DNA of 64,000 bases from Anaeropeptidivorans aminofermentans (lineage in GTDB: Bacteria > Bacillota > Clostridia > Lachnospirales > UBA5962), in contig NZ_OW711693.1 of the NCBI RefSeq assembly GCF_940670685.1, positions 1 through 64,000 on the forward strand, in the 5' to 3' direction. The notes beneath the pieces were generated by a model. It saw nothing but the letters and a program-made list of their open reading frames with translations, had not been told where the DNA came from and made no database searches. Of the stretch, positions 1 to 64,000 are shown piece after piece. Position numbers and translations under genes: made by a program. Within the stretch, counting starts at the first letter, position 1, and the number at the start of each line of letters is the position of its first letter.

Positions 1-1338
1 ATGCCTATGAATATACCCATTGAAAAAGCCTGGGAAGAGGCCTTGTACATTCTTAAAAACAAGCTTACAGACGTTGCTTACAACACCTACGTAAGAACGC
101 TTCAGCCCCTTTATATTAAGGACGGCTGCTTCTATCTTCTCACAACGGAAAATTTCTATAAAACCACCATACAGGGCCGATATTTTACAGATATTTTAAA
201 GGTTGTAAAGGCCGTTGCAGGCGCTGATGCCGAGGTAAAAATCGTTGTAAGAGAAGACCTTTCCGAAGAAAGCCACGATACAAGCATGAAGCCTTCAAAA
301 ACCATAAATGAATACGGCTCCAACCTCATTCCCAAATACAGATTTGAAAATTTCGTAAAAGGAAAATCCAATGAGCTTGCCTATGCCACAGCTGTAGCCG
401 TTTCAAACTCTCCGGGTAAGACCTATAATCCTTTGTTTTTATACGGAGGCGTTGGCCTCGGAAAAACTCACCTTATGCATTCCATAGGGAATTTTGTGCT
501 GGATATGGACCCAAGCACCAAGGTTTTATACTGTTCCACGGAAACCTTTATGAATGAGCTGATTAACTCTATCCGACAGAACAAAAATCAGGAATTTCGC
601 AATAAATACAGGGAAATTGACGTTCTTTTAATAGACGACATTCAGTTTTTATCGGACAAGGAGGGTACTCAGGAGGAATTTTTCCATACCTTTAATACCC
701 TTTATAATGCCAATAAGCAGATTGTTATAAGCTCCGACCAGCCGCCAAAAGAGCTTAGAACCCTTGAGGACAGGCTTCGTTCAAGGTTCAGCTGGGGGGT
801 TATCGTAGATATTACATTGCCGGATTTTGAAACAAGAACGGCCATTCTTGAGAAAAAAGCAGAGCAGGACAATATAAAAATACCCAAGGACGTAACGAAA
901 TTCATCGCAAAAAACATCGTTTCAAACATCAGGGACCTTGAAGGGGCATTAAATAAGGTTTCTGCCTATGCCACTTTAAGCGGAAGCCCCATTACTCAGG
1001 AGCTTGCGGAAATGGCCCTGAAAGACATTATCATCAACAATGAAAAGCCGGAAATAACCGTAGAATATATTCAGCAGGTGGTTGCAGATTATTTCAAAAT
1101 AACCCCTGAGGAAATAAAAAGCAAAAAAAGAACCCAAAACATTACATACCCAAGGCAGATAGCCATGTATTTATCGAGAAAGCTTATTGATATAAGCCTT
1201 CCCAAAATAGGGGAGCTCTTCGGCGGAAGAGACCATTCTACAATCATTCACGGCTGCGATAAAATAACCGACCTTATTGAAAACGACAACCAAATCAGAA
1301 ACACCGTCGTGGAAATAGAAAAGCTCATTGTGGATTAA
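1..1338 (+). CDS. dnaA: Chromosomal replication initiator DnaA
   Basis: DnaA binds DnaA boxes at oriC, melts the unwinding element and loads the helicase. The 445-residue length is normal. Domain I is about residues 1-90 and a short linker follows. The AAA+ domain carries Walker A GGVGLGKT at 149-156 and Walker B LLIDD at 209-213. The C-terminal DNA-binding domain carries the family signature GRDHSTIIHGC at 409-419. The window opens on its ATG, so the promoter and ribosome site are not visible; a second in-frame ATG at codon 3 is an alternative start. oriC and dnaN follow on the same strand, as in most Bacillota. The identification is secure. Confidence 0.98.
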   Translation: MPMNIPIEKAWEEALYILKNKLTDVAYNTYVRTLQPLYIKDGCFYLLTTENFYKTTIQGRYFTDILKVVKAVAGADAEVKIVVREDLSEESHDTSMKPSKTINEYGSNLIPKYRFENFVKGKSNELAYATAVAVSNSPGKTYNPLFLYGGVGLGKTHLMHSIGNFVLDMDPSTKVLYCSTETFMNELINSIRQNKNQEFRNKYREIDVLLIDDIQFLSDKEGTQEEFFHTFNTLYNANKQIVISSDQPPKELRTLEDRLRSRFSWGVIVDITLPDFETRTAILEKKAEQDNIKIPKDVTKFIAKNIVSNIRDLEGALNKVSAYATLSGSPITQELAEMALKDIIINNEKPEITVEYIQQVVADYFKITPEEIKSKKRTQNITYPRQIAMYLSRKLIDISLPKIGELFGGRDHSTIIHGCDKITDLIENDNQIRNTVVEIEKLIVD

Positions 1339-1397
1339 TCTTTCATTTAAACAGCTATCAATAGGCCGAAAGGGATATTTCTTTTTGTGAATTCCTT

Positions 1398-1687
1398 TGT
1401 GGATAAATTATACAGTGTTTTTTATTTTTTATGGACTTTTTTCCCTTGCCTATAATTATCCACATATAGACTTATCCACAAAATCTGTTTTAAATTTTTC
1501 CTGTTGGTTTTATCCACTGTTTTTGTTTATATCCCTGTGATTTTCCTGTGGATATTTTGTGGATAAGCCTCTTGGAGATTTTGACCTGTGGATTCTGTCT
1601 ATAACAAAGCTTTTATATTCTATTTTTCCACAGGGTTTTAATTTTAAATTTTTCTTTCTTTTTGAAGGGCCAAAGGACTTATCAACA
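1398..1687. promoter_or_regulatory. DnaA-box cluster
   Basis: Perfect TTATCCACA boxes are at 1456-1464 and 1472-1480 on the plus strand and at 1398-1406 and 1558-1566 on the minus strand. TTTTCCACA at 1624-1632 also fits the TTWTNCACA consensus. One-mismatch boxes are at 1510-1518, 1547-1555 (minus) and 1679-1687 (TTATCAACA). A weaker site is at 1587-1595 (minus). The last box sits about 12 bases before the DnaA-trio, the spacing expected for loading DnaA onto single strand. Confidence 0.93.
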
Positions 1688-1693
1688 TATCTA

Positions 1694-1742
1694 CAGCCCC
1701 TACTACTACTGCTACTGAAAATAATATATATATATAATAAGA
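1694..1742 (+). promoter_or_regulatory. DnaA-trio and DNA unwinding element
   Basis: A C-rich patch (1694-1700) leads into repeated CTACTACTACTGCTACTG at 1700-1717. On the opposite strand this reads as consecutive TAG trinucleotides, the DnaA-trio motif. A run of A and T with alternating TA (1718-1742) follows directly and is the likely first region to melt. This matches the order box, GC cluster, trio, AT-rich tract known from B. subtilis. Confidence 0.88.
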
Positions 1743-1786
1743 ACTGTTCATAAAATTTTCTGTTGATTTTTTTCGGGAGGTACGAA

Positions 1787-2899
1787 ATGAGAATTATTTG
1801 TTCAAAAGATCGCTTAATGGAAAACATCAATATCGTTTCCAAGGCCGTTACTCAAAGGACGACGCTGCCTATTCTTGAATGCATTCTTTTAACTGCCGAT
1901 GATAACGGCCTTAAACTTATGGCAAACGATTTGGAAATGGGTATAGAAACAGCTTATATTCCTGCTACCGTAGTTGAAAAGGGCGTAATCGCTCTTGAAG
2001 CCAGAATGTTTTCCGAGATAATAAGAAGGCTTCCCGACGGCGAGGATGTTTCCTTATATTCAAATGAAAACAATATTACCATGATAAACTGCAAGAAGAC
2101 GGAGTTTAAAATTCTAGGCCAATACGGTGATGAATTCCCTAAAATACCCAAGGTTGAAAAGTCCGACGAATACAAAATAAAATCAAGCGTATTAAGAAGC
2201 ATGATCAGAGAGACCATATTTGCCGTATCCTTAGATGAGAGCAAGCCTGTTCTTACGGGAGAGCTTTTTGAAATAGAAAACGGTATCCTCAATATGGTTG
2301 CTGTAGACGGTTTTAGAGTTGCTTACAGAATTTCTCCTTTTGAAGAGAAATGCCCTGATAAAACCGCGGTAATTCCTTCAAAAACATTAAATGAAATATC
2401 AAAAATAATCCCTGCCGACGAGGAAGCAATCATCTCATTATATTTTACGGACAAGCATGTTTTATTTGAAACTAAGGAATGCACCGTGGTTTCAAGGCTT
2501 TTGGAAGGAGAATTCCTTAAATACAGGCAGATTTTTACAGACGACCACACTACAAGCGTTAAAATACACCGCCAGCAGTTTATTATGAGCCTTGAAAGGG
2601 CCTCTTTAATATCAAAGGATATTAAGAAAAACCCCGTTAAGCTTCAAGTGGAAGGGGATGTGCTTATCATTACTTCAAATACGGAAATGGGCACAAGCTA
2701 CGACGAAATCGCTACCGTTACAGAAGGAAGCAATTTAGAAATCGCCTTTAACCCCAGATATTTAATAGACGCTTTAAAGGCCATAGACGACGAATACATA
2801 AACATTAAATTTACGACCTCTTTAAGCCCCTGTACTATTGTAGGGCAGGAGCCCCATAATTATAAATATTTAATTCTTCCCTTACGTCTTAAATCATAG
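1787..2899 (+). CDS. dnaN: DNA polymerase III beta sliding clamp
   Basis: The beta clamp encircles DNA and tethers the replicase. The 370-residue protein has the usual length for three clamp folds. It ends in the typical LILPLRLKS tail, the C-terminal strand of the clamp. The start is the ATG at 1787, preceded by GGGAGG at 1775-1780; an upstream in-frame TTG at 1763 has no ribosome site and would place the Shine-Dalgarno inside the gene. It follows oriC and precedes yaaA by 8 bases, so the two are probably cotranscribed. Confidence 0.97.
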   Translation: MRIICSKDRLMENINIVSKAVTQRTTLPILECILLTADDNGLKLMANDLEMGIETAYIPATVVEKGVIALEARMFSEIIRRLPDGEDVSLYSNENNITMINCKKTEFKILGQYGDEFPKIPKVEKSDEYKIKSSVLRSMIRETIFAVSLDESKPVLTGELFEIENGILNMVAVDGFRVAYRISPFEEKCPDKTAVIPSKTLNEISKIIPADEEAIISLYFTDKHVLFETKECTVVSRLLEGEFLKYRQIFTDDHTTSVKIHRQQFIMSLERASLISKDIKKNPVKLQVEGDVLIITSNTEMGTSYDEIATVTEGSNLEIAFNPRYLIDALKAIDDEYINIKFTTSLSPCTIVGQEPHNYKYLILPLRLKS

Positions 2900-2907
2900 A
2901 GGAGCAT

Positions 2908-3132
2908 ATGGATAAAATAAGCGTTAAAATCGATTCTGAATACATTAAGCTTGGGGAGCTTCTAAAGTATGCCAATGTAGTAAGCCAAGGCTCAGAGGCT
3001 AAATATTTGATTAAAGAAGGCAATGTAAAGGTGAACGGGGAGACTGTCCTTGAAAGAGGAAAAAAGATATACCCGGGAACAGAAGTTTATGCCCTTTATA
3101 ACAATGAGGAATTTTTTATAAAAACGGAGTAA
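2908..3132 (+). CDS. yaaA: S4-domain RNA-binding protein YaaA
   Basis: This is a 74-residue protein that is almost entirely one S4 RNA-binding domain (about residues 12-60, with the KLGELLKYANVV helix and the KEGNVKVNGE turn). Homologues sit between dnaN and recF in Bacillota; a ribosome-assembly role has been proposed for the family but the function is not firmly known. A GAGGAG ribosome site precedes the ATG. It lies 8 bases after dnaN. Confidence 0.9.
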   Translation: MDKISVKIDSEYIKLGELLKYANVVSQGSEAKYLIKEGNVKVNGETVLERGKKIYPGTEVYALYNNEEFFIKTE

Positions 3133-3469
3133 AATATACTGCGAAAATTCTATTTCAGTAATTTTACTGTGAGGGAAAGTTAAGTCTTTTATTATTCTTC
3201 TGATGAAAAACTTAAAGCCTTCATTTTTCTGCACTTTGCCGGAAAAGAATTGGAAAAGTTAAAAGTCCGGCCATGTAATGCTAAAGTAGTGAAGAAGCCT
3301 AGCTTTGTTATTATGCCGTAAAAGTTTTCTGAGTAAAATTTCTTTTTGTTAAAGTGATTATAATACGAATTGCTTTTCCAAAGGGATTTATAGTTTAGTT
3401 TAAAAGAAATTGCAGGGGCGATAGGGGTTAGGCCTTATCGCCCCGTAAAATATTCATATAATTACACAA
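3133..3469. other. Intergenic spacer with one GC-rich hairpin
   Basis: No coding region is supported. The only clear structure is the hairpin GGGGCGATAGGGG...CCTTATCGCCCC at 3415-3444. It resembles the gyrA terminator stem at 12183-12210 but lacks a T run. The rest is AT-rich with weak inverted stretches. Confidence 0.5.
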
Positions 3470-3575
3470 TATAGTTAATTTGCTTTTATTTCCAAGTGAA
3501 TATTTGGATTGAGACGGTTTAAAATAAGAGAAAAGCAAATTAACAATCATACGGTTTCATATTTAATCAAGTATA
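3470..3575 (+). repeat. Family B palindromic element
   Basis: It begins TATAGTTAATTTGCTTTTA and the internal arm closes with AAAAGCAAATTAACAA near 3531. A one-sided tail with TTTCATATTTAATCAAGTATA follows. The same layout recurs about ten times in the window. Confidence 0.8.
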
Positions 3576-3649
3576 GTAAATTTACTTTTCTTCTGTAGTA
3601 AGAAATGGGCTCAGAAAAGGTATCAAATCAAGGAAAAGTAAATTTACGA
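3572..3649. repeat. Short palindromic element, family D-like
   Basis: The ends TATAGTAAATTTACTTTTC and AAAAGTAAATTTACGA are inverted and overlap the last bases of the preceding B copy. The middle is unlike A, B or C. It may be a B relative with GTAAATTTAC in place of GCAAATTGAC. Confidence 0.55.
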
Positions 3650-3674
3650 CCCTATTATTTTACTTTAATTCGAG

Positions 3675-3771
3675 TATAGTAAATTTCAAATGAAACAGGA
3701 ATAAAAATCGTATGGTTAAGCCGTTTATGAAAAATAGATTTTTATTGCTTCCTTCTGTGAAATTTACTGTA
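3675..3771 (+). repeat. Family C palindromic element, short form
   Basis: It runs from TATAGTAAATTTCAAAT to GTGAAATTTACTGTA. It keeps the two outer arms and the GGTTAAGCCG centre but lacks the central repeat of full 130-bp copies such as 30501-30630. It ends 15 bases before the recF start, so it lies in the recF leader. Confidence 0.8.
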
Positions 3772-3786
3772 TATTAAGGAGCTTCA

Positions 3787-4881
3787 ATGCTTGTTTCTTC
3801 AGTTTCATTAAAAAATGTCAGGAATTTAAAAGAGCTTAACATCGGCCTTTCCGAAGGGATTAATATTCTTTACGGAAACAATGCCCAAGGAAAGACTAAT
3901 TTCCTTGAAGCAATTTATATCTGCGCAACCGGCAGAAGCCATCGGACAGCCTCTGATAAAGAAATCATAAACTTCAAAGAAAACGAGGCCTTTATTAATC
4001 TTTCTTCCGTCAGCAACGGAATAAAGGATAAAATAAGCGTTTATCTCAGAAGGGATTTGAAGAAGGGAATCGCCGTAAACGGCGTTGCTTTAAGGAAGCT
4101 TGGGGATTTATTCGGCAGGCTTCTTATTGTAATGTTCTCTCCTGAGGATTTGCAGCTTGTAAAAAGCGGCCCTTCCGAAAGAAGAAAGTTCATGGATATG
4201 GAAATCTGCCAGTTAAGCAATGTCTATTATTACGAGCTGCAAAGCTATTACAAGGCCCTGCGCCAAAGGAACAATTTTTTAAAGGAAATCTCCAAGGACA
4301 AATCTTTAAAAGACACCATATTCATATGGGACGAGCAGATTATAAGCCACGGAATAAAAATATACAATCACCGTATGGAATTTACATCGGATATCAATAA
4401 AATTTCATCGGGAATTTATTCAGACATTACGGAAGCGAAAGAAAAGCTTGAAATTCTGTATAAGCCCAACATCACCCCCGAAACATTTAAGCAAAGGCTT
4501 GAAAGAAGTCTTGAAAAAGACATCTATGGCGGAAGCACCTCTTACGGCATTCATAAAGATGACATCTCTTTTTTAATAGACGGCACCGAAGCCAGAAACT
4601 TCGGCTCTCAAGGCCAGCAGCGGAGCGTCTCCTTATGTGCGAAGCTTGCGGAAATTGAGCTGATTAAAAATAAAACAGGCATTACACCTGTTCTTCTTCT
4701 TGACGATGTTTTATCGGAGCTTGACAGCGGAAGGCAGTTTTTTCTTCTCTCAAGGCTTTCGGATATTCAGACCCTCATTACCTGCACAGGGGTAGAGGAC
4801 GTGCTTTCAAAGGTAAGCTCCATTGAAAATATAAAAATATTTAATGTGGAAAACGGCATGATTACAGAAAAGGGGAAATAA
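3787..4881 (+). CDS. recF: DNA replication and repair protein RecF
   Basis: RecF loads RecA at gapped DNA during recombinational repair and fork restart. It is 364 residues long. Walker A GNNAQGKT is at 30-37, the ABC-type signature SQGQQRS at 274-280, and Walker B VLLLDD at 302-307, in the order of an SMC-like ABC ATPase. The ATG follows AAGGA with good spacing. It is separated from yaaA by 654 bases filled with repeat elements, which is far more than usual in this cluster. Confidence 0.97.
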   Translation: MLVSSVSLKNVRNLKELNIGLSEGINILYGNNAQGKTNFLEAIYICATGRSHRTASDKEIINFKENEAFINLSSVSNGIKDKISVYLRRDLKKGIAVNGVALRKLGDLFGRLLIVMFSPEDLQLVKSGPSERRKFMDMEICQLSNVYYYELQSYYKALRQRNNFLKEISKDKSLKDTIFIWDEQIISHGIKIYNHRMEFTSDINKISSGIYSDITEAKEKLEILYKPNITPETFKQRLERSLEKDIYGGSTSYGIHKDDISFLIDGTEARNFGSQGQQRSVSLCAKLAEIELIKNKTGITPVLLLDDVLSELDSGRQFFLLSRLSDIQTLITCTGVEDVLSKVSSIENIKIFNVENGMITEKGK

Positions 4882-4894
4882 GGATTGGATTTAG

Positions 4895-5025
4895 CTTTAA
4901 AGTATTTAAAGCAAAACAAGATTAAGGCAGGAACAAAAACCTATTTTTCATAAACGGCTTAAAATATAGAATTGCTATTTTAAGCCCTTTAAAATATACG
5001 ATTTTTGTTACGCTAATTATAGTAG
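4895..5025. repeat. Family C element, worn copy
   Basis: The C core is recognisable (TTTTTCATAAACGGCTTAAA, then a mirrored TTTTAAGCC...AAAATATACGATTTTTGTTAC). The outer TATAGTAAATTTC ends are eroded. Confidence 0.6.
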
Positions 5026-5048
5026 AGTGTTGCAAAGCACCGGCATAA

Positions 5049-5276
5049 TTATTTTAAAAGCTCATCATAAGTTGTGTTTAAGGCCTCTTTGATGCCCTTC
5101 AGCTGAGAGGCTTTCAGATGCTGTATCCCTCTTTCAATTTTTACGAGGCTTTCCCTTGTCATTTCAATGCCGGCAAGCTGGAGCATTTTTACAAGCTCCG
5201 TCTGTCCTATTTTCTTTTCAAGCCTTAACCTTCTTACATTTTCGCCTAAAGTAAATTTAAAGTTAAACAGTAACAA
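5049..5276 (-). CDS. XRE-family HTH regulator with start inside a repeat
   Basis: This is a 75-residue one-domain helix-turn-helix protein. The core LGENVRRLRLEKKIGQTELV through ITMTRE-like TRESLVKIERG is typical of XRE regulators. The first ten codons, beginning with a TTG at 5274-5276, come from the end of the family A element at 5247-5386. There is no ATG upstream of the core and no convincing ribosome site. The original start was probably displaced by the element, so the gene may use the repeat-borne TTG, be silent, or be mis-started. The partner or target is unknown. Confidence 0.7.
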   Translation of the reverse strand: MLLFNFKFTLGENVRRLRLEKKIGQTELVKMLQLAGIEMTRESLVKIERGIQHLKASQLKGIKEALNTTYDELLK

Positions 5277-5386
5277 AGCCGTATATTCCCAGCAAACTCA
5301 AAAATGTACCGTTTCCGAAGGAAATCCGTGTTTTTGAGTTTGCTGGGAATAGGCTTTTGTTACTTCTTTATAATAAATTTACTTTA
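5247..5386 (+). repeat. Family A palindromic element
   Basis: It runs from TAAAGTAAATTTAAAG to AATAAATTTACTTTA. Its two arms can pair along most of their length: CAAACTCAAAAATG against TTTTTGAGTTTG, with apex TTTCCGAAGGAAA. It overlaps the 5' end of the XRE gene on the minus strand. Confidence 0.88.
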
Positions 5387-5394
5387 TACGAATT

Positions 5395-5592
5395 TCATCT
5401 TGTTTGATTTTTTGCTCCATGATACTCATCTCTTAAAATCATTATTTTTGAATCCTTCTCATTTATGCTCATATATAATTCTTCGGCATCTTTGTGTGCC
5501 TTTATAAGTGATTCTGTTATTTCCTCTAATTTTTCTATTGCTTCAAGCTGAGATAAAAGAAGTTCAAAATACATGGATTTATAATTTTTCAT
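5395..5592 (-). CDS. Small alpha-helical protein of unknown function
   Basis: This is a 65-residue charged, helix-prone protein (FELLLSQLEAIEKLEEITE and so on) with no recognised domain. An AAGGTGG ribosome site lies seven bases before its ATG, which supports it as real. It is divergent from the XRE gene at 5697 across a 104-base gap, so the two may share a control region containing the short dyad around 5615-5650. Its stop lies a few bases from a family A element. Function is not recognised. Confidence 0.6.
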   Translation of the reverse strand: MKNYKSMYFELLLSQLEAIEKLEEITESLIKAHKDAEELYMSINEKDSKIMILRDEYHGAKNQTR

Positions 5593-5696
5593 AAGTATAC
5601 CACCTTTTTATAGGCTATGCATAGCCTAATAGTATCATGTATCGCCTATAATTTCAATGTCTTTATTATAATCTTGACTTTAAAGGTGGTGATTTT

Positions 5697-5939
5697 TTGG
5701 ATACTGTTTCTGCTGTAAGAAATCGTATACTTGTGCTTTGTGAAAAAAATAACATAACTATAAATAAGCTCGCGAATATATCAGGCCTTTCGCCGTCCTC
5801 TCTAAAAAGTATTCTTTACGGAAAAAGCAAAAATCCTAAAATAGAAACCATAAAGATTATATGCGATGGCTTAGGTATTACTCTTGGGGAGTTCTTTTCA
5901 TCTCCTGAATTTGATAATCTTGAACAGTCTATAAAGTAA
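5697..5939 (+). CDS. XRE-family HTH regulator (first of a tandem pair)
   Basis: This 80-residue protein is one Cro/CI-type helix-turn-helix domain: KLANISGLSPSSLKSILYG forms the recognition helices and IKIICDGLGITLGEFF the following conserved stretch. The start is a TTG seven bases after GGTGGTGATT. The next gene at 6094 has the same TTG start, the same leader wording and about 70 percent similar residues by eye, so this is a recent duplication. Targets are unknown; the neighbours suggest a small self-contained regulatory locus. Confidence 0.85.
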   Translation: MDTVSAVRNRILVLCEKNNITINKLANISGLSPSSLKSILYGKSKNPKIETIKIICDGLGITLGEFFSSPEFDNLEQSIK

Positions 5940-6093
5940 AGGTATTTTAATTTCCCATGATATAAATTATTTTTATTTTAATTAGCCTCATTATTCTTTA
6001 TGCGTTTATTGCATAAAAATCAATATATTTTATTTTATAAAGTATAATTAGATTAAAGGCTTATTAAATAAAAAATAGTTTGAGGGTGATTTT

Positions 6094-6336
6094 TTGGATA
6101 CTATTTCTGCAATAAGAAATCGTATTTTTACTTTATGTGATAAAAAGAATATAACTGTTAAAGAACTAATAAATGTATCTGGACTTTCTTCATCATCTAT
6201 CCATAGTATTCTTTATGGAAAAGGTCGAAATTATAAACTAGAAACCATAAAAATCATATGTGACGGGTTTGGCATTACACTGGGAGAGTTTTTCTCCTGT
6301 CCTGAATTTGACAGCCTTGAGCAGTCGATTCGATAA
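6094..6336 (+). CDS. XRE-family HTH regulator (second of a tandem pair)
   Basis: This 80-residue paralogue of the gene at 5697 has the same domain and the same TTG start behind GAGGGTGATT. Differences cluster in the recognition helix (SSSSIHSILYGKGRN against SPSSLKSILYGKSKN), so the two may bind different operators. The 154-base gap between them is AT-rich and includes a possible promoter near 6040-6055. A strong terminator follows at 6374. Confidence 0.85.
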   Translation: MDTISAIRNRIFTLCDKKNITVKELINVSGLSSSSIHSILYGKGRNYKLETIKIICDGFGITLGEFFSCPEFDSLEQSIR

Positions 6337-6373
6337 AAAGTAAAAAGCCGGTTTTACAAATACTTTTTGAAAT

Positions 6374-6410
6374 AAAAAGAACTCTTTTAAAAGAGTTCTT
6401 TTTGTTTTTT
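6374..6410 (+). terminator. Rho-independent terminator
   Basis: A stem GAACTCTTTTAAAAGAGTTC with flanking A5/T5 extends to 6403 and is followed by a T-rich tail. It ends the tandem XRE transcripts. Confidence 0.9.
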
Positions 6411-6670
6411 AGAGTATATTTAATGACATATTTTGTCATATATTTTCAAACACAATAATTGCAGGCCTTAATATAGCTAAAAACCTAATTTTAAGGCTCT
6501 TTCTATGCTAAAAAGCTTTTGAAATACAGTATTTTGTGGTATACTTATATATAGTGTTTTATATGAATTTTCATATAAAACAAGCGGATTTTCTATGAAA
6601 ATTTGAATACTTACGGATTCCTTTAAATTTATATTTTTGTCTTTTAATTTTATAATACGGAGTGGTTTAT
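6411..6670. other. AT-rich leader upstream of remB
   Basis: No gene is seen. A TATACTTATATATAG-like tract near 6538-6555 could hold a promoter. A dyad TATATGAATTTTCATATA is at about 6559-6576. Confidence 0.35.
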
Positions 6671-6949
6671 TTGTACCTTCATATCGGCGGTGAAATTGAA
6701 ATTTCGGTAAAGAGAATTATATCAATTGTAGACGTTCAGATTTTAGATCAGAGCCTTTATGACGGTGAAACAATAAAAAACTATACCATAGAAAAAATTT
6801 CAAACGATTCGCAAAAATCTGCCGTCATTGCTTATTCAGAAGGCAGCAGGCAGCATTTCACCCTTTATCTTTCACCTATTTCCACGGCGTCTCTTAAAAA
6901 AAGGCTTGGAAATAAGCTTACCTGCCTTAAAGGTTCATTTGTTTCTTAA
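6671..6949 (+). CDS. remB: Extracellular matrix regulator RemB (DUF370, YaaB)
   Basis: The protein opens MYLHIGGEIEISVKRIISIVD, the hallmark of the DUF370/RemA-RemB family of small DNA-binding regulators. The best start is the TTG at 6671: it lies eight bases after GGAG and gives the family's normal MYLHIG opening, whereas the upstream GTG at 6662 sits on the ribosome site. Length from TTG is 92 residues. Position between recF and gyrB is the same as yaaB in B. subtilis. In Bacillus the related RemA activates biofilm-matrix genes; the target here is unknown. Confidence 0.85.
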   Translation: MYLHIGGEIEISVKRIISIVDVQILDQSLYDGETIKNYTIEKISNDSQKSAVIAYSEGSRQHFTLYLSPISTASLKKRLGNKLTCLKGSFVS

Positions 6950-7072
6950 AGCAATAGAATCTTTAAGATAAGCCCTGACAAAGGGGAGGTAAAAGCCTTT
7001 AAAGAAATGAAGCTCTTAAGCTTATTTAGGCTTAATGTTTTATATACGGTAATTTCCGGTATGGATTTGCTG

Positions 7073-7311
7073 TATAGTAAATTTCATATAAAGAAGCAGC
7101 AAAAGCCTGTTTCCATCAGGCTCAAAAACACGGATTTCCTTTGGAAACATAATGAAATTGCCTTTATACCATAATAGGCCATAAGGCTTTTAATATATAA
7201 ATCAAATAAAGGCAGTTTCACAAAGGCGATTTGCTTTATGTCTTTTAAAGCGCATTTTTGAACCTGTGAGAATATACGGCTTTGCTGCTGTTTAACTTTA
7301 AATTTACTATA
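7073..7311 (-). repeat. Family A element, long form carrying module E
   Basis: It runs from TATAGTAAATTTCATAT to AACTTTAAATTTACTATA. About 100 extra bases lie near the hairpin apex. They contain an inverted pair GAAATTGCCTTTAT...ATAAAGGCAGTTTCAC (module E). The same module is found at about 30808-30880. The element fills most of the remB-gyrB gap and ends 44 bases before gyrB. Confidence 0.85.
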
Positions 7312-7355
7312 GTTTTGTTTTTTATGTATTTTTTTATGCTAAGGAGAGTTATTCA

Positions 7356-9260
7356 ATGACACCTGAATATGACGAAAATCAAATTCAAATACTTGAAGGG
7401 CTGTCGGCTGTTCGCAAAAGGCCGGGAATGTATATCGGCAGCACCTCTGCAAGAGGCCTTCACCATCTGGTTTACGAAATCGTAGACAATGCCGTAGACG
7501 AGGCCCTTGGGGGCTTTTGCGACGAGGTCACGGTTACGATACATGAAGATAACAGCGTTTCCGTTTTAGATAACGGAAGGGGTATTCCCATCGGCATTCA
7601 CCCTCAAAGAGGGATTCCTGCCGTTGAGGTTGTTTTTACCGTGCTTCACGCCGGCGGAAAGTTCGGCGGCGGCGGATATAAGGTTTCCGGCGGGCTCCAC
7701 GGGGTTGGTGCTTCCGTTGTAAACGCTTTAAGCGAATGGCTTAAGGTAAGCATCTTCCACGAAGGAAAGGTCTATGAACAGCTCTACGAAAGAGGAGATG
7801 TTAAAACAAAGCTTGAATGCGCAGGCGATACAGATAAAAGAGGAAGCTTGATTCATTTCAAGCCCGACAGCGAAATCTTTGAAGAGCTTGAATATTCCTT
7901 CGATACTTTAAAGCAGCATATGCAGGAAACGGCGTTTCTTACAAAGGGCCTTAAAATAAACCTTATCGATTTAAGAGGAGAAGAGCCCAAAGAAAGAACC
8001 TTTCATCATGAAGGCGGAATTAAGGAATACGTTCAGTATATTAACCGCAATAAAACCCCTGTTTTTGAAGAAGTCTTCTATGCCGAAGCCCTGAAAGACA
8101 AGGTCATGGTTGAGATGGCCCTTCAATACAGCGATGAATACCATGAAAGCGTTTACACTTATGTAAACAATATCAATACCATGGACGGCGGAACCCATTT
8201 AGCGGGCTTTCGTTCCGGTCTTACAAAGACAATCAATAATTACGCCAGAAAATACAATCTTCTGAAGGAAAACGAAGCCAATTTATCCGGTGACGACGTA
8301 AGAGAAGGCCTCACTGCCGTTATCTCCATAAAAGTAGAAAATCCCCAGTTTGAGGGCCAGACAAAGAGCAAGCTTGGCAATTCCGAAGCAAAAGGGGCCG
8401 TTGAATCGGTTATCTGCGAATATTTAGAGTATTTTCTTGAAGAAAATCCTTCCATAGGCAAAAGAATTGTTGAAAAATCCGTCCTTGCATCAAGGGCAAG
8501 AGACGCCGCCAAAAAGGCCAGAGAGCTTGTACGAAGAAAGTCCGTCCTGGATAACGGAAGAATGCCCGGAAAGCTTATGGACTGCAACGAAAATAATCCT
8601 GAAAAATGCGAAATTTTCCTTGTTGAGGGAGATTCCGCCGGCGGAAGCGCAAAGGACGCAAGAGATCCGGACGTTCAGGCAATCCTTCCCCTTAGAGGAA
8701 AAATATTAAACGTTGAAAAGGCAAGGCTTGATAAAATTCTCGGAAACGAAGAAATAAAGGCCATGATTACTGCCTTCGGCACAGGGATTCATGAAGACTT
8801 TGATATTAATAAATTAAGATACCATAAAATTGTCATCATGACCGATGCCGACGTTGACGGCGCCCATATCAGAACCCTTCTTTTGACCTTCTTTTACAGG
8901 TTTATGAAGCCTTTGATAGAAGAGGGGCATGTTTATATTGCCCAGCCCCCTCTTTTCAGGGTTGAAAAGGGCAATAAGGAATATTACGTTTACGATGAAG
9001 ACGGCCTTGAAAAAATATTAAATGAAATCGGCAGAGACGGCATAAAGCCTATCCAGCGCTATAAAGGTCTCGGTGAAATGGACCCTGTTCAGCTTTGGGA
9101 CACCACCATGGACCCTGAAAGAAGAATACTGCTTCAGGTAAATATGGAAGACGCCGTATTGGCAGACGAAATATTTACCCAGCTTATGGGGGACAAGGTA
9201 GACGCAAGGCGTGATTTCATTAATGAATATGCCCAAATGGTAAAGAATCTGGATATATAA
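7356..9260 (+). CDS. gyrB: DNA gyrase subunit B
   Basis: GyrB supplies ATP hydrolysis for negative supercoiling. It is 634 residues, normal for Bacillota. The GHKL ATPase motifs are [10 protein letters not shown] at 41-50, DNGRG at 72-76 and GGLHGVG at 112-118. The TOPRIM domain carries EGDSAGG at 424-430 and [10 protein letters not shown] further on, and the C-terminal GyrB tail YKGLGEM is present. The ATG follows AAGGAGAG. gyrA follows 407 bases later, a gap widened by a hairpin and a family B element, so separate transcripts are possible. Confidence 0.98.
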
Positions 9261-9301
9261 AAAGTCGATTGAAGCAGGCTTCAGTCAAGACTTACTTTAA
9301 C

Positions 9302-9332
9302 ACTTAGGCGGAAATGAATTCCGCCTAAGTGA
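9302..9332. terminator. Strong hairpin after gyrB
   Basis: A 12-base perfect stem CACTTAGGCGGA / TCCGCCTAAGTG closes a seven-base loop 41 bases after the gyrB stop. No T run follows, so it may protect mRNA ends or attenuate rather than terminate. It resembles the stem after deoD at 47754. Confidence 0.6.
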
Positions 9333-9489
9333 ATAAGCCTGCGGTACTTAAAGAAGTAAGCTATTATCCTGCCTGGTATGCCTAAAGTGCAGATATAAAG
9401 AAACAGCAGGTAAATGTAAGAGGATTCTTAAAGATACCTGCTTACAGATATCGGCCCTTATATTTTAGGGGCATCAAAAACAAGTATTT
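9333..9489. other. Intergenic spacer, no gene
   Basis: AT-rich spacer. The only notable structure is a loose inverted pair AGCAGGTAA...TACCTGCT around 9406-9448. Confidence 0.3.
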
Positions 9490-9584
9490 TATAGTCAATT
9501 TGCTTTTATTCTAAAGTGAAAGATGGCTTAAAATAAGAAAAAGACAAATTGACAATACTGCTGTTTCATACTTATTCAGGTATA
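9490..9584 (+). repeat. Family B palindromic element
   Basis: TATAGTCAATTTGCTTTTA opens and AGACAAATTGACAAT closes the hairpin. The tail TTTCATACTTATTCAGGTATA follows. This is one of the best-preserved B copies and lies in the gyrA leader. Confidence 0.85.
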
Positions 9585-9667
9585 CAAATTAAACAGAAAA
9601 ACCTATTTTATTATAGCTTTAATTCCGGGACAAGGCCTTTAGGCTGTCCCCAAGGAGAGAAATATAA

Positions 9668-12166
9668 ATGGACGAAAATAATATGAACAAGGAACAAAAT
9701 ATAAAGCCTGTGGTTTTGGAATCGGAAATGAAGGATTCTTTCCTTTCCTATGCCATGAGCGTTATTGCTTCAAGGGCATTGCCCGACGTAAGAGACGGTT
9801 TGAAGCCGGTTCACAGGAGAATTTTATATGCCATGAATGAGCTTAATTTAAGCCCTTCAAGCGCTTATAAGAAATCTGCCCGTATCGTCGGCGATACCAT
9901 GGGTAAGTATCACCCCCACGGTGATTCTTCTATCTATGATGCTATGGTGCGTTTGGCTCAGGGGTTTTCCATGCGGTATCCTCTCGTAGACGGCCACGGA
10001 AACTTTGGTTCCATCGACGGTGACTCCGCCGCCGCCGCCCGTTATACGGAAGCAAAATTAAGCCGTATTTCCATGGAAATGATTTCGGATATTGATAAGA
10101 ACACCGTTGATTTTATCCCTACCTATGATGAAGAGAATAAAGAGCCTGTGGTGCTTCCTTCAAGGTTTCCAAATCTTTTGGTAAACGGTACTTCTGGTAT
10201 TGCCGTAGGGATGGCTACAAACATTCCTCCCCATAACTTAGGGGAAACCATCGACGGCGTTATAAAAATCATTGACAATCACATTAATGAAAACAGAAAA
10301 ACCGAGGTAGAAGAGCTTTTAAATATCGTCAAAGGCCCCGATTTTCCTTTAGGCGCTACGATTTTAGGCGTAAACGGCATTCGCCAGGCCTATATGACAG
10401 GAAGAGGCAGGATTATTGTACGCTCCGACGTTTCCATAGAGCCTATTGATAATTCAAGAGATAGAATCGTTGTTACTTCTATCCCTTTTCAGGCCAATAA
10501 ATCTACGATAGTTAAAAAAATAGCCGATTTAGTGAAGGAAAAGAAATTAGAGGGCATCAGTGACATCAGGGATACCTCCAACAGAAACGGAATAAAAATT
10601 ATTATAGATTTAAAGAGAGACGCAAATTCAAACGTTGTTCTCAATAATCTTTATAAATATACGCCCTTGCAGGACTCTTTTAACTTTAATATGCTTGCCC
10701 TTGTGAATAATCAGCCTAAGGTTTTGAACCTTCTGCAGATATTGGAGCATTATTTAGACCATCAAAAGGACGTCGTAAGAAGGCGTACGCAATTTGATTT
10801 GGACAAGGCTCTTAAAAGAAGCCATATTTTAGAAGGCCTTTTAAAGGCATTGGATTTCATCGATGAAATTATCGCCCTTATCAGAGCCTCAAAAGACGGC
10901 CCTCAGGCAAGAGAGCGTTTGATGGAAACCTACGGCTTTACCTTTGAGCAGGCTCAGGCCATCGTAGAAATGCGTTTAAGGCAGCTTACAGGTCTTGAAA
11001 GGGAAAGGCTTGAAAAAGAATATGAAGAGCTTAGAGCCCTTATAGAAGAGCTTACAGCAATACTTGAAAACGAAAGCCTTCTTTACGGCTTGATTAAAGA
11101 GGAGCTTTTAGTCGTAAAAGCAAAGTATAACGATGAAAGACGCACTGCTATTGTTCTTGACCCCGGCGAAATTGATTTTGAAGACTTGATTAACGACGAA
11201 ATGAGCGTTATTACCATGACCTACATGGATTATATTAAAAGGCTTCCTTTATGCACCTATAAGAGCCAGAACAGAGGCGGCAGGGGCATTATGGGCATGC
11301 AGATGCGGGACGAAGACATCGTTAAGGACCTTTTCATAACCAATACCCATTCAAACCTTCTTTATTTCACAAATAAAGGCAAGGTCTATGTGAATAAAGG
11401 CTATGAAATCCCCGAGGCCGGCAGAACCGCCAAAGGAACCGCCATCGTAAACCTTCTGAGCCTTGAAGGCGGGGAAAAGATAGCGGCGGTAATTCCTATT
11501 CAGGAATTTGCAGAAGGCAGCTACCTTACCATGATAACGAAAAAAGGTATATTAAAGAGAACCTCTATAACGGAATTTTCAAGAATTAACAAATCCGGTC
11601 TCAGAGCTCTTACCATCAGGGAAGATGACGAGCTGATAGCCGTTTTGAATACCTCCGGTGACAATAATATTTTCATATGCACAAGAAACGGTCTTGGCAT
11701 CGCATTTAATGAAAATGATGTAAGGCCTATGGGCCGTACCGCTGCCGGCGTAAGAGGAATCAAGCTTAATAAAAATGATTACGCGGTAGGTGCCAATGTT
11801 CTCAAAGAAGGCTATGAGCTTTTATTCGTTTCCGAGCTGGGCTTTGGAAAGCGTACAGACATCGATGCCTTTGCTATCCAAAAAAGAGGCGGAAAAGGCC
11901 TAAGGGTATATAAAATAACCGACAGAACAGGCCCTCTTACAGGTATAAGCCTTGTTAAGGATACAGAAGAAGTCATGCTTATCAATAGCTCAGGGGTTAT
12001 CATAAGGCTTAGAGCTTCCGATATTTCAACCTTGGGAAGGGTTACCCAGGGAGTTAAGCTCATAAACCTGAACGAAGACGAGAAGGTTATTTCCATGGCA
12101 AAAATCTCCGAAGAACAGCTTTCCTATGAGGAAGAATGCGGAGAAGAATGTGGGATTGAACAATAA
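9668..12166 (+). CDS. gyrA: DNA gyrase subunit A
   Basis: GyrA cuts and rejoins DNA. The 832-residue length is normal. The catalytic tyrosine is Y126, preceded by R125 ([10 protein letters not shown]). The quinolone-resistance region reads [10 protein letters not shown] with serine at 87 and aspartate at 91 (E. coli 83 and 87), the sensitive-type residues. The GyrA-box is QNRGGRG at 534-540, marking gyrase rather than topoisomerase IV, and six C-terminal beta-pinwheel blades follow. The ATG follows AAGGAGAG. A terminator lies 17 bases after the stop. Confidence 0.98.
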
Positions 12167-12182
12167 AATATTTATATTAATT

Positions 12183-12210
12183 AAGGGGCGATAGGATATC
12201 GTCCCTTTTT
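12183..12210 (+). terminator. gyrA terminator
   Basis: The stem GGGGCGATA / TATCGTCCC with a three-base loop is followed by TTTTT. It is placed directly after gyrA. Confidence 0.88.
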
Positions 12211-12226
12211 ATATTCTATAGGCCAT

Positions 12227-12468
12227 TATAGTAACCTTTTTATAAAGAAGTAACAAGAACCGATTTACTAGGGATTCATCGTTACCAAACAAAAAACAAG
12301 TTTGATAACCATAAGAAAACGCTCACTTAAAAAAGATTTGCAGGCTTGCGCCGGCATTCTTTTCTAAGTTCGCATAGTATAAAAACACGGATTTCCTTCC
12401 AAAGCGGTACATTTTTGAACCCTCGCGAATATACGGTTTTGTTACTGTTTAACTTTAAATTTACTGTA
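12227..12468 (-). repeat. Family A element, long form carrying module F
   Basis: It runs from TATAGTAACCTTTTTATAAAG to AACTTTAAATTTACTGTA. One arm is interrupted by about 110 bases that contain TCATCGTTACCAAAC...GTTTGATAACCATAAG. This insert is module F, also seen inside the A copies at 30.88-31.07 kb and 36.28-36.40 kb and alone at 52.94 kb. Confidence 0.85.
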
Positions 12469-12478
12469 GCCCTTATGG

Positions 12479-12608
12479 TATAGTAAATTTCACAGAAGGA
12501 TGGAATAAAAGTCTATTTTTCATAAACAGCTTAAACATATAGAATCGCTATGTTTAAGCCATTCAAAATATACAATTTTTATTACTGTTTAACTTTAAAT
12601 TTACTGTA
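12479..12608 (-). repeat. Family C palindromic element, full length
   Basis: It is 130 bases from TATAGTAAATTTCACAG to AACTTTAAATTTACTGTA, with the mirrored centre CTTAAACATATAGAATCGC / TATGTTTAAGCC. One arm ends like family A, showing that A and C share an end module. It lies head to tail with the A copy, 10 bases away. Confidence 0.87.
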
Positions 12609-12892
12609 AGATTAATATACTCATGCTGTTGATATTTCCAGTATAAAATATTATTGCAGTACAAAAGCATCTGAAAAACGATTTTTTATAGCCTAATAAA
12701 ATTAATTTTAAAAATCATAAGGGCAATATAGGGCCTTGGCCCAGAAGTTACTCTCTATAAATAATGTTAATAACAATAACATTCGAAAAACAGCCATTCA
12801 TTATCCCATAGAATTAAATTCAATAGTTATAGAGAAGGATATCCTTAGGGAATAACTATATGACCCCAATAAATTTCATATGATCTATTTAT
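12609..12892. other. Intergenic spacer, no gene
   Basis: AT-rich sequence between the C element and the convergent gene at 12893. A loose dyad TAACTATTGAATTTAATTC-like around 12808-12860 is the only structure noted. Confidence 0.3.
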
Positions 12893-13411
12893 CTATAACT
12901 TCATTTCATATTCATTACATATTCTTTCAAGGCCGTCTACCGTATGACCGAAGTTTTTGCGGTATTCAATGTGGGCTTTTACTGCCTGAACTGCTTTTCT
13001 AAGTCCGTTTTTGCCGAAGTCTTTTAATATGTGGGTAAGATATTTTTCCGTTGCCTGAATGCTTATGGCGCGTTTATATATTTCTCCGTTCAGCATGTTT
13101 TTTACGGCGTATACATACATGATTGCGGAATTGCGGTTCACACCTGTTTCTCTTGAAAGCCTGTCGATTTCCTGATTGAATTCTATAGCATTTTCAGAAA
13201 ACACAGCCTTTCCGCATTCATAGCAGGCGTCAATCATTTCTTCCGTCATTTTCTGCCTTTGATTTGTATTTGGAGAATAAGGGGATTGGCCGTTTAATTC
13301 ATCCTCCCGTTGGGCTTCCAGTTCTTCTATTTTGCTTTCCATTGCATCGCATCTGTTTTCAAGATTCTTTATACGGCTCAATAATTCTAATATAATGCTT
13401 TCGTAGTTCAT
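12893..13411 (-). CDS. Coiled-coil protein of unknown function
   Basis: The 172-residue protein has an N-terminal coiled coil (about residues 5-36: heptads in LLSRIKNLENRCDAMESKIEELE), a polar linker (37-55) and a helical domain (55-172) with CYECGKAVF and RLSRETGVNRNSAIMYVYAV. The latter looks like a helix-turn-helix-type segment. It is not a family I can name. An AAAGGAGGTG site precedes the ATG, so it is well translated. Its upstream region carries several TATGATA/TATCATA dyads, suggesting dedicated control or self-regulation. Confidence 0.8.
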   Translation of the reverse strand: MNYESIILELLSRIKNLENRCDAMESKIEELEAQREDELNGQSPYSPNTNQRQKMTEEMIDACYECGKAVFSENAIEFNQEIDRLSRETGVNRNSAIMYVYAVKNMLNGEIYKRAISIQATEKYLTHILKDFGKNGLRKAVQAVKAHIEYRKNFGHTVDGLERICNEYEMKL

Positions 13412-13704
13412 ATCGACACCTCCTTTATAATTTTATTGTATCTTATATGATATTGAATGTATCATATCAAAACATAATGATAAGTGTAAGTATTTTTTAA
13501 AATATTTTAAATAATATTCGAGTATCATATAATACATATTAAATGTCATATAGAATATCATAGAAGGTAATATCTTACAGGTTTCGATTTTTTTCTGCTA
13601 TGTTTGATAAATACGGGTATTTGTTGTAGAATATAAATGAAACCTAATTGAAAAATAAGCCGATAATTTATTTTTCAATAGGCGTTTTTCTATGGCAATA
13701 AACT
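13412..13704. promoter_or_regulatory. Upstream region with TATGATA/TATCATA dyads
   Basis: A perfect inverted repeat TATGATA-7-TATCATA is at 13446-13466, 35 bases upstream of the start at 13411. Two further TATCATA copies are at 13523-13529 and 13556-13562. This arrangement looks like an operator set for the gene at 12893. The protein that would bind is unknown. Confidence 0.45.
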
Positions 13705-13838
13705 TATAACAAATTAGGGTTAAACAGTAAGAAAGCCGTAGCTTGATTTTGAATCAAACATATGCCGTTTCCTGGGGAAATCTGCGCTTTTGATTCAATA
13801 GCGGATGGTTTTTACTTCTTTATAAGAAGTTTACTATA
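13705..13838 (+). repeat. Family A palindromic element
   Basis: It runs from TATAACAAATTAGGGTTAAACAG to AGAAGTTTACTATA. The arms pair (GATTTTGAATC, TTTTGATTC), with apex TTTCCTGGGGAAA. It lies 33 bases before the GNAT gene start. Confidence 0.82.
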
Positions 13839-13871
13839 TTTGCCATAGGGCATTTAATAGGAGGTCATACT

Positions 13872-14417
13872 GTGGAAATAGACATTTCTAATGCATTCAT
13901 TGAGACCGAAAGGCTGATACTTCGCCCTTGGTGTAAAGAGGATTTACAGGATTTTTATGAATATGCCTCTGTTCCCGGGGTTGGAGAAATGGCTGGCTGG
14001 AAGCATCATGAATCTATAGATAAATCTGAGGAAATTTTAAAGCTTTTTATTGAGGGTAAGAGCACTTTTGCCGTTCAATATAAAGAAAATAATAAGGTAA
14101 TTGGCTCTTTGGGGATCCATGGTTCATGGACTTCGAAAGACGAAAAATATGCGCATCTGAATTCAAAGGAAATAGGCTATGTGCTTTCAAAAAAATTTTG
14201 GGGAAAGGGCCTGATGGCGGAGGCTGTAAAGGCCGTAATCAATTATTGCTTTAGTGAATTAGGCCTTGAAGCTCTTACCATATGCCATTTCGTAGAAAAT
14301 ATACAGTCAAAAAGAGTTATAGAAAAATGCGGCTTTGAATTTGTAAAATACGATAAATATTATGCAAAGGACCTTGAAAAAGAATTTGACGAAATGCAAT
14401 ATATTTTAATGCCGTAA
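13872..14417 (+). CDS. GNAT acetyltransferase, RimJ/RimL type
   Basis: The 181-residue protein has the GNAT fold. It opens with ETERLILRPWCKEDLQDFYEY, the RimJ/RimL-like start. The acetyl-CoA pocket is GYVLSKKFWGKGLMAEAVKAV (around residues 100-120), and the final strand is ALTICHFVENIQSKRVIEKCGF. The family N-acetylates ribosomal protein N termini or small amines; the substrate here is not known. The start is a GTG after AGGAGGTCATACT. Family A elements flank it on both sides. Confidence 0.85.
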   Translation: MEIDISNAFIETERLILRPWCKEDLQDFYEYASVPGVGEMAGWKHHESIDKSEEILKLFIEGKSTFAVQYKENNKVIGSLGIHGSWTSKDEKYAHLNSKEIGYVLSKKFWGKGLMAEAVKAVINYCFSELGLEALTICHFVENIQSKRVIEKCGFEFVKYDKYYAKDLEKEFDEMQYILMP

Positions 14418-14439
14418 TTTGCTTTGATAATGCATCGGT

Positions 14440-14577
14440 TATAGTAAATTTAGCGTTAAACTCTAACAAAACCGTATATTCATGAAGACGCAAAATGTAC
14501 CGTTTCTGAAGGAAATCCGTATTTTTGAGTCTCTAATGAATAGGTTTTTGTTACTATTTTATAAGAAATTTGCTATA
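14440..14577 (+). repeat. Family A palindromic element
   Basis: It is 138 bases from TATAGTAAATTTAGCG to AAGAAATTTGCTATA. The apex is TTTCTGAAGGAAA, with arms AAAATG and ATTTTTGAGTC. It begins 23 bases after the GNAT stop and sits in the leader of the next gene. Confidence 0.88.
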
Positions 14578-14631
14578 TTTTTGTAAGTTTTCGTAAAATA
14601 GCCCCACAATAAAAGAAATCCTGGAGAAAAA

Positions 14632-15675
14632 ATGAAAAAATTCCTTGCGCTTTTGATACTTATTCTCTGTATAGCCTGCGGAGTATATCTATTCAGCCTC
14701 TATAATCTTTTAGATAGTTATTTTAACAAAGAAGATAATCCACACTTATCCTTGGAAATTGACGCGACCTTTGATAAAACAGAAAAAGGGGAAGGGCTTT
14801 ATTCCGTATACATAAATGACAATTTAAGAGAAAGCTTTGATAATTTTTTTGACGCAGTGAAATATGCCGAGGAAAAGAAAAGGGCCATAATCAAAGAAAA
14901 TAAGGAAGGCCATATTATATGGAGCAATTATCCTGACTTTTCCGTAATCATAGGTAATACAGAATCGGAGTTTGCTAATTTTTCCGCCGCCCTTCAGTTT
15001 GCTTCTTCAAATAAAGGCTCTATAATAATATATAAAAAGACAGATACCATTATCTGGGAAGACCAAGGGGAAAAGCCTGGGGGTGTTTTCATAGAAGCAC
15101 CGATGATAAAGCAGCTTCCTGAGCTTGCAAGAGGCTGCGAAGTAACAAGCCTTGCAATGCTTTTAAATTATAACGGAATAACGGCAGATAAAATGGAGCT
15201 TGCAGAAAAAATCCATAAAAACCCCAATGAATACAGCATAAAAAACGGCATTAAATATTCCGGCAATCCCCATAGGGGCTTTGTTGGGGATATTTATAAT
15301 TTCAGAAATCACGGCCTTGGGGTTTATAATGAGCCTATATTTGAGCTTCTTTCAGAGTATACGGATAAGGGCCTTAATTATACCGGGTGTGATTTTTCCG
15401 ATTTATATTATTCTCTTAACAATTCCCAGCCTATATGGGTGATTATAAACACAAGCTACAGCTATCTTCCTGAATCCAGCTTTGAAACATGGCTTACGGA
15501 AGACGGAGAAATAAAAATAACCTATAAAGAGCATTCCGTTCTTGTGACGGGATATGATGAAAATTATATTTATTTTAACGACCCCTATGGCCTTAAAAAA
15601 TCCGCACCTAAAAGAGATTTTATTGAAGCATGGGTGCAAATGGGAAGCCAAGCCATCGGTATGATTATAGAATGA
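14632..15675 (+). CDS. Membrane-anchored or secreted C39-like cysteine peptidase
   Basis: The 347-residue protein begins with a hydrophobic signal anchor (residues 3-24). A middle region (about 45-150) holds two repeated segments, each ending in an IIW strand (IIWSNYPDF, IIWEDQGEK), and the C-terminal half is a Peptidase_C39_2-type papain-like domain. The likely catalytic residues are C169 in ARGCEVTSLAML, H301 in KEHSVLVTGYD and D317 in FNDPYG. Family members cut peptides outside the cell or in the wall; the substrate is unknown. A terminator directly follows. The start ATG has a weak GGAG site. Confidence 0.85.
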   Translation: MKKFLALLILILCIACGVYLFSLYNLLDSYFNKEDNPHLSLEIDATFDKTEKGEGLYSVYINDNLRESFDNFFDAVKYAEEKKRAIIKENKEGHIIWSNYPDFSVIIGNTESEFANFSAALQFASSNKGSIIIYKKTDTIIWEDQGEKPGGVFIEAPMIKQLPELARGCEVTSLAMLLNYNGITADKMELAEKIHKNPNEYSIKNGIKYSGNPHRGFVGDIYNFRNHGLGVYNEPIFELLSEYTDKGLNYTGCDFSDLYYSLNNSQPIWVIINTSYSYLPESSFETWLTEDGEIKITYKEHSVLVTGYDENYIYFNDPYGLKKSAPKRDFIEAWVQMGSQAIGMIIE

Positions 15676-15680
15676 TTATA

Positions 15681-15719
15681 AAAAAAGCTTACAGTAATTT
15701 GGTTTTACTGTAAGCTTTT
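15681..15719 (+). terminator. Rho-independent terminator
   Basis: The stem AAAAGCTTACAGTAA / TTTACTGTAAGCTTTT is A/T-flanked and lies six bases after the C39-like gene. Confidence 0.9.
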
Positions 15720-15750
15720 AATTTTAATAAGTATACCCGTCTCAATCCGA

Positions 15751-15893
15751 GTATAGTAAATCAAATTGATTCAGCAACAAAAACGCCATATTTTGAAGGG
15801 CTTAAATATGGTGTTTTTATATTAGCCTCTTTATGAAATTACTGCCTTAATCTTGTTTTGCTTTATTCACTTCGGAATAAATGCCTTGACTAT
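15751..15893. repeat. Chimeric C/B repeat remnant
   Basis: It starts like C (TATAGTAAATCAAATTGATTCAG, ATTTTGAAGGGCTTAAATATGG) and ends like B (TTTGCTTTATTCACTTCGGAATAAATGCCTTGACTATA). It appears to be the joint of two elements. Confidence 0.6.
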
Positions 15894-15949
15894 AATATTT
15901 CTTATGCCCAATAATCTCTAAAAATCTAACAATATTCCTCTGAATAAAA

Positions 15950-16900
15950 TTATTGATTTTCTATAAAGCTTCTGCATTCCTTAATAAATTCCATGGGACT
16001 TTCTCTTTGGGGAAGCATTCTTGTTCTTTCTATAATTGCTATTTTTATGGAAGGATTTTCTCTGATGGTGTCATATATATTATTTACAGGGTTGATTTCG
16101 TTTTCTTCCCCCCATATTATTTTTACGGGAATGTCTATATTTTTAAGCTTATGATATATATTCAGGTCAAAATGGCCGGAAAGCATATCACTTACGGGAT
16201 ATCTTCCTGCAGGGCCTTTGTTATGGGCAAAGAGATAATATTTATTAATCAGCCCGAAGCCTGCGTTTAAAGGATCATAAAAACAATGCCTTCTGATGAA
16301 ATAGGACATAAAAGGCCTTGAGTACATTATATTATAGAGTGTTGTTCCGATATGGGGGATATTCATTAATTTTCCAAGGATAATGGTAGCCTTTTTGTAT
16401 GGCTTGGCTGTTGCATTCATCCCTCCCGGGGATAAGAGAATAAGCTTCTTTATCCAATGGGGTTTTAAGCTGTTGGCAGCAACGGCAAACATACAGCTTT
16501 CAGAAGAAGCAACTATATTGGCTTTTTCTTTTATGACATTTTCCACAAAGTCGTTTATCATTTCAGCATATAAATAGGAGGAATAAGAAAGAGCCGGACA
16601 ATCGCTGTTGCCATGGCCTAAAAGGTCAAGAGCATACACTCTGTAATGCTTTGACAAAGGCTCTATTATTTTCATCCATTCTTCAAGGCTTCCGCCGGGA
16701 CCGGCAGAATGTATCAGAAGAATAGGCTCGCCCTTTCCCTTTTTGATATATCTTATTTTTCCGTATTTAAAGCTGTGGTAGTATTGCCTGTATTTAGATT
16801 CAACAGGGCCTTCAAAAGCCTTAAACAGTAAATAATTAACTGCTGCTGGGACGATAGCCCCGAGGGACAATCCTAAGACAATCTTATTTCTCTTTTTCAT
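15950..16900 (-). CDS. Alpha/beta-hydrolase-fold protein lacking the catalytic histidine
   Basis: The 316-residue protein has an N-terminal membrane segment (about 7-27) and an alpha/beta-hydrolase domain. The oxyanion region LLIHSAGPGG and LLGHGNSD (the helix A region) are intact. The nucleophile elbow reads S-E-S-C-M rather than G-x-S-x-G, with serine present. The acid-loop region is WGEENEINP. Where the family has a histidine (xHxPxxExP), this protein reads R-M-L-P-Q-R-E-S-P, so methionine replaces it. It may be a pseudoenzyme or use an unusual mechanism. The ribosome site GAGGAGGG is good. Confidence 0.8.
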   Translation of the reverse strand: MKKRNKIVLGLSLGAIVPAAVNYLLFKAFEGPVESKYRQYYHSFKYGKIRYIKKGKGEPILLIHSAGPGGSLEEWMKIIEPLSKHYRVYALDLLGHGNSDCPALSYSSYLYAEMINDFVENVIKEKANIVASSESCMFAVAANSLKPHWIKKLILLSPGGMNATAKPYKKATIILGKLMNIPHIGTTLYNIMYSRPFMSYFIRRHCFYDPLNAGFGLINKYYLFAHNKGPAGRYPVSDMLSGHFDLNIYHKLKNIDIPVKIIWGEENEINPVNNIYDTIRENPSIKIAIIERTRMLPQRESPMEFIKECRSFIENQ

Positions 16901-17385
16901 ATATTCCCTCCTCGTATATTTAAAATCAACCTGTAGATATTTATAGGGTAGAAGCTTTATTATATTGAGTTTTAAGCTTTAAAGTTTCAAGTCAAAGGTT
17001 CAATATTTTCTGAAGGAATTATCAAGTTTAATCCCTTAGGTTTGGTATGCAGATGATTTAATTTTATTTCCTGAATGAAAAATACAAAGTCCTTAGTTTA
17101 AAATATGTTTTATAGAATTTTACTTTTAAGGCAATCATATGAAGCAAGCAATCCTTAAGCTTTATCTGTGCTTTTATAAGAAAGCCAAAGATTCTATCAA
17201 TATATTTCCCCACAAAATGCTTTCATAAACAAAAACGGACCCCGTTTAACTTTGTTTATAGTATCTCTTTAATTATCATATAAATTCATTAAAAAATAAA
17301 GTCTTTTCTAAAATTATCATTTAATTCATATATTGTATAAATATCGGTTGATGAATCAATTATATATAGTTTAAGGATGTTTATT
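16901..17385. other. Intergenic region, one hairpin
   Basis: No gene is supported between the divergent neighbours. A stem-loop ATAAACAAA...AACGGACCCCGTTT...TTTGTTTAT lies at 17225-17259. It contains no recognisable A, B or C element, which is unusual for long gaps here. Confidence 0.4.
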
Positions 17386-17598
17386 ATGAATGAGTTTTTG
17401 CTCCTTTTAGGCAGAATATTTCTTATAGCCGTTTTACAAATTGTAATAGAGGCTTTTATAGATCCGGATAAAAGGCCCCATCATGCCATGATATTAAATG
17501 TTGCATGTATTATGGGCTGTCTTTATCTGCTGCTTGATTTTATTTTGAATAATGTTCTTACTAAACTTGCGAGTCTGATAAATATGCCGTTTTTTTAG
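17386..17598 (+). CDS. Small two-helix membrane protein
   Basis: The 70-residue protein has two hydrophobic helices (about 3-22 and 37-57) joined by a charged loop DPDKRPHHA. The start is taken as the ATG at 17386, nine bases after AAGGA; the earlier in-frame ATG at 17377 overlaps the ribosome site. Function is unknown. A lipid kinase follows 199 bases later on the same strand. Confidence 0.6.
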   Translation: MNEFLLLLGRIFLIAVLQIVIEAFIDPDKRPHHAMILNVACIMGCLYLLLDFILNNVLTKLASLINMPFF

Positions 17599-17797
17599 TA
17601 TAATTCTTGATTTTATAAAGGTTAAAATGTATTATATATATATTACTTATTAGACAATGTTTTAAAGTCGTTTATTGTGTATTCAGGCTGCTAAAATTAT
17701 AGGTGTAAAAATTATTGATAAGAATGAAGCCTTTATTCTACTTTTTAAAAAGGACATGCCCTGGTAACTCTTTTAATTATTATAGGGGAGTTTTTAT

Positions 17798-18712
17798 ATG
17801 AAAAAACTTAAGTTAATATATAACCCCAATGCAGGGGATAAGAGTTTTAAAAACAAGCTTGACAGCTGCATCAGAGTGCTTCAAGAGGGCGGCTTTGACG
17901 TGAGTATTTTTCGAAGCGTCCAAAAAGGCAGTATTGAAGAGCATATTGCAGGTCTTCAAGATGAAAATATCGATACTATAGTAACCTGCGGCGGCGACGG
18001 TACGATTAATATGACCATCAATGCCATTATGGAAAATAAGCTTAATGTAAAGCTTGGCATCATACCCAGCGGTACGGCCAATGATTATGCTTCTTTTCTG
18101 GGTATGCCCAAAGAGCCCGAGGAAGCCTGTAAGATTATCGCCAAAGGAAATACCTTAAAAAGCGACATCGGCATCGTAAACGGAAAGTATTTCGTCAATG
18201 TATGCGGCGCTGGCCTTTTAACCAATATTTCCCAGAATATCGATGAGAATTTTAAAAATACCCTTGGCAAACTTGCTTATTATATTAAAGGCATAGAGCA
18301 GGTGCAAAACTTTGTTCCCATGCCTGTAAGAGTTACCAATTCCAAGGAAGTAATAGAAGAAAATGTTTATTTAATTTTAGTTCTTAACAGTGCAGGAGCG
18401 GGAAGCTTTGACAGGCTTGCGCCAAAGGCCTCTATTTATGATGGGGTTTTTGATTTTATCGCTTTTAAATCCGTTCCTATTAAGGACATCGCTCTTTTAT
18501 TTTTAAAGATATTTAAAGGGGATTATCTTGATGACCCTAATATTATATACTTTCAGGATAATTATATAAAGATAGAATCTACTGCGGAAGAAACCAACGA
18601 GCTTTTTCTTGAAACCGATATAGACGGGGAAAGAGGCCCTGATATGCCTGTGGAAATCAGGAATATCCCTGCTGCAATAGAGGTTTATTACAATAAGGAT
18701 AAGGATATATAA
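17798..18712 (+). CDS. Diacylglycerol kinase-family lipid kinase (YegS/DgkB-like)
   Basis: The 304-residue protein belongs to the DAGK catalytic family. It starts KLIYNPNAG, has the nucleotide motif GGDGT at 65-69 and the second conserved motif PSGTANDYA at 90-98. This family phosphorylates diacylglycerol or related lipids in membrane lipid turnover. Which lipid is used cannot be read from sequence. An AGGGGAG site precedes the ATG. argS follows 57 bases downstream of the stop. Confidence 0.9.
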   Translation: MKKLKLIYNPNAGDKSFKNKLDSCIRVLQEGGFDVSIFRSVQKGSIEEHIAGLQDENIDTIVTCGGDGTINMTINAIMENKLNVKLGIIPSGTANDYASFLGMPKEPEEACKIIAKGNTLKSDIGIVNGKYFVNVCGAGLLTNISQNIDENFKNTLGKLAYYIKGIEQVQNFVPMPVRVTNSKEVIEENVYLILVLNSAGAGSFDRLAPKASIYDGVFDFIAFKSVPIKDIALLFLKIFKGDYLDDPNIIYFQDNYIKIESTAEETNELFLETDIDGERGPDMPVEIRNIPAAIEVYYNKDKDI

Positions 18713-18769
18713 AATATACTTTATTTCATAAAATTTTGACATGATTATTTAAAATATTTGGAGGAAATT

Positions 18770-20464
18770 ATGGATTTTAAACTTGAACTGGCAGATAAGC
18801 TTTCAAAAGCTCTTTCCATCAGCACAGAGGAAGCTTACGCAGGCATTGAAATACCCGCAAATTCGGAAATGGGCGATTATTCCTTCCCGTGCTTTAAACT
18901 TGCAAAAACTTTAAGGAAATCCCCTAATATTATTGCTAAGGAAGCCGCCGAATCTATCGCTTCTGAGGGCATTATCGAATCTGTGGAAAGCCTTTCTGCT
19001 TATATTAATTTTAAACTGAAAAAAACGGCTTACGTTCAAAATGTGATTGAAGAGGTGCTGGAAAAAGGCGCACTTTACGGAAGCTCTGATATGGGTAGCG
19101 GAAAAAATGTGGTGATGGATTATTCTTCCCCTAACGTTGCGAAGCCTTTCCATGTAGGCCATCTGCGTACAACGGTTATCGGTGCCGCTCTTTATAATAT
19201 TTATAAATTTTTAGGATATAATGCTATTTCCGTAAACCATTTAGGAGACTGGGGAACTCAGTTCGGCAAAATGATTGTCGCCTATAAAAATTGGGGAAAC
19301 AAGGATTTAGTTGAAGAAAGAGGCATTAAAGAGCTTGTAAGCCTTTATGTAAAATTCCATGACGAAGCCGACAAAAACCCCGTTCTTAACGATGAAGCAA
19401 GAAATTGGCTTCTGAAAATGCAGGAAGGGGACGGCGAGGCATTAAAGCTTTGGAAATGGATTGTAGAAATCAGCATGAAGGAATTTAATGCTGTTTATGA
19501 CAGGCTTCATATTCAGTTTGACTATTTCACCGGTGAGAGCTTTTATAATGATAAAATGTGGCCTATCGTAGAGGAGCTTAAGGAAAAGAACCTTCTTGTT
19601 GAAAGCGATGGCGCTATGATTGTGGACTTATCCGAATATAATATGCCGCCTTGCCTGATTTTAAGAAGCGACGGCGGAACACTTTATCCTACAAGGGATA
19701 TTGCCGCCGCAAAATACAGAAAGCAGCAATTTGATTTTTACAAATCCCTTTATATCACAGGCTCGGAGCAGAAGCTTCATTTTGCCCAGTGGTTTAAGGT
19801 GCTTGAGCTTATGGGCTATGAATGGGCAAAGGATATGGACCATATCCCTTATGGTCTTGTAAACCTTGAATCCGGAAAGCTTTCCACCAGAAGCGGCAAT
19901 GTGATTTTTATGGAAGATATTTTAAACGAAGCTGTAAATAAAACGAAAGAAATCATTGAAGAAAAAAACCCCGGCCTTGCAAATAAGGAGGAGGTCGCGG
20001 AAAAGATTGGTATCGGCGCTATTATTTTTAATGATTTATATAATTCAAGGATTAAAGACGTTCTCTTCTCTTGGGACAGAATGCTTAACTTTGAAGGGGA
20101 AACTGCCCCTTATGTTCAGTACACCCATGCGAGGGCAGGAAGCATTTTGGAAAAAGCCGGTGATTTCGATTATTCAGACGCCGATTATTCTGTTCTTACA
20201 GATGATGCGTCTTATGAGGTTGCGAAGCTTTTATACAGTTATCCCGATAAAATAAAGGAAGCGGCTGAAAGATATGAGCCTTATTTAATTACAAGGCATC
20301 TTGTGGATATCGCGCAGGCCTTTAATAAGTTCTATCAGGATAATTCAATTTTAAATTCTCCTGATGCAGAAAAGAAGGCACGCTTAAAGCTTACCAGTGC
20401 CGTAAAGCAGATTATTAAGTCAGGGCTTGCCCTTATTAATGTTTCGGCCCCCGAAAAGATGTAA
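18770..20464 (+). CDS. argS: Arginyl-tRNA synthetase
   Basis: The enzyme charges tRNA-Arg. The 564-residue length is typical. The N-terminal Arg_tRNA_synt domain is followed by the class I signature HVGH at 128-131 in PNVAKPFHVGHLRTT. The KMSKS-equivalent loop is KLSTRSG and the C-terminal DALR anticodon domain ends in the usual pattern. The ATG at 18770 follows GGAGG at 18760-18764. It is probably cotranscribed with the upstream lipid kinase. Confidence 0.97.
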   Translation: MDFKLELADKLSKALSISTEEAYAGIEIPANSEMGDYSFPCFKLAKTLRKSPNIIAKEAAESIASEGIIESVESLSAYINFKLKKTAYVQNVIEEVLEKGALYGSSDMGSGKNVVMDYSSPNVAKPFHVGHLRTTVIGAALYNIYKFLGYNAISVNHLGDWGTQFGKMIVAYKNWGNKDLVEERGIKELVSLYVKFHDEADKNPVLNDEARNWLLKMQEGDGEALKLWKWIVEISMKEFNAVYDRLHIQFDYFTGESFYNDKMWPIVEELKEKNLLVESDGAMIVDLSEYNMPPCLILRSDGGTLYPTRDIAAAKYRKQQFDFYKSLYITGSEQKLHFAQWFKVLELMGYEWAKDMDHIPYGLVNLESGKLSTRSGNVIFMEDILNEAVNKTKEIIEEKNPGLANKEEVAEKIGIGAIIFNDLYNSRIKDVLFSWDRMLNFEGETAPYVQYTHARAGSILEKAGDFDYSDADYSVLTDDASYEVAKLLYSYPDKIKEAAERYEPYLITRHLVDIAQAFNKFYQDNSILNSPDAEKKARLKLTSAVKQIIKSGLALINVSAPEKM

Positions 20465-20470
20465 TATAAC

Positions 20471-20607
20471 TATAGTAAACTTCTTATGAAGCAGTAATGA
20501 ACTAATTTATTATAGACTCAAAAATATCAATTTCCTTCGGAAACAGTATATTTTTTAGTCTATGGAGTTATCCGGTTTGGGCTGCTTTTAATGTTAAATT
20601 TACTATA
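20471..20607 (-). repeat. Family A palindromic element
   Basis: It is 137 bases from TATAGTAAACTTCTTATG to ATGTTAAATTTACTATA. The apex is TTTCCTTCGGAAA. It lies seven bases after the argS stop. Confidence 0.85.
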
Positions 20608-21389
20608 AAACCAAATGAAGTAAAGTTTTAGCTATGAATTCACTCTCTTCGTGAAATTATTTATATAAATCAAGAATATAAAATTGTACTTTAAACGGCA
20701 GGAACTGTTCTTGCCGTTTTTTATGAGTTGCTATAATTAAAGAAATTTGAAAGATTATAGAAGTGCAAGCTTGCAAATAGTTTTTTCAGGGGAGCACTCT
20801 TCTTATATAGTGAAATAGTTCTTTGAGGAAGTAATAGAAATCTATTTTTCATAAATGGTTTAATATAACAGGAGCACTTACATAAGCTATTCTACGGTTT
20901 TTGTTACTGTAATAAACTTAAAGGGTTTTACTTACAGCTAAGAAAGATAAAAAGTTGTTTATTAATTTATATTATTAGAGTTGGGCTTCTTTTTTATTTT
21001 ATTGAGGTTCAGCAAATGGTAGATTATTTTCAAAAGAAAACTTATTATTTTCTTAACAGCATATTTCCATGAATATAAAGAGAAAAATTAAGTAAATTAT
21101 TAAGTTTTATTACAATTGTAAATTTCTCTGTTTTAAATGAAACCTTATAAATTATTTACCGTATTTATTGATATGAACGGTGAAATAGTAAATGAATTTA
21201 AGAATATAGGTTTATTTGCTATATGCCATAAGGATTATTAAACCTTAATAAAATATTTTACAAAATGCTTGATTTTACAGATTTATAAGGAATTTGGATA
21301 TGCATTAAAGGCTTGTAAATTTTCCTTATATTAATCTGCAAAAGGGCAAAGAAATTTTAGCGAAATCATGGTTAAAGGAGATGTATATT
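20608..21389. other. Long intergenic region with terminator and worn repeats
   Basis: The region holds the terminator at 20693-20722, an F fragment at about 20757-20812 (GAAGTGCAAGCTTGCAAATAG) and a worn C copy at about 20806-20915 (TTTTTCATAAATGG). From 20940 to 21360 it is AT-rich with no gene seen. Confidence 0.45.
20693..20722 (+). terminator. Rho-independent terminator
   Basis: The stem AAACGGCAGGAAC / GTTCTTGCCGTTT has a single-base loop and runs into TTTTTT. It is 229 bases after argS with a family A element between. Confidence 0.85.
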
Positions 21390-22103
21390 GTGAACTGCTA
21401 TACGCATAGCCAGAAAGAAGCTGTTACAAGATGCAGCGAATGCGGCAATTATATATGTGAAGAATGTGCCGTAGATGTTAATGGAAGATATATGTGCAAA
21501 AAGTGCGTGGAAAAGGTTGCTTCCGGAAGAGGCGGCGGCCACGGCGAAAGAAATCATTATAGAAGAAGCAGGCCGCCTATGGCGCCGGGGATGCCGGAAC
21601 CTATAAAAGACATTAATGCTTTTTTCCTGTTCTGCCTTTCTGCTATACCGGGGCTCAACTATATGTATATGGGACTGATGAAAAGAGGGCTTTTCTTTAT
21701 GTCAAGCTTCTTCCTCCTTATATTTTTAACTGCCTTTTTAAGTGCTCCTTCCATATTGTTCATTGTTTTTATATTAATGTGCTATTCTTTCTTTGACGGA
21801 TTTAATTACAGAAGGCATATTCTTCTTGGCGAATATGTAAAAGATGACGTGAATGATATTGCCCCATTTTTCATTAAGTATAAAGGCATTATAATTATGG
21901 GTGTTGTTCTTGTTGCAGCATTAAGCGCTTTTAAGAAATTAGGCTATTATTTTGAAAGAGTATTCTATAATCTTTTAGGGGATACAGGTTATTGGTTCTT
22001 ATATGACTTTTTCAATACCTTAATCGGCGGATTTATTATTATTGCAGGTATATTCATTATATATAGGGCTTTCATAAATAAAAACAGCGATTCCCAGAAA
22101 TAA
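21390..22103 (+). CDS. B-box-type zinc finger membrane protein
   Basis: The 237-residue protein has an N-terminal B-box-like double zinc finger with ligands C3, H6, C15, C18, C23, C26, C36 and C39. A Gly/Arg-rich linker follows (about 45-70), then hydrophobic segments around residues 78-140, 165-182 and 205-230, resembling TM2-like proteins of Clostridia. The GTG at 21390 is the preferred start: AAAGGAG lies nine bases ahead, while the ATG at 21381 touches the ribosome site. It may sense or scaffold something at the membrane; function is unknown. Confidence 0.8.
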   Translation: MNCYTHSQKEAVTRCSECGNYICEECAVDVNGRYMCKKCVEKVASGRGGGHGERNHYRRSRPPMAPGMPEPIKDINAFFLFCLSAIPGLNYMYMGLMKRGLFFMSSFFLLIFLTAFLSAPSILFIVFILMCYSFFDGFNYRRHILLGEYVKDDVNDIAPFFIKYKGIIIMGVVLVAALSAFKKLGYYFERVFYNLLGDTGYWFLYDFFNTLIGGFIIIAGIFIIYRAFINKNSDSQK

Positions 22104-22202
22104 TATTTTTATTTGATAGATTTAAAGTCATATGCTATAATATAACATTATTTTGGATTATTTTGTAATATTATCAAGAGCAGAGGAATTAAATGCAGTA
22201 TT

Positions 22203-22249
22203 GAACTCTACGTTTACGCACAAATTTGTGCATGATCGTAGAGTTTTTT
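22203..22249 (+). terminator. Rho-independent terminator with nested palindrome
   Basis: The outer stem AACTCTACG / CGTAGAGTT encloses a perfect GCACAAATTTGTGC palindrome and runs into TTTTTT. A second hairpin ATGTTGCG...TGCGACAT with internal GAGTTCAACTC follows at 22253-22282. Confidence 0.82.
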
Positions 22250-22343
22250 ATTATGTTGCGTCGAGTTCAACTCTGCGACATATTAAGATATAGTAAAAAT
22301 TTAAGTATTTGACATTAAAGTATAGGAGTATGGACAGGAATTA

Positions 22344-22352
22344 TGTTATAAT
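22344..22352 (+). promoter_or_regulatory. Extended -10 promoter of parAB
   Basis: TGTTATAAT is a perfect extended -10 (TGnTATAAT) 52 bases before the parA ATG. No good -35 lies at 17 bases; a TTGACA is at 22309-22314, which is too far. Confidence 0.5.
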
Positions 22353-22403
22353 CAAGAAAGCAATCCAAAAAGGATTTGACATCATGAAAAATGGCGAGGG
22401 AAT

Positions 22404-23219
22404 ATGGAAAAAACGTTCAACAAGCAGAAAAGGCCTAGGAGTGGAGATAAATTGAGCAGAGTAATTGCTGTTGCAAATCAAAAGGGAGGCGTGGGTAAGA
22501 CCACAACCACAATCAATTTAAGCGCTAGCCTAGCTGAAATGGGTAAAAAGGTGCTTGTAATTGACAGCGACCCCCAGGGGAATACAACAAGCGGCTTTGG
22601 CATAGAGAAGGACAATTTAACGGAAACCCTTTACAATATTTTGCTTGGCGAGAGCTATTTGGAAAAGGTTATGGTGACTACCCCCGTTGAAAATCTGTCT
22701 TTGATTCCTGCCAATATGAACTTGGCAGGCTCTGAAATAGAGCTTATATCCTATGAAAACAGAGAATATATCTTGAAAAATGTGTTAGACAACACAAGGT
22801 ATTTATATGATTTTGTATTAATAGACTGTCCGCCTTCTCTCAATCTGCTGACAATAAATGCCCTTACGGCAGCAGACTCTATTTTGGTTCCTATCCAATG
22901 TGAGTATTTTGCCTTAGAAGGGCTTACCCAGCTTCTTCATACAATAAAGCTTGTTCAAAAACAGCTGAATCCTTTATTGAAAATTGAAGGGGTCGTATTT
23001 ACCATGTATGACGCAAGAACGAATCTTTCCATGCAGGTGGTAGAGGAGGTAAAGAAATTTCTTGATAAAGATGTTTACAGAAGCATCATACCGAGAAATG
23101 TCCGTTTAAGCGAAGCCCCAAGCTATGGCCTGCCCATAAGCATGTACGATAAGAAGTCCAAAGGGGCGGAAGCTTATGAATTATTGGCAGAAGAGGTTAT
23201 TGAAAGGGGGAACTATTAA
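22404..23219 (+). CDS. parA: Chromosome-partitioning ATPase ParA/Soj
   Basis: The deviant Walker A ATPase works with ParB and origin-proximal parS to segregate and control origins. With the ATG at 22404 it is 271 residues with KGGVGKTT at 27-34; ERNVRLSEAPS-type PRNVRLSEAPSYG is the conserved C-terminal block. A TTG at 22452 with GGAG five bases before it gives MSRVIAVANQKGG, exactly the usual Soj N-terminus, and is the better-supported start (255 residues). The next gene parB starts right at the stop codon, so the pair is translationally coupled. Confidence 0.95.
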   Translation: MEKTFNKQKRPRSGDKLSRVIAVANQKGGVGKTTTTINLSASLAEMGKKVLVIDSDPQGNTTSGFGIEKDNLTETLYNILLGESYLEKVMVTTPVENLSLIPANMNLAGSEIELISYENREYILKNVLDNTRYLYDFVLIDCPPSLNLLTINALTAADSILVPIQCEYFALEGLTQLLHTIKLVQKQLNPLLKIEGVVFTMYDARTNLSMQVVEEVKKFLDKDVYRSIIPRNVRLSEAPSYGLPISMYDKKSKGAEAYELLAEEVIERGNY

Positions 23220-24083
23220 TTGGCAGTACAAAAGAGAGGTTTAGGCAAAGGCCTTGGTGCCTTAATATCGACGGAAGAAAAAGCTGAAGATAAAGGCAGC
23301 GTTATAGAAATTGATATTAATAAAATAGAGCCCAATAAAGATCAGCCCAGGAAAAACTTCAATCAGGACAGTTTGAATGAGCTTGCGGAATCCATAAAGG
23401 AATTCGGTGTTATACAGCCTCTTATTTTGAATGAAAAGGACGGCTATTATACCATCGTCGCCGGAGAAAGAAGATGGCGGGCGGCAAGAATAGCAAAATT
23501 AAACACTGTTCCGGCAATTATAAGAAATTATGGGGATTTGGAAACTTTACAAATAGCTCTCATAGAAAATATTCAAAGAGAGGACTTAAACCCCATAGAG
23601 GAAGCCCTTTGCTATCAAAAGCTGATAGACATATTTTTCTTTAAAAAAGAAGATATAGCCGCAAAAGTAGGCAAAAGCAGGAACACCATAGGCAGCATGA
23701 TTTCTTTATTGAGTCTTGATCCCAGAGTGCAGAATTTTATTACAGAGGGAAGACTTCTCATAGGGCACGGCAGAAGGCTTCTGGATATCAGCGATAATAG
23801 CCTGCAATTTGAAGCGGCTGAAAGAATCATGGAAAATGAATTAAGTGTAAAAGAAGCAGGCCTTTTAATAGACAGGCTCTTGAAGGAAGGCACTGAAAAG
23901 AAAAAAATCGTAGAAAAGTCTTCGCCTCTATATGCAAGGCTTGAAGACGACCTTAAAAATATATTCGGTACCAAAGTAAATATAAAAGACGGAAAGAATA
24001 AAGGTAAAATTGAAATCGAATACTATTCAGAAGATGAGCTTGACAGGCTTATGGGCATATTTAAATCTTTTAGCAGGGAGTAA
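23220..24083 (+). CDS. parB: Chromosome-partitioning protein ParB/Spo0J
   Basis: ParB is a CTP-dependent clamp that loads at parS and recruits SMC and ParA. The 287-residue protein has the ParB/Srx N-terminal CTPase domain with GERRWRAARIAKL, the EALCYQKL region, the HTH AAKVGKSRNTIGSMISLL, and a C-terminal dimer domain. It starts at a TTG directly after the parA stop, with AGGGGG in the end of parA. I saw no full parS site in the window. Confidence 0.95.
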   Translation: MAVQKRGLGKGLGALISTEEKAEDKGSVIEIDINKIEPNKDQPRKNFNQDSLNELAESIKEFGVIQPLILNEKDGYYTIVAGERRWRAARIAKLNTVPAIIRNYGDLETLQIALIENIQREDLNPIEEALCYQKLIDIFFFKKEDIAAKVGKSRNTIGSMISLLSLDPRVQNFITEGRLLIGHGRRLLDISDNSLQFEAAERIMENELSVKEAGLLIDRLLKEGTEKKKIVEKSSPLYARLEDDLKNIFGTKVNIKDGKNKGKIEIEYYSEDELDRLMGIFKSFSRE

Positions 24084-24089
24084 TTGCAG

Positions 24090-24638
24090 GTGAACGGTTT
24101 TATTACTTTAGAAAACGACGTATTTATTTATGTATTATTAGGATTATTGGCTATCAGTATTATTGCTATTATTATACTTTTGGTTTTGTTCTATAAATTG
24201 AATAAAAGAATAAATAAGTTTATGGGGACAAAAAGCTCCAGGCATAGTATAGAAGAAATTCTTACAGATTATTATGCCTATGTGGAAGCCGTAGACAATA
24301 AATATGAAAAAGCTGTAAGTGACATAGAAGAACTTTTTGAAAGGCTGAAGCCCTGTATTCAAAAGGTGGGAATCGTAAGATACAATCCCTTTGAAAACAT
24401 GGGAGGGGATTTATCCTATGCCCTTGCTTTACTTGATGCAAATGATGATGGTATTATAATAAACACTATTTTCTCAAGAGACGGCTCTCATACATACTGC
24501 AAGCCTGTTGAAAATGGAAAGTCCACCTATGGCTTATCTTATGAAGATGAGACTGCCCTTAAAAAAGCCATGGGTCTTGTCCAAAACAAGCCGAGAGGAA
24601 CCGAAGCATTGAAGATGGCTGCAAAAGCGGGAGAATAA
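24090..24638 (+). CDS. DUF4446 membrane protein
   Basis: The 182-residue protein has one N-terminal transmembrane helix (about 9-33), a coiled segment and a cytosolic domain with the DUF4446 pattern IQKVGIVRYNPFENMGGDLSYALALLD and NTIFSRDGSHTYCKPV. The family sits after parAB in many Clostridia; its role is unknown. The GTG at 24090 is preferred, since CAGGGAG at the end of parB is nine bases away; a TTG at 24084 is too close. It is the third gene of the parAB operon. Confidence 0.85.
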   Translation: MNGFITLENDVFIYVLLGLLAISIIAIIILLVLFYKLNKRINKFMGTKSSRHSIEEILTDYYAYVEAVDNKYEKAVSDIEELFERLKPCIQKVGIVRYNPFENMGGDLSYALALLDANDDGIIINTIFSRDGSHTYCKPVENGKSTYGLSYEDETALKKAMGLVQNKPRGTEALKMAAKAGE

Positions 24639-25161
24639 GGGTCTTAAAAACCATAATAGTCCTCTCTATGGAAAAATCTGCCCACTTATAATACATAAAA
24701 TAATATAAAATAACTTTTTAATAAGAGCTAAAATTTTGAAGCGAAAGTTCTCAATAAGGAATTTTCCGAAAGATTTTAGCTTATTTTATATGATATAGTT
24801 AATTTGTCTTTATTCCGAAGTGAATATTGGGCTTGAAATGATATACCGCTTGTTAAAATTTAAAACTGCTTTTCCCTTTTTAATTTTAAATAGGGTTGTT
24901 CTTAAGTCTTATAAATAAACTTGGTCTTTTCTAAGTTTATTTATTATATCCGATAAGAAAAAACAATAAAATCTTTGCTCCGGGAAATGCCGTTAGATTT
25001 AAAATGTCGTTAAACAATAATTCAATCCAATCACAGGATTTTCTCTGTTTCATTTGACAATGTACTATTTCATATCGAATCAAGTAAGGATAATAAAAGG
25101 ATTATTTATTCGGCTGGTATAAATAAAATGAATTAAATATGCTTTTTTTAGGGAGGTCATC
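24639..25161. other. Intergenic region with split B element and hairpins
   Basis: An imperfect inverted pair TAAGAGCTAAAAT / ATTTTAGCTTA spans 24718-24791 and could end the parAB transcript. The left half of a B element is at about 24795-24840 (ATAGTTAATTTGTCTTTATTCCG). Its right tail (TTGACAATGTACTATTTCATATCGAATCAAGTA) appears at about 25052-25086, as if some 200 bases separate the two. A hairpin ATAAATAAACTTGG...CTAAGTTTATTTAT is at 24913-24946. No gene is seen. Confidence 0.5.
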
Positions 25162-25458
25162 ATGAATAAAAAAATATCTAAAAAAGCCATAAATAAGATT
25201 CTATTTCTTATTATATTATCCATTGTATTAATTTTTGTGGTAGGGCCTATGGCGGATTACTTTTGGGGACCGGTTTCAAAATATATTTATATTCTATCCT
25301 TGGCAATCCTCATTTGGGCGGCTGTTTTAGCCCAGCGTAAAGCAAGATGCCCTTACTGCGGAGGACCTGTAAAATTAGACGATATATTTCAGTCAAAGAA
25401 AAAGGCAAGATATTGCCAAAACTGCGGAAAGCCCATTGAAATTGATGAAAAGAATTAA
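25162..25458 (+). CDS. Small membrane protein with C-terminal zinc ribbon
   Basis: The 98-residue protein has two hydrophobic helices (about 12-30 and 40-58). A C-terminal zinc ribbon follows, with CPYCGG and CQNCGK pairs spaced 18 residues apart. Function is unknown. The GGGAGG ribosome site is strong. A frameshifted paralogue follows 138 bases later, so this is the intact member of a duplicated pair. Confidence 0.75.
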   Translation: MNKKISKKAINKILFLIILSIVLIFVVGPMADYFWGPVSKYIYILSLAILIWAAVLAQRKARCPYCGGPVKLDDIFQSKKKARYCQNCGKPIEIDEKN

Positions 25459-25460
25459 AG

Positions 25461-25570
25461 ATATAGTAAGATATTCCAAGGGAGTATACAAAACTTATCT
25501 TTTATAAAGGTCTTATATTTAGCTATTAAAATATACGGTTTTGCTGCTGTGATGAAATTTGCTTACTATG
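25461..25570. repeat. Worn A/C-type element
   Basis: It runs from ATATAGTAAGATATTCC to ATGAAATTTGCTTACTATGG, with ATTAAAATATACGGTTTTGCTGCTG in one arm. It sits in the leader of the frameshifted gene. Confidence 0.5.
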
Positions 25571-25596
25571 GTTGATTTATTGGGGTGGTTTTATTT

Positions 25597-25876
25597 ATGG
25601 CTGAAAAAGAGAAAGTTTCAGGCAAAGCGTTAAAAAGAATCCTTTTTCTTATAATATTAGCCTACGCCATTTTATTTATTGGATCAATGATAAGTTTTTA
25701 TCTCCATTTTTTATCTCTTCTTCTCATTGCCATTGATATTGTTTTGATGTTTGATATTTCAAGATGTTCAAACTGCGGAAGGTTTATACATTTAAATATG
25801 ATTTTCAAAGCAAGAAAAGGACATTGTGTGTTGCAATAAGTGCGGCGAAATTATTGAGATAGATGAAAAAAATTAA
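25597..25876 (+). pseudogene. Frameshifted paralogue of the zinc-ribbon membrane protein
   Basis: The ATG at 25597 (after GGGGTGG) opens a protein like the gene at 25162: two membrane helices, then RCSNCGRFIHL. The frame then hits TAA at 25837-25839. Shifting frame by one base near 25825-25835 restores CCNKCGEIIEIDEKN ending at 25876, which matches CQNCGKPIEIDEKN of the paralogue. So the second CxxC is lost in the reading frame. This is a real frameshift or a single-base sequence error; the site has no long homopolymer. Confidence 0.78.
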
Positions 25877-25912
25877 AAGCTAATGGTATTTTATAAAATA
25901 CCATTAGCTTTT
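25875..25912. terminator. Perfect 38-base palindrome, bidirectional terminator
   Basis: AAAAGCTAATGGTATTTTA is followed directly by its exact reverse complement, giving a 19-base stem with A and T flanks. It overlaps the stop of the frameshifted gene and would terminate in both directions. Confidence 0.88.
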
Positions 25913-25954
25913 AGGGCATACAAGCAAAAAGCTTTAGTGCAAGGAGGGAATTTT

Positions 25955-26490
25955 CTGAAATTAGTGTTTTTAATCGGGGACGGCGCAGTAGGAAAAATGA
26001 CAGTGGGACAGGAACTTATGCAAATTACAGATTTGCGTTTGTTTCATAATCATATGACTATTGAACCGATTATTGAAATATTCGGCTATTTTCACGGGGA
26101 AGTAATAACTAAAATGAGAGAGGTTATTTTTGAAGAATTTGCCGCATCAAATAATTATGGATTAATATTTACATATTTATGGGCCTTTGACCAGAAGTCG
26201 GATTGGGATTATATTGAACATGTAACCAACATATTTAGAAAAAACAATGCTGATGTTTATTATGTGGAGTTAATTGCATCCCAAGAAATATTACTGAAAA
26301 CCGCCTAAAGCATAAGGCTTCAAAGCGGGATATTGAATTTTCTAATAAAAGGCTGATAAGCGATAATAAGAATTACCGCTGCGTAAGTAACGATGGTGAG
26401 ATAAAGTTTGATAATTATATTAAAATTGATAATTCTAATCTTTCGGCAGAAGCTGCTGCAAAAAGGATAAAAGAACAATTTAATTTATAA
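25955..26490 (+). pseudogene. Frameshifted P-loop kinase-like ATPase
   Basis: The protein begins KLVFLIGDGAVGKMTVGQELM, a P-loop, and continues as a small AAA/shikimate-kinase-like ATPase (FHNHMTIEPIIEIFG, WAFDQKSDWDYIEHV). The frame stops at 26308. A different frame then continues with TENRLKHKASKRDIE and NYRCVSNDGEIKFDNYIKID to a TAA at 26490. The break lies near 26285-26300. The start next to AAGGAGGG is a CTG rather than ATG, so both the start and the frame look damaged. The intact family is an uncharacterised kinase-like group. Confidence 0.78.
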
Positions 26491-26495
26491 TAAGC

Positions 26496-26530
26496 AAAAT
26501 AAAAAGGCATGCACAATGCCTTTTTATTTT
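26496..26530. terminator. Rho-independent terminator
   Basis: AAAATAAAAAGGCAT / ATGCCTTTTTATTTT forms a 15-base perfect stem with a five-base loop. It works in both directions. Confidence 0.9.
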
Positions 26531-26547
26531 GTGCTATTTTGTAATTT

Positions 26548-26678
26548 TATAGTAAATTTTATCATGAGAAGTAACAAAGCCTATCATACTGGTTCAAAAA
26601 TGTATTTTTCTGAAGGAAACACGTATTCTTGAGCCTGCATAAGAATGTAGGGTTTTATTCCTGTTTAAATTTGCTATA
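26548..26678 (+). repeat. Family A palindromic element
   Basis: It runs from TATAGTAAATTTTATCATG to TTTAAATTTGCTATA. The apex is TTTTTCTGAAGGAAA. It ends two bases before the thiT stop codon on the minus strand. Confidence 0.83.
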
Positions 26679-26679
26679 A

Positions 26680-27324
26680 TTACTCCTTTACAGCCATATT
26701 TTTAATGTTTTCAATGGCTGCATTAAAAGCAGGAATCCTTAAAATAATCAAGGTTATGATTATTTCAGGGATTATGTAGCTTAAATTATATCCCGCGGAA
26801 TATAAAACTACAGGCATGTCTCCGGCGTATTCGGCAAAAAAGATGATGCCTGAAAGAGTGGAGAAAAGGCATCTTGCAAGGCAGCCGAGGATATAGCCCT
26901 TATAAAGGCCGTATTTGGAGTTAATAAATAATCCGCTTAATCCCAAGGCACCGAAGGCAAAAATATAGTCCATTAAAAGCTGAACAGGGTGAATGACATA
27001 AGGCTCTATAATAAGCTGAAGCATACCATAGGTAGCCGCTGCGATAAGCCCCGGCCATAAGCCGAACCAATAGCCTATAATAGAAACAAAAAGCATACTG
27101 CATGCCGTTACAGTGCCGCCCTGGGGCATATCAAAAAGCTTAATATTTGATAAAACCATGGCAAGAGCGATGGAAATAGCCGAATATGTAAGGGCCTTTA
27201 CGGAAAGCCTGCTTTTTCTTTTAAGGAAAAGAGCAAAGGCGACAATAAGAAGAACCACAACCCCAACACTAAAAGCCATGCCGGCAGCAGATTCAAAAAA
27301 TGTGGTAATAGATAAAAAAAGCAT
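26680..27324 (-). CDS. thiT: Energy-coupled thiamine transporter ThiT
   Basis: ThiT is the substrate-binding S component of an ECF importer that takes up thiamine. The 214-residue protein has six hydrophobic helices. The conserved stretch is GLWPGLIAAATYGMLQLIIEPYVIHPVQLLMDYIFAFGALG. This matches the COG3859/ThiT family. The ECF ATPases and T component are not in the window. An AGGAGG site precedes the ATG. A TPP riboswitch directly upstream confirms thiamine control. Confidence 0.93.
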   Translation of the reverse strand: MLFLSITTFFESAAGMAFSVGVVVLLIVAFALFLKRKSRLSVKALTYSAISIALAMVLSNIKLFDMPQGGTVTACSMLFVSIIGYWFGLWPGLIAAATYGMLQLIIEPYVIHPVQLLMDYIFAFGALGLSGLFINSKYGLYKGYILGCLARCLFSTLSGIIFFAEYAGDMPVVLYSAGYNLSYIIPEIIITLIILRIPAFNAAIENIKNMAVKE

Positions 27325-27345
27325 AAAAAAACCTCCTATAATTTA

Positions 27346-27453
27346 ACCGCATAGGAAGTAAAGGGAATTGTACGCTTTCCTTCGCTGGCATTATCCAGAG
27401 CAGGTACAAAGGGTAAAATCTCAGTTTAGCAAAACTAAACACCCCTAGCGGTA
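27346..27453 (-). promoter_or_regulatory. TPP riboswitch (THI element)
   Basis: On the minus strand the conserved thi-box blocks appear in order: TAGGGGTGTTTAG, then CTGAGATTTTACCC, then TGTACCTGCTCTGGATAATG and CCAGCGAAGGAAA. P1 is formed by ACCGCTAGG and CCTATGCGGT. It ends eight bases before the thiT ribosome site with no separate terminator visible, so control is probably at translation, with thiT repressed when thiamine pyrophosphate is bound. Confidence 0.95.
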
Positions 27454-27672
27454 ATATGAGATTATCATAGTATAAAAAAGCCATGGTGTCAATAGAAAAA
27501 GGTATATTTTGTATTGCATAGATGAAAAAATATCTTGTTTTGCAGTACAATGTCTTTATGTATTAAAAGGTCTCTGCGCTATTTGTAAAGGCTCATTCAA
27601 TCCGGCCGAGGATTGGATAATAATCTGAAGAAACTTAATATTATATCTTATGAAATAAAAGTGAAAATTTAT

Positions 27673-27779
27673 TATATTTGAATTCAAATGAAATGTAGCA
27701 TAGCCCTAATTGCTTTTCTCTTATTTTATACCTTCTTCGAGCCCAAATACTTACTACAGAATAAAAGCAGTTTGACTAT
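27673..27779 (-). repeat. Family B palindromic element
   Basis: It reads TATATTTGAATTCAAATGAAATG, the inverted tail, then AATTGCTTTTCTCTTATTTTATACC and AATAAAAGCAGTTTGACTATG. It is a B copy in reverse orientation. Confidence 0.8.
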
Positions 27780-28217
27780 GTAGGGGACAATCATGATTTT
27801 TAAACTTTTTTATTTTAAACTAAACACAGAGTCGTACAGTTTATACATATATCTTTTTAAAAATAAAAACTTCAGATCTTTCCCATAGAAAGAATCTTTT
27901 ACTTCAAAAGATTTCGTTAAAAAGTTAACAATAAAAAATTTCCGTAGTCTTCAGCCATCAACAATTAAATCAATAAGTTTTGATTAAAAAAATTCTTTTA
28001 TATCTTTTTTAATCAAATAAAGTATTTACTATAATTAAGATGACTTATAATAAATATTTATATGATTAGGAATAAAATAGGCTTGATTATAGAAAAAAGG
28101 AGAAAAATTGATTAAATATTTTTGAAAATAATATACTAATCTGAGAGAAAGTCTGCTATAATTTAGATTATAAATAATTGATGATTAAAATATAAGCATA
28201 TGGATAAGGAGAAAATA
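27780..28217. other. AT-rich leader of the TetR gene
   Basis: No gene is seen. An extended -10 TGCTATAAT at 28154-28162, 56 bases before the start, may be the promoter. No clear -35 or palindromic operator is visible. Confidence 0.4.
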
Positions 28218-28907
28218 ATGGATAAGGATTCGGGCTATTCAAACAAAAATATTAGGCGTAAGCGCACAATGAGGTATTTTATAGAAGCAGCATCAGATAT
28301 TCTTAACAATGAGGGCTATGAAAAGCTTACTACGAGAAATGTAGCGGGGAAAGCCGGCTACAACAGCGCCACCATTTATAATTATTTCGGGAATTTCGAA
28401 AGACTGATTGCCTTTGCCGCAATCAAGGGCCTTAAAGATTATGCCGTAGACCTTCAGGCCCAGATAGACGAAAATATGTCCCATATAGAAAAGTTCATTA
28501 AAATATGGGCATGTTATTTTAAGCACTCACAGAAAAGCCCTGTGATATTTTCTATTTTATTTACGCAATACGGGAACAACCCACTTGCTTTCCTTCAGGA
28601 ATATTATGAAATATTCCCCGAAGAGCGCCAGGAGCTTCCAAAAGATGTGAATGATATTTTCTTTGAAAAAGACTTTGACATCAGAAACAAGCTTCTGCTT
28701 CATAAATGCGCAGAAGAAGGGCTTATTTCCGAAGAAGGCATAGATGATATTGTTATTATGAGCCAGTTTATATTTGAAGGGGTATTGAATAATTCTAAAA
28801 AGAACCCTGAATTATATAATTTAGACCTTTTTATAAAATACCTGAAGCATATTTTTATGTCTTTTAATCCCCAGCTTAAGGGCGTACTGGACTCTATTAA
28901 CGTCTAA
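28218..28907 (+). CDS. TetR/AcrR-family transcriptional regulator
   Basis: The 229-residue protein has an N-terminal TetR helix-turn-helix (about 12-60). The recognition segment is LTTRNVAGKAGYNSATIYNYFGNFERLI. A ligand-binding helical half follows. The start is the ATG at 28218 after AAGGAG; the in-frame ATG at 28200 lies before that site. It converges with the permease at 28897 and overlaps it by 11 bases. The target is unknown; no obvious dyad sits upstream. Confidence 0.88.
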   Translation: MDKDSGYSNKNIRRKRTMRYFIEAASDILNNEGYEKLTTRNVAGKAGYNSATIYNYFGNFERLIAFAAIKGLKDYAVDLQAQIDENMSHIEKFIKIWACYFKHSQKSPVIFSILFTQYGNNPLAFLQEYYEIFPEERQELPKDVNDIFFEKDFDIRNKLLLHKCAEEGLISEEGIDDIVIMSQFIFEGVLNNSKKNPELYNLDLFIKYLKHIFMSFNPQLKGVLDSINV

Positions 28908-29976
28908 AGAACTTTGGATTTCTTACGACCGGTGTTGTTGCTATGGTTTTTATGATAACGGCGATAAAGGGACCGATGAATATGCCGAATACGCCGAAGA
29001 CCCGAAGACCCACATAAATTGACATGAGGGTAATCAGGGGGTGTATTCCGATTTGGGTGCCGAGAACTTTAGGCTCCAAGGCCTGCCTTGTGAATAATAC
29101 GCAAAGATAAGTGATGCCAAGGCCTATAGCCATGGAATAATCCCCTGTAATAAGAGAAAAGCCAATCCACGGCCAATAGAAAAAGCCGCTTCCGAATATG
29201 GGAAGAGCATCTACAAAAGCAATTAAAATACTTAAGAAAAGGGCATATTCGACCTTTAAGATGAAAAGGCCTGTCATACAGATTACAGCTATTATGCTCA
29301 TCATAATAAGCTGGGCCTTGATATACCCCAGGACGGCGTCAATGATGCCGTCCTTCATTAATTTAAAATAACCTTTTAAGGATTCGGGAATAATACCTTT
29401 AATTGATTTAAGGATAAGCTCCCTGTCTTTAATGAAGAAGAAGCAGGATAAAAGGCTTAAGAAGAATCCGAAAATAAAATTAGGGATCTTTGAAACAATT
29501 GCCGTAGAGCCGGTTTTAAGGCCCGAACCTAAAGTAGACGTTAAAGAGGAAACCAGATTATCGGCGATATCGGAAATATAATTTTCAAATCCTTCGGGAA
29601 CCAAGGTATATAAATCGCTGAACCTTTCATTAAATTCACCTATGGTTTTATCGACGTATTTAATCGTATCAGGAAGGGATTCAAAAAACAGCCTGCCTTC
29701 ATGGATAATCCTTGAAAAAAGAAGATTTGATAAAAGGCCGATAACGCAAACTAAAATAATGATGGAGATAAGGGCCGAAAAGCCTCTGCCCAAATGGAGA
29801 TACTTTGCAATAGCTTTTGAGAGAGGAAACAGCAAAAGAGAAAGCAGAAGCCCGATTACAAAGGGCGCTACATAGCTGAAAATAGTATTAAAAAATAAAT
29901 ATAAAGCGGCAATGAATAGGATTATGAATAATATTTTATCTATTTTGCCTTTATGCATCATGTAAAATTCTCTCAT
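28897..29976 (-). CDS. ytvI: AI-2E-family permease, YtvI-like sporulation membrane protein
   Basis: The 359-residue protein has about eight hydrophobic helices of the PF01594 AI-2E transporter family. The conserved blocks are DALPIFGSGFFYWPW and RQALEPKVLGTQIGIHPLITLM. These fit the YtvI sporulation subgroup best, but the exact substrate and role are unknown. The start ATG at 29976 is eight bases after GGGAG; an ATG two codons upstream is too close. It overlaps the convergent TetR gene by 11 bases. Confidence 0.75.
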   Translation of the reverse strand: MREFYMMHKGKIDKILFIILFIAALYLFFNTIFSYVAPFVIGLLLSLLLFPLSKAIAKYLHLGRGFSALISIIILVCVIGLLSNLLFSRIIHEGRLFFESLPDTIKYVDKTIGEFNERFSDLYTLVPEGFENYISDIADNLVSSLTSTLGSGLKTGSTAIVSKIPNFIFGFFLSLLSCFFFIKDRELILKSIKGIIPESLKGYFKLMKDGIIDAVLGYIKAQLIMMSIIAVICMTGLFILKVEYALFLSILIAFVDALPIFGSGFFYWPWIGFSLITGDYSMAIGLGITYLCVLFTRQALEPKVLGTQIGIHPLITLMSIYVGLRVFGVFGIFIGPFIAVIIKTIATTPVVRNPKFFRR

Positions 29977-29982
29977 AGCCAT

Positions 29983-30500
29983 TTCTCCCTAAACAAATTT
30001 ATATCTGCATATTCATATATTTTACTTGTTGAAGTTGATTCATAAATTAAAATATGGTATCTCGGATTCACGCTATAAAATGATTAGCGGGTAAAAATGT
30101 AAAAGCATATAGGTTAAATTCAAAGGAAACAGTAAGATTTTTGCCCTTGTAAAGGGCGGTAGACTGCTTCATGGATTTGCCATACGTATTTATATTGCTT
30201 TAATTATAATAAGCAGTTTAAAAGCTATATTTTTATTTCGGCAATCAGAACTAAGGAGTAAACCAGTTTTTATTGATTTTTAAATACGGCTGAACTTAAT
30301 GATGCTGTAAATTTCTTTCACCATAGGGGAAGATAAGCTAAGGGCCTGTATGACCTGTGAGAGCAAACCTATGAAAGCTTTTACTCTGCTGCCCAAATAT
30401 TTTTCTATGGCGTGGGGGTATTTTTATATAGCAAAACAATTTCATTACAGTAAGAAAAACCGTATTTTTTAAGCGGCTTAATATAAGCGCTTCTATATAG
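29983..30500. other. Intergenic region with a worn C half
   Basis: No gene is supported. A worn left half of a C element is at about 30436-30500 (TTTCATTACAGTAAGAAAAACCGTATTTTTTAAGCGGC). The rest is AT-rich, unlike the dense repeats that follow. Confidence 0.4.
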
Positions 30501-30630
30501 TATAGTAAATTTCAAATTAAACAGTAATAAAAATCGTATATTTTGAATGGCTTAAATATAGGGATTTTATATGTTTAAGCCGTTTATGAAAAACAGATTT
30601 TTATTACATCCTTCAGTGAAATTTACTATA
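30501..30630 (+). repeat. Family C palindromic element, reference copy
   Basis: The 130-base copy has perfect 13-base inverted ends TATAGTAAATTTC / GAAATTTACTATA. The arms pair through CAAATTAAACAGTAATAAA, and the centre GGCTTAAATATAGGG is mirrored by TATGTTTAAGCC. It is the cleanest C copy and is used as the type here. Confidence 0.92.
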
Positions 30631-31075
30631 AATTTAAAGTTAAACAGCAGCCAAGCCGAATACCGCTTAAATTTATATGAAATAGCAGCATTGTCAATTT
30701 GCTTTTCTATTATTTTATACTCCTAAAACCAAATGCTGATAAAGGTATAAAAGCAAATTGACTATACCCAGGCTTAAAGTGTTTTAGAAGAAATAGAATA
30801 AATGGCCTTTTATGAAACTGCCGTTATTTGATTTTATATATTGGAAGTCCTATAATATTGGGGTATAAAGGTAATTTCACTGTGCTTCCAAAGAGAATCC
30901 TTGTTTTTATACAAGGCGAACATGGAAAAGGATACGAGCGTAAGCCTGTAAATCTTTTTCATGTGAGGATTTTCTTATGGTTATCAAACTTATTTTTTTG
31001 TTTGATAACGATGAATCCGTAGTGAATCGATTTTTATTACTACCTTAAAACTATTTTACTTTACAATAAATGATA
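30627..31075 (+). repeat. Composite A element interrupted by B, with modules E and F
   Basis: A left arm (AAATTTAAAGTTAAACAGC...AAGCCGAATAC) starts right at the C end. It is cut by the B element at 30674-30766 and resumes at CAGGCTTAAAGTG. Module E follows (GAAACTGCC...GGTAATTTCAC) at about 30808-30880. The apex arm TTCCAAAGAGAATCC comes next, then module F (GCGAACATGG to TTTGATAACGATGAAT), and the worn right end near 31075. It is at least four elements in one stretch. Confidence 0.75.
30674..30766 (-). repeat. Family B element inserted in an A element
   Basis: TATATGAAATAGCAGCATTG, the inverted tail, then TCAATTTGCTTTTC... and AAAAGCAAATTGACTATA. It splits the A copy between AAGCCGAATAC and CAGGCTTAAA, so B is the younger insertion. 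Confidence 0.82.
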
Positions 31076-31130
31076 CATTCTCAAAACAAAGCCCTGCAGG
31101 TCCCTCTAAAAAGTTTAGGATTTCAGCTTT

Positions 31131-31652
31131 CTATAAGTTTATCCAGTATATTTGAATAATGCCGTATTCTTCGTCGGGACCTTCATAGGTAAGCAGTCCG
31201 CCGTTTTTCATAATCACCTTGGCAGAAGCCATATTTGTTTTATTGCAGGAAATCATTACCTTATCTAAGCCAATTTCCCGTGCCTTTTCGAGTATTAATT
31301 GGAGCTGTTTATTCCCGTAGCCCTTTTTTCTCTCAGAAGGCCGTATGCCGTAGCCGATATGTCCGCCATGCTTTTCAAGGTCAGCATCAAGCTCATGGCG
31401 AAGCTGAATGGTTCCTATAATCTTTCCGTCGGATTTTCTTACGGTAAAATAAGTTGAGGCGGCTACACCGGAAGGGGTTCCCCCTTTATACCTTGCGAGA
31501 ATGATATTAAGCCACTCATCATAGCTTTCATAGCGTAAGAGACCGCTTGTGCCGTTAATATGGTCTTCTCCGTTTTCCAGATACTCTTTTTTAAGCTCTG
31601 TGGCCGCTTTTTCAAACTCTTTTGCAGGTTCTTTTAAAACAAGCTCGTCCAT
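31131..31652 (-). CDS. GNAT acetyltransferase
   Basis: The 173-residue protein is a GNAT. It opens with LKEPAKEFEKAATELKKEY and has the cofactor loop RPSERKKGYGNKQLQLILEKA, followed by ISCNKTNMASAKVIMKNGG. The family acetylates amines of small molecules or proteins; this substrate is not known. The ribosome site AAGGAGGCAATC before the ATG is strong. It stands alone with no operon partner. Confidence 0.87.
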   Translation of the reverse strand: MDELVLKEPAKEFEKAATELKKEYLENGEDHINGTSGLLRYESYDEWLNIILARYKGGTPSGVAASTYFTVRKSDGKIIGTIQLRHELDADLEKHGGHIGYGIRPSERKKGYGNKQLQLILEKAREIGLDKVMISCNKTNMASAKVIMKNGGLLTYEGPDEEYGIIQIYWINL

Positions 31653-32033
31653 TGATTGCCTCCTTATAATATATGCATAAATCCAATTAAAATAAGCTTA
31701 TTTAAACGATTTTATTTAAGGAAAACTAGAAAAGGAAATAAGTCATAGAGTAGTTTAGTTTTATTGCTACGTAGCCATGGAGGAAAGGAAGGCCTTATCC
31801 CTAAGAAATTTTAAAAAAGTATCTTAAAGATAAGAGGATATTCGTTTAAAAAAGCTTTATTGCTTATGCTTGTATCATTTTCCAAGTCCCTTAGTATCAA
31901 TAAAGTAAAGGTAAATTGGCAATGCTGTTATTTCATCATAATTCACCTATAATCCTATTTCTCTATATTACTATAATAAACGAATTTCAATAAAATTAGT
32001 ATCCATTATTTCTTAATTTCTGTTTAAGAAGTT
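31653..32033. other. Intergenic spacer, no gene
   Basis: AT-rich, with no repeat element or gene recognised apart from the terminator at its right end. Confidence 0.3.
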
Positions 32034-32066
32034 AAAAAAGATACAAGCTTTTGCTTGTATCTTTTT
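32034..32066 (-). terminator. Terminator of the nucleoside ABC operon
   Basis: AAAAAGATACAAGC / GCTTGTATCTTTTT with a TTTT loop. In the minus direction it ends 30 bases after the last permease stop. It is symmetrical and so would act both ways. Confidence 0.9.
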
Positions 32067-32095
32067 AGGTTTACTAAGTATAAAATTATATCTGT

Positions 32096-33022
32096 TTATC
32101 TTTTTCCCTTTTCGTAAGGCTGACCGGAGGCTCTTGGGGCTACGGCCTTTCCAACGAAGAGAATCAATACGGCTATGGTAAGCACATAAGGAAGCATGCT
32201 GATAATTTGGCCGGGGATGGGTATGTTCGTTGCGCCTATGAGAACCACAAGGGCCTGGGCGAAGCCAAAGAGGATACATGCGCCGAAGGCACCGTGAGGG
32301 GTCCACTTACCGAAAATAACCGCCGCAATGGCGATAAAGCCTTTGCCTGCTATGATAGAGGGGCGGAAGTTTGACACGATGGCGAGAGAGCATGCGGCAC
32401 CGCCGAGGCCTGCAAAGAAGCCCGATGCGATTACGGCAAGATAGCGTACTCTGCTTACGTTAACCCCCAAGGTGTCGGCCGCGGCAGGGTGTTCTCCCAC
32501 GGCAGTTACCCGAAGGCCCCATTTTGTTTTATAAAAGAAAATATACATTAAAATAACGAATATAAATGCAATGACGCTGGTGCTGTCTATATTCAGCAAA
32601 GAAAGCGTGGGATAATCATTAATATTATCGATGAAGCTGAATATTTTCGGAAGGCTTGGCACCGCAGGGGTCATGGTTGCTCCGTCAAAAATAATGCGGC
32701 AGAAGAAAAGGGCAAGGCCCGGGCCTAAAAAGTTCAGGGCGATTCCTGTAATGCTTTGGTTTGATTTAAAGCTTACAGAGGCCGCCGCAAGAATGATGCT
32801 TAAAATTGCGCCGAATATTCCCCCGGCAATAAAGCCGATCCATGGGTTGCCGGTATAATAAGCAGCCGTCGCCGCGGCAAAGGCTCCTATGGTCATAATA
32901 CCCTCTATGGCAAGGTTTATAACACCGCTTCTTTCGGAGATAACACTGCCTAAGGCGCCGAAAATAAGGGGGGCGGAATACATCAGCGTTATATTAATGG
33001 CAAGAAGAATATTAGTCTTCAT
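32096..33022 (-). CDS. Nucleoside ABC importer permease (NupQ-like)
   Basis: The 308-residue integral membrane permease belongs to the BMP-type branch of ABC permeases. It opens with the conserved IFGALGSVISERSGVINLAIEGIM and later GVNVSRVRYLAVIASGFFAGLGGA. About eight hydrophobic helices are present. It would form the transport channel with the permease upstream. Its ATG overlaps the upstream permease by 11 bases, so translation is coupled. It is third in the operon with the ATPase. Confidence 0.92.
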   Translation of the reverse strand: MKTNILLAINITLMYSAPLIFGALGSVISERSGVINLAIEGIMTIGAFAAATAAYYTGNPWIGFIAGGIFGAILSIILAAASVSFKSNQSITGIALNFLGPGLALFFCRIIFDGATMTPAVPSLPKIFSFIDNINDYPTLSLLNIDSTSVIAFIFVILMYIFFYKTKWGLRVTAVGEHPAAADTLGVNVSRVRYLAVIASGFFAGLGGAACSLAIVSNFRPSIIAGKGFIAIAAVIFGKWTPHGAFGACILFGFAQALVVLIGATNIPIPGQIISMLPYVLTIAVLILFVGKAVAPRASGQPYEKGKR

Positions 33023-34142
33023 TGAACTTCCCCCTTTTCTTGGTCCAGTCTGAAATCATTTTAAATATAGTGTTCATGCTGATGAAAAGAACGATTACAC
33101 CGATCATGATGTTGATAATTTCACTTGGGGCCCCAAGCTCTGTTTGAATAGAGCCGCCGCCGTATTTCAAACCGCCGAATAAAAGACCGGAGAAGATACA
33201 GCCTATGGGGTTTAAATTTGCAAGGAGGGCAACGCTTAAGCCGTTAAAACCGTAGTTTTCGCTCATGGCAAGAACGATAACCCTATGGGGCATCATGCCC
33301 ATAATATAAACGGCCCCTGCAAGGCCTGCAATGGCCCCTGATATAAACATGGAAAGGGTAATATTCTTTCTTACGTTAATGCCGGCAAATTCCGCCGCGT
33401 CTTTATTTGAGCCTACGGCCTTAAGGGAATATCCCAAGGTGGTTTTTTCAAGGATAAACCATACGGCAACAGCGCAGATGATGGCGATGATAATGCCGTA
33501 ATTGATGTCCGTTCTTATAATAATATCCGCCCAGAAGGGATTCTCACGAATTTTTTCGATGCCTTCCGGGGTGGATTTCAGGTTATTTAAAACATTGATG
33601 TAAGCCGTCTGCTGTATTTCATAGGAAGCTTCTGCCCCTGGCTTTTTAACTCCGGGAAGGGTTATATAAAAATTATTGAAATAAATTGCAATCCAGTTAA
33701 GCATAATGGAGGTTAAAACCTCGTTGATGCCGTATTTGGCCTTTAAATGGCCTACAAACCCGCCGTAAATACCGGCGGCGGCCATGGCGGCTAAAATTAC
33801 CGCGATAGGGTGGATAATAGGGGGAAGCTTTACAAAATAGCCTACGCAAGCGGCGGCTACGGCTCCCACCATGAACTGTCCGTCGGCCCCGATGTTAAAA
33901 AGGCCTGTTTTATAGGCAAAGGTTACGGAAATGCCTGTAATAATAATAGGGGTTGCGGCTATAATTGTCTGAACCATATATCTGGGCCTTCCGAAAATAC
34001 CTTTAAATAATACGGCATAAGCCTCAATCGGGTTATATCCTGCAAGGGCAAGAACCAATGCCCCAAAAGAAAAGCCTAAGAATATGGAAAGAAAAATCGC
34101 CGTTCCTGTTTTGTTAAGGAGCTTTCTTATGGTATCCATCAT
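33012..34142 (-). CDS. Nucleoside ABC importer permease (NupP-like)
   Basis: The 376-residue permease has the family pattern IIITGISVTFAYKTGLFNIGADGQFMVG and a GGLKYGGGSIQ stretch near the end. It has about ten hydrophobic helices. It pairs with the 308-residue permease. The start ATGATG lies two bases after the ATPase stop, with GGGAGG inside the ATPase end. The substrates of the family are purine and pyrimidine nucleosides, in line with the salvage genes downstream in the window. Confidence 0.92.
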   Translation of the reverse strand: MMDTIRKLLNKTGTAIFLSIFLGFSFGALVLALAGYNPIEAYAVLFKGIFGRPRYMVQTIIAATPIIITGISVTFAYKTGLFNIGADGQFMVGAVAAACVGYFVKLPPIIHPIAVILAAMAAAGIYGGFVGHLKAKYGINEVLTSIMLNWIAIYFNNFYITLPGVKKPGAEASYEIQQTAYINVLNNLKSTPEGIEKIRENPFWADIIIRTDINYGIIIAIICAVAVWFILEKTTLGYSLKAVGSNKDAAEFAGINVRKNITLSMFISGAIAGLAGAVYIMGMMPHRVIVLAMSENYGFNGLSVALLANLNPIGCIFSGLLFGGLKYGGGSIQTELGAPSEIINIMIGVIVLFISMNTIFKMISDWTKKRGKFNED

Positions 34143-34144
34143 TT

Positions 34145-35659
34145 TTACTTACCTCCCGCCATTAAGAGTCCCAGCTTGTTTTCGTCTACAGAGCCGTCGT
34201 TTTCAAAAATATCTACGATGCTTCCGTCATATATAACGGCTATTCTGTCGGAAAGGTCCATGATTTCATCAAGCTCGAAGGAGATTAAAAGAACGGCCTT
34301 GCCGTCATCTCTTTGCTGAACGAGAGCTTTGTGAACGAATTCGATGGCCCCTACGTCAAGCCCTCTTGTAGGCTGAACGGCAATCAAAAGGTCGGGGTTT
34401 TCGGAAACCTCTCTTGCGATAATCAGCTTTTGCTGATTTCCCCCAGATAAAGCCCTTGAAAGGAGCTTTTCGCAGTTTTCCGGCCTTACGTCAAATTTCT
34501 TTATAAGGTCTTTTGCGTGATTTCCGATATTTTCAAAGTGGAGAAGGCCGTTTTTAGAATAAGGTTCTTTAAAATAAGTTTCCGTAACGGAATTAAGCTC
34601 CACGGAAAAATCCAGAATAAGGCCTCTTCGATGCCTGTCCTCGTGGATGGTGCATACCTTTTTGTCTATGACGTTTCTAGGGGTTGTATTTTGTATTTCG
34701 TTTCCGTTTATCCTGATTTTTCCTGATTTTGCCTTGGTAAGGCAGGTTATGGCGTCTACAAGCTCCTTCTGGCCGTTTCCGTCAATGCCTGCAATGCCTA
34801 ATATTTCGCCTTTTCTTACCTGAAGGTTAAGGTCTTTTACCTTATCTATATTTCTATAATCGGAAACCGTAAGATTTTCTATGGAAAATATCGTTTCTCC
34901 CGGCGCGGCTTCTTCCTTTTCTATGTGAAGATTCACCTCACGGCCTACCATCATGGCAGCAAGGGAAAGCTCGTCCGTTTCCGAAACCTTAACGGTATCG
35001 ATGTATTTTCCTCTTCTTATGATGGTGCAAAGGTCCGAAGAAGCCCTGATTTCCTGAAGCTTATGAGTAATGATGATTACGGTCTTCCCGTCTTTTGTTA
35101 AGTTTCTCATAATTTGTATAAGCTCCAGAATTTCCTGAGGAGTAAGTACTGCCGTAGGCTCGTCGAAAATAAGGATGTCAGCGCCTCTGTAGAGTATTTT
35201 AAGAATTTCTACTCTCTGCTGCATCCCTACGGAAATATCTTCAATTTTAGCGTCAAGGTCTATGAGAAATTCATATTTGTCGGCAATTTCCTGAATTTCT
35301 TTTTTAGCCTTGTCCATGTCTATAAAGCCGAAGCCCTTTGTAACTTCCGCTCCGAGAATAATGTTCTGCCATACGGTAAGAGGCTCTATCAGCATAAAAT
35401 GCTGGTGAACCATACCGATACCTAAGGCTATGGCGACAGACGGGGTCTTTATATTAACATGCTCTCCATTAATATAAATCTGGCCTTCATCGGCATTATA
35501 AAGGCCGTAAAGTATGTTCATAAGGGTGGATTTTCCTGCGCCGTTTTCCCCCAGCAAAGCGTGAATCGTGCCTTTTTCGATTTTAAGGTCTACTTTATTA
35601 AGGGCACAGAAATCACCAAAATATTTGGATATGGATTTCATTAGAACAGCCTCAGCCAA
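34145..35659 (-). CDS. Nucleoside ABC importer ATPase (NupO-like)
   Basis: The 504-residue protein has two fused ABC domains. The first has Walker A GENGAGKST at 37-45; its signature is the variant SVGMQQR and the Walker B is ILIFDEPTAVL. The second has GIDGNGQKEL in place of Walker A and the signature SGGNQQK, so the two sites differ, as usual for this group. The start is a TTG at 35659 seven bases after AGGAGG, giving MAEAVLMKSISKYFG; the upstream open frame to 35734 has no ribosome site. The matching binding protein is the BMP lipoprotein at 51630, 16 kb away. Confidence 0.94.
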   Translation of the reverse strand: MAEAVLMKSISKYFGDFCALNKVDLKIEKGTIHALLGENGAGKSTLMNILYGLYNADEGQIYINGEHVNIKTPSVAIALGIGMVHQHFMLIEPLTVWQNIILGAEVTKGFGFIDMDKAKKEIQEIADKYEFLIDLDAKIEDISVGMQQRVEILKILYRGADILIFDEPTAVLTPQEILELIQIMRNLTKDGKTVIIITHKLQEIRASSDLCTIIRRGKYIDTVKVSETDELSLAAMMVGREVNLHIEKEEAAPGETIFSIENLTVSDYRNIDKVKDLNLQVRKGEILGIAGIDGNGQKELVDAITCLTKAKSGKIRINGNEIQNTTPRNVIDKKVCTIHEDRHRRGLILDFSVELNSVTETYFKEPYSKNGLLHFENIGNHAKDLIKKFDVRPENCEKLLSRALSGGNQQKLIIAREVSENPDLLIAVQPTRGLDVGAIEFVHKALVQQRDDGKAVLLISFELDEIMDLSDRIAVIYDGSIVDIFENDGSVDENKLGLLMAGGK

Positions 35660-36193
35660 ATAAGCTCCTCCTAACAATAAAATAGTAAATGCCTGATTTA
35701 AAATAAACCAATTTCTAAAGCAGATAATCTCCAAACAGGAAGGTCAAGTTTGTTTGCTGTATTTCTAATCAATCAAATGCTTTTTAAATATGAAACCGGT
35801 TTTATATTAAGCGAACTTAAAAATGATACAAGCGCAAGCTTATAAATGCTTTTTAAGTTTATTAACTTTAAATACTTATTTAAACTTTCTTTGGCTAAAC
35901 TTTATATATGTACTCAATAAACTCTGATAAAATTATAACCTATGTATACCTTAGACACAAGAAGAAACAGGTTGGTTTTTAAAACCTGTAAAGTAAAAAC
36001 CTGGCTTATGCAGGCCATAGTCTTTAATTGTTAAAATAAATTAAACACAGGCTTGAAAGTAAAAATTATACAGCATATAAAATTTATTATCAAGGTTAAT
36101 TATTCTGGAAATTATAATAGTCAAATGAATGATAGATACTAAGCAGACTTGAAAACTATTTTTGTTTTTAAGTTTAAAACGTTTTCCTTTAGT
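35660..36193. other. Leader of the ABC operon with an F fragment
   Basis: A shortened F copy lies at about 35812-35873 (AAGCGAACTTAAAAATGATACAAGC and TTTTTAAGTTTATTAACTTTA). No gene is seen. The promoter of the ABC operon must lie here but no clear -35/-10 pair stands out. Confidence 0.4.
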
Positions 36194-36434
36194 TATAGTA
36201 AATTTAAAGATAAACAGCAGCAAAGCCGTATATTCACACAGACTAAAAAATGTACCGCTTTTGAAGGAAATTCGTGTTTTTATACGAAGGGGACTTGAAA
36301 AAGAGCATAGACATAAGTCTATACCCCTTTTTTGAGTGAAGGATTTTTTATCGTTATCATACTTGTTTTTATTTGGTAAGGATAGACCTTCGGGGAATAG
36401 GATTTTGTTACTTCTTCATAATAAATTTACTATA
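36194..36434 (+). repeat. Family A element, long form carrying module F
   Basis: The 241-base copy has perfect TATAGTAAATTT / AAATTTACTATA ends. One arm carries an extra segment GAAGGGGACTTGAAAAAGAGC...TATCGTTATCATACTTG...TTGGTAAGGAT, a diverged module F. The left arm, apex and right end match ordinary A copies. Confidence 0.88.
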
Positions 36435-36474
36435 AAACTTCAGATAGCTTTAAATAAAGAGAGGGCGCTGCAAA

Positions 36475-36515
36475 ACATTATCGCCAAAATCATTATATGA
36501 TTTTGGCGATAATGT
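36475..36515. terminator. Strong palindrome after the cupin gene
   Basis: ACATTATCGCCAAAATCA / TGATTTTGGCGATAATGT is an 18-base perfect stem with a five-base loop. It lies 20 bases downstream of the cupin gene stop. The T run is weak. Confidence 0.75.
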
Positions 36516-36535
36516 CTCTCATTTAAAAACTGATT

Positions 36536-37024
36536 TTAGTAATGGGTCTCTTCTTCTTCCGCATCTTCTTTTGTTTCGTGGATAGTGCCATAGGGGTGGG
36601 CCGGCGGAGCGTAAATAGAGAAAAGTTTAATGGGGGTACCCTCTATATTATATATATTATGCCATATGCCTGCCGGTATCACTACCGCATAGTTTTTGTA
36701 TAATGTCGCCTGAAAATCAAAAACCTCACTTGAGTTTCCCATTCTTACAATGCACATTCCGTCCTCAATATACAAAAATTGGTCATGGTCCGGGTGCATC
36801 TCAACGCCGATATCGTCCCAAGGCTCTATGTTCATTAAGGTGATCTGTAAATTGTTACCTGTCCATAAGGTAGTTCGGAAGTTGGTGTTTCCAAGAACAG
36901 CTCTTTGCAGATTGACTGCAAAAGGCTCCGGGCCATAATCCAATATATAAGGAAGCTGAGCAGTAGAGTAATTTTTATTGTTTTGGCCTTTTATTTTTTT
37001 ATTAAACGGATTATTGAAATACAT
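36536..37024 (-). CDS. Cupin-domain protein
   Basis: The 162-residue single cupin carries the metal-binding residues H77 and H80, Q82, and H122 (motifs MHPDHDQFLYIEDG and PAGIWHNI). It is related to mannose-6-phosphate isomerase-like cupins. In Clostridia this family is often a small lone cupin of unknown substrate. It may bind a sugar or be spore-coat associated, but neither is proved. The acidic C-terminal tail EDAEEEETHY is characteristic. No operon partner is seen. Confidence 0.82.
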   Translation of the reverse strand: MYFNNPFNKKIKGQNNKNYSTAQLPYILDYGPEPFAVNLQRAVLGNTNFRTTLWTGNNLQITLMNIEPWDDIGVEMHPDHDQFLYIEDGMCIVRMGNSSEVFDFQATLYKNYAVVIPAGIWHNIYNIEGTPIKLFSIYAPPAHPYGTIHETKEDAEEEETHY

Positions 37025-37481
37025 GTCACTGCCCTTTCATATGATAATGTATTAATAATATATGTGAGGAATTTATTGAAAGTGAATGATACTTGAATTC
37101 CTATGAAACAATATCATTGTCCATTTATTTTTACCTTATTTTAAGCCTTCTTCCACCAAATAATTAAGCAAATTGACTATATTCTCTGCAGCCGCTTTGA
37201 AACTTCAAATAAAAGTCTGCTTTGCTATAAAAACAGGACTTCATCGTTAAAAATTCTCAAAAAATAACCTGTAGCTTTGACGCAAGGCATCAAAACTTTA
37301 TGCTCAGCATCTTTGCATAAAGCAAAATGCAAAGGCATACTGTTTCTGTGGGTTTCTCCTCGAATTATATTTTCTTACAAAATACCCCTTGGTTTGACCG
37401 TTTTCAAACATTGCTTAGCGAATCGTTTTGTTACTTCTTTATGAAAAACTTACTATGGCAAATGAAATGTAATAAGAAATT
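37025..37481. other. Intergenic region with a possible G element and an A fragment
   Basis: A degenerate family G copy lies at about 37199-37385 (AAAAGTCTGCTTTGCTATAAAAACAG to TTTTCTTACAAAATACC). A right-hand A fragment (TTTTGTTACTTCTTTATGAAAAACTTACTATG) is at about 37424-37457. No gene is seen. Confidence 0.45.
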
Positions 37482-37507
37482 AAAAAAGCCCTGAGAAACT
37501 TCAGGGC
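37482..37507 (-). terminator. Terminator of the YggS gene
   Basis: On the minus strand GCCCTGAAGTTTCTCAGGGC is followed by TTTTTTAA. It lies about 32 bases beyond the gene's stop. Confidence 0.9.
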
Positions 37508-37538
37508 CTGGACGTAATTAATATAAATTTAAGGCAAG

Positions 37539-38231
37539 TTATTCCTGATATACTCTTTTTCCGAAAAGCCCGGTCCCTATACGGACCATATTAGAGCCTT
37601 CTTCAATGGCTATTTCATAATCGTTTGTCATTCCCATGGAGAGGTACTCCATATGGATAGAGTGAGGGCTTTCTTTTGCATATTTGTCGTAAAGCGCTTT
37701 CATTGCACGGAAAAGAGGTCTGTTTTCCTCAGGATCTTCTTTAAAAGGGGCTATGCACATAAGTCCTTTAATGGATATATTAGATAAAAGAGAAATCTTT
37801 TCTATGGCTTTTTCCGCTTCTTCCAAGAAAAAGCCGTGTTTAGTTTCCTCGTTTCCTATATTTATTTCCACAAGGATATCAATGGTGATATCCCTTTTCT
37901 TAGCCTCTTTATTGATGTTTTCCGCAAGCTTTATACTGTCTACTGAATGGATAAGGAAAACCTGCCCGGCAATGTATTTAATTTTATTCGATTGAAGACT
38001 TCCGATTAAATGCCATTTTACATCGCCTTTTATTACTGGCATTTTTGATACAAGCTCTTGAACCTTATTTTCCCCCAGGTTTTTTACGCCTAAATCCACA
38101 AGGGTCTGTATATTTTCAGGGGCTATGGTTTTAGAAACACCTATTAATGTAATATCTTCGGGGCTTCTGCCGGAGACTTTTGCCGCTTTTTCTATATTTT
38201 CAAGTACCTTGTTAAGATTTTCCTTTATCAT
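37539..38231 (-). CDS. yggS: PLP homeostasis protein (YggS/YlmE, PLPBP)
   Basis: The 230-residue protein is a fold-type III PLP-binding protein of the alanine-racemase N-terminal type. The PLP lysine is K34 in GVSKT. Conserved HLIGSLQSNK and SMGMTNDYEIAI motifs are present. It keeps pyridoxal phosphate pools balanced and has no known enzyme activity of its own. The ATG has a modest AGAAGAAGAT ribosome site. In Bacillota it often sits with cell-division genes (ylm cluster), but here it is alone. Confidence 0.93.
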   Translation of the reverse strand: MIKENLNKVLENIEKAAKVSGRSPEDITLIGVSKTIAPENIQTLVDLGVKNLGENKVQELVSKMPVIKGDVKWHLIGSLQSNKIKYIAGQVFLIHSVDSIKLAENINKEAKKRDITIDILVEINIGNEETKHGFFLEEAEKAIEKISLLSNISIKGLMCIAPFKEDPEENRPLFRAMKALYDKYAKESPHSIHMEYLSMGMTNDYEIAIEEGSNMVRIGTGLFGKRVYQE

Positions 38232-38378
38232 TTCATCTTCTTCTTTCTGTAATATATCATAATTCGTGTATAAAGCTAAGCAGAGCTTAATTTATATAGA
38301 TTATACCATAAGCGCAAGCTTTGCTCATACATTTTCTAAAAGAAATGTACCCGCGGATAAGACCAGGCAGAGCTTGAT

Positions 38379-38552
38379 TTAATTATATGATTTTGTAAAT
38401 TGCTTTTATATTCATACATTTCCCTACGTGAAATGTATTCATAATAAAACCCAAACTTTGTTTGGTTAATTATATGATTTCGTAATTTTCTTTTATATTC
38501 ATACATTTCCCTACGTGAAATGTATTCATAATAAAACCCAAACTTTGTTTGG
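38379..38552 (+). repeat. Tandem 87-base repeat, two near-identical units
   Basis: Units 38379-38465 and 38466-38552 differ at only a few bases near their 5' ends. Each has the hairpin ATACATTT...AAATGTAT and ends AATAAAACCCAAACTTTGTTTGG. A third, worn unit seems to lie just upstream (CATACATTTTCTAAAAGAAATGTAC at about 38327-38350). They lie between the convergent ends of no genes; both flanking genes are on the minus strand. Confidence 0.85.
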
Positions 38553-38560
38553 GTTTTATT
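38530..38560. terminator. Rho-independent terminator at the end of the tandem repeat
   Basis: AATAAAACCCAAAC / GTTTGGGTTTTATT with a three-base loop works in both directions. The first unit contains only the left arm followed by GTTTGG, so this full stem exists once. Confidence 0.85.
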
Positions 38561-38621
38561 ATATTATATAGCAAATATATATGAATGAAAATAAATTTCA
38601 TCATAAGAGAGATATAAAAAT

Positions 38622-38652
38622 AAAAACAGGCAAAAGTCTCACCTGTTTTTTT
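38622..38652 (-). terminator. Terminator of the gene at 38664
   Basis: On the minus strand AAAAAAACAGG...CCTGTTTTTATTTTTATA forms a short stem with an eleven-base loop and a T-rich tail, 12 bases past the stop codon. Confidence 0.85.
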
Positions 38653-38663
38653 AAGTATATTTT

Positions 38664-39125
38664 TTATGCCTTGTTTTTATCAGCTTTTTTAGCGGCTTTC
38701 TCTTTTTCCTTTTTTGCTTTCTTTAAGGCCTTTAATTCCTCGTCTGTTTTCATGCCTTTCATTTCAGTAATATAGATACCGGCTAAATCCACTTTTACTG
38801 TTTTTTTAACAGGCAAGGCGTTAAAAACCTTTTTGTCGCATATTAAGGTGAGTATCTGAGGACCGATTTTGGCCTTAACGAGATACATTTTTAAAAATTT
38901 TGAGTATTTAGGCATTTGTTCTATTACGGATTTTGGAAGATTTGCATTTTGGACCTTATCTCTTTTTTTGTCAATAATAAAAAGAGTTACGGTCTGCCTC
39001 GTTCTTTCGATTATTTCCTGCTGTTCGCCCATTTTTTTATAGGCCCATTTATTAAGAAAATACAATATGCCTACTACCGCACCGACGATTAATACCAATA
39101 AAAGAATTATGTCGCCTAATGTCAA
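38664..39125 (-). CDS. Membrane-anchored protein of unknown function with a lysine-rich tail
   Basis: The 153-residue protein has one N-terminal transmembrane helix (about 6-25), then a soluble domain with TVTLFIIDKKRDKVQNANLPKSV and AGIYITEMKGMKTDEELKALKK. It ends in a Lys/Ala-rich tail. The start is a TTG at 39125 seven bases after GGGAGG; an ATG at 39161 lies upstream of that site. The family is conserved in Clostridia, function unknown. No operon partner is present. Confidence 0.72.
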   Translation of the reverse strand: MTLGDIILLLVLIVGAVVGILYFLNKWAYKKMGEQQEIIERTRQTVTLFIIDKKRDKVQNANLPKSVIEQMPKYSKFLKMYLVKAKIGPQILTLICDKKVFNALPVKKTVKVDLAGIYITEMKGMKTDEELKALKKAKKEKEKAAKKADKNKA

Positions 39126-39351
39126 GCTATCGCCTCCCACATACTTCATTGCTTTTAACATTGTACCATTGTTTTTGTTTTATGAAAAGAGCAAAATTGC
39201 CTTTGTTTATGATAAAACCCATAATCTTTCTCTATTTGCCGTATAAAAAGTATACCCTGCAGAAAAACTTTCTTTATTGAATAGACAGAATTTTTTTTAG
39301 ATTATTGGGCATACTTATTTAACTTTCAATATACTTTTTATTTTAATTTTA
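39126..39351. other. AT-rich intergenic spacer
   Basis: No gene or repeat is recognised before the family A copies that fill 39352-39951. Confidence 0.3.
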
Positions 39352-39489
39352 TATAATAAATTTCTCATAAAGAAGTAAGAAAAACTAATTTACAACAGAT
39401 TACAAAACACAGATTTTCTTAAGAAACAGCGTATTTTTGGGTCTGCGCAAATATATGGTTTTGTTACGGTTTAACTTTAAACTTCCCAT
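39352..39489 (-). repeat. Family A palindromic element
   Basis: It runs from TATAATAAATTTCTCATAAAG to AACTTTAAACTTCCCATA. The apex is TTTTCTTAAGAAA. The ends are somewhat worn. Confidence 0.75.
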
Positions 39490-39641
39490 AAGTTTTCTTA
39501 GGGCTTAATAGTAAACTTATTTAAATTTTCAAGGCTTTATTTATTAAGGATTTCTTTATGGAAAATTATTCTTTATGATGTTATTATAAAGGTAATAATA
39601 GATTATAACACTGTTTTTATTTATATATCTATTATTAAAGC

Positions 39642-39776
39642 AAATTTCTCATAAAGAAGTAATAAAAACCGGCTCTTATAGAGAGGAAACATGAAAATTA
39701 TTATATTAAGCTTTATTTAATCTGAAGCCGCTATCGGCTGGGTATTGCTTATGGTGTAAATCTTAATTTACTATAT
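39642..39776 (-). repeat. Family A element, worn copy
   Basis: The opening CAAATTTCTCATAAAGAAGTAATAAAAACCGG and the closing TTAATTTACTATA are A-like, but the centre has diverged. Confidence 0.5.
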
Positions 39777-39813
39777 GGACACAAAAGCACAGCTTTCCCT
39801 TGGAAAGGGTATA

Positions 39814-39951
39814 TATAGTAAATTTAAAGTTAATCAGTATAAAGCCCATATATTCACGCAGGCTTAAAAATGTACCGTTTCCGAAGGAAATTTGTGTTTT
39901 TGAGCCTGCTGGGAATAGGCTTCTGCTACTTCTTCATAATAAATTTTCTAT
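39814..39951 (+). repeat. Family A palindromic element
   Basis: It is 138 bases from TATAGTAAATTTAAAGTTA to AATAAATTTTCTAT. The arms CAGGCTTAAAAATG / TTTTTGAGCCTG pair, with apex TTTCCGAAGGAAA. It is a well-preserved copy. Confidence 0.88.
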
Positions 39952-39989
39952 CTTTTAGAAGATGTTAATACGGTTTTTGTTATTTTTGC

Positions 39990-40095
39990 TATATTTGACT
40001 CAATATGAAATAGTATCACTGTCAATTTGATTTTCTCTTATTTTAAGCCGTTTAAAGTCAAGTTTTTACTTCGGAATAAAAGCAAATTGACTATA
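39990..40095 (-). repeat. Family B palindromic element
   Basis: Inverted tail TATATTTGACTCAATATGAAATAG, then TCAATTTGATTTTCTC and AATAAAAGCAAATTGACTATA. It ends 38 bases before the pdaA start. Confidence 0.85.
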
Positions 40096-40133
40096 TAATC
40101 AAAAGAAAATAATTTTAGAAAGGATTGATTACT

Positions 40134-41243
40134 ATGAAACTTATAGGATACAAGCCTATTATGATTATATGTGCCGCAGCAATATTATTTGCAGGCTGTG
40201 AAGAGGCCGCTGAAAAGCCCGTTTCAGATAATTCCGAAACAGTGTTTCTTCAAGAGCCTAAGGCTTCTGAACAGGCAGAAATAAAAAAGGTGCTTGAAGC
40301 CCCTGTAACGCCTTCTCCTGAACCGACCCCCGAGCCTTCTTCTGAACTTCCCGAGAAGGCGGAAGAAGAGCCTGCGGAAGAAGTACCCTCTGAAATGCCT
40401 TCCGAAACCCCCTCAGAAGCTCCGGTGATGCCGGATATAGCTTCTGCAGAAATTCAAAAAATTATAGTCGAAGCCCCTCAAGATGTGTCTTATCCGGAGC
40501 TTAATTTCGGTTCCCCTTATTTGCCGGACGGAAGCCTGAGCAATGATAAAAAAGGCTGGTATTTCGGCAGAAACACGACCCATACGCCGCCTACAGCCCA
40601 AGGGGATTTTGATATACGCCAGTTTGACGGATATTATCTTGGTGATGTTTCTCAAAAGGTGGTTTATCTTACCTTTGATGAAGGCTATGAAAACGGATAT
40701 ACGGAAAAAATCCTTGACGTATTAAAGGAAAAGGGCGTAACTGCTGCGTTCTTTGTGACAAAACCCTATATAATAGCAAACCCCGACCTTATTCAAAGAA
40801 TGGTTGACGAAGGCCATATCGTGGGCAATCATTCGGTAAGGCATAAATCCTGCCCAGATCTTACAGATGAGGAGCTTATGGCCGAATTAAACAATACTGC
40901 CGCCGCCTTTAAAGAGCTTACAGGTGTAGATATGCCGAATTATTTCCGTCCGCCTATGGGAGAATACAGTGCAAGGACTCTTAAAATAACTCAGGATTTG
41001 GGATATAAATCCATATTCTGGTCCTTTGCCTATAAAGACTGGGAAACAGACAAGCAGCCGGGCATAAGAGCTGCTTATGAAACGGTTATGAATGATTTGC
41101 ATAATGGCTCAATCATTCTTCTTCATGCCGTAAGCCAGTCTAATACAGAGGCAATGCCTTTTATTATAGACTCCATAAGAGAAAGCGGATATACCTTTAA
41201 AAGCCTTGACGAGCTTCCAGAATATGAAAAGCAAAATGACTGA
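40134..41243 (+). CDS. pdaA: PdaA-type polysaccharide deacetylase lipoprotein
   Basis: This enzyme family removes N-acetyl groups from peptidoglycan muramic acid to make muramic delta-lactam in the spore cortex. The 369-residue protein begins with a lipoprotein signal (lipobox LFAGC, C22) and a Pro/Glu-rich linker (about 45-105). The NodB domain carries TFDEGYENGYT at 180-190 with E in place of the second aspartate, the PdaA hallmark, and the metal histidines H233 and H237. RPPMGEYS and LLHAVS follow. The start at 40134 is ten bases after AAAGG; a TTG at 40125 is too close. Confidence 0.9.
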   Translation: MKLIGYKPIMIICAAAILFAGCEEAAEKPVSDNSETVFLQEPKASEQAEIKKVLEAPVTPSPEPTPEPSSELPEKAEEEPAEEVPSEMPSETPSEAPVMPDIASAEIQKIIVEAPQDVSYPELNFGSPYLPDGSLSNDKKGWYFGRNTTHTPPTAQGDFDIRQFDGYYLGDVSQKVVYLTFDEGYENGYTEKILDVLKEKGVTAAFFVTKPYIIANPDLIQRMVDEGHIVGNHSVRHKSCPDLTDEELMAELNNTAAAFKELTGVDMPNYFRPPMGEYSARTLKITQDLGYKSIFWSFAYKDWETDKQPGIRAAYETVMNDLHNGSIILLHAVSQSNTEAMPFIIDSIRESGYTFKSLDELPEYEKQND

Positions 41244-41279
41244 ACACAATTTTAACCTTTAACAGAATACAAATTTAAA

Positions 41280-41418
41280 TATGGTAAATTTATTATGAAG
41301 AAGTAACAAAAGCCTATTCCCGGCAGGCTCAAAAAAACGGATTTCCTTCGGAAACGGTATATTTTTAAGCCTGCGTGAATATACGGCTTTGTTATTCGTT
41401 AACTTTAAATTTACTATA
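41280..41418 (-). repeat. Family A palindromic element
   Basis: It is 139 bases from TATGGTAAATTTATTATG to AACTTTAAATTTACTATA. The arms CAGGCTCAAAAAAACGG / TTTTTAAGCCTG pair, with apex TTTCCTTCGGAAA. It lies 36 bases after pdaA. Confidence 0.88.
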
Positions 41419-41456
41419 AATATTTTCCAACTTTGGAGAAGGCCTCATATAATATG

Positions 41457-41486
41457 AATAAAATCAGGCGTTGCCTGATTTTATTC
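41457..41486. terminator. Rho-independent hairpin
   Basis: GAATAAAATCAGGC / GCCTGATTTTATTC is a 14-base perfect stem with a GTT loop, symmetrical. It lies 213 bases after the pdaA stop. Confidence 0.82.
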
Positions 41487-41548
41487 ACCGATATATTTCT
41501 TTCGGAAAATGTATAGGCGAAAACTACGGTCATCCTAAATATAAGCTT

Positions 41549-41650
41549 ATATTTGAATCAGGATGAAATAATAGCTTTGTCAATTTACGTTTACTTTATT
41601 TTAAGCTTTTAACTCAAATATTTACAGGTCATAAAAGTAAATTGACGATA
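41549..41650 (-). repeat. Family B element, GTAAA variant
   Basis: The inverted tail ATTTGAATCAGGATGAAATAATAG is followed by TCAATTTACGTTTACTTTATTTTAAG and AAAAGTAAATTGACGATA. The arm reads GTAAATTGAC, not GCAAATTGAC. Confidence 0.75.
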
Positions 41651-41754
41651 CATCAGGAAACGGCGTTTTTTTACCGTATATACTTTTATGCTTTAAGAAG
41701 TAATAATTTTACGGAATAAAAATGCTGTTTTTTTCTATAGTAAGAGCATTTTAA

Positions 41755-42000
41755 AAGGTCCTTTGGCAATTTACGTTTACTTTATTTTGCGCTGTATTAC
41801 AGCTGAATTCAAATGGAATAGGAGCATTGTCAAATGGAATAGGAAAAAGTTCAGACGGGATTACAATACCCTTTACGGTATTTTGCGAAGCAATTCTTAT
41901 TGTTTTCTCTTATTTTATACCTTCTTAGAACCAAATACCAAAAGTAATTTGACTATACAGAGGTTTATACAATGAGAATAAAAGTAAATTGACGATATAA
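41755..42000 (-). repeat. Overlapping B-type fragments
   Basis: At least two B pieces are intermixed: GCAATTTACGTTTACTTTATTTT at the left, a tail AATTCAAATGGAATAGGAGCATTGTCAAATGG, TTGTTTTCTCTTATTTTATACC near 41900 and AAGTAATTTGACTATA, then AAAAGTAAATTGACGATATA. The small open frame at 41763 lies within it and is not a gene. Confidence 0.6.
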
Positions 42001-42180
42001 ACAAAGGAAGAATGAATTATGGAACAGTAAAATAAATATAAAAAAGCAGCAAAAGCCGTATACTGAGCATAAGCAAAAGCATATTTTACTTATCCCCTAT
42101 AGGCTTTTGTTCGTTCATTGAGCTTATTTTGGAACTTAAGCCTTATTTGGCATAAATACTCATAGGTATAGGAGGTATGA

Positions 42181-43590
42181 ATGGAAGGTTTGAGAATAAA
42201 GCTGGATTATAACAATGTAATGAAGGAATTTACGGGAGAACACGGGCTTATACAAGAGAATTTTGAGAACTTATCAGAAAAAATAGAAAAAGCGAAAAAA
42301 CTGATAGAGGAAAAAAGAAAAAAAGGAATGCTTGAGTGGATGGAACTTCCCTATAGCCAAAGGGAAACGGCAAAGGAAATCATTCAATACGCCGAAGAAA
42401 AAAGGAAAGAAACAGAGGCCTTCATTATTCTTGGCATAGGGGGCTCGGCTCTTGGGCCTATGGCGGTTCAGCAGGCACTGAACCACCCCTATTACAACGA
42501 GCTTCCCAGAGAAAAAAGAGGCGGATTTCCAAGGCTTTACATAGCGGATAATATCGACCCTGAAAGGCTTACAGGGCTTTTTGACATTATAGAGCCGTCA
42601 AAATGCATATTTAATGTGATTTCAAAATCCGGAAGCACTTCTGAAACCATGAGCCAATTTATGATTATCAGAGAAATTATAAGAAAGGCCATAGGAGACG
42701 AAAAGCTAAAGGACCATATTGTTTTTACCACCAGCGGAGAAAAAGGCAGCCTTATAAAAATAGCCGAGGAAGAAGGCTATCGGGCATTTCTTATACCCGA
42801 AGGGGTGGGGGGAAGATTCTCCCAGCTAAGCCCTGTAGGGCTTTTGCCGGCCGCCTTCTGCGGAATAGATATCATGGAGCTTCTTCAGGGGGCAGCCTTT
42901 ATGGATACTGTCTGCAAAAATCAGAACGAATTTGAAAACCCCGCCTATATGTATGCCATCATAAGCTATCTTGTTATGGCGCAAGGGAAAAATATTTCCG
43001 TTTTAATGCCTTATTCCGACCAGCTGAAATACATAGCCGACTGGTATGTTCAGCTTTGGGCTGAATCCCTTGGTAAAAGGCTTGATAACGATGGAAAACA
43101 GGTCAATTTAGGCCCCACGCCTTTAAAAGCCCTTGGGGTAACGGACCAGCATTCCCAGCTTCAGCTTTTTGTGGAAGGGCCTTTTGATAAGCTGATTACC
43201 TTTATGGCTGTTAAAAACCATCAAAAGGATTTAATCATTCCGAAAATTTATGAAGATATCCCAAGCCTCGGCTTTCTTGGGGGGAAATCCTGTTCAAGCT
43301 TTATAAACACGCAAAAAACTGCGACGGAATACGCCCTCACAAAAGCCGGAAGAATCAATATGACTATAGAGCTTCCCGAGGTAAGCCCCTTTACCATAGG
43401 GCAGGTGCTTTTCTTTTTTGAGGTCGCTGTAAGCTTTATGGGAGAGCTTATGAATATAGACGCCTTTAACCAGCCGGGAGTAGAGGAAAGTAAAAACGCC
43501 TCCTACGCCATGTTTGGAAGGCCCGGCTATGAAGAAAAGAAAAAAGAGCTTGATGCAAAACCCCATAAGAAGGAAGAATACATTCTATAA
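42181..43590 (+). CDS. pgi: Glucose-6-phosphate isomerase
   Basis: The enzyme interconverts glucose-6-phosphate and fructose-6-phosphate. The 469-residue length is close to the Bacillus type. The SIS folds carry the sugar-phosphate motif SKSGSTSETMSQF and GVGGRFSQLSPVGLLP. A catalytic-type DQHSQLQLF block follows. AGGAGG precedes the ATG. It is alone, preceded by repeats and followed by a 463-base gap. Confidence 0.96.
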   Translation: MEGLRIKLDYNNVMKEFTGEHGLIQENFENLSEKIEKAKKLIEEKRKKGMLEWMELPYSQRETAKEIIQYAEEKRKETEAFIILGIGGSALGPMAVQQALNHPYYNELPREKRGGFPRLYIADNIDPERLTGLFDIIEPSKCIFNVISKSGSTSETMSQFMIIREIIRKAIGDEKLKDHIVFTTSGEKGSLIKIAEEEGYRAFLIPEGVGGRFSQLSPVGLLPAAFCGIDIMELLQGAAFMDTVCKNQNEFENPAYMYAIISYLVMAQGKNISVLMPYSDQLKYIADWYVQLWAESLGKRLDNDGKQVNLGPTPLKALGVTDQHSQLQLFVEGPFDKLITFMAVKNHQKDLIIPKIYEDIPSLGFLGGKSCSSFINTQKTATEYALTKAGRINMTIELPEVSPFTIGQVLFFFEVAVSFMGELMNIDAFNQPGVEESKNASYAMFGRPGYEEKKKELDAKPHKKEEYIL

Positions 43591-44053
43591 TGTGAAGTAT
43601 CAGACGCTAAGAGATTGATAGCATGTGTTGCAGGGGGGCATGGGCCTGTAAGATGTCTGCCACAGGAAAACATCTAAAGCCGAGCCTCTTGGATATATAC
43701 GCTAACACTTCCTATGGAATTTAGTATAGTCAAGTTTTGGAGGATGGTTTAAAGAAGCTGAAAGGCCTTGCTTTAAGCACTTATCCTATTTTTAAAAGTA
43801 AAGACAATACATCTTTGCTGAATAATTCAAACAATACAAGTCATTTAATGATATTTTTTGTTTAAGATATAGATTTATAAAGATATCAATTCGTGTTAAA
43901 ATTAAATTTTAAATCATCGTAATTCAACTTTGAAAGAGCATAAATAAACTTACGATAAAATTTAAAAACCTGTCATCTTTTGAAGCAGGCCTGTTTTACA
44001 GTGTAAGAAGCATACCTGAAATATTCGTTTATGTCTATAAAGGAGGATAAAGT
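43591..44053. other. Intergenic region with a G-rich block
   Basis: A G-rich segment at 43615-43660 (GTTGCAGGGGGGCATGGGCC, then GATGTCTGCCACAGGAAAACATC) is unlike the surrounding AT-rich DNA and could be a structured RNA, but I cannot match it to a family. A TATAGTCAAGTTTTGGAGG start at 43724 recalls 61470. AAAGGAGG precedes the next gene. Confidence 0.35.
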
Positions 44054-45379
44054 ATGAGAATGGTCGATTTAATTAATAAGAAAAAGGAAGGGAAGGCCCT
44101 TTCAAAGGAGGAAATAGCCTTTATTGTAGAAGGCTTTACAAAAGGCGAAATACCTGAATACCAGATGTCTGCCTTTTTAATGGCTGTGTATTTTAAAGGA
44201 ATGAATCAAGAGGAGACGGCAGAGCTTACTTTGAATATGGCAAAGTCCGGCGATACGGTAGACCTTTCTGAAATAGAAGGGGTTAAAGTAGATAAGCATT
44301 CCACAGGAGGCGTCGGGGATAAAACCACTTTGATTATTTCTCCCATTGTTGCTTCTTTGGGTGTACCTGTTGCTAAAATGAGCGGAAGAGGCCTTGGCCA
44401 TACCGGCGGAACAGTGGACAAGCTTGAATCTATTCCTGGGTTTAAAACAAGCCTTTCAAGAGAGGAATTTTTAAATATCGTAAAAAAGGACGGCCTTTGT
44501 GTTGCCGGCCAATCTGGAAATCTTGCCCCTGCCGATAAAAAAATATATGCCTTGAGAGACGTTACGGGGACAGTAGATAATTTATCCTTAATTGCTTCTA
44601 GTATCATGAGTAAGAAAATAGCCGCAGGAGCAGACGCCATTCTTCTTGATGTTAAAACGGGAAGCGGCGCTTTTATGAAAACCCCGGAGGCTTCCATAGC
44701 CCTTGCAAAAGAAATGGTCAATATCGGAGAAGCCGTTGGAAGGCACACCGTTGCTCTCATAACGGATATGGATATTCCTTTGGGCTTTGCCATAGGAAAC
44801 AGCCTTGAAATCATAGAATCCGTAGATACCTTAAAAGGAAACGGTCCGGAGGATTTAACAGAGGTTTGTCTTGCCATCGCCTCTGAAATGCTCTATCTTG
44901 CAGGAAAGGGCAGTGTAGCTGAATGCCGAAGAATGGCCGAAGGCGCCATAAAAGACGGTTCCGCTTTTAAAAAGCTTGCTGAAATGGTTTCAAATCAAGG
45001 GGGCGACCCATCTGTTATTGAGGATACGGAAAACTTTCAAAAGGCAGGCATATGTCATACCCTTTTAAGCACTGAGGAAGGCTATATCCATCATATGGAT
45101 GTTGAAGGCATTGGCATATCTTCTTCACTTTTAGGGGCAGGAAGAGAAAGAGAAGACAGCGTTATAGATTTTTCTGCAGGCATTCTATTAAATAAAAAAA
45201 CAGGCGATTACGTTAAAAAAGATGAGGTTCTTGCCCATTTTTATACAAATGATGAAAATAAGCTGAAACAAGGCATTCATAAATTTCTGGAATCCATTGA
45301 ATTCTCAAAAGAGAAGCCAGGGAAGAACCCTCTTATTTATGCAAGGGTTTCAAAAGACGGGGTGGAGAACAGAGCATAG
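44054..45379 (+). CDS. pdp: Pyrimidine-nucleoside phosphorylase
   Basis: The enzyme cleaves uridine, thymidine and deoxyuridine with phosphate to the base and (deoxy)ribose-1-phosphate. The 441-residue protein has the thymidine/pyrimidine phosphorylase signature SGRGLGHTGGTVDKLESIPG and phosphate site KHSTGGVGDKT at 81-91. Length and motifs fit Pdp of Gram-positives rather than the longer archaeal type. The ATG follows AAGGAGG. It feeds deoB and deoC downstream. Confidence 0.95.
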   Translation: MRMVDLINKKKEGKALSKEEIAFIVEGFTKGEIPEYQMSAFLMAVYFKGMNQEETAELTLNMAKSGDTVDLSEIEGVKVDKHSTGGVGDKTTLIISPIVASLGVPVAKMSGRGLGHTGGTVDKLESIPGFKTSLSREEFLNIVKKDGLCVAGQSGNLAPADKKIYALRDVTGTVDNLSLIASSIMSKKIAAGADAILLDVKTGSGAFMKTPEASIALAKEMVNIGEAVGRHTVALITDMDIPLGFAIGNSLEIIESVDTLKGNGPEDLTEVCLAIASEMLYLAGKGSVAECRRMAEGAIKDGSAFKKLAEMVSNQGGDPSVIEDTENFQKAGICHTLLSTEEGYIHHMDVEGIGISSSLLGAGREREDSVIDFSAGILLNKKTGDYVKKDEVLAHFYTNDENKLKQGIHKFLESIEFSKEKPGKNPLIYARVSKDGVENRA

Positions 45380-45731
45380 AGAAAGCCTTTATCCTGCTGC
45401 CAAATTGAGATTTTGGCGATATATCCTAGGAAGGCTTGCAAGGTCCGGCGAAGCTTTATAAATCTTTACAATTTGCAGGGAGTCAATTAAAGTGGTTAAA
45501 AATCCGGCCCGAGTTAAAATACTGCTAGCAGTATTTTAATCTTATGATATTTTGCGTAAGCAAGTACCTTCCCGTTTAATTGATGAAAGTCTGAGGTCCT
45601 ATGGATAAAGCTTATTATCTTAGGTTTTCATCAGCAGGACGTACAGTTAACACAAAATAAAAATTCAGATAAAAATATTAGAAGGTGCGCCTTTTCAGGC
45701 AAGCCTTAATATCAGAAAAGGAGGTTTCATT
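45380..45731. other. Intergenic region with a perfect 26-base palindrome
   Basis: The stretch 45514-45539 is TTAAAATACTGCT followed at once by its exact reverse complement. With no loop and no T run, it looks more like a protein-binding site than a terminator. It lies 192 bases before the deoB start. No gene is seen. Confidence 0.5.
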
Positions 45732-46907
45732 ATGAAAAGAGTCATTCTTGTAGTTATAGACAGCGTAGGCATCGGAGAGCTTCCCGATGCTAAAAATTAC
45801 GGCGATGAGGGAAGCAATACTTTGCTTAATATCAAAAGGGAAAGACCGGATATGGAGCTTAAAAATATGCTTTCCATAGGGCTTTCTCATATAGAAGGGG
45901 GAAAAGGCCTTGCAACAGGGGAATACACCCCCGAAGGGGCTTTCGGCAGGCTTGCGGAAAGCTCTAAAGGAAAGGATACCACAACAGGCCATTGGGAAAT
46001 TGCAGGCATTATTATAGACAATCCCTTCCCCACTTACCCTAAGGGATTTCCTAAAGAGGTTATAGACGAATTTGAGAAATTAACCGGAAGGAAGGTAATA
46101 GCCAATTGCCCCGCCTCCGGCACGGAAATTATCGAGAGGCTTGGGAAAGAGCATATGGAAACAGGGGCTCTTATTGTTTATACCTCTGCCGACAGCGTTT
46201 TCCAGATTGCCGCCCATGAAGAAATCGTTCCCATAGAGGAGCTTTATGATATATGCCAGAAGGCAAGAGATATGCTTACAGGCCCCCATGCCGTTTCCAG
46301 GGTAATTGCAAGGCCATTCTTGGGAAGCCCGGGAAGTTTTAAAAGAACTTCCAACAGAAAAGATTTTTCCATAGAGCCTATTAAAGACACGATGCTGGAT
46401 TATATAAAGGCATCGGGACTTCAGGTTGCCGCCGTTGGCAAAATAGAGGATATTTTCTCCGGAAAAGGAATTACACAGGCCGTTCACACCACCTCCAATA
46501 TGGACGGTGTTGACAAGACCCTAGATTATATGGATACTGTAGAGAATGGGCTTATTTTTACAAATCTTGTGGATTTTGACATGCTTTACGGCCATAGAAA
46601 CGACGTAGACGGCTATGCTGAAGCTTTAATCGCCTTTGATAACAGGCTTCCTGAAATTAAAGCAAAGCTAAGACCGGACGATATTTTAATGATAACCGCC
46701 GACCACGGCTGCGACCCTACCACCGAAAGCACAGACCATTCAAGAGAATATATACCGCTTTTAATTTACGGAGATAAGGTAAAAGCAGGAACGAATATCG
46801 GAACGAGAAAAACATTTTCGGACATCGGAAAGACCATATTGGACTATCTTTCAGTAGAAGGAAAGCTTGACGGCGAAAGCTTTTTAAATCTGTTCACTAT
46901 TAAGTAA
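45732..46907 (+). CDS. deoB: Phosphopentomutase
   Basis: DeoB converts (deoxy)ribose-1-phosphate to the 5-phosphate. The 391-residue protein is an alkaline-phosphatase-fold metalloenzyme. The N-terminal metal site is [13 protein letters not shown], the phosphorylated-threonine region is [13 protein letters not shown], and the C-terminal site is [27 protein letters not shown] precedes the ATG. It stands 89 bases before deoD and is probably cotranscribed with it. Confidence 0.97.
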
Positions 46908-46996
46908 TTTGTTTCAATAATGCAAAAGGCAATTTGCCGCCTGTTTCGGTGAATTGCTGTAAGCTGCTATAAAAATTATTACTAAGGAGGAAAATA

Positions 46997-47731
46997 ATGA
47001 TACCGACACCCCATATAGAGGCAAAAGCAGGAGAAATAGCAAAAACCGTATTAATGCCCGGAGACCCTTTAAGGGCTAAATTCGTTGCCGAAAACTTTCT
47101 TGAAGACCCAAAGCAGTATAACGGTGTAAGAGGAATGCTTGGATACACGGGAAAATATAAGGGCCATGACGTATCCGTTCAAGGCTCCGGCATGGGAATC
47201 CCTTCCATAGGAATCTATTCCTATGAGCTTTACAAATTTTATGACGTAGATAATATTATCCGCATCGGAACCGCAGGAGCCATACATCCGGACCTTAAAA
47301 TAAGAGATATTGTAATAGCCCAAGGGGCCTGCACAAATTCCAATTATGCTGCCCAGTATAATATTACGGGAACCTATGCCCCCATAGCTTCCTTTGAGCT
47401 TTTGGAAAAAGCGGTTATGGCTGCGAGAAATAAAGATGCCCGCATTACCGTAGGAAACGTATTAAGCTCCGATACATTTTACGGAGATGACCCCTTAGAT
47501 ACGGAAAAGTGGCAGAAGATGGGGGTTCTTTGTATAGAGATGGAGTCTGCAGGTCTTTACATGAATGCCGCAAGATTAAATAAAAGGGCATTAGGCTTAT
47601 TTACCATAAGCGACTCTCTTGTTACAGGGGAGGCCACAACATCATCCGAAAGACAAAGCTCCTTTACAAAAATGATGGAAATTGCCCTTGAAACGGCTAT
47701 CGCTATGGAAAATAATAAAACAAATAAATAA
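46997..47731 (+). CDS. deoD: Purine-nucleoside phosphorylase, DeoD type
   Basis: The hexameric enzyme cleaves purine nucleosides and deoxynucleosides. The 244-residue protein has the NP-I family layout: MPGDPLRAKFVAENFL (phosphate site), GSGMGIPSIGIYSYELY, RIGTAGAIHPDLKIRDIV and the substrate-binding EMESAGLYMNAA. The start ATG follows AAGGAGG. A perfect 17-base stem with no T run follows its stop. Confidence 0.97.
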   Translation: MIPTPHIEAKAGEIAKTVLMPGDPLRAKFVAENFLEDPKQYNGVRGMLGYTGKYKGHDVSVQGSGMGIPSIGIYSYELYKFYDVDNIIRIGTAGAIHPDLKIRDIVIAQGACTNSNYAAQYNITGTYAPIASFELLEKAVMAARNKDARITVGNVLSSDTFYGDDPLDTEKWQKMGVLCIEMESAGLYMNAARLNKRALGLFTISDSLVTGEATTSSERQSSFTKMMEIALETAIAMENNKTNK

Positions 47732-47753
47732 TACTACAAGAGTTATGAAATTC

Positions 47754-47790
47754 ACCCTTAGGCGTTCTCCTGCGGAGAACGCCTAAGGGT
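47754..47790. terminator. Very strong hairpin after deoD
   Basis: ACCCTTAGGCGTTCTCC / GGAGAACGCCTAAGGGT is a perfect 17-base stem with a TGC loop, 23 bases after deoD. The T run is not directly attached, so it may mark a 3' mRNA end rather than a typical terminator. Confidence 0.7.
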
Positions 47791-48489
47791 ATAGCTTCTT
47801 TTATTTATTCTGTAAGAGAATTGATGCCTTGATTTTGCCTATGGCTTCTTGGGGATTTGGGCAGATTATATTAAAAACCCTGCTTCTTATCTTAGTTCTT
47901 TTTATATACAAAGTGCACATACAACGAAAAAATACAAAAATCCTCAAATTTCGATAAAATGGCTTATTTACTGGATTTGTATAGAAAAAATAATTCATTA
48001 AAAAATTATGTATTTTATGAAATATTTATGAAGGCTTTTTTAAGAGAATAAGACTGAAGCCCTTATTATATGCGGTTTTCAACTAAAGGGTGACAATGCG
48101 TTCATTTTACATTCATTTTTTATAAAGTTTAAATCAATTTACATAGGCTTTTCTTTGTGTTAAAATGATTGCATAGTTAATAAATTGATTTAAAACGATA
48201 AGGATTTATCCTTTACCTGTTTCATCTTAACTGAATAATTTTACTAAAAAGGTACAGCACGCAGATTTTTGCTTTCTCTTTGTATTTTATAGAAATTCTT
48301 TAAGCTATTTCGCTGAAAGGCTATGCTATAATTTAACTGAAGCCCTGCTAGCTGTACGTTTCCCGTTTAGGGCGTGTTTTAAAATCCAAGCTCAGGAGCA
48401 TGTTTGAATTTTAAACATGGCTGATATGAATACTTCTTTGAATTATTTATCAGGGCTCGCTCTTTGAAGGCGAATGATAGAGGTGTTTT
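47791..48489. promoter_or_regulatory. Long leader of the MFS gene with possible structured RNA
   Basis: An extended -10 TGCTATAAT is at 48324-48332. After it, AGCCCTG (about 48342-48348) pairs with CAGGGCT (about 48451-48457), enclosing hairpins such as CATGTTTGAATTTTAAACATG. This looks like a folded 5' leader of about 150 bases. I cannot match it to a known riboswitch. The rest of the region is AT-rich and without a gene. Confidence 0.45.
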
Positions 48490-49689
48490 ATGGTTAAAAG
48501 GAGCATGAAGCCGGCGGTAATCGCTTATATGGCTTTTCTGCTTTTCGGAAGTTTTTTAAGTATTGTAAGCTCGTATTTCAATATTCTTGCCTCTCATTTT
48601 TCCCACAGCCTTTCAAGCATAAGCTTAATGCTTTCGGCCATGGCTACAGGCAGGATACTGACGATTTTTATAAGCGGCTTCATCGCCGACAGAATAGGCA
48701 GGAAGCTGATGCTTTTTGCTTCTATAAGCTGCGTAACGGTGTTTTTTGTATTTGTTCCCTTTACCACTAATTTTACGATAGCTTTGGTGCTTTCGGCTAT
48801 TGCGGGAATGGGCCACGGAATGACGGATTCTTCTGCCACGGCTTTAGTGCTTGACTGTTTTCCGGATAAGCCGAATTTCCCTTTGAGCCTTATACAGGTT
48901 TTCTTCTGTGTAGGGGCCATGAGTACGCCTATTGCAGCAGATGTTCTTTTTTCAAATGGCATCTATTTTGGCTGGGGATTTTGGGGCCTTGGCGTTTTAG
49001 GTATTGTTGCCGCCTTTTTAATACTTACTGCAAAGTTTCCCCCTTATATTAAAGATAAGGCTGAAATAGACACACTCATTCAAAATAAATTTAACGTAAA
49101 GCCCTCTGTATATAGAGAAGGCTTGCTTATAGGCCTGATTGTTTTTTTCTACAGTATCACTACGACAACCCTTACCACATGGGGCGGAACCTACGCCATG
49201 GAGGCCGTAGGCATAGAGCCTATAAAATCCATCCATGTGCTTACATATTACAATATCGGCTGTATGACAGGTACATTTATTATTGCAAAGCTTTTGGACA
49301 GGATTCATTCTACGGTTTTTATCATTTTGAATCCTGTAATGATTATCCTGTTTATGTTTCTGTTTTATACCTTGAAAAGCCCTGGTTTAAGCTATATGCT
49401 TTTTATGGGAAGCGGTCTTTTCGCCGGAATTTTTTACTCCCTTGCATTATCCGTAGTAGATGAAATGTTCCCGGAGAAAAAGGCCTCTGCAAGCGGCGTT
49501 ACCATGGGAATGAGTGCTTTGGGAAGCTTCTGTACCCCTGTTATCACAGGCCGTATTTATGAAAGCTATGGAATAGCCAATGCTTTCGGCATTATGTTTA
49601 TAAGTTTTATTTTGCTTTTCGTGCTGTCCATTGTATTTCGCTTGAGATTTAAGAAAATACTTAATAAAAGCATAAGCTACAGTGAATAA
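48490..49689 (+). CDS. MFS transporter
   Basis: The 399-residue protein has twelve hydrophobic helices and the MFS signature FIADRIGRKLMLF between helices 2 and 3. It is a general major-facilitator permease of the sugar/nucleoside-type branch; the substrate is not clear. It lies between deoD and deoC, which suggests a role in nucleoside or sugar uptake, but this is inference from position only. The ATG follows AGAGGTG. Confidence 0.85.
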   Translation: MVKRSMKPAVIAYMAFLLFGSFLSIVSSYFNILASHFSHSLSSISLMLSAMATGRILTIFISGFIADRIGRKLMLFASISCVTVFFVFVPFTTNFTIALVLSAIAGMGHGMTDSSATALVLDCFPDKPNFPLSLIQVFFCVGAMSTPIAADVLFSNGIYFGWGFWGLGVLGIVAAFLILTAKFPPYIKDKAEIDTLIQNKFNVKPSVYREGLLIGLIVFFYSITTTTLTTWGGTYAMEAVGIEPIKSIHVLTYYNIGCMTGTFIIAKLLDRIHSTVFIILNPVMIILFMFLFYTLKSPGLSYMLFMGSGLFAGIFYSLALSVVDEMFPEKKASASGVTMGMSALGSFCTPVITGRIYESYGIANAFGIMFISFILLFVLSIVFRLRFKKILNKSISYSE

Positions 49690-50067
49690 ATAGAAATTCC
49701 TTCAGATAATATTCTTGCTTAAGAAGCTTGAAAATACTTATTCTATTTAACAAACCTTTTGAATCTTCTTAAGCAAAGAAGAAGGCGCTTGTAAAAGTCT
49801 TGAAGCCGTATATATTTTTCTACCAAGCCGAAGATATAATAAAGCAGGTGCATCTTTCTTTATTATATAAAGCAAAACAAAATTAAAGCGGGAACAAAGG
49901 TATTATTCATAAACAGCTTAAATATATAAAGGCACTATATTTAAGCCATTTATAGTCAACAAAGATGAAGATACTTTTAGAGCTTTACCGTAAGAATTTT
50001 AGTTCACTAAGTATAAAATATACTGTAATTAATTTGTTTCACTAGATTTACCCTTGGAGGTTTTATT
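49690..50067. other. Intergenic region with a long imperfect hairpin and a C half
   Basis: TGCTTAAGAAGCTTGAAAA / TTTTGAATCTTCTTAAGCA at 49717-49786 forms an imperfect stem with a loop of about 35 bases. A C-type half (GCGGGAACAAAGGTATTATTCATAAACAGC) lies at about 49861-49957. No gene is seen. Confidence 0.45.
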
Positions 50068-50733
50068 ATGGATATTAAGGAAATTTTATCTTTTGTGGAT
50101 CATACCTTGCTCACCCAGACGGCTACACCGGAAGAAATAAAGCAGATTATAGAAGACGGCATCAAATACAATGTTGCTTCCGCCTGTATTCCTCCTTCTT
50201 ATGTTACATTTGCAAAGGAAGCAGCAGGAGATAAGCTCCCTATTTGTACGGTGATAGGCTTTCCCAACGGATATCAGATGACTTCCGTAAAGCTTTTCGA
50301 AACGGAAAAGGCCCTTGAAGCCGGTGCCGATGAAATTGATATGGTAATAAACATAGGAATGGTGAAGGATAAAAATTATTCCTATGTAGAAAATGAAATA
50401 AAGCAGCTTAAAGACCTATGCAAAGACAAGATACTGAAAGTGATTATAGAGGCATGTCTTTTAAATGAACAGGAAAAAATAGAGATGTGCAAGGTGGTTT
50501 CGGCCTCAGGGGCAGACTTTATAAAGACCTCTACAGGCTTTTCAACAGGCGGGGCTACCTTCTGCGATATAGAGCTTTTCAAAAAGCATGTGGACAGCCA
50601 CGTTAAAATAAAAGCTGCCGGAGGCATTTCCTCCATAGACGATGCTATAAGATTTATAGAACTTGGAGCAAGCCGCCTTGGAACAAGCCGCATCGTTAAG
50701 ATAGTTAAAAGCGAGGAAAGCTCCGGCTATTAA
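50068..50733 (+). CDS. deoC: Deoxyribose-phosphate aldolase
   Basis: DeoC splits deoxyribose-5-phosphate into glyceraldehyde-3-phosphate and acetaldehyde. The 221-residue TIM-barrel protein has the Schiff-base lysine K153 in FIKTSTGF, the second lysine K182 in KAAGGI and the conserved aspartate D91 in [10 protein letters not shown]. The ATG follows TTGGAGG. It completes the deoxynucleoside catabolic route begun by Pdp, DeoD and DeoB. Confidence 0.97.
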
Positions 50734-51073
50734 GAAAAATTTAATTTACAGCGGCCGAATTAAATCGCCCAAGAACTTGTTTTGGAGACATTCATTAAGG
50801 CTGCGTAATCTGCTGTAAGAGCTAACAGCTTGATATTTACCTTGTTGAAGCAAGTTATTGCAAGCAGTGAAAAACCTAAACAAAAGTCTATTTTACCATA
50901 GAAACAGACTCCATATTTAAAAAAGAAACTTTGCTTTTCATGGCCGGTTTTTGACTGTTTTGCTTATATTGTGTTTTCTTGCAACAATGCTTTTTAAACT
51001 TTAAAACCTATTTAACGTATATAGAATTTGACTATTTCAGACAATGCCAAGTTCAAATACACAGGAGGAAATT
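50734..51073. other. Intergenic region with a possible G element
   Basis: A degenerate G copy lies at about 50896-51010 (AAAAGTCTATTTTACCATAG to TTTCTTGCAACAATGC). No gene or terminator is clear. The cdd ribosome site AGGAGG lies at 51063-51068. Confidence 0.4.
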
Positions 51074-51484
51074 ATGGAATATTCTCAACTTGTTAAAGAA
51101 GCTATAAAAGCAAAAAATCATTCTTATTCTCCCTATTCAAAATTTAAGGTAGGCGCCGCCCTTCTTACAAAATCGGGGAAGGTATATTTAGGCGCTAATA
51201 TTGAAAATATAGCATACAGCCCCTCAAACTGCGCCGAGAGAACGGCATTTTTCAAAGCCGTATTCGACGGCGAGAAGGAATTTGAGGCCATAGCCGTAGC
51301 CGGCGGCTTAGACGACGATAATACAGATTATTGCTACCCTTGCGGCGTATGCCGTCAGGTAATGCTTGAATTCTGCGACCCGGAGACGTTTAAATTTATA
51401 TCCGTAAAGGACAAAGAAAACTATAAGGAATATTTCCTCAAGGAGATCATCCCTTTTGGCTTCGGCCCGGGAAGCATTAAATAA
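51074..51484 (+). CDS. cdd: Cytidine deaminase
   Basis: The enzyme deaminates cytidine and deoxycytidine to uridine and deoxyuridine. The 136-residue protein has the zinc ligands C53, C90 and C93 with catalytic E55 (NCAERTA and PCGVCRQ). This is the tetrameric short form. The ATG at 51074 follows GGAGG; an upstream in-frame ATG at 51044 has no ribosome site. It feeds Pdp with uridine. Confidence 0.96.
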   Translation: MEYSQLVKEAIKAKNHSYSPYSKFKVGAALLTKSGKVYLGANIENIAYSPSNCAERTAFFKAVFDGEKEFEAIAVAGGLDDDNTDYCYPCGVCRQVMLEFCDPETFKFISVKDKENYKEYFLKEIIPFGFGPGSIK

Positions 51485-51583
51485 TACCTTTAAATTCAAA
51501 AAGGGTATATTCCCTTAAAACTGCCTCTTTGTTGAGGCCCTTAATTTCGAGTATAGGTTTTACCTATATATATACAAACTTTT

Positions 51584-51604
51584 ATACCAAATCATAATTG
51601 GTAT
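51584..51604. promoter_or_regulatory. Possible operator upstream of the BMP lipoprotein gene
   Basis: ATACCAA-7-TTGGTAT is a perfect inverted repeat 25 bases upstream of the start, within the likely promoter region. It could be a repressor site, since the gene is likely controlled by nucleoside supply. Confidence 0.5.
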
Positions 51605-51629
51605 AGCTAATTTTAGGAGGTTTAAAAAA

Positions 51630-52763
51630 ATGAAGAAATTATTATCAGCTGTTTTGATAGGAGCTATGGCTTTATCACTGGCTGCATGCGGTGGTAATAC
51701 TGAAGGACCAAAACCAGAAGCTCCTGCATCAGAGGCGCCCGCATCAGAAGCCCCTGCATCAGAAGCTCCCGCATCAGAAGCTCCTGCATCTGAAGGCACA
51801 GACTATTCAAACTTTTCAGTAGGCATGATTACCGACACAGGCGGCGTTAATGACCAGTCATTTAACCAGTCAGCTTGGGAAGGCTTACAGGCATTTGAAC
51901 AGGAAACAGGCGCAAAGGTTAGCTACCGTGAATCAGAGCAGGAAGCAAACTACGGCCCTAATATCGACAGCCTTGTAGACGCAGACACAGACCTTATCTG
52001 GGGTATCGGTTTCATGATGGGTGATGCTATATCAAACGCTGCCACAACAAACCCTGATATTAAATTTGCAATCGTTGACAACGCTTATGATGAAACACCT
52101 GCAAACTTAACAGCAGTTGTGTTCAGAGCACAGGAACCTTCTTTCCTTGTAGGATACATGGCAGGTATGACAACAGAAACGAATAAAGTTGGTTTCGTAG
52201 GCGGAATCAAAGGTGAGGTTATCGACCAGTTTGAATTTGGTTACAGAGCAGGCGTTGCTTATGCAGCTAAAGAATTAGGCAAAGAAATCGAAGTTCTCGT
52301 TCAGTATGCAGATAGCTTCGGCGACGATGCTAAGGGTAAGGCTATTGCCACATCTATGTATACAAACGGTGCAGACATTGTTTTCCACGCTGCCGGTAAT
52401 GTTGGCCAGGGTGTAATCGCAGCAGCAAAGGATATGGATAAGCTTGTAATCGGTGTTGACAGAGACCAGGCTTACCTTGCCCCTGATAATGTAATGACAT
52501 CAGCTCTTAAGCTTGTTGGTGCAGCTATGAAGGACGTTTCTAAGAGAATCGCTGACGGCGAGGAATTAGGCGGACAGACTTTAGCTTATGGTATTGCTGA
52601 AGAATCAGCAGGTATTCCTCCATACGAAGGCTCCACAGCAAATCTTGTTGATAAAGAGGTTTATGACAAGACTATGGAAATTAAGGATAAAATAGTATCT
52701 GGCGATATCATTGATATCCCGGTTTCAGAAGAAGAATTTAATGAATTTGTAACAGGTTTATAG
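51630..52763 (+). CDS. BMP-family nucleoside-binding lipoprotein
   Basis: The 377-residue protein is the extracellular binding subunit of a nucleoside ABC importer. The lipoprotein signal ends in LAAC with C20. A linker of about five SEAPA pentapeptides (15-base DNA repeats) follows, then the PnrA/Bmp domain: SVGMITDTGGVNDQSFNQSAWEGL and the ligand-loop region YGIAEESAGIPPYEGS. It fits the ABC operon at 32.1-35.7 kb, although the two are 16 kb apart. AGGAGG precedes the ATG. A strong terminator follows directly. Confidence 0.94.
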   Translation: MKKLLSAVLIGAMALSLAACGGNTEGPKPEAPASEAPASEAPASEAPASEAPASEGTDYSNFSVGMITDTGGVNDQSFNQSAWEGLQAFEQETGAKVSYRESEQEANYGPNIDSLVDADTDLIWGIGFMMGDAISNAATTNPDIKFAIVDNAYDETPANLTAVVFRAQEPSFLVGYMAGMTTETNKVGFVGGIKGEVIDQFEFGYRAGVAYAAKELGKEIEVLVQYADSFGDDAKGKAIATSMYTNGADIVFHAAGNVGQGVIAAAKDMDKLVIGVDRDQAYLAPDNVMTSALKLVGAAMKDVSKRIADGEELGGQTLAYGIAEESAGIPPYEGSTANLVDKEVYDKTMEIKDKIVSGDIIDIPVSEEEFNEFVTGL

Positions 52764-52764
52764 G

Positions 52765-52798
52765 AAAAAAGCCCCGGGATATTTCCCGGGGCTTTTTT
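52765..52798 (+). terminator. Terminator of the BMP gene
   Basis: AAAAAAGCCCCGGGA / TCCCGGGGCTTTTTT with a four-base loop is a very strong classic terminator. Confidence 0.97.
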
Positions 52799-52937
52799 AA
52801 TTGGTAAGATGATGATGTTGGTTTAAGTTATAGAGCGGTGAAGGCATTGTTTCCTCCATCATTTTAAAACCATAAGAAGATCGTGCTGTTTTTTAAGTAA
52901 GAGTTATCTTTCAATAAGTGAATAAGAATTTATACCT

Positions 52938-53037
52938 AAGTGAACTTGAAAAATCATATAAGTATAAGCTTGTAAGTAGCTTTTCAAGTGAGCATTCCTT
53001 ATAGCTAACAAACAAGTTTTCAAGTTTATTAACTATA
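52938..53037 (+). repeat. Free-standing module F
   Basis: It runs from AAGTGAACTTGAAAAATC through TTGTAAGTAGC, TTTTCAAGTGAGCATTCC and AACAAACAAG to TTTCAAGTTTATTAACTATA. It matches the insert found in long A copies at 12.3, 30.9 and 36.3 kb. It shows that F is a separate element. Confidence 0.75.
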
Positions 53038-53046
53038 GATTAGCCT

Positions 53047-53080
53047 AAAAAGCCCTCATATTTAGAGGAGGGCTTTTTTT
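53047..53080 (+). terminator. Rho-independent terminator
   Basis: AAAAAGCCCTC...GAGGGCTTTTTTT with a T run. It is about 285 bases after the BMP gene; no gene ends just ahead of it, so it may end a short transcript from the F region. Confidence 0.8.
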
Positions 53081-53129
53081 GAATAAGCTTGTTTTACTGC
53101 CGTTTCTTTTGTATAAATAGATTTCATGC

Positions 53130-53233
53130 TATACTTGAATTCATATGAAATAATAACATTGTCAATCAGCTTTTATTCCGATTATATAAATACAGCTTGA
53201 TACAGCTAAAATAAAGTAAAAGTAAATTAACAA
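53130..53233 (-). repeat. Family B element, diverged
   Basis: Tail TATACTTGAATTCATATGAAATAATAAC, then TTGTCAATCAGCTTTTATTCCG, and AAAGTAAATTAACAAG closes. The centre has changed. Confidence 0.65.
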
Positions 53234-53314
53234 GAGCCTTTTTTAAGACGTATTCACTATGATTCAAAGATACTCTGTGAGCTTAGGAGGAGGGAACTGA
53301 ATTTATACTAATGA

Positions 53315-53379
53315 ACGGTACATTTTTGAATCCTTGCAAATATACGGTTTTGTTACTGTTTAACTTTAAATTTACTATA
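53315..53379 (-). repeat. Half of a family A element
   Basis: ACGGTACATTTTTGAATCC to AACTTTAAATTTACTATA is one arm plus the end. The other arm is missing. Confidence 0.7.
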
Positions 53380-53452
53380 TGTGGAAACAAATCTAAATCT
53401 TATTCTCTGGTTAATCGGTTTTTCTTATGAAAAACTTACTATAATCTGTTTC

Positions 53453-53938
53453 CTATCTTTCATAATAATCCATGATTTTTCCGAAAAAAAGCCCGTGATA
53501 TTGTTTATCTTTATAAATGCTTTCTTTTATTTCATCGGAAAAGTCCGATGCTGTGAAAAGGCTCTTTGTTTCTATTTTGCATTCGTAATACATTTGACAG
53601 CCGGAAACGATGGGAGATTCAGTTTTATTTGCATTTTCAAATTTTACCACTTCACCTTTATCCATGTCTCTCCCGCTTTTTGTTCCACATATTTTAAGCT
53701 CTTCCGATAATGTTCCTACGGGTATGCTTACGGTAAAGTCAGTGGCGTCCTTAATAAGGTCAAAGGTATATCTGCTTGGGCGAACCATAACTGTGAAATA
53801 GGGCTTTCCTTCCCACATATAGCCTATAGAGCCCCAGCCTATGGTCATGGTGTTTACCTTTGAGCCGTTTTTAACCGTGAGAAAGGCGCCTATTTTGAGG
53901 TTTTCAAGGGCCTCCTGTGTGTTTCCCAATAAATTCAT
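53453..53938 (-). CDS. Flavin-reductase-like domain protein
   Basis: The 161-residue protein has the flavin_reduct fold: VNTMTIGWGSIGYMWEGKPYFTVMVRPSRYT and FTVSIPVGTLSEELKICGTKSGRD. It would bind FMN and pass electrons from a pyridine nucleotide to a partner oxidoreductase; the partner is not visible. AAGGAAGG precedes the ATG. It is a lone gene. Confidence 0.88.
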   Translation of the reverse strand: MNLLGNTQEALENLKIGAFLTVKNGSKVNTMTIGWGSIGYMWEGKPYFTVMVRPSRYTFDLIKDATDFTVSIPVGTLSEELKICGTKSGRDMDKGEVVKFENANKTESPIVSGCQMYYECKIETKSLFTASDFSDEIKESIYKDKQYHGLFFGKIMDYYER

Positions 53939-54255
53939 AATGAACCTTCCTTTCTATAAAACAGTTATTATATAGATTAAAGGGCAGAGAAATTTGCCCC
54001 TATAAGAGCTTAATTTATATATAAAAATTCAAGTAAAACAAGATAATTTTTATTCTTCATGGCTCTGAAGCTACACATACTATGGTTTCGTATGAATTTC
54101 AATAGATGCTTGAATAAATAGAAAATAGTTGCCTTATCAATTTATTTTACTCTTATTTTATGCCACCTGAAGCAAAATACTTGCAAGGAATAAAAGTAAC
54201 ATAAATAACATTTGCCTTATTCTTTAAGCCTATGCTTTTTTATTATTAAGATAAA
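53939..54255. other. Intergenic region with a worn B element
   Basis: A diverged B copy lies at about 54105-54205 (GAAAATAGTTGCCTTATCAATTTATTTTACTC). No gene is seen. Confidence 0.35.
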
Positions 54256-54277
54256 CCGGCTGAAAGTTTTCAGCCGG
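54256..54277 (-). terminator. Terminator of trkH
   Basis: CCGGCTGAAA / TTTCAGCCGG type stem, 22 bases after the trkH stop on the minus strand, with a short T-rich tail. Confidence 0.72.
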
Positions 54278-54299
54278 CAGAGGTGATTGCTTTATTTAA

Positions 54300-55751
54300 T
54301 TATATATTAGATCTCTTCCAGAAGGAAGGGTAAAATAAAAGCAAAACAGGATATATTTCGAGACGGCCCATAAGCATACAGGCGGAAAATATATATTTGC
54401 TTAATGCTGAGAAGCCGGCGAACCCGTTTCCTGAGGCAAGCTTTCCAAAGCCTGTGCCGACGGTATTAAGGGCGGCGGAGACGGCGGTCAGATTTGTTTC
54501 AAAGTCGAATCCATCGGAGGATATTACAACAAGGGCCGTAACATAAATAAACATATAGATTACAAAAAACAATATTACATTTTTTAGCGTTTCCTCTGAA
54601 ACAGGCTTTCCGTTAAGCTTTACAGAGGAGATGGCTCTGGGGTGTATTATTTTCGATATATGATAAATTAACACTTTAAATATAATAAGCACTCTTACGC
54701 ATTTTAGACCGCCGCTTGTAGAGCCTGCGGAACCGCCTATGAACATAAGGGTAAAGAGCAATGTTTTGCTTAAGGCGGGCCAAAGGCTGATATTATCCGT
54801 AGTAAGGCCGGAGGTCGATAAAATACTTATTACATGGAAAAAGGATTTTTTAAAAGAATCCCCCATGCTAAGGCCGAGACTGCCGGAGAGGTTAAAGGCA
54901 ATAATAATTCCCGAAAAAATGATGATACCGATATAAAGGGCAAGCTCCTCATTCTTTTTAACCATAGAGAAATTTCTCTTTATAATATAGTAAAACAAAG
55001 TGAAATTTACGCCCGATGCAAACATGCCAAGCATAAGGGCTAATTCTGCGCCTATGCTGTTATAGGCTAGAAAACCTCTGTTGTCATGGATAAAGCCGCC
55101 TGTAGCCGGTACGGAAAGACCGTTAAGGATGGCGTCAAAGGGGCTGAGGCCGTTAAGAAGCAAAACCAAAATTACAAATACCGTAAGAAAGATATATATG
55201 GTATATATAATTTTTGACGATTCCGATAGCTTCGGTGCAAGCCTTGAATAAGTGGGGCTTGCTGTTTCCGCCTTAACAATATGGGAAGCGTATCCACCCC
55301 CTGCCGGGGCTATGGCTATGGTGAAAACAAGAATCCCTATGCCTCCAAGCCAAAGCGTAAGGTTTCTCCAAAGAAGCATCGGCCTTGAAATGACGTCGAA
55401 ATTATTTATAATAGTGGCTCCTGTAGTTGAAAAGCCTGAAACAGACTCAAAAAAGGAATTGGAGAAACTGCCAAGCTCTCCCGAAATAAAATACGGCAGA
55501 GCCCCGAAAAATGATACCAGTATCCAGCTGATGGCAACTATGGCAAAGCCTTCCCTTGCATAAAAGGCTTTTTCTTTAAGCTTTATCAGTTTTGCAGGAA
55601 TGCTTACGGCAAATACTAAGGCCGCCGTTATTAAAAAATATATCCAGTCGGAGCTTTTGTCATAGAGGGCAAAGAGCAAAGGAAGAAGCAGAGCAAAACC
55701 TTCCAGTAGCAAAACGGCTCCGGTGTATTTTACGATAACTTTTAAGTTCAT
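54300..55751 (-). CDS. trkH: Trk potassium uptake protein TrkH
   Basis: The 483-residue protein has four pore-type repeats typical of TrkH/KtrB ion transporters, with selectivity-filter-like loops TTGATI, VPATGGF, STSGLTTDN and TVGTGFG. It passes potassium across the membrane. The regulatory subunit is the trkA gene 348 bases upstream on the same strand. The gap between them contains a degenerate repeat. The ribosome site (GGGAAA) is weak. Confidence 0.95.
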   Translation of the reverse strand: MNLKVIVKYTGAVLLLEGFALLLPLLFALYDKSSDWIYFLITAALVFAVSIPAKLIKLKEKAFYAREGFAIVAISWILVSFFGALPYFISGELGSFSNSFFESVSGFSTTGATIINNFDVISRPMLLWRNLTLWLGGIGILVFTIAIAPAGGGYASHIVKAETASPTYSRLAPKLSESSKIIYTIYIFLTVFVILVLLLNGLSPFDAILNGLSVPATGGFIHDNRGFLAYNSIGAELALMLGMFASGVNFTLFYYIIKRNFSMVKKNEELALYIGIIIFSGIIIAFNLSGSLGLSMGDSFKKSFFHVISILSTSGLTTDNISLWPALSKTLLFTLMFIGGSAGSTSGGLKCVRVLIIFKVLIYHISKIIHPRAISSVKLNGKPVSEETLKNVILFFVIYMFIYVTALVVISSDGFDFETNLTAVSAALNTVGTGFGKLASGNGFAGFSALSKYIFSACMLMGRLEIYPVLLLFYPSFWKRSNI

Positions 55752-56099
55752 AGTGTTTTTCCCGATTAGGGCATAGCTGAAAAATTAAACCTCTAGTCTA
55801 TTTTGCCATAAAAGCGCGGCCTCTTCAGCGAAAAAAAGAATTTTTTCTACACAAAAATCATGTTATCCGGGACGGAACTTTTTGGCCGTTCCAATCCTCA
55901 AGATATAACCTGCAGTTTTAATGCCTTACACCAAAACCTTTTGCGTAACAGGGCTTCTTTTCGATTCCATTGGAGTTCACACTTTCTTGCAAATAATACT
56001 TTTTCAACTTTAAAGTTGAAAATATATTCCAGATTTAAAATATTAAATAAACTTAAATTTATTTAATATTCCTTTGGGGTTTTCTGTTTCAAACACTGC
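55752..56099. repeat. Degenerate element, possible family G
   Basis: AGTCTATTTTGCCATAAAAGC opens at about 55796, the middle has ATAACCTGCAGTTTTAATGCC, and TTTCTTGCAAATAATAC follows near 56000. The same landmarks are at 37.2-37.4 kb and 50.9-51.0 kb. Boundaries are uncertain. Confidence 0.4.
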
Positions 56100-57476
56100 C
56101 TACAGGAATTCGTTCCTCCTTTTTATGAAAACTGAGCTAAGGTCCGCATCAACAGGAGCGGAAGAAAATATGATAATGCTGTCGCCTTCGGCGATATAAT
56201 CTTCTCCTTTGGGAATGATTATTTTATCTTTTCTTTTTATTACTGCAACAAGCACATGGGGGTCAATTTTAAGGCTCTTAAGAGGAATGTTTACAAAGTC
56301 AAAGCCTTCGCCTATTCTGTATTCTATTATTTCTGCGTTATCGTCTATTATTTTATGAAGATTTGTTATGGACGCTTCATCGTGGGGGGTAAGCATTCTT
56401 ATAAATTTAAGAATTCTGCCTGATGTTATAAGCATGGGGTTTACAATGCTTACAAGCCCCAGCCTTCTTATAATATGGGTATAATTCAGGCGGGATACCT
56501 TCGTTATGATTTTATCTACGCCGTATTCCTTGGCAAAAAGAGATGCCATCAGGTTATTTTCATCGTAGCCTGTAAGAGATATAAAGGCGTCCATGTTTTC
56601 AAGTTCTTCTGAAAGCAGAAGGTCTTCGCTTGTTCCGTCTCCGTGGATAACAATACCCTTATCTACCTTTTGCGCGATGGAGGAGGCGATGTCATAGTTG
56701 CTTTCTATTATTTTTACACGAATGTCTGTATTGTTTAAAAAGTCGCATAAATAATTTGTAATTTTACCGCCGCCTATAATCATGGCGGTTTTAATTTTTT
56801 TGCCTTCATATCTGGAAGTTTTCTTTACAAACTGGCAAATGTCTTCCTTAGAGCCGAGAACATAGATGAAATCACCGGTTTTTAAAACAAAATCACCTTT
56901 GGGGATTAATACGTTTCTGCCTCTTATGACGGAAACAATCAGAATATTAGGGGCAAGTTCTCCTATTTCGGATACTTCTTTTCCAGCTATGATGGATTTC
57001 GTATCAATGAGAATTTCCACAAGGTCGGCGCCTTTTTCCGAAAAGGACTCTACAAAGGAAGCCGGCTCATACATAAGCTTTAAGGCAATGTCGTGGGCCG
57101 TTGCCTCCTCGGGGTTTATTACCATGTCAAGACCTAATTCTTCAATAAGAAGGGGCATTTCATCCTTGTAGTAAAGTTCTCTGATACGGGCTATGGTATA
57201 TTTCGCCCCAAGCTTTTTACCCATAAGACAGCAAATCATATTGATTTCATCGGATTCGGTAACGGATATGAGAACGTCGCAGTTTTTAACCCCCGCTTCG
57301 ATTAATGTAGAAACAGATACGGCGTTTCCCTTGAGACACATAATGTCAAGATTATCGCCGGCTACTTTAAGCACATTTTCATCTGTATCTACAGCCGTAA
57401 TATTATTATTTTCATTGCTTAATGATGTAGCAAGCCTATATCCTACTTTTCCAAGGCCTACGATTACAATATCCAT
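56100..57476 (-). CDS. trkA: Trk potassium uptake regulatory protein TrkA
   Basis: The 458-residue protein has two RCK units, each an NAD(H)-binding TrkA-N domain followed by a TrkA-C domain. GLGKVGYRLATSLS at residues 7-20 and IIGGGKITNYLCDFL in the second half are the two nucleotide-binding loops. It gates TrkH in response to nucleotides. AAAGGAG precedes the ATG. It is the first gene of the trkA-trkH pair. Confidence 0.95.
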   Translation of the reverse strand: MDIVIVGLGKVGYRLATSLSNENNNITAVDTDENVLKVAGDNLDIMCLKGNAVSVSTLIEAGVKNCDVLISVTESDEINMICCLMGKKLGAKYTIARIRELYYKDEMPLLIEELGLDMVINPEEATAHDIALKLMYEPASFVESFSEKGADLVEILIDTKSIIAGKEVSEIGELAPNILIVSVIRGRNVLIPKGDFVLKTGDFIYVLGSKEDICQFVKKTSRYEGKKIKTAMIIGGGKITNYLCDFLNNTDIRVKIIESNYDIASSIAQKVDKGIVIHGDGTSEDLLLSEELENMDAFISLTGYDENNLMASLFAKEYGVDKIITKVSRLNYTHIIRRLGLVSIVNPMLITSGRILKFIRMLTPHDEASITNLHKIIDDNAEIIEYRIGEGFDFVNIPLKSLKIDPHVLVAVIKRKDKIIIPKGEDYIAEGDSIIIFSSAPVDADLSSVFIKRRNEFL

Positions 57477-57775
57477 ATTATTCTCCTTTATATTATAGGC
57501 TAGAGCACGTCTTCAACATTAGAACCGTGCACTAGAAATTATCGGTCAATCTTTGTTTTTAGAAGTGATATTCATTATATTTATGATTAATTTCATATAG
57601 AATACCATAAAAAGGCCATATAAGAAACAGAAAGCTTCGGTAATAATCAAATTTAGTAAAATCAACCATTAAGTATGATGTAATTTATAATTCCTGCCTA
57701 TGAATTTCCATGGATAAAGTTGTCAATAATATAAAGAATAAATTTTATATGGAAAAAATCACAGGAGGCGGTATT
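57477..57775. other. Divergent control region of trkA and the TPR/propeller gene
   Basis: AT-rich with no repeat element. A TATAAT at 57686-57691 could be a -10 for the plus-strand gene. The in-frame sequence 57710-57775 before the GTG has no ribosome site. Confidence 0.4.
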
Positions 57776-59593
57776 GTGAATTGCAAAAAATGCGGCGAAA
57801 GCCTTAAATCGGATAGTAAATTCTGCCACCGTTGCGGCAGGAAGGTAAATCATTTTGACATGGATAAATTAAAGACATTTATAGAAGAAAATAAAAATGA
57901 AATTAAGCTCGTAGCTGTTATAGTACCCGTGGCCTTATGTTTTTTTATAATAATTGACATAATAATCCCTTCTTATTCCAGATTAAAGCTTGCAGAGGGA
58001 ATTAATTACCTTAAAAATGAGGAATACGAAAAGGCAGTAACAGCATTTAGCCATGCGGAAACTGCCGGAGCAAAAGATCAGGCGCTTTACACCTATATGG
58101 GGGAAGCCTATATAAAAACAGAGGACTATGACGAGGCTGAAAAGGCCCTTTCAAACGCAACGAAAGAAAGGGACAATCCCGAGGCCCTTATTCTTCTTGC
58201 AGACGTATGGGAATATGAAAAAAATGAAAAAATGCTGGAAGAAACCTTGCTGAAGCTTACGGAACTTATGCCTAATGATCCGAGGGCATATATCAGGCTT
58301 TCAAAGTTTTATGCAGAAAAGGGAAGATATGAAAATGCGTCGGAAATATTGGAAGCCCTTTTAAAAAGGCAGGAAAATAAAGAGGCTTTGCAGCTTCTTT
58401 ATAATATTTATGCCCAAAGCTATGTAAAAAATAAATCTCTTGAAAAAGGCGGCACCATAGAAGAAAAAGCCTTAAGCTATTTGAAAGAAGCCGATATAAA
58501 GGATTTATCCCTTTATGAAGGGGAAGCCATAAGCCTATCTCCAAAAGGCAAATATCTCATTGCAAGAAGCTACAGTGAAGGAAGAGAATATATTAATGTC
58601 CTCGAAAAAAATGATTACGGCTATAGCATTAAAAATAGCTTTAAGCCCCCTTCCGGTTATCAATTAAGCTTCGATACCATCGTTTTTTCTCCGGATGAAA
58701 GTAAAATAGCCTTTTACAATAAGGAAGCGGAGGAATATTTAAGCGATTCTTATATTTATATATATGAGATTGAAAATAATGAATTATACAATCTCACAGA
58801 CCCCAAGGAAGATTACACTCTGTTCTTACAGGACGGCGGAGTATTTATTATAGACCGTATCCCTGCCTTTTCAGAAGACGGACAGCGAATATACTTTTCA
58901 AGGCATTCTTCAAAGGGCGACGGCCTTTATGAGGTAAACCTCAATGATAAGGTGGTAACAAAGCTTTATGAGCCGCCGGCAGGAGGAACCATCGACTATA
59001 AAATAATAGAAAAGAACGGCCTTATATATTTCAGCGTAAAGGACGAAAAGGGCGGCGGCATCTATACCTATGAGGACGAGAAGGCCTCAAGGCTTAATTT
59101 TGAATACGACAAAGCCTATTATGACCTTGCCCTTTGGGATATGTCTATGGACGGAAAATATCTTATATATTATATTACCATTGCTAGCCAGAACAATTCA
59201 TTCTTTTTCAAGGTTTTAGATATTGATGCTATGGCGCTTATTGATATCTACCCTCAAGATATCGCAATGATAGGAAGCAAATTTACTTCTGTAAATTATT
59301 ACGATACCTTAGGAAAACTAAATACATTCATATGCAAAAATGCAGTATTTTCTCCTGACGGCGAAAGAATTGTCCTGGCGGAGGAAAACCCTGAAACAAA
59401 AGAAGTATTTTTCAGAGAAATCTCCATTAAAACAGGCAACAGCTATTTTTTAAGTATTTTGAAGCCTAAGGGAAACCCCGAAGCCGTAAGCCTTGCCGTA
59501 GGAGAATTAAAAGAAGAAAACAGCGGCTTTAAAATGCTTGAAGACGGAAAAATTCTTTTCTACGACCAGGGACTGAAGGTTTTGGAGCAGTAA
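57776..59593 (+). CDS. Zinc-ribbon, TPR and beta-propeller membrane protein
   Basis: The 605-residue protein opens with a zinc ribbon (C3, C6, C17, C20: CKKCGESL and CHRCGRK), then one membrane helix (43-65), TPR-type helices (about 70-240, AYIKTEDYDEAEKAL and so on) and a beta-propeller (about 250-605) with repeated YIAxS/FSPDESKIAF and FSPDGERIVL blades. The start is a GTG after AGGAGGCGGTATT. With the ribbon in the cytosol and the propeller outside, it may sense extracellular or wall structures; the function is not known. A terminator follows at 59690. Confidence 0.82.
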   Translation: MNCKKCGESLKSDSKFCHRCGRKVNHFDMDKLKTFIEENKNEIKLVAVIVPVALCFFIIIDIIIPSYSRLKLAEGINYLKNEEYEKAVTAFSHAETAGAKDQALYTYMGEAYIKTEDYDEAEKALSNATKERDNPEALILLADVWEYEKNEKMLEETLLKLTELMPNDPRAYIRLSKFYAEKGRYENASEILEALLKRQENKEALQLLYNIYAQSYVKNKSLEKGGTIEEKALSYLKEADIKDLSLYEGEAISLSPKGKYLIARSYSEGREYINVLEKNDYGYSIKNSFKPPSGYQLSFDTIVFSPDESKIAFYNKEAEEYLSDSYIYIYEIENNELYNLTDPKEDYTLFLQDGGVFIIDRIPAFSEDGQRIYFSRHSSKGDGLYEVNLNDKVVTKLYEPPAGGTIDYKIIEKNGLIYFSVKDEKGGGIYTYEDEKASRLNFEYDKAYYDLALWDMSMDGKYLIYYITIASQNNSFFFKVLDIDAMALIDIYPQDIAMIGSKFTSVNYYDTLGKLNTFICKNAVFSPDGERIVLAEENPETKEVFFREISIKTGNSYFLSILKPKGNPEAVSLAVGELKEENSGFKMLEDGKILFYDQGLKVLEQ

Positions 59594-59689
59594 AGGATTT
59601 GGTTTTTATAAATATAGCCGTTTGGCTGAAGAAAATTATTTTATTATTAGTATTTTTCTAAGAATCCAAATCTATATAGTTGCATTTAG

Positions 59690-59725
59690 AAAAAGCCGCA
59701 GAGCTTTAAATCCTGCGGCTTTTTA
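59690..59725 (+). terminator. Rho-independent terminator
   Basis: AAAAAGCCGCA / TGCGGCTTTTT with a 13-base loop, 97 bases after the TPR/propeller gene. Confidence 0.88.
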
Positions 59726-59737
59726 AGACTTAAAGGT

Positions 59738-59863
59738 TATAATAAATTAAAGTGAAACCGTAACAAAGCTATATATTCACGTGAATTTAAAATATACTTG
59801 TTTCCCAAGGAAATTCGTGTTTTTGAGTCTTTAGCAAATAGAATTTTTGTTACATTTACTATA
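59738..59863 (+). repeat. Family A palindromic element
   Basis: It runs from TATAATAAATTAAAGTG to ACATTTACTATA. The apex is TTTCCCAAGGAAA. It lies before the small membrane gene. Confidence 0.75.
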
Positions 59864-59954
59864 ATCTAAAATTCAATAAAACATATAGGTAAATAATGCA
59901 TGCAAGCCTTTACCCTGATAAAAGATGAAGACAATAGAAAATCCAAAGGGCCTA

Positions 59955-59963
59955 TGTTATACT
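59955..59963 (+). promoter_or_regulatory. Extended -10 promoter of the small membrane gene
   Basis: TGTTATACT fits TGnTATAnT and lies about 72 bases before the GTG at 60035. Confidence 0.45.
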
Positions 59964-60034
59964 GAATATAGAAAATAGCCTATTCTTCTGATATACTTTG
60001 CAAGAATAAATAAATTTATTACGGGAGGGATATA

Positions 60035-60211
60035 GTGAAAAAGCGCAATATTTTAGATTATTGGAACATGGGTTCCTCTATCGGATTATGTACGGCAGCT
60101 GGCATTGTTCTTGGGGCGCTCCTTAATGACTTGACTTTGTGGCTTTCGCTTGGTGCCGGCGGGGGTGTGGTTCTTGGGGCTATTTCCATGGCATATAAAC
60201 AAAAGAAATAA
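60035..60211 (+). CDS. 58-residue glycine-rich membrane protein
   Basis: Translating from the GTG at 60035, which follows GGGAGGG, gives a 58-residue protein with two glycine-rich hydrophobic helices, GSSIGLCTAAGIVLGALL and LSLGAGGGVVLGAISMA, flanked by lysines (MKKRN start, YKQKK end). The glycine-zipper look suggests helices that pack or oligomerise in the membrane. Function is unknown. Promoter and ribosome site support it as a real gene despite its size. Confidence 0.72.
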   Translation: MKKRNILDYWNMGSSIGLCTAAGIVLGALLNDLTLWLSLGAGGGVVLGAISMAYKQKK

Positions 60212-60448
60212 GGAATATAAGCATAGTAAATAAACTAAAAAAGACTAAGTTTATTTACCATAGACAGAAGAAAAACTTATGAAACTTGAAAACAAAAGAC
60301 TGTTTTTAAGTTTCATAAGCATGAATGATGCCCAGGAACAAAAAAAGAAAAGACCGCAATTACAATATAAATTAAACAAGAGTAAAACAGCCACAAAAGC
60401 CTATTCCGAATATAAGCCTTTTGTGGCATTTATTTACTTGTTTTCCTA
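60212..60448. other. Intergenic region with two hairpins
   Basis: GTAAATAAACTA...TAAGTTTATTTAC lies at 60226-60260 and a stem GCCACAAAAGC...AGCCTTTTGTGGC at 60392-60426. No gene is seen. Confidence 0.4.
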
Positions 60449-60643
60449 TATAGTTAATTTGCTTTTGTTCCGAAGTGAATATTAGACCTTGGACGGCTTA
60501 AAATAAGGAAAAAGTAAAATAAATTTCACAGAAGGAAGCAATAAAAATCTATTTTTCATAAACGGCTTAAACATATAGAATCTCTATGTTTAAGCCATTT
60601 AAAATATACGATTTTTTTACTGTTTAATTTAAAATTTACTATA
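60449..60643 (+). repeat. B element joined to a C element
   Basis: The B start TATAGTTAATTTGCTTTTG at 60449 runs to about 60514. Its right tail is missing and a C copy, with AAATTTCACAGAAGG and mirrored GGCTTAAACATATAGAATC / TATGTTTAAGCC, begins at once and ends TTAAAATTTACTATA at 60643. C seems to have replaced or entered the end of B. Confidence 0.8.
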
Positions 60644-60680
60644 AATGGTTTATACTGCTGTTTTATATTTATTCGGATAT

Positions 60681-60722
60681 AAAAAATCGCCCTGCCGGCA
60701 TAAACCAGCAAGGCGGCCTTTT
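60681..60722. terminator. Imperfect GC-rich hairpin
   Basis: CGCCCTGCCGG / CCAGCAAGGCG, two mismatches, followed by CCTTTT. On the minus side it lies 57 bases after the bofA stop. Confidence 0.65.
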
Positions 60723-60778
60723 AAGGCTGAAGGATTTATAAGTACAGATTATTTTTAGGGCTAAAGGAACCGGGGCTT

Positions 60779-61039
60779 TTACAGCATAGCCTGAATAATA
60801 TATAAGGACAAAAGGCCGGGAAGACCGAGAATGCCTACCACTAGAGCGTTTAGCAAATTAATGCCTATGGAAAGGCTTAAAGGGCTTAAAATAAAATTAA
60901 GTATGTATGCCGCGGCCATTCCGGCGGCAGCTTGGGCGGACATTTTAAGAAGCATTTTCAAGGGCTTTGCAAATAATATTACAGCCATAAAAACAACACA
61001 GATGGCAATCATTATATAAATCATCTGGGAAGGGGTCAT
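60779..61039 (-). CDS. bofA: BofA-family pro-sigma-K processing regulator
   Basis: BofA inhibits the SpoIVFB protease that activates sigma-K in late sporulation. The 86-residue membrane protein has the family end GINLLNALVVGILGLPGLLSLYIIQ. It overlaps the upstream yaaL gene by the ATGA of stop and start, so translation is coupled. AAGGAGGG precedes the ATG. The pair yaaL-bofA is found together in Bacillota. It supports a spore-forming host. Confidence 0.9.
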   Translation of the reverse strand: MTPSQMIYIMIAICVVFMAVILFAKPLKMLLKMSAQAAAGMAAAYILNFILSPLSLSIGINLLNALVVGILGLPGLLSLYIIQAML

Positions 61040-61335
61040 AGAGCTCCCTCCTTAAAGGAATTTGCTATGATTCCTTTTTCTTTGCATCTTTCCAGGTAAA
61101 ATTTATATCTTAAGTTAATGGCCTGAATTTCAAAAATATAGCTGTCTATAAGCACGGGGTCCGTTATATTGTCAAGGCAGTTATGAAGGCTTTGAAGCTC
61201 TGCGCTCAATTTTTCAAGAGCAGATACTATTTCATAGTCTTCATAAGTAATTTTTTCTCCGGTTTTAAGCTTCGCCTTTCTTTGGGGCAGAGAAAGCTTA
61301 CTGGCCTTTCCGCCTTCGGCCATGGAACCGTACAT
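61036..61335 (-). CDS. yaaL: DUF2508 protein (YaaL-like)
   Basis: The 99-residue helical protein has the YaaL/DUF2508 stretch NITDPVLIDSYIFEIQAINLRYKFYLERCKE. The family is small, cytosolic and of unknown function. In Bacillus it lies next to bofA, as here. The GGAGG ribosome site is good. It shares four bases with bofA. Confidence 0.85.
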   Translation of the reverse strand: MYGSMAEGGKASKLSLPQRKAKLKTGEKITYEDYEIVSALEKLSAELQSLHNCLDNITDPVLIDSYIFEIQAINLRYKFYLERCKEKGIIANSFKEGAL

Positions 61336-61389
61336 AAAAGCACCTCCTCACGTATAGCTAATGGGTTTTACTGTATGAAGCAAAAATAC

Positions 61390-61455
61390 GAATACACTAA
61401 GTGAGCGTCTCCTTATTATTAACAAACAAGTTTTTAAGTTTGCTAACGATACACA
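61390..61455. repeat. Right half of module F
   Basis: CTAAGTGAGCGTCTCCTTATTATTAACAAACAAG to TTTAAGTTTGCTAACGATAC matches the right half of F at 52.94-53.04 kb. Confidence 0.55.
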
Positions 61456-61526
61456 GTATATAGTTAATATAGTCATGTTTTGGAAGTTTTATTCCTTTTT
61501 ATACCATTTTTTAAGTATACTTAAGT

Positions 61527-61610
61527 AAATATGAAAGAGCAGCACAATTTAGTTTTTCCTTATTTTATGCTCTTTGAAGCTAAATATAGTAAAACAAATT
61601 GAGTACAGTA
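61527..61610. repeat. Worn B element
   Basis: TATACTTAAGTAAATATGAAAGAGCAGCAC, then AATTTAGTTTTTCCTTATTTTATGC and AAACAAATTGAGTA. The arms and tail are B-like. Confidence 0.55.
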
Positions 61611-61679
61611 ATAAAAACCGTATATTTTATACTTAATGAAGCTGTAAAAGTGTTTTCGGGTGAAGGTTCCCTTGGAGTT

Positions 61680-61838
61680 ATAGTAAATTTCAAATTAAAC
61701 AGTAATAAAATCGTATGTTTTGAATGGCTTAAACATAGGAGTTTTATATGTTTAAGCCATTTATGAAAAATAGGTTTTTCTTACTGTCTTAGTCCTATTT
61801 TGTTTTATTAGCGGCGGAATAAAAGCGAATTGACTTAT
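61680..61838 (+). repeat. C element joined to a B fragment
   Basis: The C copy TATAGTAAATTTCAAATT... with TTAAACATAGGAG / TATGTTTAAGCC runs to about 61785. Its right end is replaced by a B end: TTTGTTTTATTAGCGGCGGAATAAAAGCGAATTGACTTATG. Confidence 0.72.
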
Positions 61839-61904
61839 GGTGAGAAGAGGAGGGTGATGTGGGCATAAAAAAACTGCCATTAAGCGGTTTTTTAAAACTT
61901 TATA

Positions 61905-61986
61905 TTTAAATTCATATAAAAGAGCAACACAATTTGCTTTTCGCCCTATCAAATACCTACAGTGAAATAAAAGCAAATTGCCTATA
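61905..61986 (-). repeat. Family B element next to fliS
   Basis: Tail AATTCATATAAAAGAGCAACACAATTTGCTTTTCGC and AAATAAAAGCAAATTGCCTATA. It ends at the fliS stop codon, so B lies against a gene end. Confidence 0.75.
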
Positions 61987-62460
61987 TTATGCTTTATAGT
62001 CCCGATTGCTGTTTTCGTCGATATGCTCTGCAAGTCTTCCTTTTTTATATGTAAGGCCTGCAAAAACCTGGCTTCCCTTTTGGGAGGATTTTCTTACGTC
62101 TTCGGATTCAATGGCCTTCCATGCGTTAAAAAGGACAGTGATTAAGTCTTTTGCTTCCGCCAAGATGCTTACGGCTTCTTCCTTTTTATCAAGAGAAGAT
62201 TTAAGCATTGCCTCGGAAATAAGCTTGTTGATATATATGTAAATAGAGGCCATATTGCCGGATATCTCCATGCTCATATCAAGAGAGCCTATGAGGTTTG
62301 TGAGAAAGGCTCTTACATTAAGGAGTCTGCTTTTTGCTGTAACCTTATTTTCAGCAGACAAAGCCTTATCCATATCCTCCAGCATAAGCTCATAAGTGAT
62401 TATTACAAGCTGTAAAGGCGATGAATTCAATATTCTTGCGGTATAATTTTTATTTTCCAT
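61987..62460 (-). CDS. fliS: Flagellin export chaperone FliS
   Basis: FliS binds flagellin C-termini and keeps it unfolded for export. The 157-residue protein is helical, opening with NYTARILNSSPLQLVIITYELMLEDMDKAL, with ARAFLTNLIGSLDMSMEISGNMASIYIYINKLISEA-type helices, and is longer than the usual 125 to 130, with an extra C-terminal tail (about 125-157). The family is well recognised. It follows flagellin by 150 bases on the same strand. Confidence 0.88.
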   Translation of the reverse strand: MENKNYTARILNSSPLQLVIITYELMLEDMDKALSAENKVTAKSRLLNVRAFLTNLIGSLDMSMEISGNMASIYIYINKLISEAMLKSSLDKKEEAVSILAEAKDLITVLFNAWKAIESEDVRKSSQKGSQVFAGLTYKKGRLAEHIDENSNRDYKA

Positions 62461-62610
62461 ATTAAAGAATCTGCCCCTTTATATAAGAGCGTATTTAAAA
62501 TATAAAGTAATGAGAGCCTTTGCTTTACGCTCATGCCCAATGATATCATTTCCGTGTTACACCATATCCGGCATAGGAAAAGCCTCATCACTCCATAAAC
62601 ACTCTTTAAA

Positions 62611-64000
62611 CTATCGATTGCCTATCAGCTGTAAAACCTGCTGAGGCCTTTGGTTGGCCTGGGCCATAATGGACATGCCTGCTTGTACGGCAATGTTTTT
62701 CGCTGTATAATTTGTCATTTCCTTTGCCATATCCGTATCCACAATGCGGCTTAATGCAAGGGAGGTGTTTTCCGTGGTAACGTCTAAGCTTGTTACCGTA
62801 TGCTCAAGCCGGTTTTGATAGGCCCCCAGAGACGAACGGTAAAGGGATATCTTGGCGATAGCGCCATCGCATATGGAGATGGAACTTTGCAAATTATCAA
62901 GGTTCATATAGCCGTCATCTTTAAGCGCATCAATGCCAAGAGCCTTTGAAGATATTTCAGGAAGTTCTAAAACCATATCCATAAACTGATTTGCCCCTAT
63001 TTGAAGCACAAGATTGCCGAAATCCTTATTTTTAATGGTTGCGGATTGTTCCAGATTTCCTGTTACTGCTCCTGTAATTGGGTCTATATTTTTTCCGCCG
63101 ATAATTGGGTTACCGGAGCTGTTCTTTACGATATTAAGGTCTATGGTAAGCTCCGCAGGGGGGATTGAATTTACGGTTATCTTAAGGCTTTGATAAGAGG
63201 TGCTTGCGGTAATCGATACAGGGTCTCCGTTTTTATCTGTAAGAGATATTCCCGTTATTACAGTCTGGGTTCCAGGCTCGGTTACGGTTTCTAAAATGCT
63301 TGAATCTGCCGTGATAGACGGCGGAAAGCTTACTGTTGAGCGTATGATTACGCTGTCGCCGCTTATTTCTGTTTCATAGCCTAAATTATTAAGATAGCGC
63401 ACGGTTTCGTTCATGGCTGTCGTTTTATCATTTGTTGAATAGGTAAGAGGGACTGAGCCGTCGATAGAAAACGTTGTTCCGGAAATTGAGCCGGCGCTTC
63501 CGAAATCAAGCGCTACTTCTGAAGGAAGCCCTACGTTTTCAATGGTATACTGAAGATTTCCCTGGGGGAAATTTTTGCTGATGGAGCTTATAATAGAGCC
63601 GTCGGAAAATTCTCCGCCGATTGTTTTAAAATCCACCCTTTTATTGGCTCCGAAAAGCCTTAAGGTATTAAATTCCGTTTTGTAGGAAACGTCTTCAATT
63701 TCTGCAATAAGCTGGTTTATTTCATCTTGAACCTTCTGGCGGTCGTCACCCTCATAAGTGCCGTTAGAGGCCTGAACGCTAAGCTCACGCATACGCTGGA
63801 GCATGGCATGAACCTCATTTAGTGCACCGTCCGCCGTTTGAATAAGGGATATTCCGTCCATGGAATTCCTGCTTGCCATTTCAAGGCCTGCAATCTGCAT
63901 GCGCATTTTGTTGGATATGGCAAGACCCGAGGCGTCGTCCTTGGCTGAAGAAATGCTTACCCCTGAAGAAAGCTTCTGCATGGAGGCGGAAAGTTTCCTG
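62611..64000 (-). CDS. hag: Flagellin, 5' end beyond the window
   Basis: Flagellin polymerises to form the filament. The frame is open to the window edge, and reading the last bases back gives RKLSASMQKLSSG, so the start lies outside. The N-terminal D0/D1 region carries MQKLSSGVSISSAKDDASGLAIS and the C-terminal D0 ends IMAQANQRPQQVLQLIGNR. The middle (about 110-340) is a large variable domain with repeats of strand-rich sequence. That makes it longer than minimal flagellins. fliS is just downstream. Confidence 0.93.
   Translation of the reverse strand, partial: RKLSASMQKLSSGVSISSAKDDASGLAISNKMRMQIAGLEMASRNSMDGISLIQTADGALNEVHAMLQRMRELSVQASNGTYEGDDRQKVQDEINQLIAEIEDVSYKTEFNTLRLFGANKRVDFKTIGGEFSDGSIISSISKNFPQGNLQYTIENVGLPSEVALDFGSAGSISGTTFSIDGSVPLTYSTNDKTTAMNETVRYLNNLGYETEISGDSVIIRSTVSFPPSITADSSILETVTEPGTQTVITGISLTDKNGDPVSITASTSYQSLKITVNSIPPAELTIDLNIVKNSSGNPIIGGKNIDPITGAVTGNLEQSATIKNKDFGNLVLQIGANQFMDMVLELPEISSKALGIDALKDDGYMNLDNLQSSISICDGAIAKISLYRSSLGAYQNRLEHTVTSLDVTTENTSLALSRIVDTDMAKEMTNYTAKNIAVQAGMSIMAQANQRPQQVLQLIGNR

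Follow-up and report, generated by a model that had tools for sequence, protein, structure and literature searches.

The composite described here occupies positions 30427-31063 (about 640 bases) of the window, by which we mean the whole stretch of 64,000 nucleotides that was analysed, part of a 3.757-Mb genome in a single contig. It is intergenic and non-coding, is built from small palindromic repeats, and lies between an AI-2E-type transporter gene (28897-29982, minus strand) and a GNAT acetyltransferase gene (31131-31652, minus strand). The initial annotation had named pieces A, B, C, E and F, and all of them were found in the order proposed and near the positions proposed; the end of B (30766) was placed correctly, but its start had been set at 30674, 8 nt too far right. 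We also found an outer layer, C2, that had been missed, and the nest is deeper than first described. Its parts are the following:

30427-30495 (+): left half of C2, the outermost and older C-type element (profile positions 1-67), interrupted by A at the C2 loop
30496-31063 (+): A, whole span including its inserts, with boundaries taken from other copies
30496-30502 (+): first 7 bases (TATAGTA) of the A left terminal repeat, which is the uninterrupted TATAGTAAATTTAAAG in many other A copies
30501-30502 and 30629-30630 (+): left and right copies of the TA target duplication of C, as read in the sequence
30503-30628 (+): C element, inside the left terminal repeat of A
30631-30665 (+): A left arm, part 1, from the A-core alignment
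30666-30766 (+): B element, in the A left arm
30767-30781 (+): A left arm, part 2, from the A-core alignment
30782-30884 (+): E module, a diverged B-type element, adjoining the A apex, in place of some 5 nt (TACCG) that the empty A site has
30885-30908 (+): A apex, from the A-core alignment
30909-31012 (+): F module, at TTTTT^GAATCC, without target duplication (fold z -4.6)
about 30920-30964 and about 30977-31012 (+): F hairpins 1 and 2, from the two-hairpin covariation in 34 copies
31013-31063 (+): hybrid right end, A right arm and then C2 right arm from the shared TTTTTRTTACT onward

Deletion of C, B, E and F restores an ordinary A core, as had been predicted, and not a sequence unlike A. 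The 132-nt remnant scored 76.9 bits against an A-core profile built from 51 copies in 464 kb (one contiguous 400-kb stretch plus the window), while the best of 500 dinucleotide shuffles reached 6.0, and it is 77% identical to the A consensus. Elsewhere in the genome the analysis covered targeted stretches. Moreover, it aligned at 72-73% identity with the simple A copies at 39814 and 41280. The copies of the window used for comparison were these:

39814-39951 (+): simple A core, from repeat search and copy alignment
41280-41418 (-): simple A core, a long hairpin
7073-7311 (-): A core with E, from profile search and copy alignment
12227-12468 (-): A core with F, from profile search and copy alignment
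36194-36434 (+): A core with F, from profile search and copy alignment
52923-53038 (+): free-standing F, from F model matches

E at 7.15 kb and F at 52.94 kb are discrete units, as proposed. Very short A copies of about 80 bp, consisting of the two end arms only, were also seen in the genome (347345-347426, 402370-402451 and 168872-168950). A had no match in 30 relatives, and its exact end pattern had none in a genome-contig collection from which its own genome may be left out. One relative, G004, has 24 end-like 12-mers, which in the loci inspected do not pair up as MITE ends.

Both C and B are inserts in A, and the stacking is real. The left end of A, TATAGTAAATTTAAAG, here reads TATAG, TA, TAGTAAATTTC ... 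GAAATTTACTA, TA and AATTTAAAG, where the part from TAGTAAATTTC to GAAATTTACTA is C. The A terminal repeat is therefore split between TATAG and AATTTAAAG, only the 2-bp TA being exactly duplicated, and C lies within this repeat and not next to A as initially annotated. C at 30503-30628 is 98.5% identical to the C consensus, and a search of the own genome (query 1-130) gave about 20 other near-identical full copies at 92-96%, whereas the A, B, E and F part (query 129-575) gave collinear matches of about 80% at several dispersed places. By these identities, C is the youngest layer of the composite. On the outer side, the 68 nt to the left of A (30428-30495) correspond to positions 1-67 of the C2 profile with 40.7 bits (best of 300 shuffles, 3.4), and the last 35 nt or so of the composite agree with the C2 right arm at 29 of 34 positions vs 25 of 34 for the A right arm. 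The right remnant alone (profile 91-125) is weak, at about 10 bits, and the two remnants joined score 57.2 bits over profile positions 1-125. In the simplest history, A inserted in the C2 loop and a short deletion then took place between similar TTTTTRTTACT stretches; since the right arm is an A/C2 hybrid, this deletion would have removed the right end of A itself. Relative ages can be read in the stack, as had been suggested: C is the most recent layer, C2 was there before A inserted, and A is older than the B it holds. As C splits one end of A and C2 sequence has taken over the other, the composite is probably immobile now.

We conclude that the composite is a genuine nest of TA-duplicating palindromic MITEs. 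The elements are short (about 80-440 nt), non-coding and multi-copy, they carry terminal inverted repeats (TATAGTAAATTT...AAATTTACTATA) in long hairpins, and nested insertions with known empty sites reveal a TA target duplication, a feature of MITEs and of the IS630/Tc1-mariner group alike. The 12-nt end TATAGTAAATTT has 513 exact copies genome-wide vs 3 for a reversed-pattern control. Together, the A, B, C, C2, E and F families cover 7.3% of the 464 kb, 23% of its non-coding and 0.3% of its coding DNA, and their coverage in a reversed-sequence control is 0. Two side observations can be added here. Among the matches listed, the exact search with TATAGTAAATTT on the plus strand gave none over about 150 kb (genome 940404-1090660), perhaps a region that was acquired recently or is densely coding, and in the window an 87-bp unit is tandemly duplicated at 38379-38552, with 97% identity.

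TA duplication together with palindromic ends points to an enzyme of the Tc1/mariner/IS630 type. In the genome, neither PF13358 (IS630-type) nor PF01609 (DDE_Tnp_1) had a match, and the matches of NF033545 were weak, all below cutoff. The two best of these were dismissed as partners, lying in genes that are IS3-like by sequence and lacking TATAG ends. No transposase ORF flanked by element ends was found in the 464 kb, and no autonomous IS630 element sharing these ends was found in the own genome. The mobilising enzyme may have been lost, or may be too divergent for the profiles used.

We also looked at how B, E and F are distributed among A copies. Profile searches over 546 kb found copies with the core only (the commonest form), with E, with F, with E and F, with B and F, and with B, E and F, each module always at one fixed site. 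The composite's order of B, E and F recurs in other A copies, whose flanks are unrelated. That many A copies share these modules and their sites indicates an earlier acquisition, followed by amplification together with A. B, E and F would then not have been inserted separately into the A copy at 30.5 kb, but inherited with it. In agreement with this, the 15 B-in-A copies (a set excluding the copy at 132624, where B lies outside A) cluster on the B tree, with 0 of 500 shuffles as low, and on this tree, which has about 100 columns and is weakly resolved, a single clade of B-in-A copies is not rejected (p-AU 0.26).

Not one complete A copy was found with B and without F, so B probably entered an A that already held F. 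Copies with B and F that lack E belong to two separate B-tree lineages, and their E site is unoccupied. As E replaced about 5 bases and simple excision cannot restore such a site, exchange between copies is likely, and the range of module combinations (none, E, F, E with F, B with F, and all three) points to the same process. At the B and E junctions the TA duplication is not clean and a few bases are replaced, and at the F junction there is no duplication, which may reflect another route of entry or decay of the junctions.

E and F had been described as distinct units. Both are discrete, but E is not distinct from B. A profile of free-standing B copies aligns with most E copies over almost their whole length, and E inside A reaches up to 30 bits (shuffle maximum 4.1); the composite's own E, among the most decayed copies, gives 7.0 bits. 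From these alignments, E is best described as a diverged B-type element, homologous to B. Another apex module (CACGAACTTAGA...GGGAGC) takes the place of F in three copies (genome 105195-105455, minus strand; 362700-363100, plus strand; 428155-428430, plus strand), and is possibly a distant F variant.

F is the most novel part of the composite. It has 64 matches in the 464 kb. Standard pairs fill 92.9% of the pair cells in an alignment of 34 copies vs 34-50% in slid-partner controls. In the same 34 copies, 12 of 22 pairs show two-sided changes, with both hairpins covarying; the covariance model (R2) includes both, its structure having been given by hand. Conserved blocks (AGYGAACTTG ... AAGTGRGYR...CCC..ATATAG) flank the hairpins. 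Both the A right arm and the C/C2 left arm hold F at TTTT^GAAT, without duplication, and free-standing copies have flanks that are T-rich but variable. Among 56 relatives, the covariance model found F in one, the MAG Clostridiales bacterium TD116_bin47 (G030), which belongs to another family of the same order as the host; the score was 60 bits, and two or three of the 14 matches listed are convincing. The F-like two-hairpin repeats of this MAG (loci L103, 1153-1266; L105, 1501-1614; L107, 586-676) are intergenic and free-standing and lack TATAG ends. We regard as less likely than not, though worth stating, the idea that F is an unrecognised structured element that enters different MITE families at TTTT^GAAT, by single-strand mobilisation or in connection with an RNA function, and spreads as their passenger.

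A related proposal, which concerns F only and is compatible with the MITE nest, is that F is a non-autonomous IS200/IS605-like element moved by a Y1 transposase. IS200/IS605-derived PATEs and REPINs carry hairpins in pairs, lack both terminal repeats and a target duplication, and have a T-rich target. F may resemble them in its paired subterminal hairpins, its T-rich target and its duplication-free entry at the same TTTT^GAAT in A and C/C2. In addition, the genome holds about 26 matches to Y1 (IS200/IS605) transposases, which fall into several near-identical groups at T-rich sites (including genome 974778, 1748935, 1749586, 1986701 and 1987459, L076-L099), and some of these IS copies are directly adjacent to one another. 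On the other hand, a by-eye comparison with five resident IS200 groups showed no end sequence common with F, which may set it apart from PATEs and leaves its mobilisation putative, and the variability of the free-standing flanks also argues against such an origin. We regard this proposal as rather doubtful.

It was also considered that F, and perhaps the whole of A, is a structured RNA gene or an element acting at the mRNA level, with B, E and F as optional domains and transposition as incidental. The covariation of both F hairpins and the F match in a clostridial MAG of another family speak for it, as does the folding of A and C, far better than that of shuffles (z -5.8 for the A copy at 41280, and z -9.2 for the C described here, a single long hairpin). 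However, departures from pairing in the A-core stems are nearly balanced between G-U and A-C (177 vs 132), which does not support RNA-level selection on the A arms. In the F stems G-U departures exceed A-C ones (60 vs 22), largely through three pairs fixed at the subfamily level; RNA-level selection on F is possible from these counts. Balanced A stems and subfamily-fixed F pairs together suggest that most copies decay as unconstrained DNA. Moreover, no credible Rfam match was obtained for the composite or for the F copies of the MAG, and an RNA identity of this kind appears unlikely to us. The sole Rfam match in the window is a TPP riboswitch (27360-27456, minus strand), upstream of the ThiT/YuaJ thiamine transporter gene at 26680-27324.

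The initial annotation had attributed the stacking to repeated insertion at preferred targets, that is, B, E and F entering the A copy at 30.5 kb one after another. The modules do interrupt A, and some nested events elsewhere carry exact TA duplications. Three kinds of event have exact empty sites and a TA duplication: C is inserted in E in locus L024; a C2-type element occupies one site in E that is common to three copies (176085, 246256 and L019); and, where E and F meet in L021 and L024, an additional MITE has entered. Four nested levels can be followed in L024 1020-1830 (genome about 428.9-429.7 kb), where A holds E, E holds C and C holds F. Against successive private insertion stand the clustering of the B-in-A copies and the fact that B, E and F take identical positions in numerous A copies dispersed over the genome. 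Furthermore, by a fixed criterion that overlooks cases at the edge, the composite's own C among them, 4 of 25 C copies lie across another element vs 67 of 400 random non-coding TA sites. Preferred insertion into other elements is thus not supported, and nesting is to be expected when TA insertion takes place in non-coding DNA of which elements already make up about a quarter. We consider private nesting very improbable. Local duplication and recombination of palindromic DNA without any transposition is more improbable still. The hybrid right end and the mosaic copies do show recombination, but the TA duplications stand at sites with an exact empty form, and the hundreds of copies are dispersed and differ in their flanks.

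In conclusion, a nested MITE stack, in which B, E and F were acquired elsewhere, amplified with A and reshuffled by recombination, is in our judgment highly probable. The history would begin with a C2-type MITE inserting in the chromosome, as its remnants suggest. A, already with F, E and B, would then have inserted at a TA in the C2 loop, and a deletion between matching stretches of the A and C2 right arms would account for the hybrid arm. Finally, a young C inserted at a TA inside the A left terminal repeat, as its exact TA duplication shows. B, E and F would have been gained by ancestors of A at other places, each at its one fixed site, then amplified with A and, as the module combinations suggest, reshuffled between copies. 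Because of the TA duplication and the palindromic TATAG ends, the mover was most likely a cut-and-paste DDE transposase of the Tc1/mariner/IS630 type that acted in trans and can no longer be recognised in the genome.

MITEs of this kind are already described, the nearest cases being RUP, ERIC and Correia, and what is unusual is the modular, recombining anatomy. RUP of Streptococcus pneumoniae is a non-coding element of about 107 bp with about 100 copies, TA termini and TA insertion, thought to be moved in trans by IS630-Spn1 (PMC2229807). The present elements are likewise non-coding and multi-copy, with TA termini and TA insertion, but differ in having no recognisable IS630 partner, optional modules within element types and 513 exact ends. 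ERIC and Correia-NEMIS, also palindromic MITEs, lie in intergenic DNA, have TA termini and reach high copy numbers (up to 711 copies of ERIC in Photorhabdus), and Correia has forms with and without a 50-bp internal sequence (PMC2229807, PMC10969869). Going by these descriptions, A is set apart by its at least three optional modules, by B being an amplified family of its own and by the presence of F in two host families.

These results mean that TA-duplicating MITEs make up nearly one quarter of the sampled non-coding DNA, without a recognisable matching transposase. If F is an element in its own right, structurally conserved and inserting in a way of its own, it would be a MITE passenger undescribed in the literature searched. 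The modular, recombining structure also documents with unusual clarity how very small bacterial transposons take shape, through insertion, amplification as a composite and internal exchange of modules.
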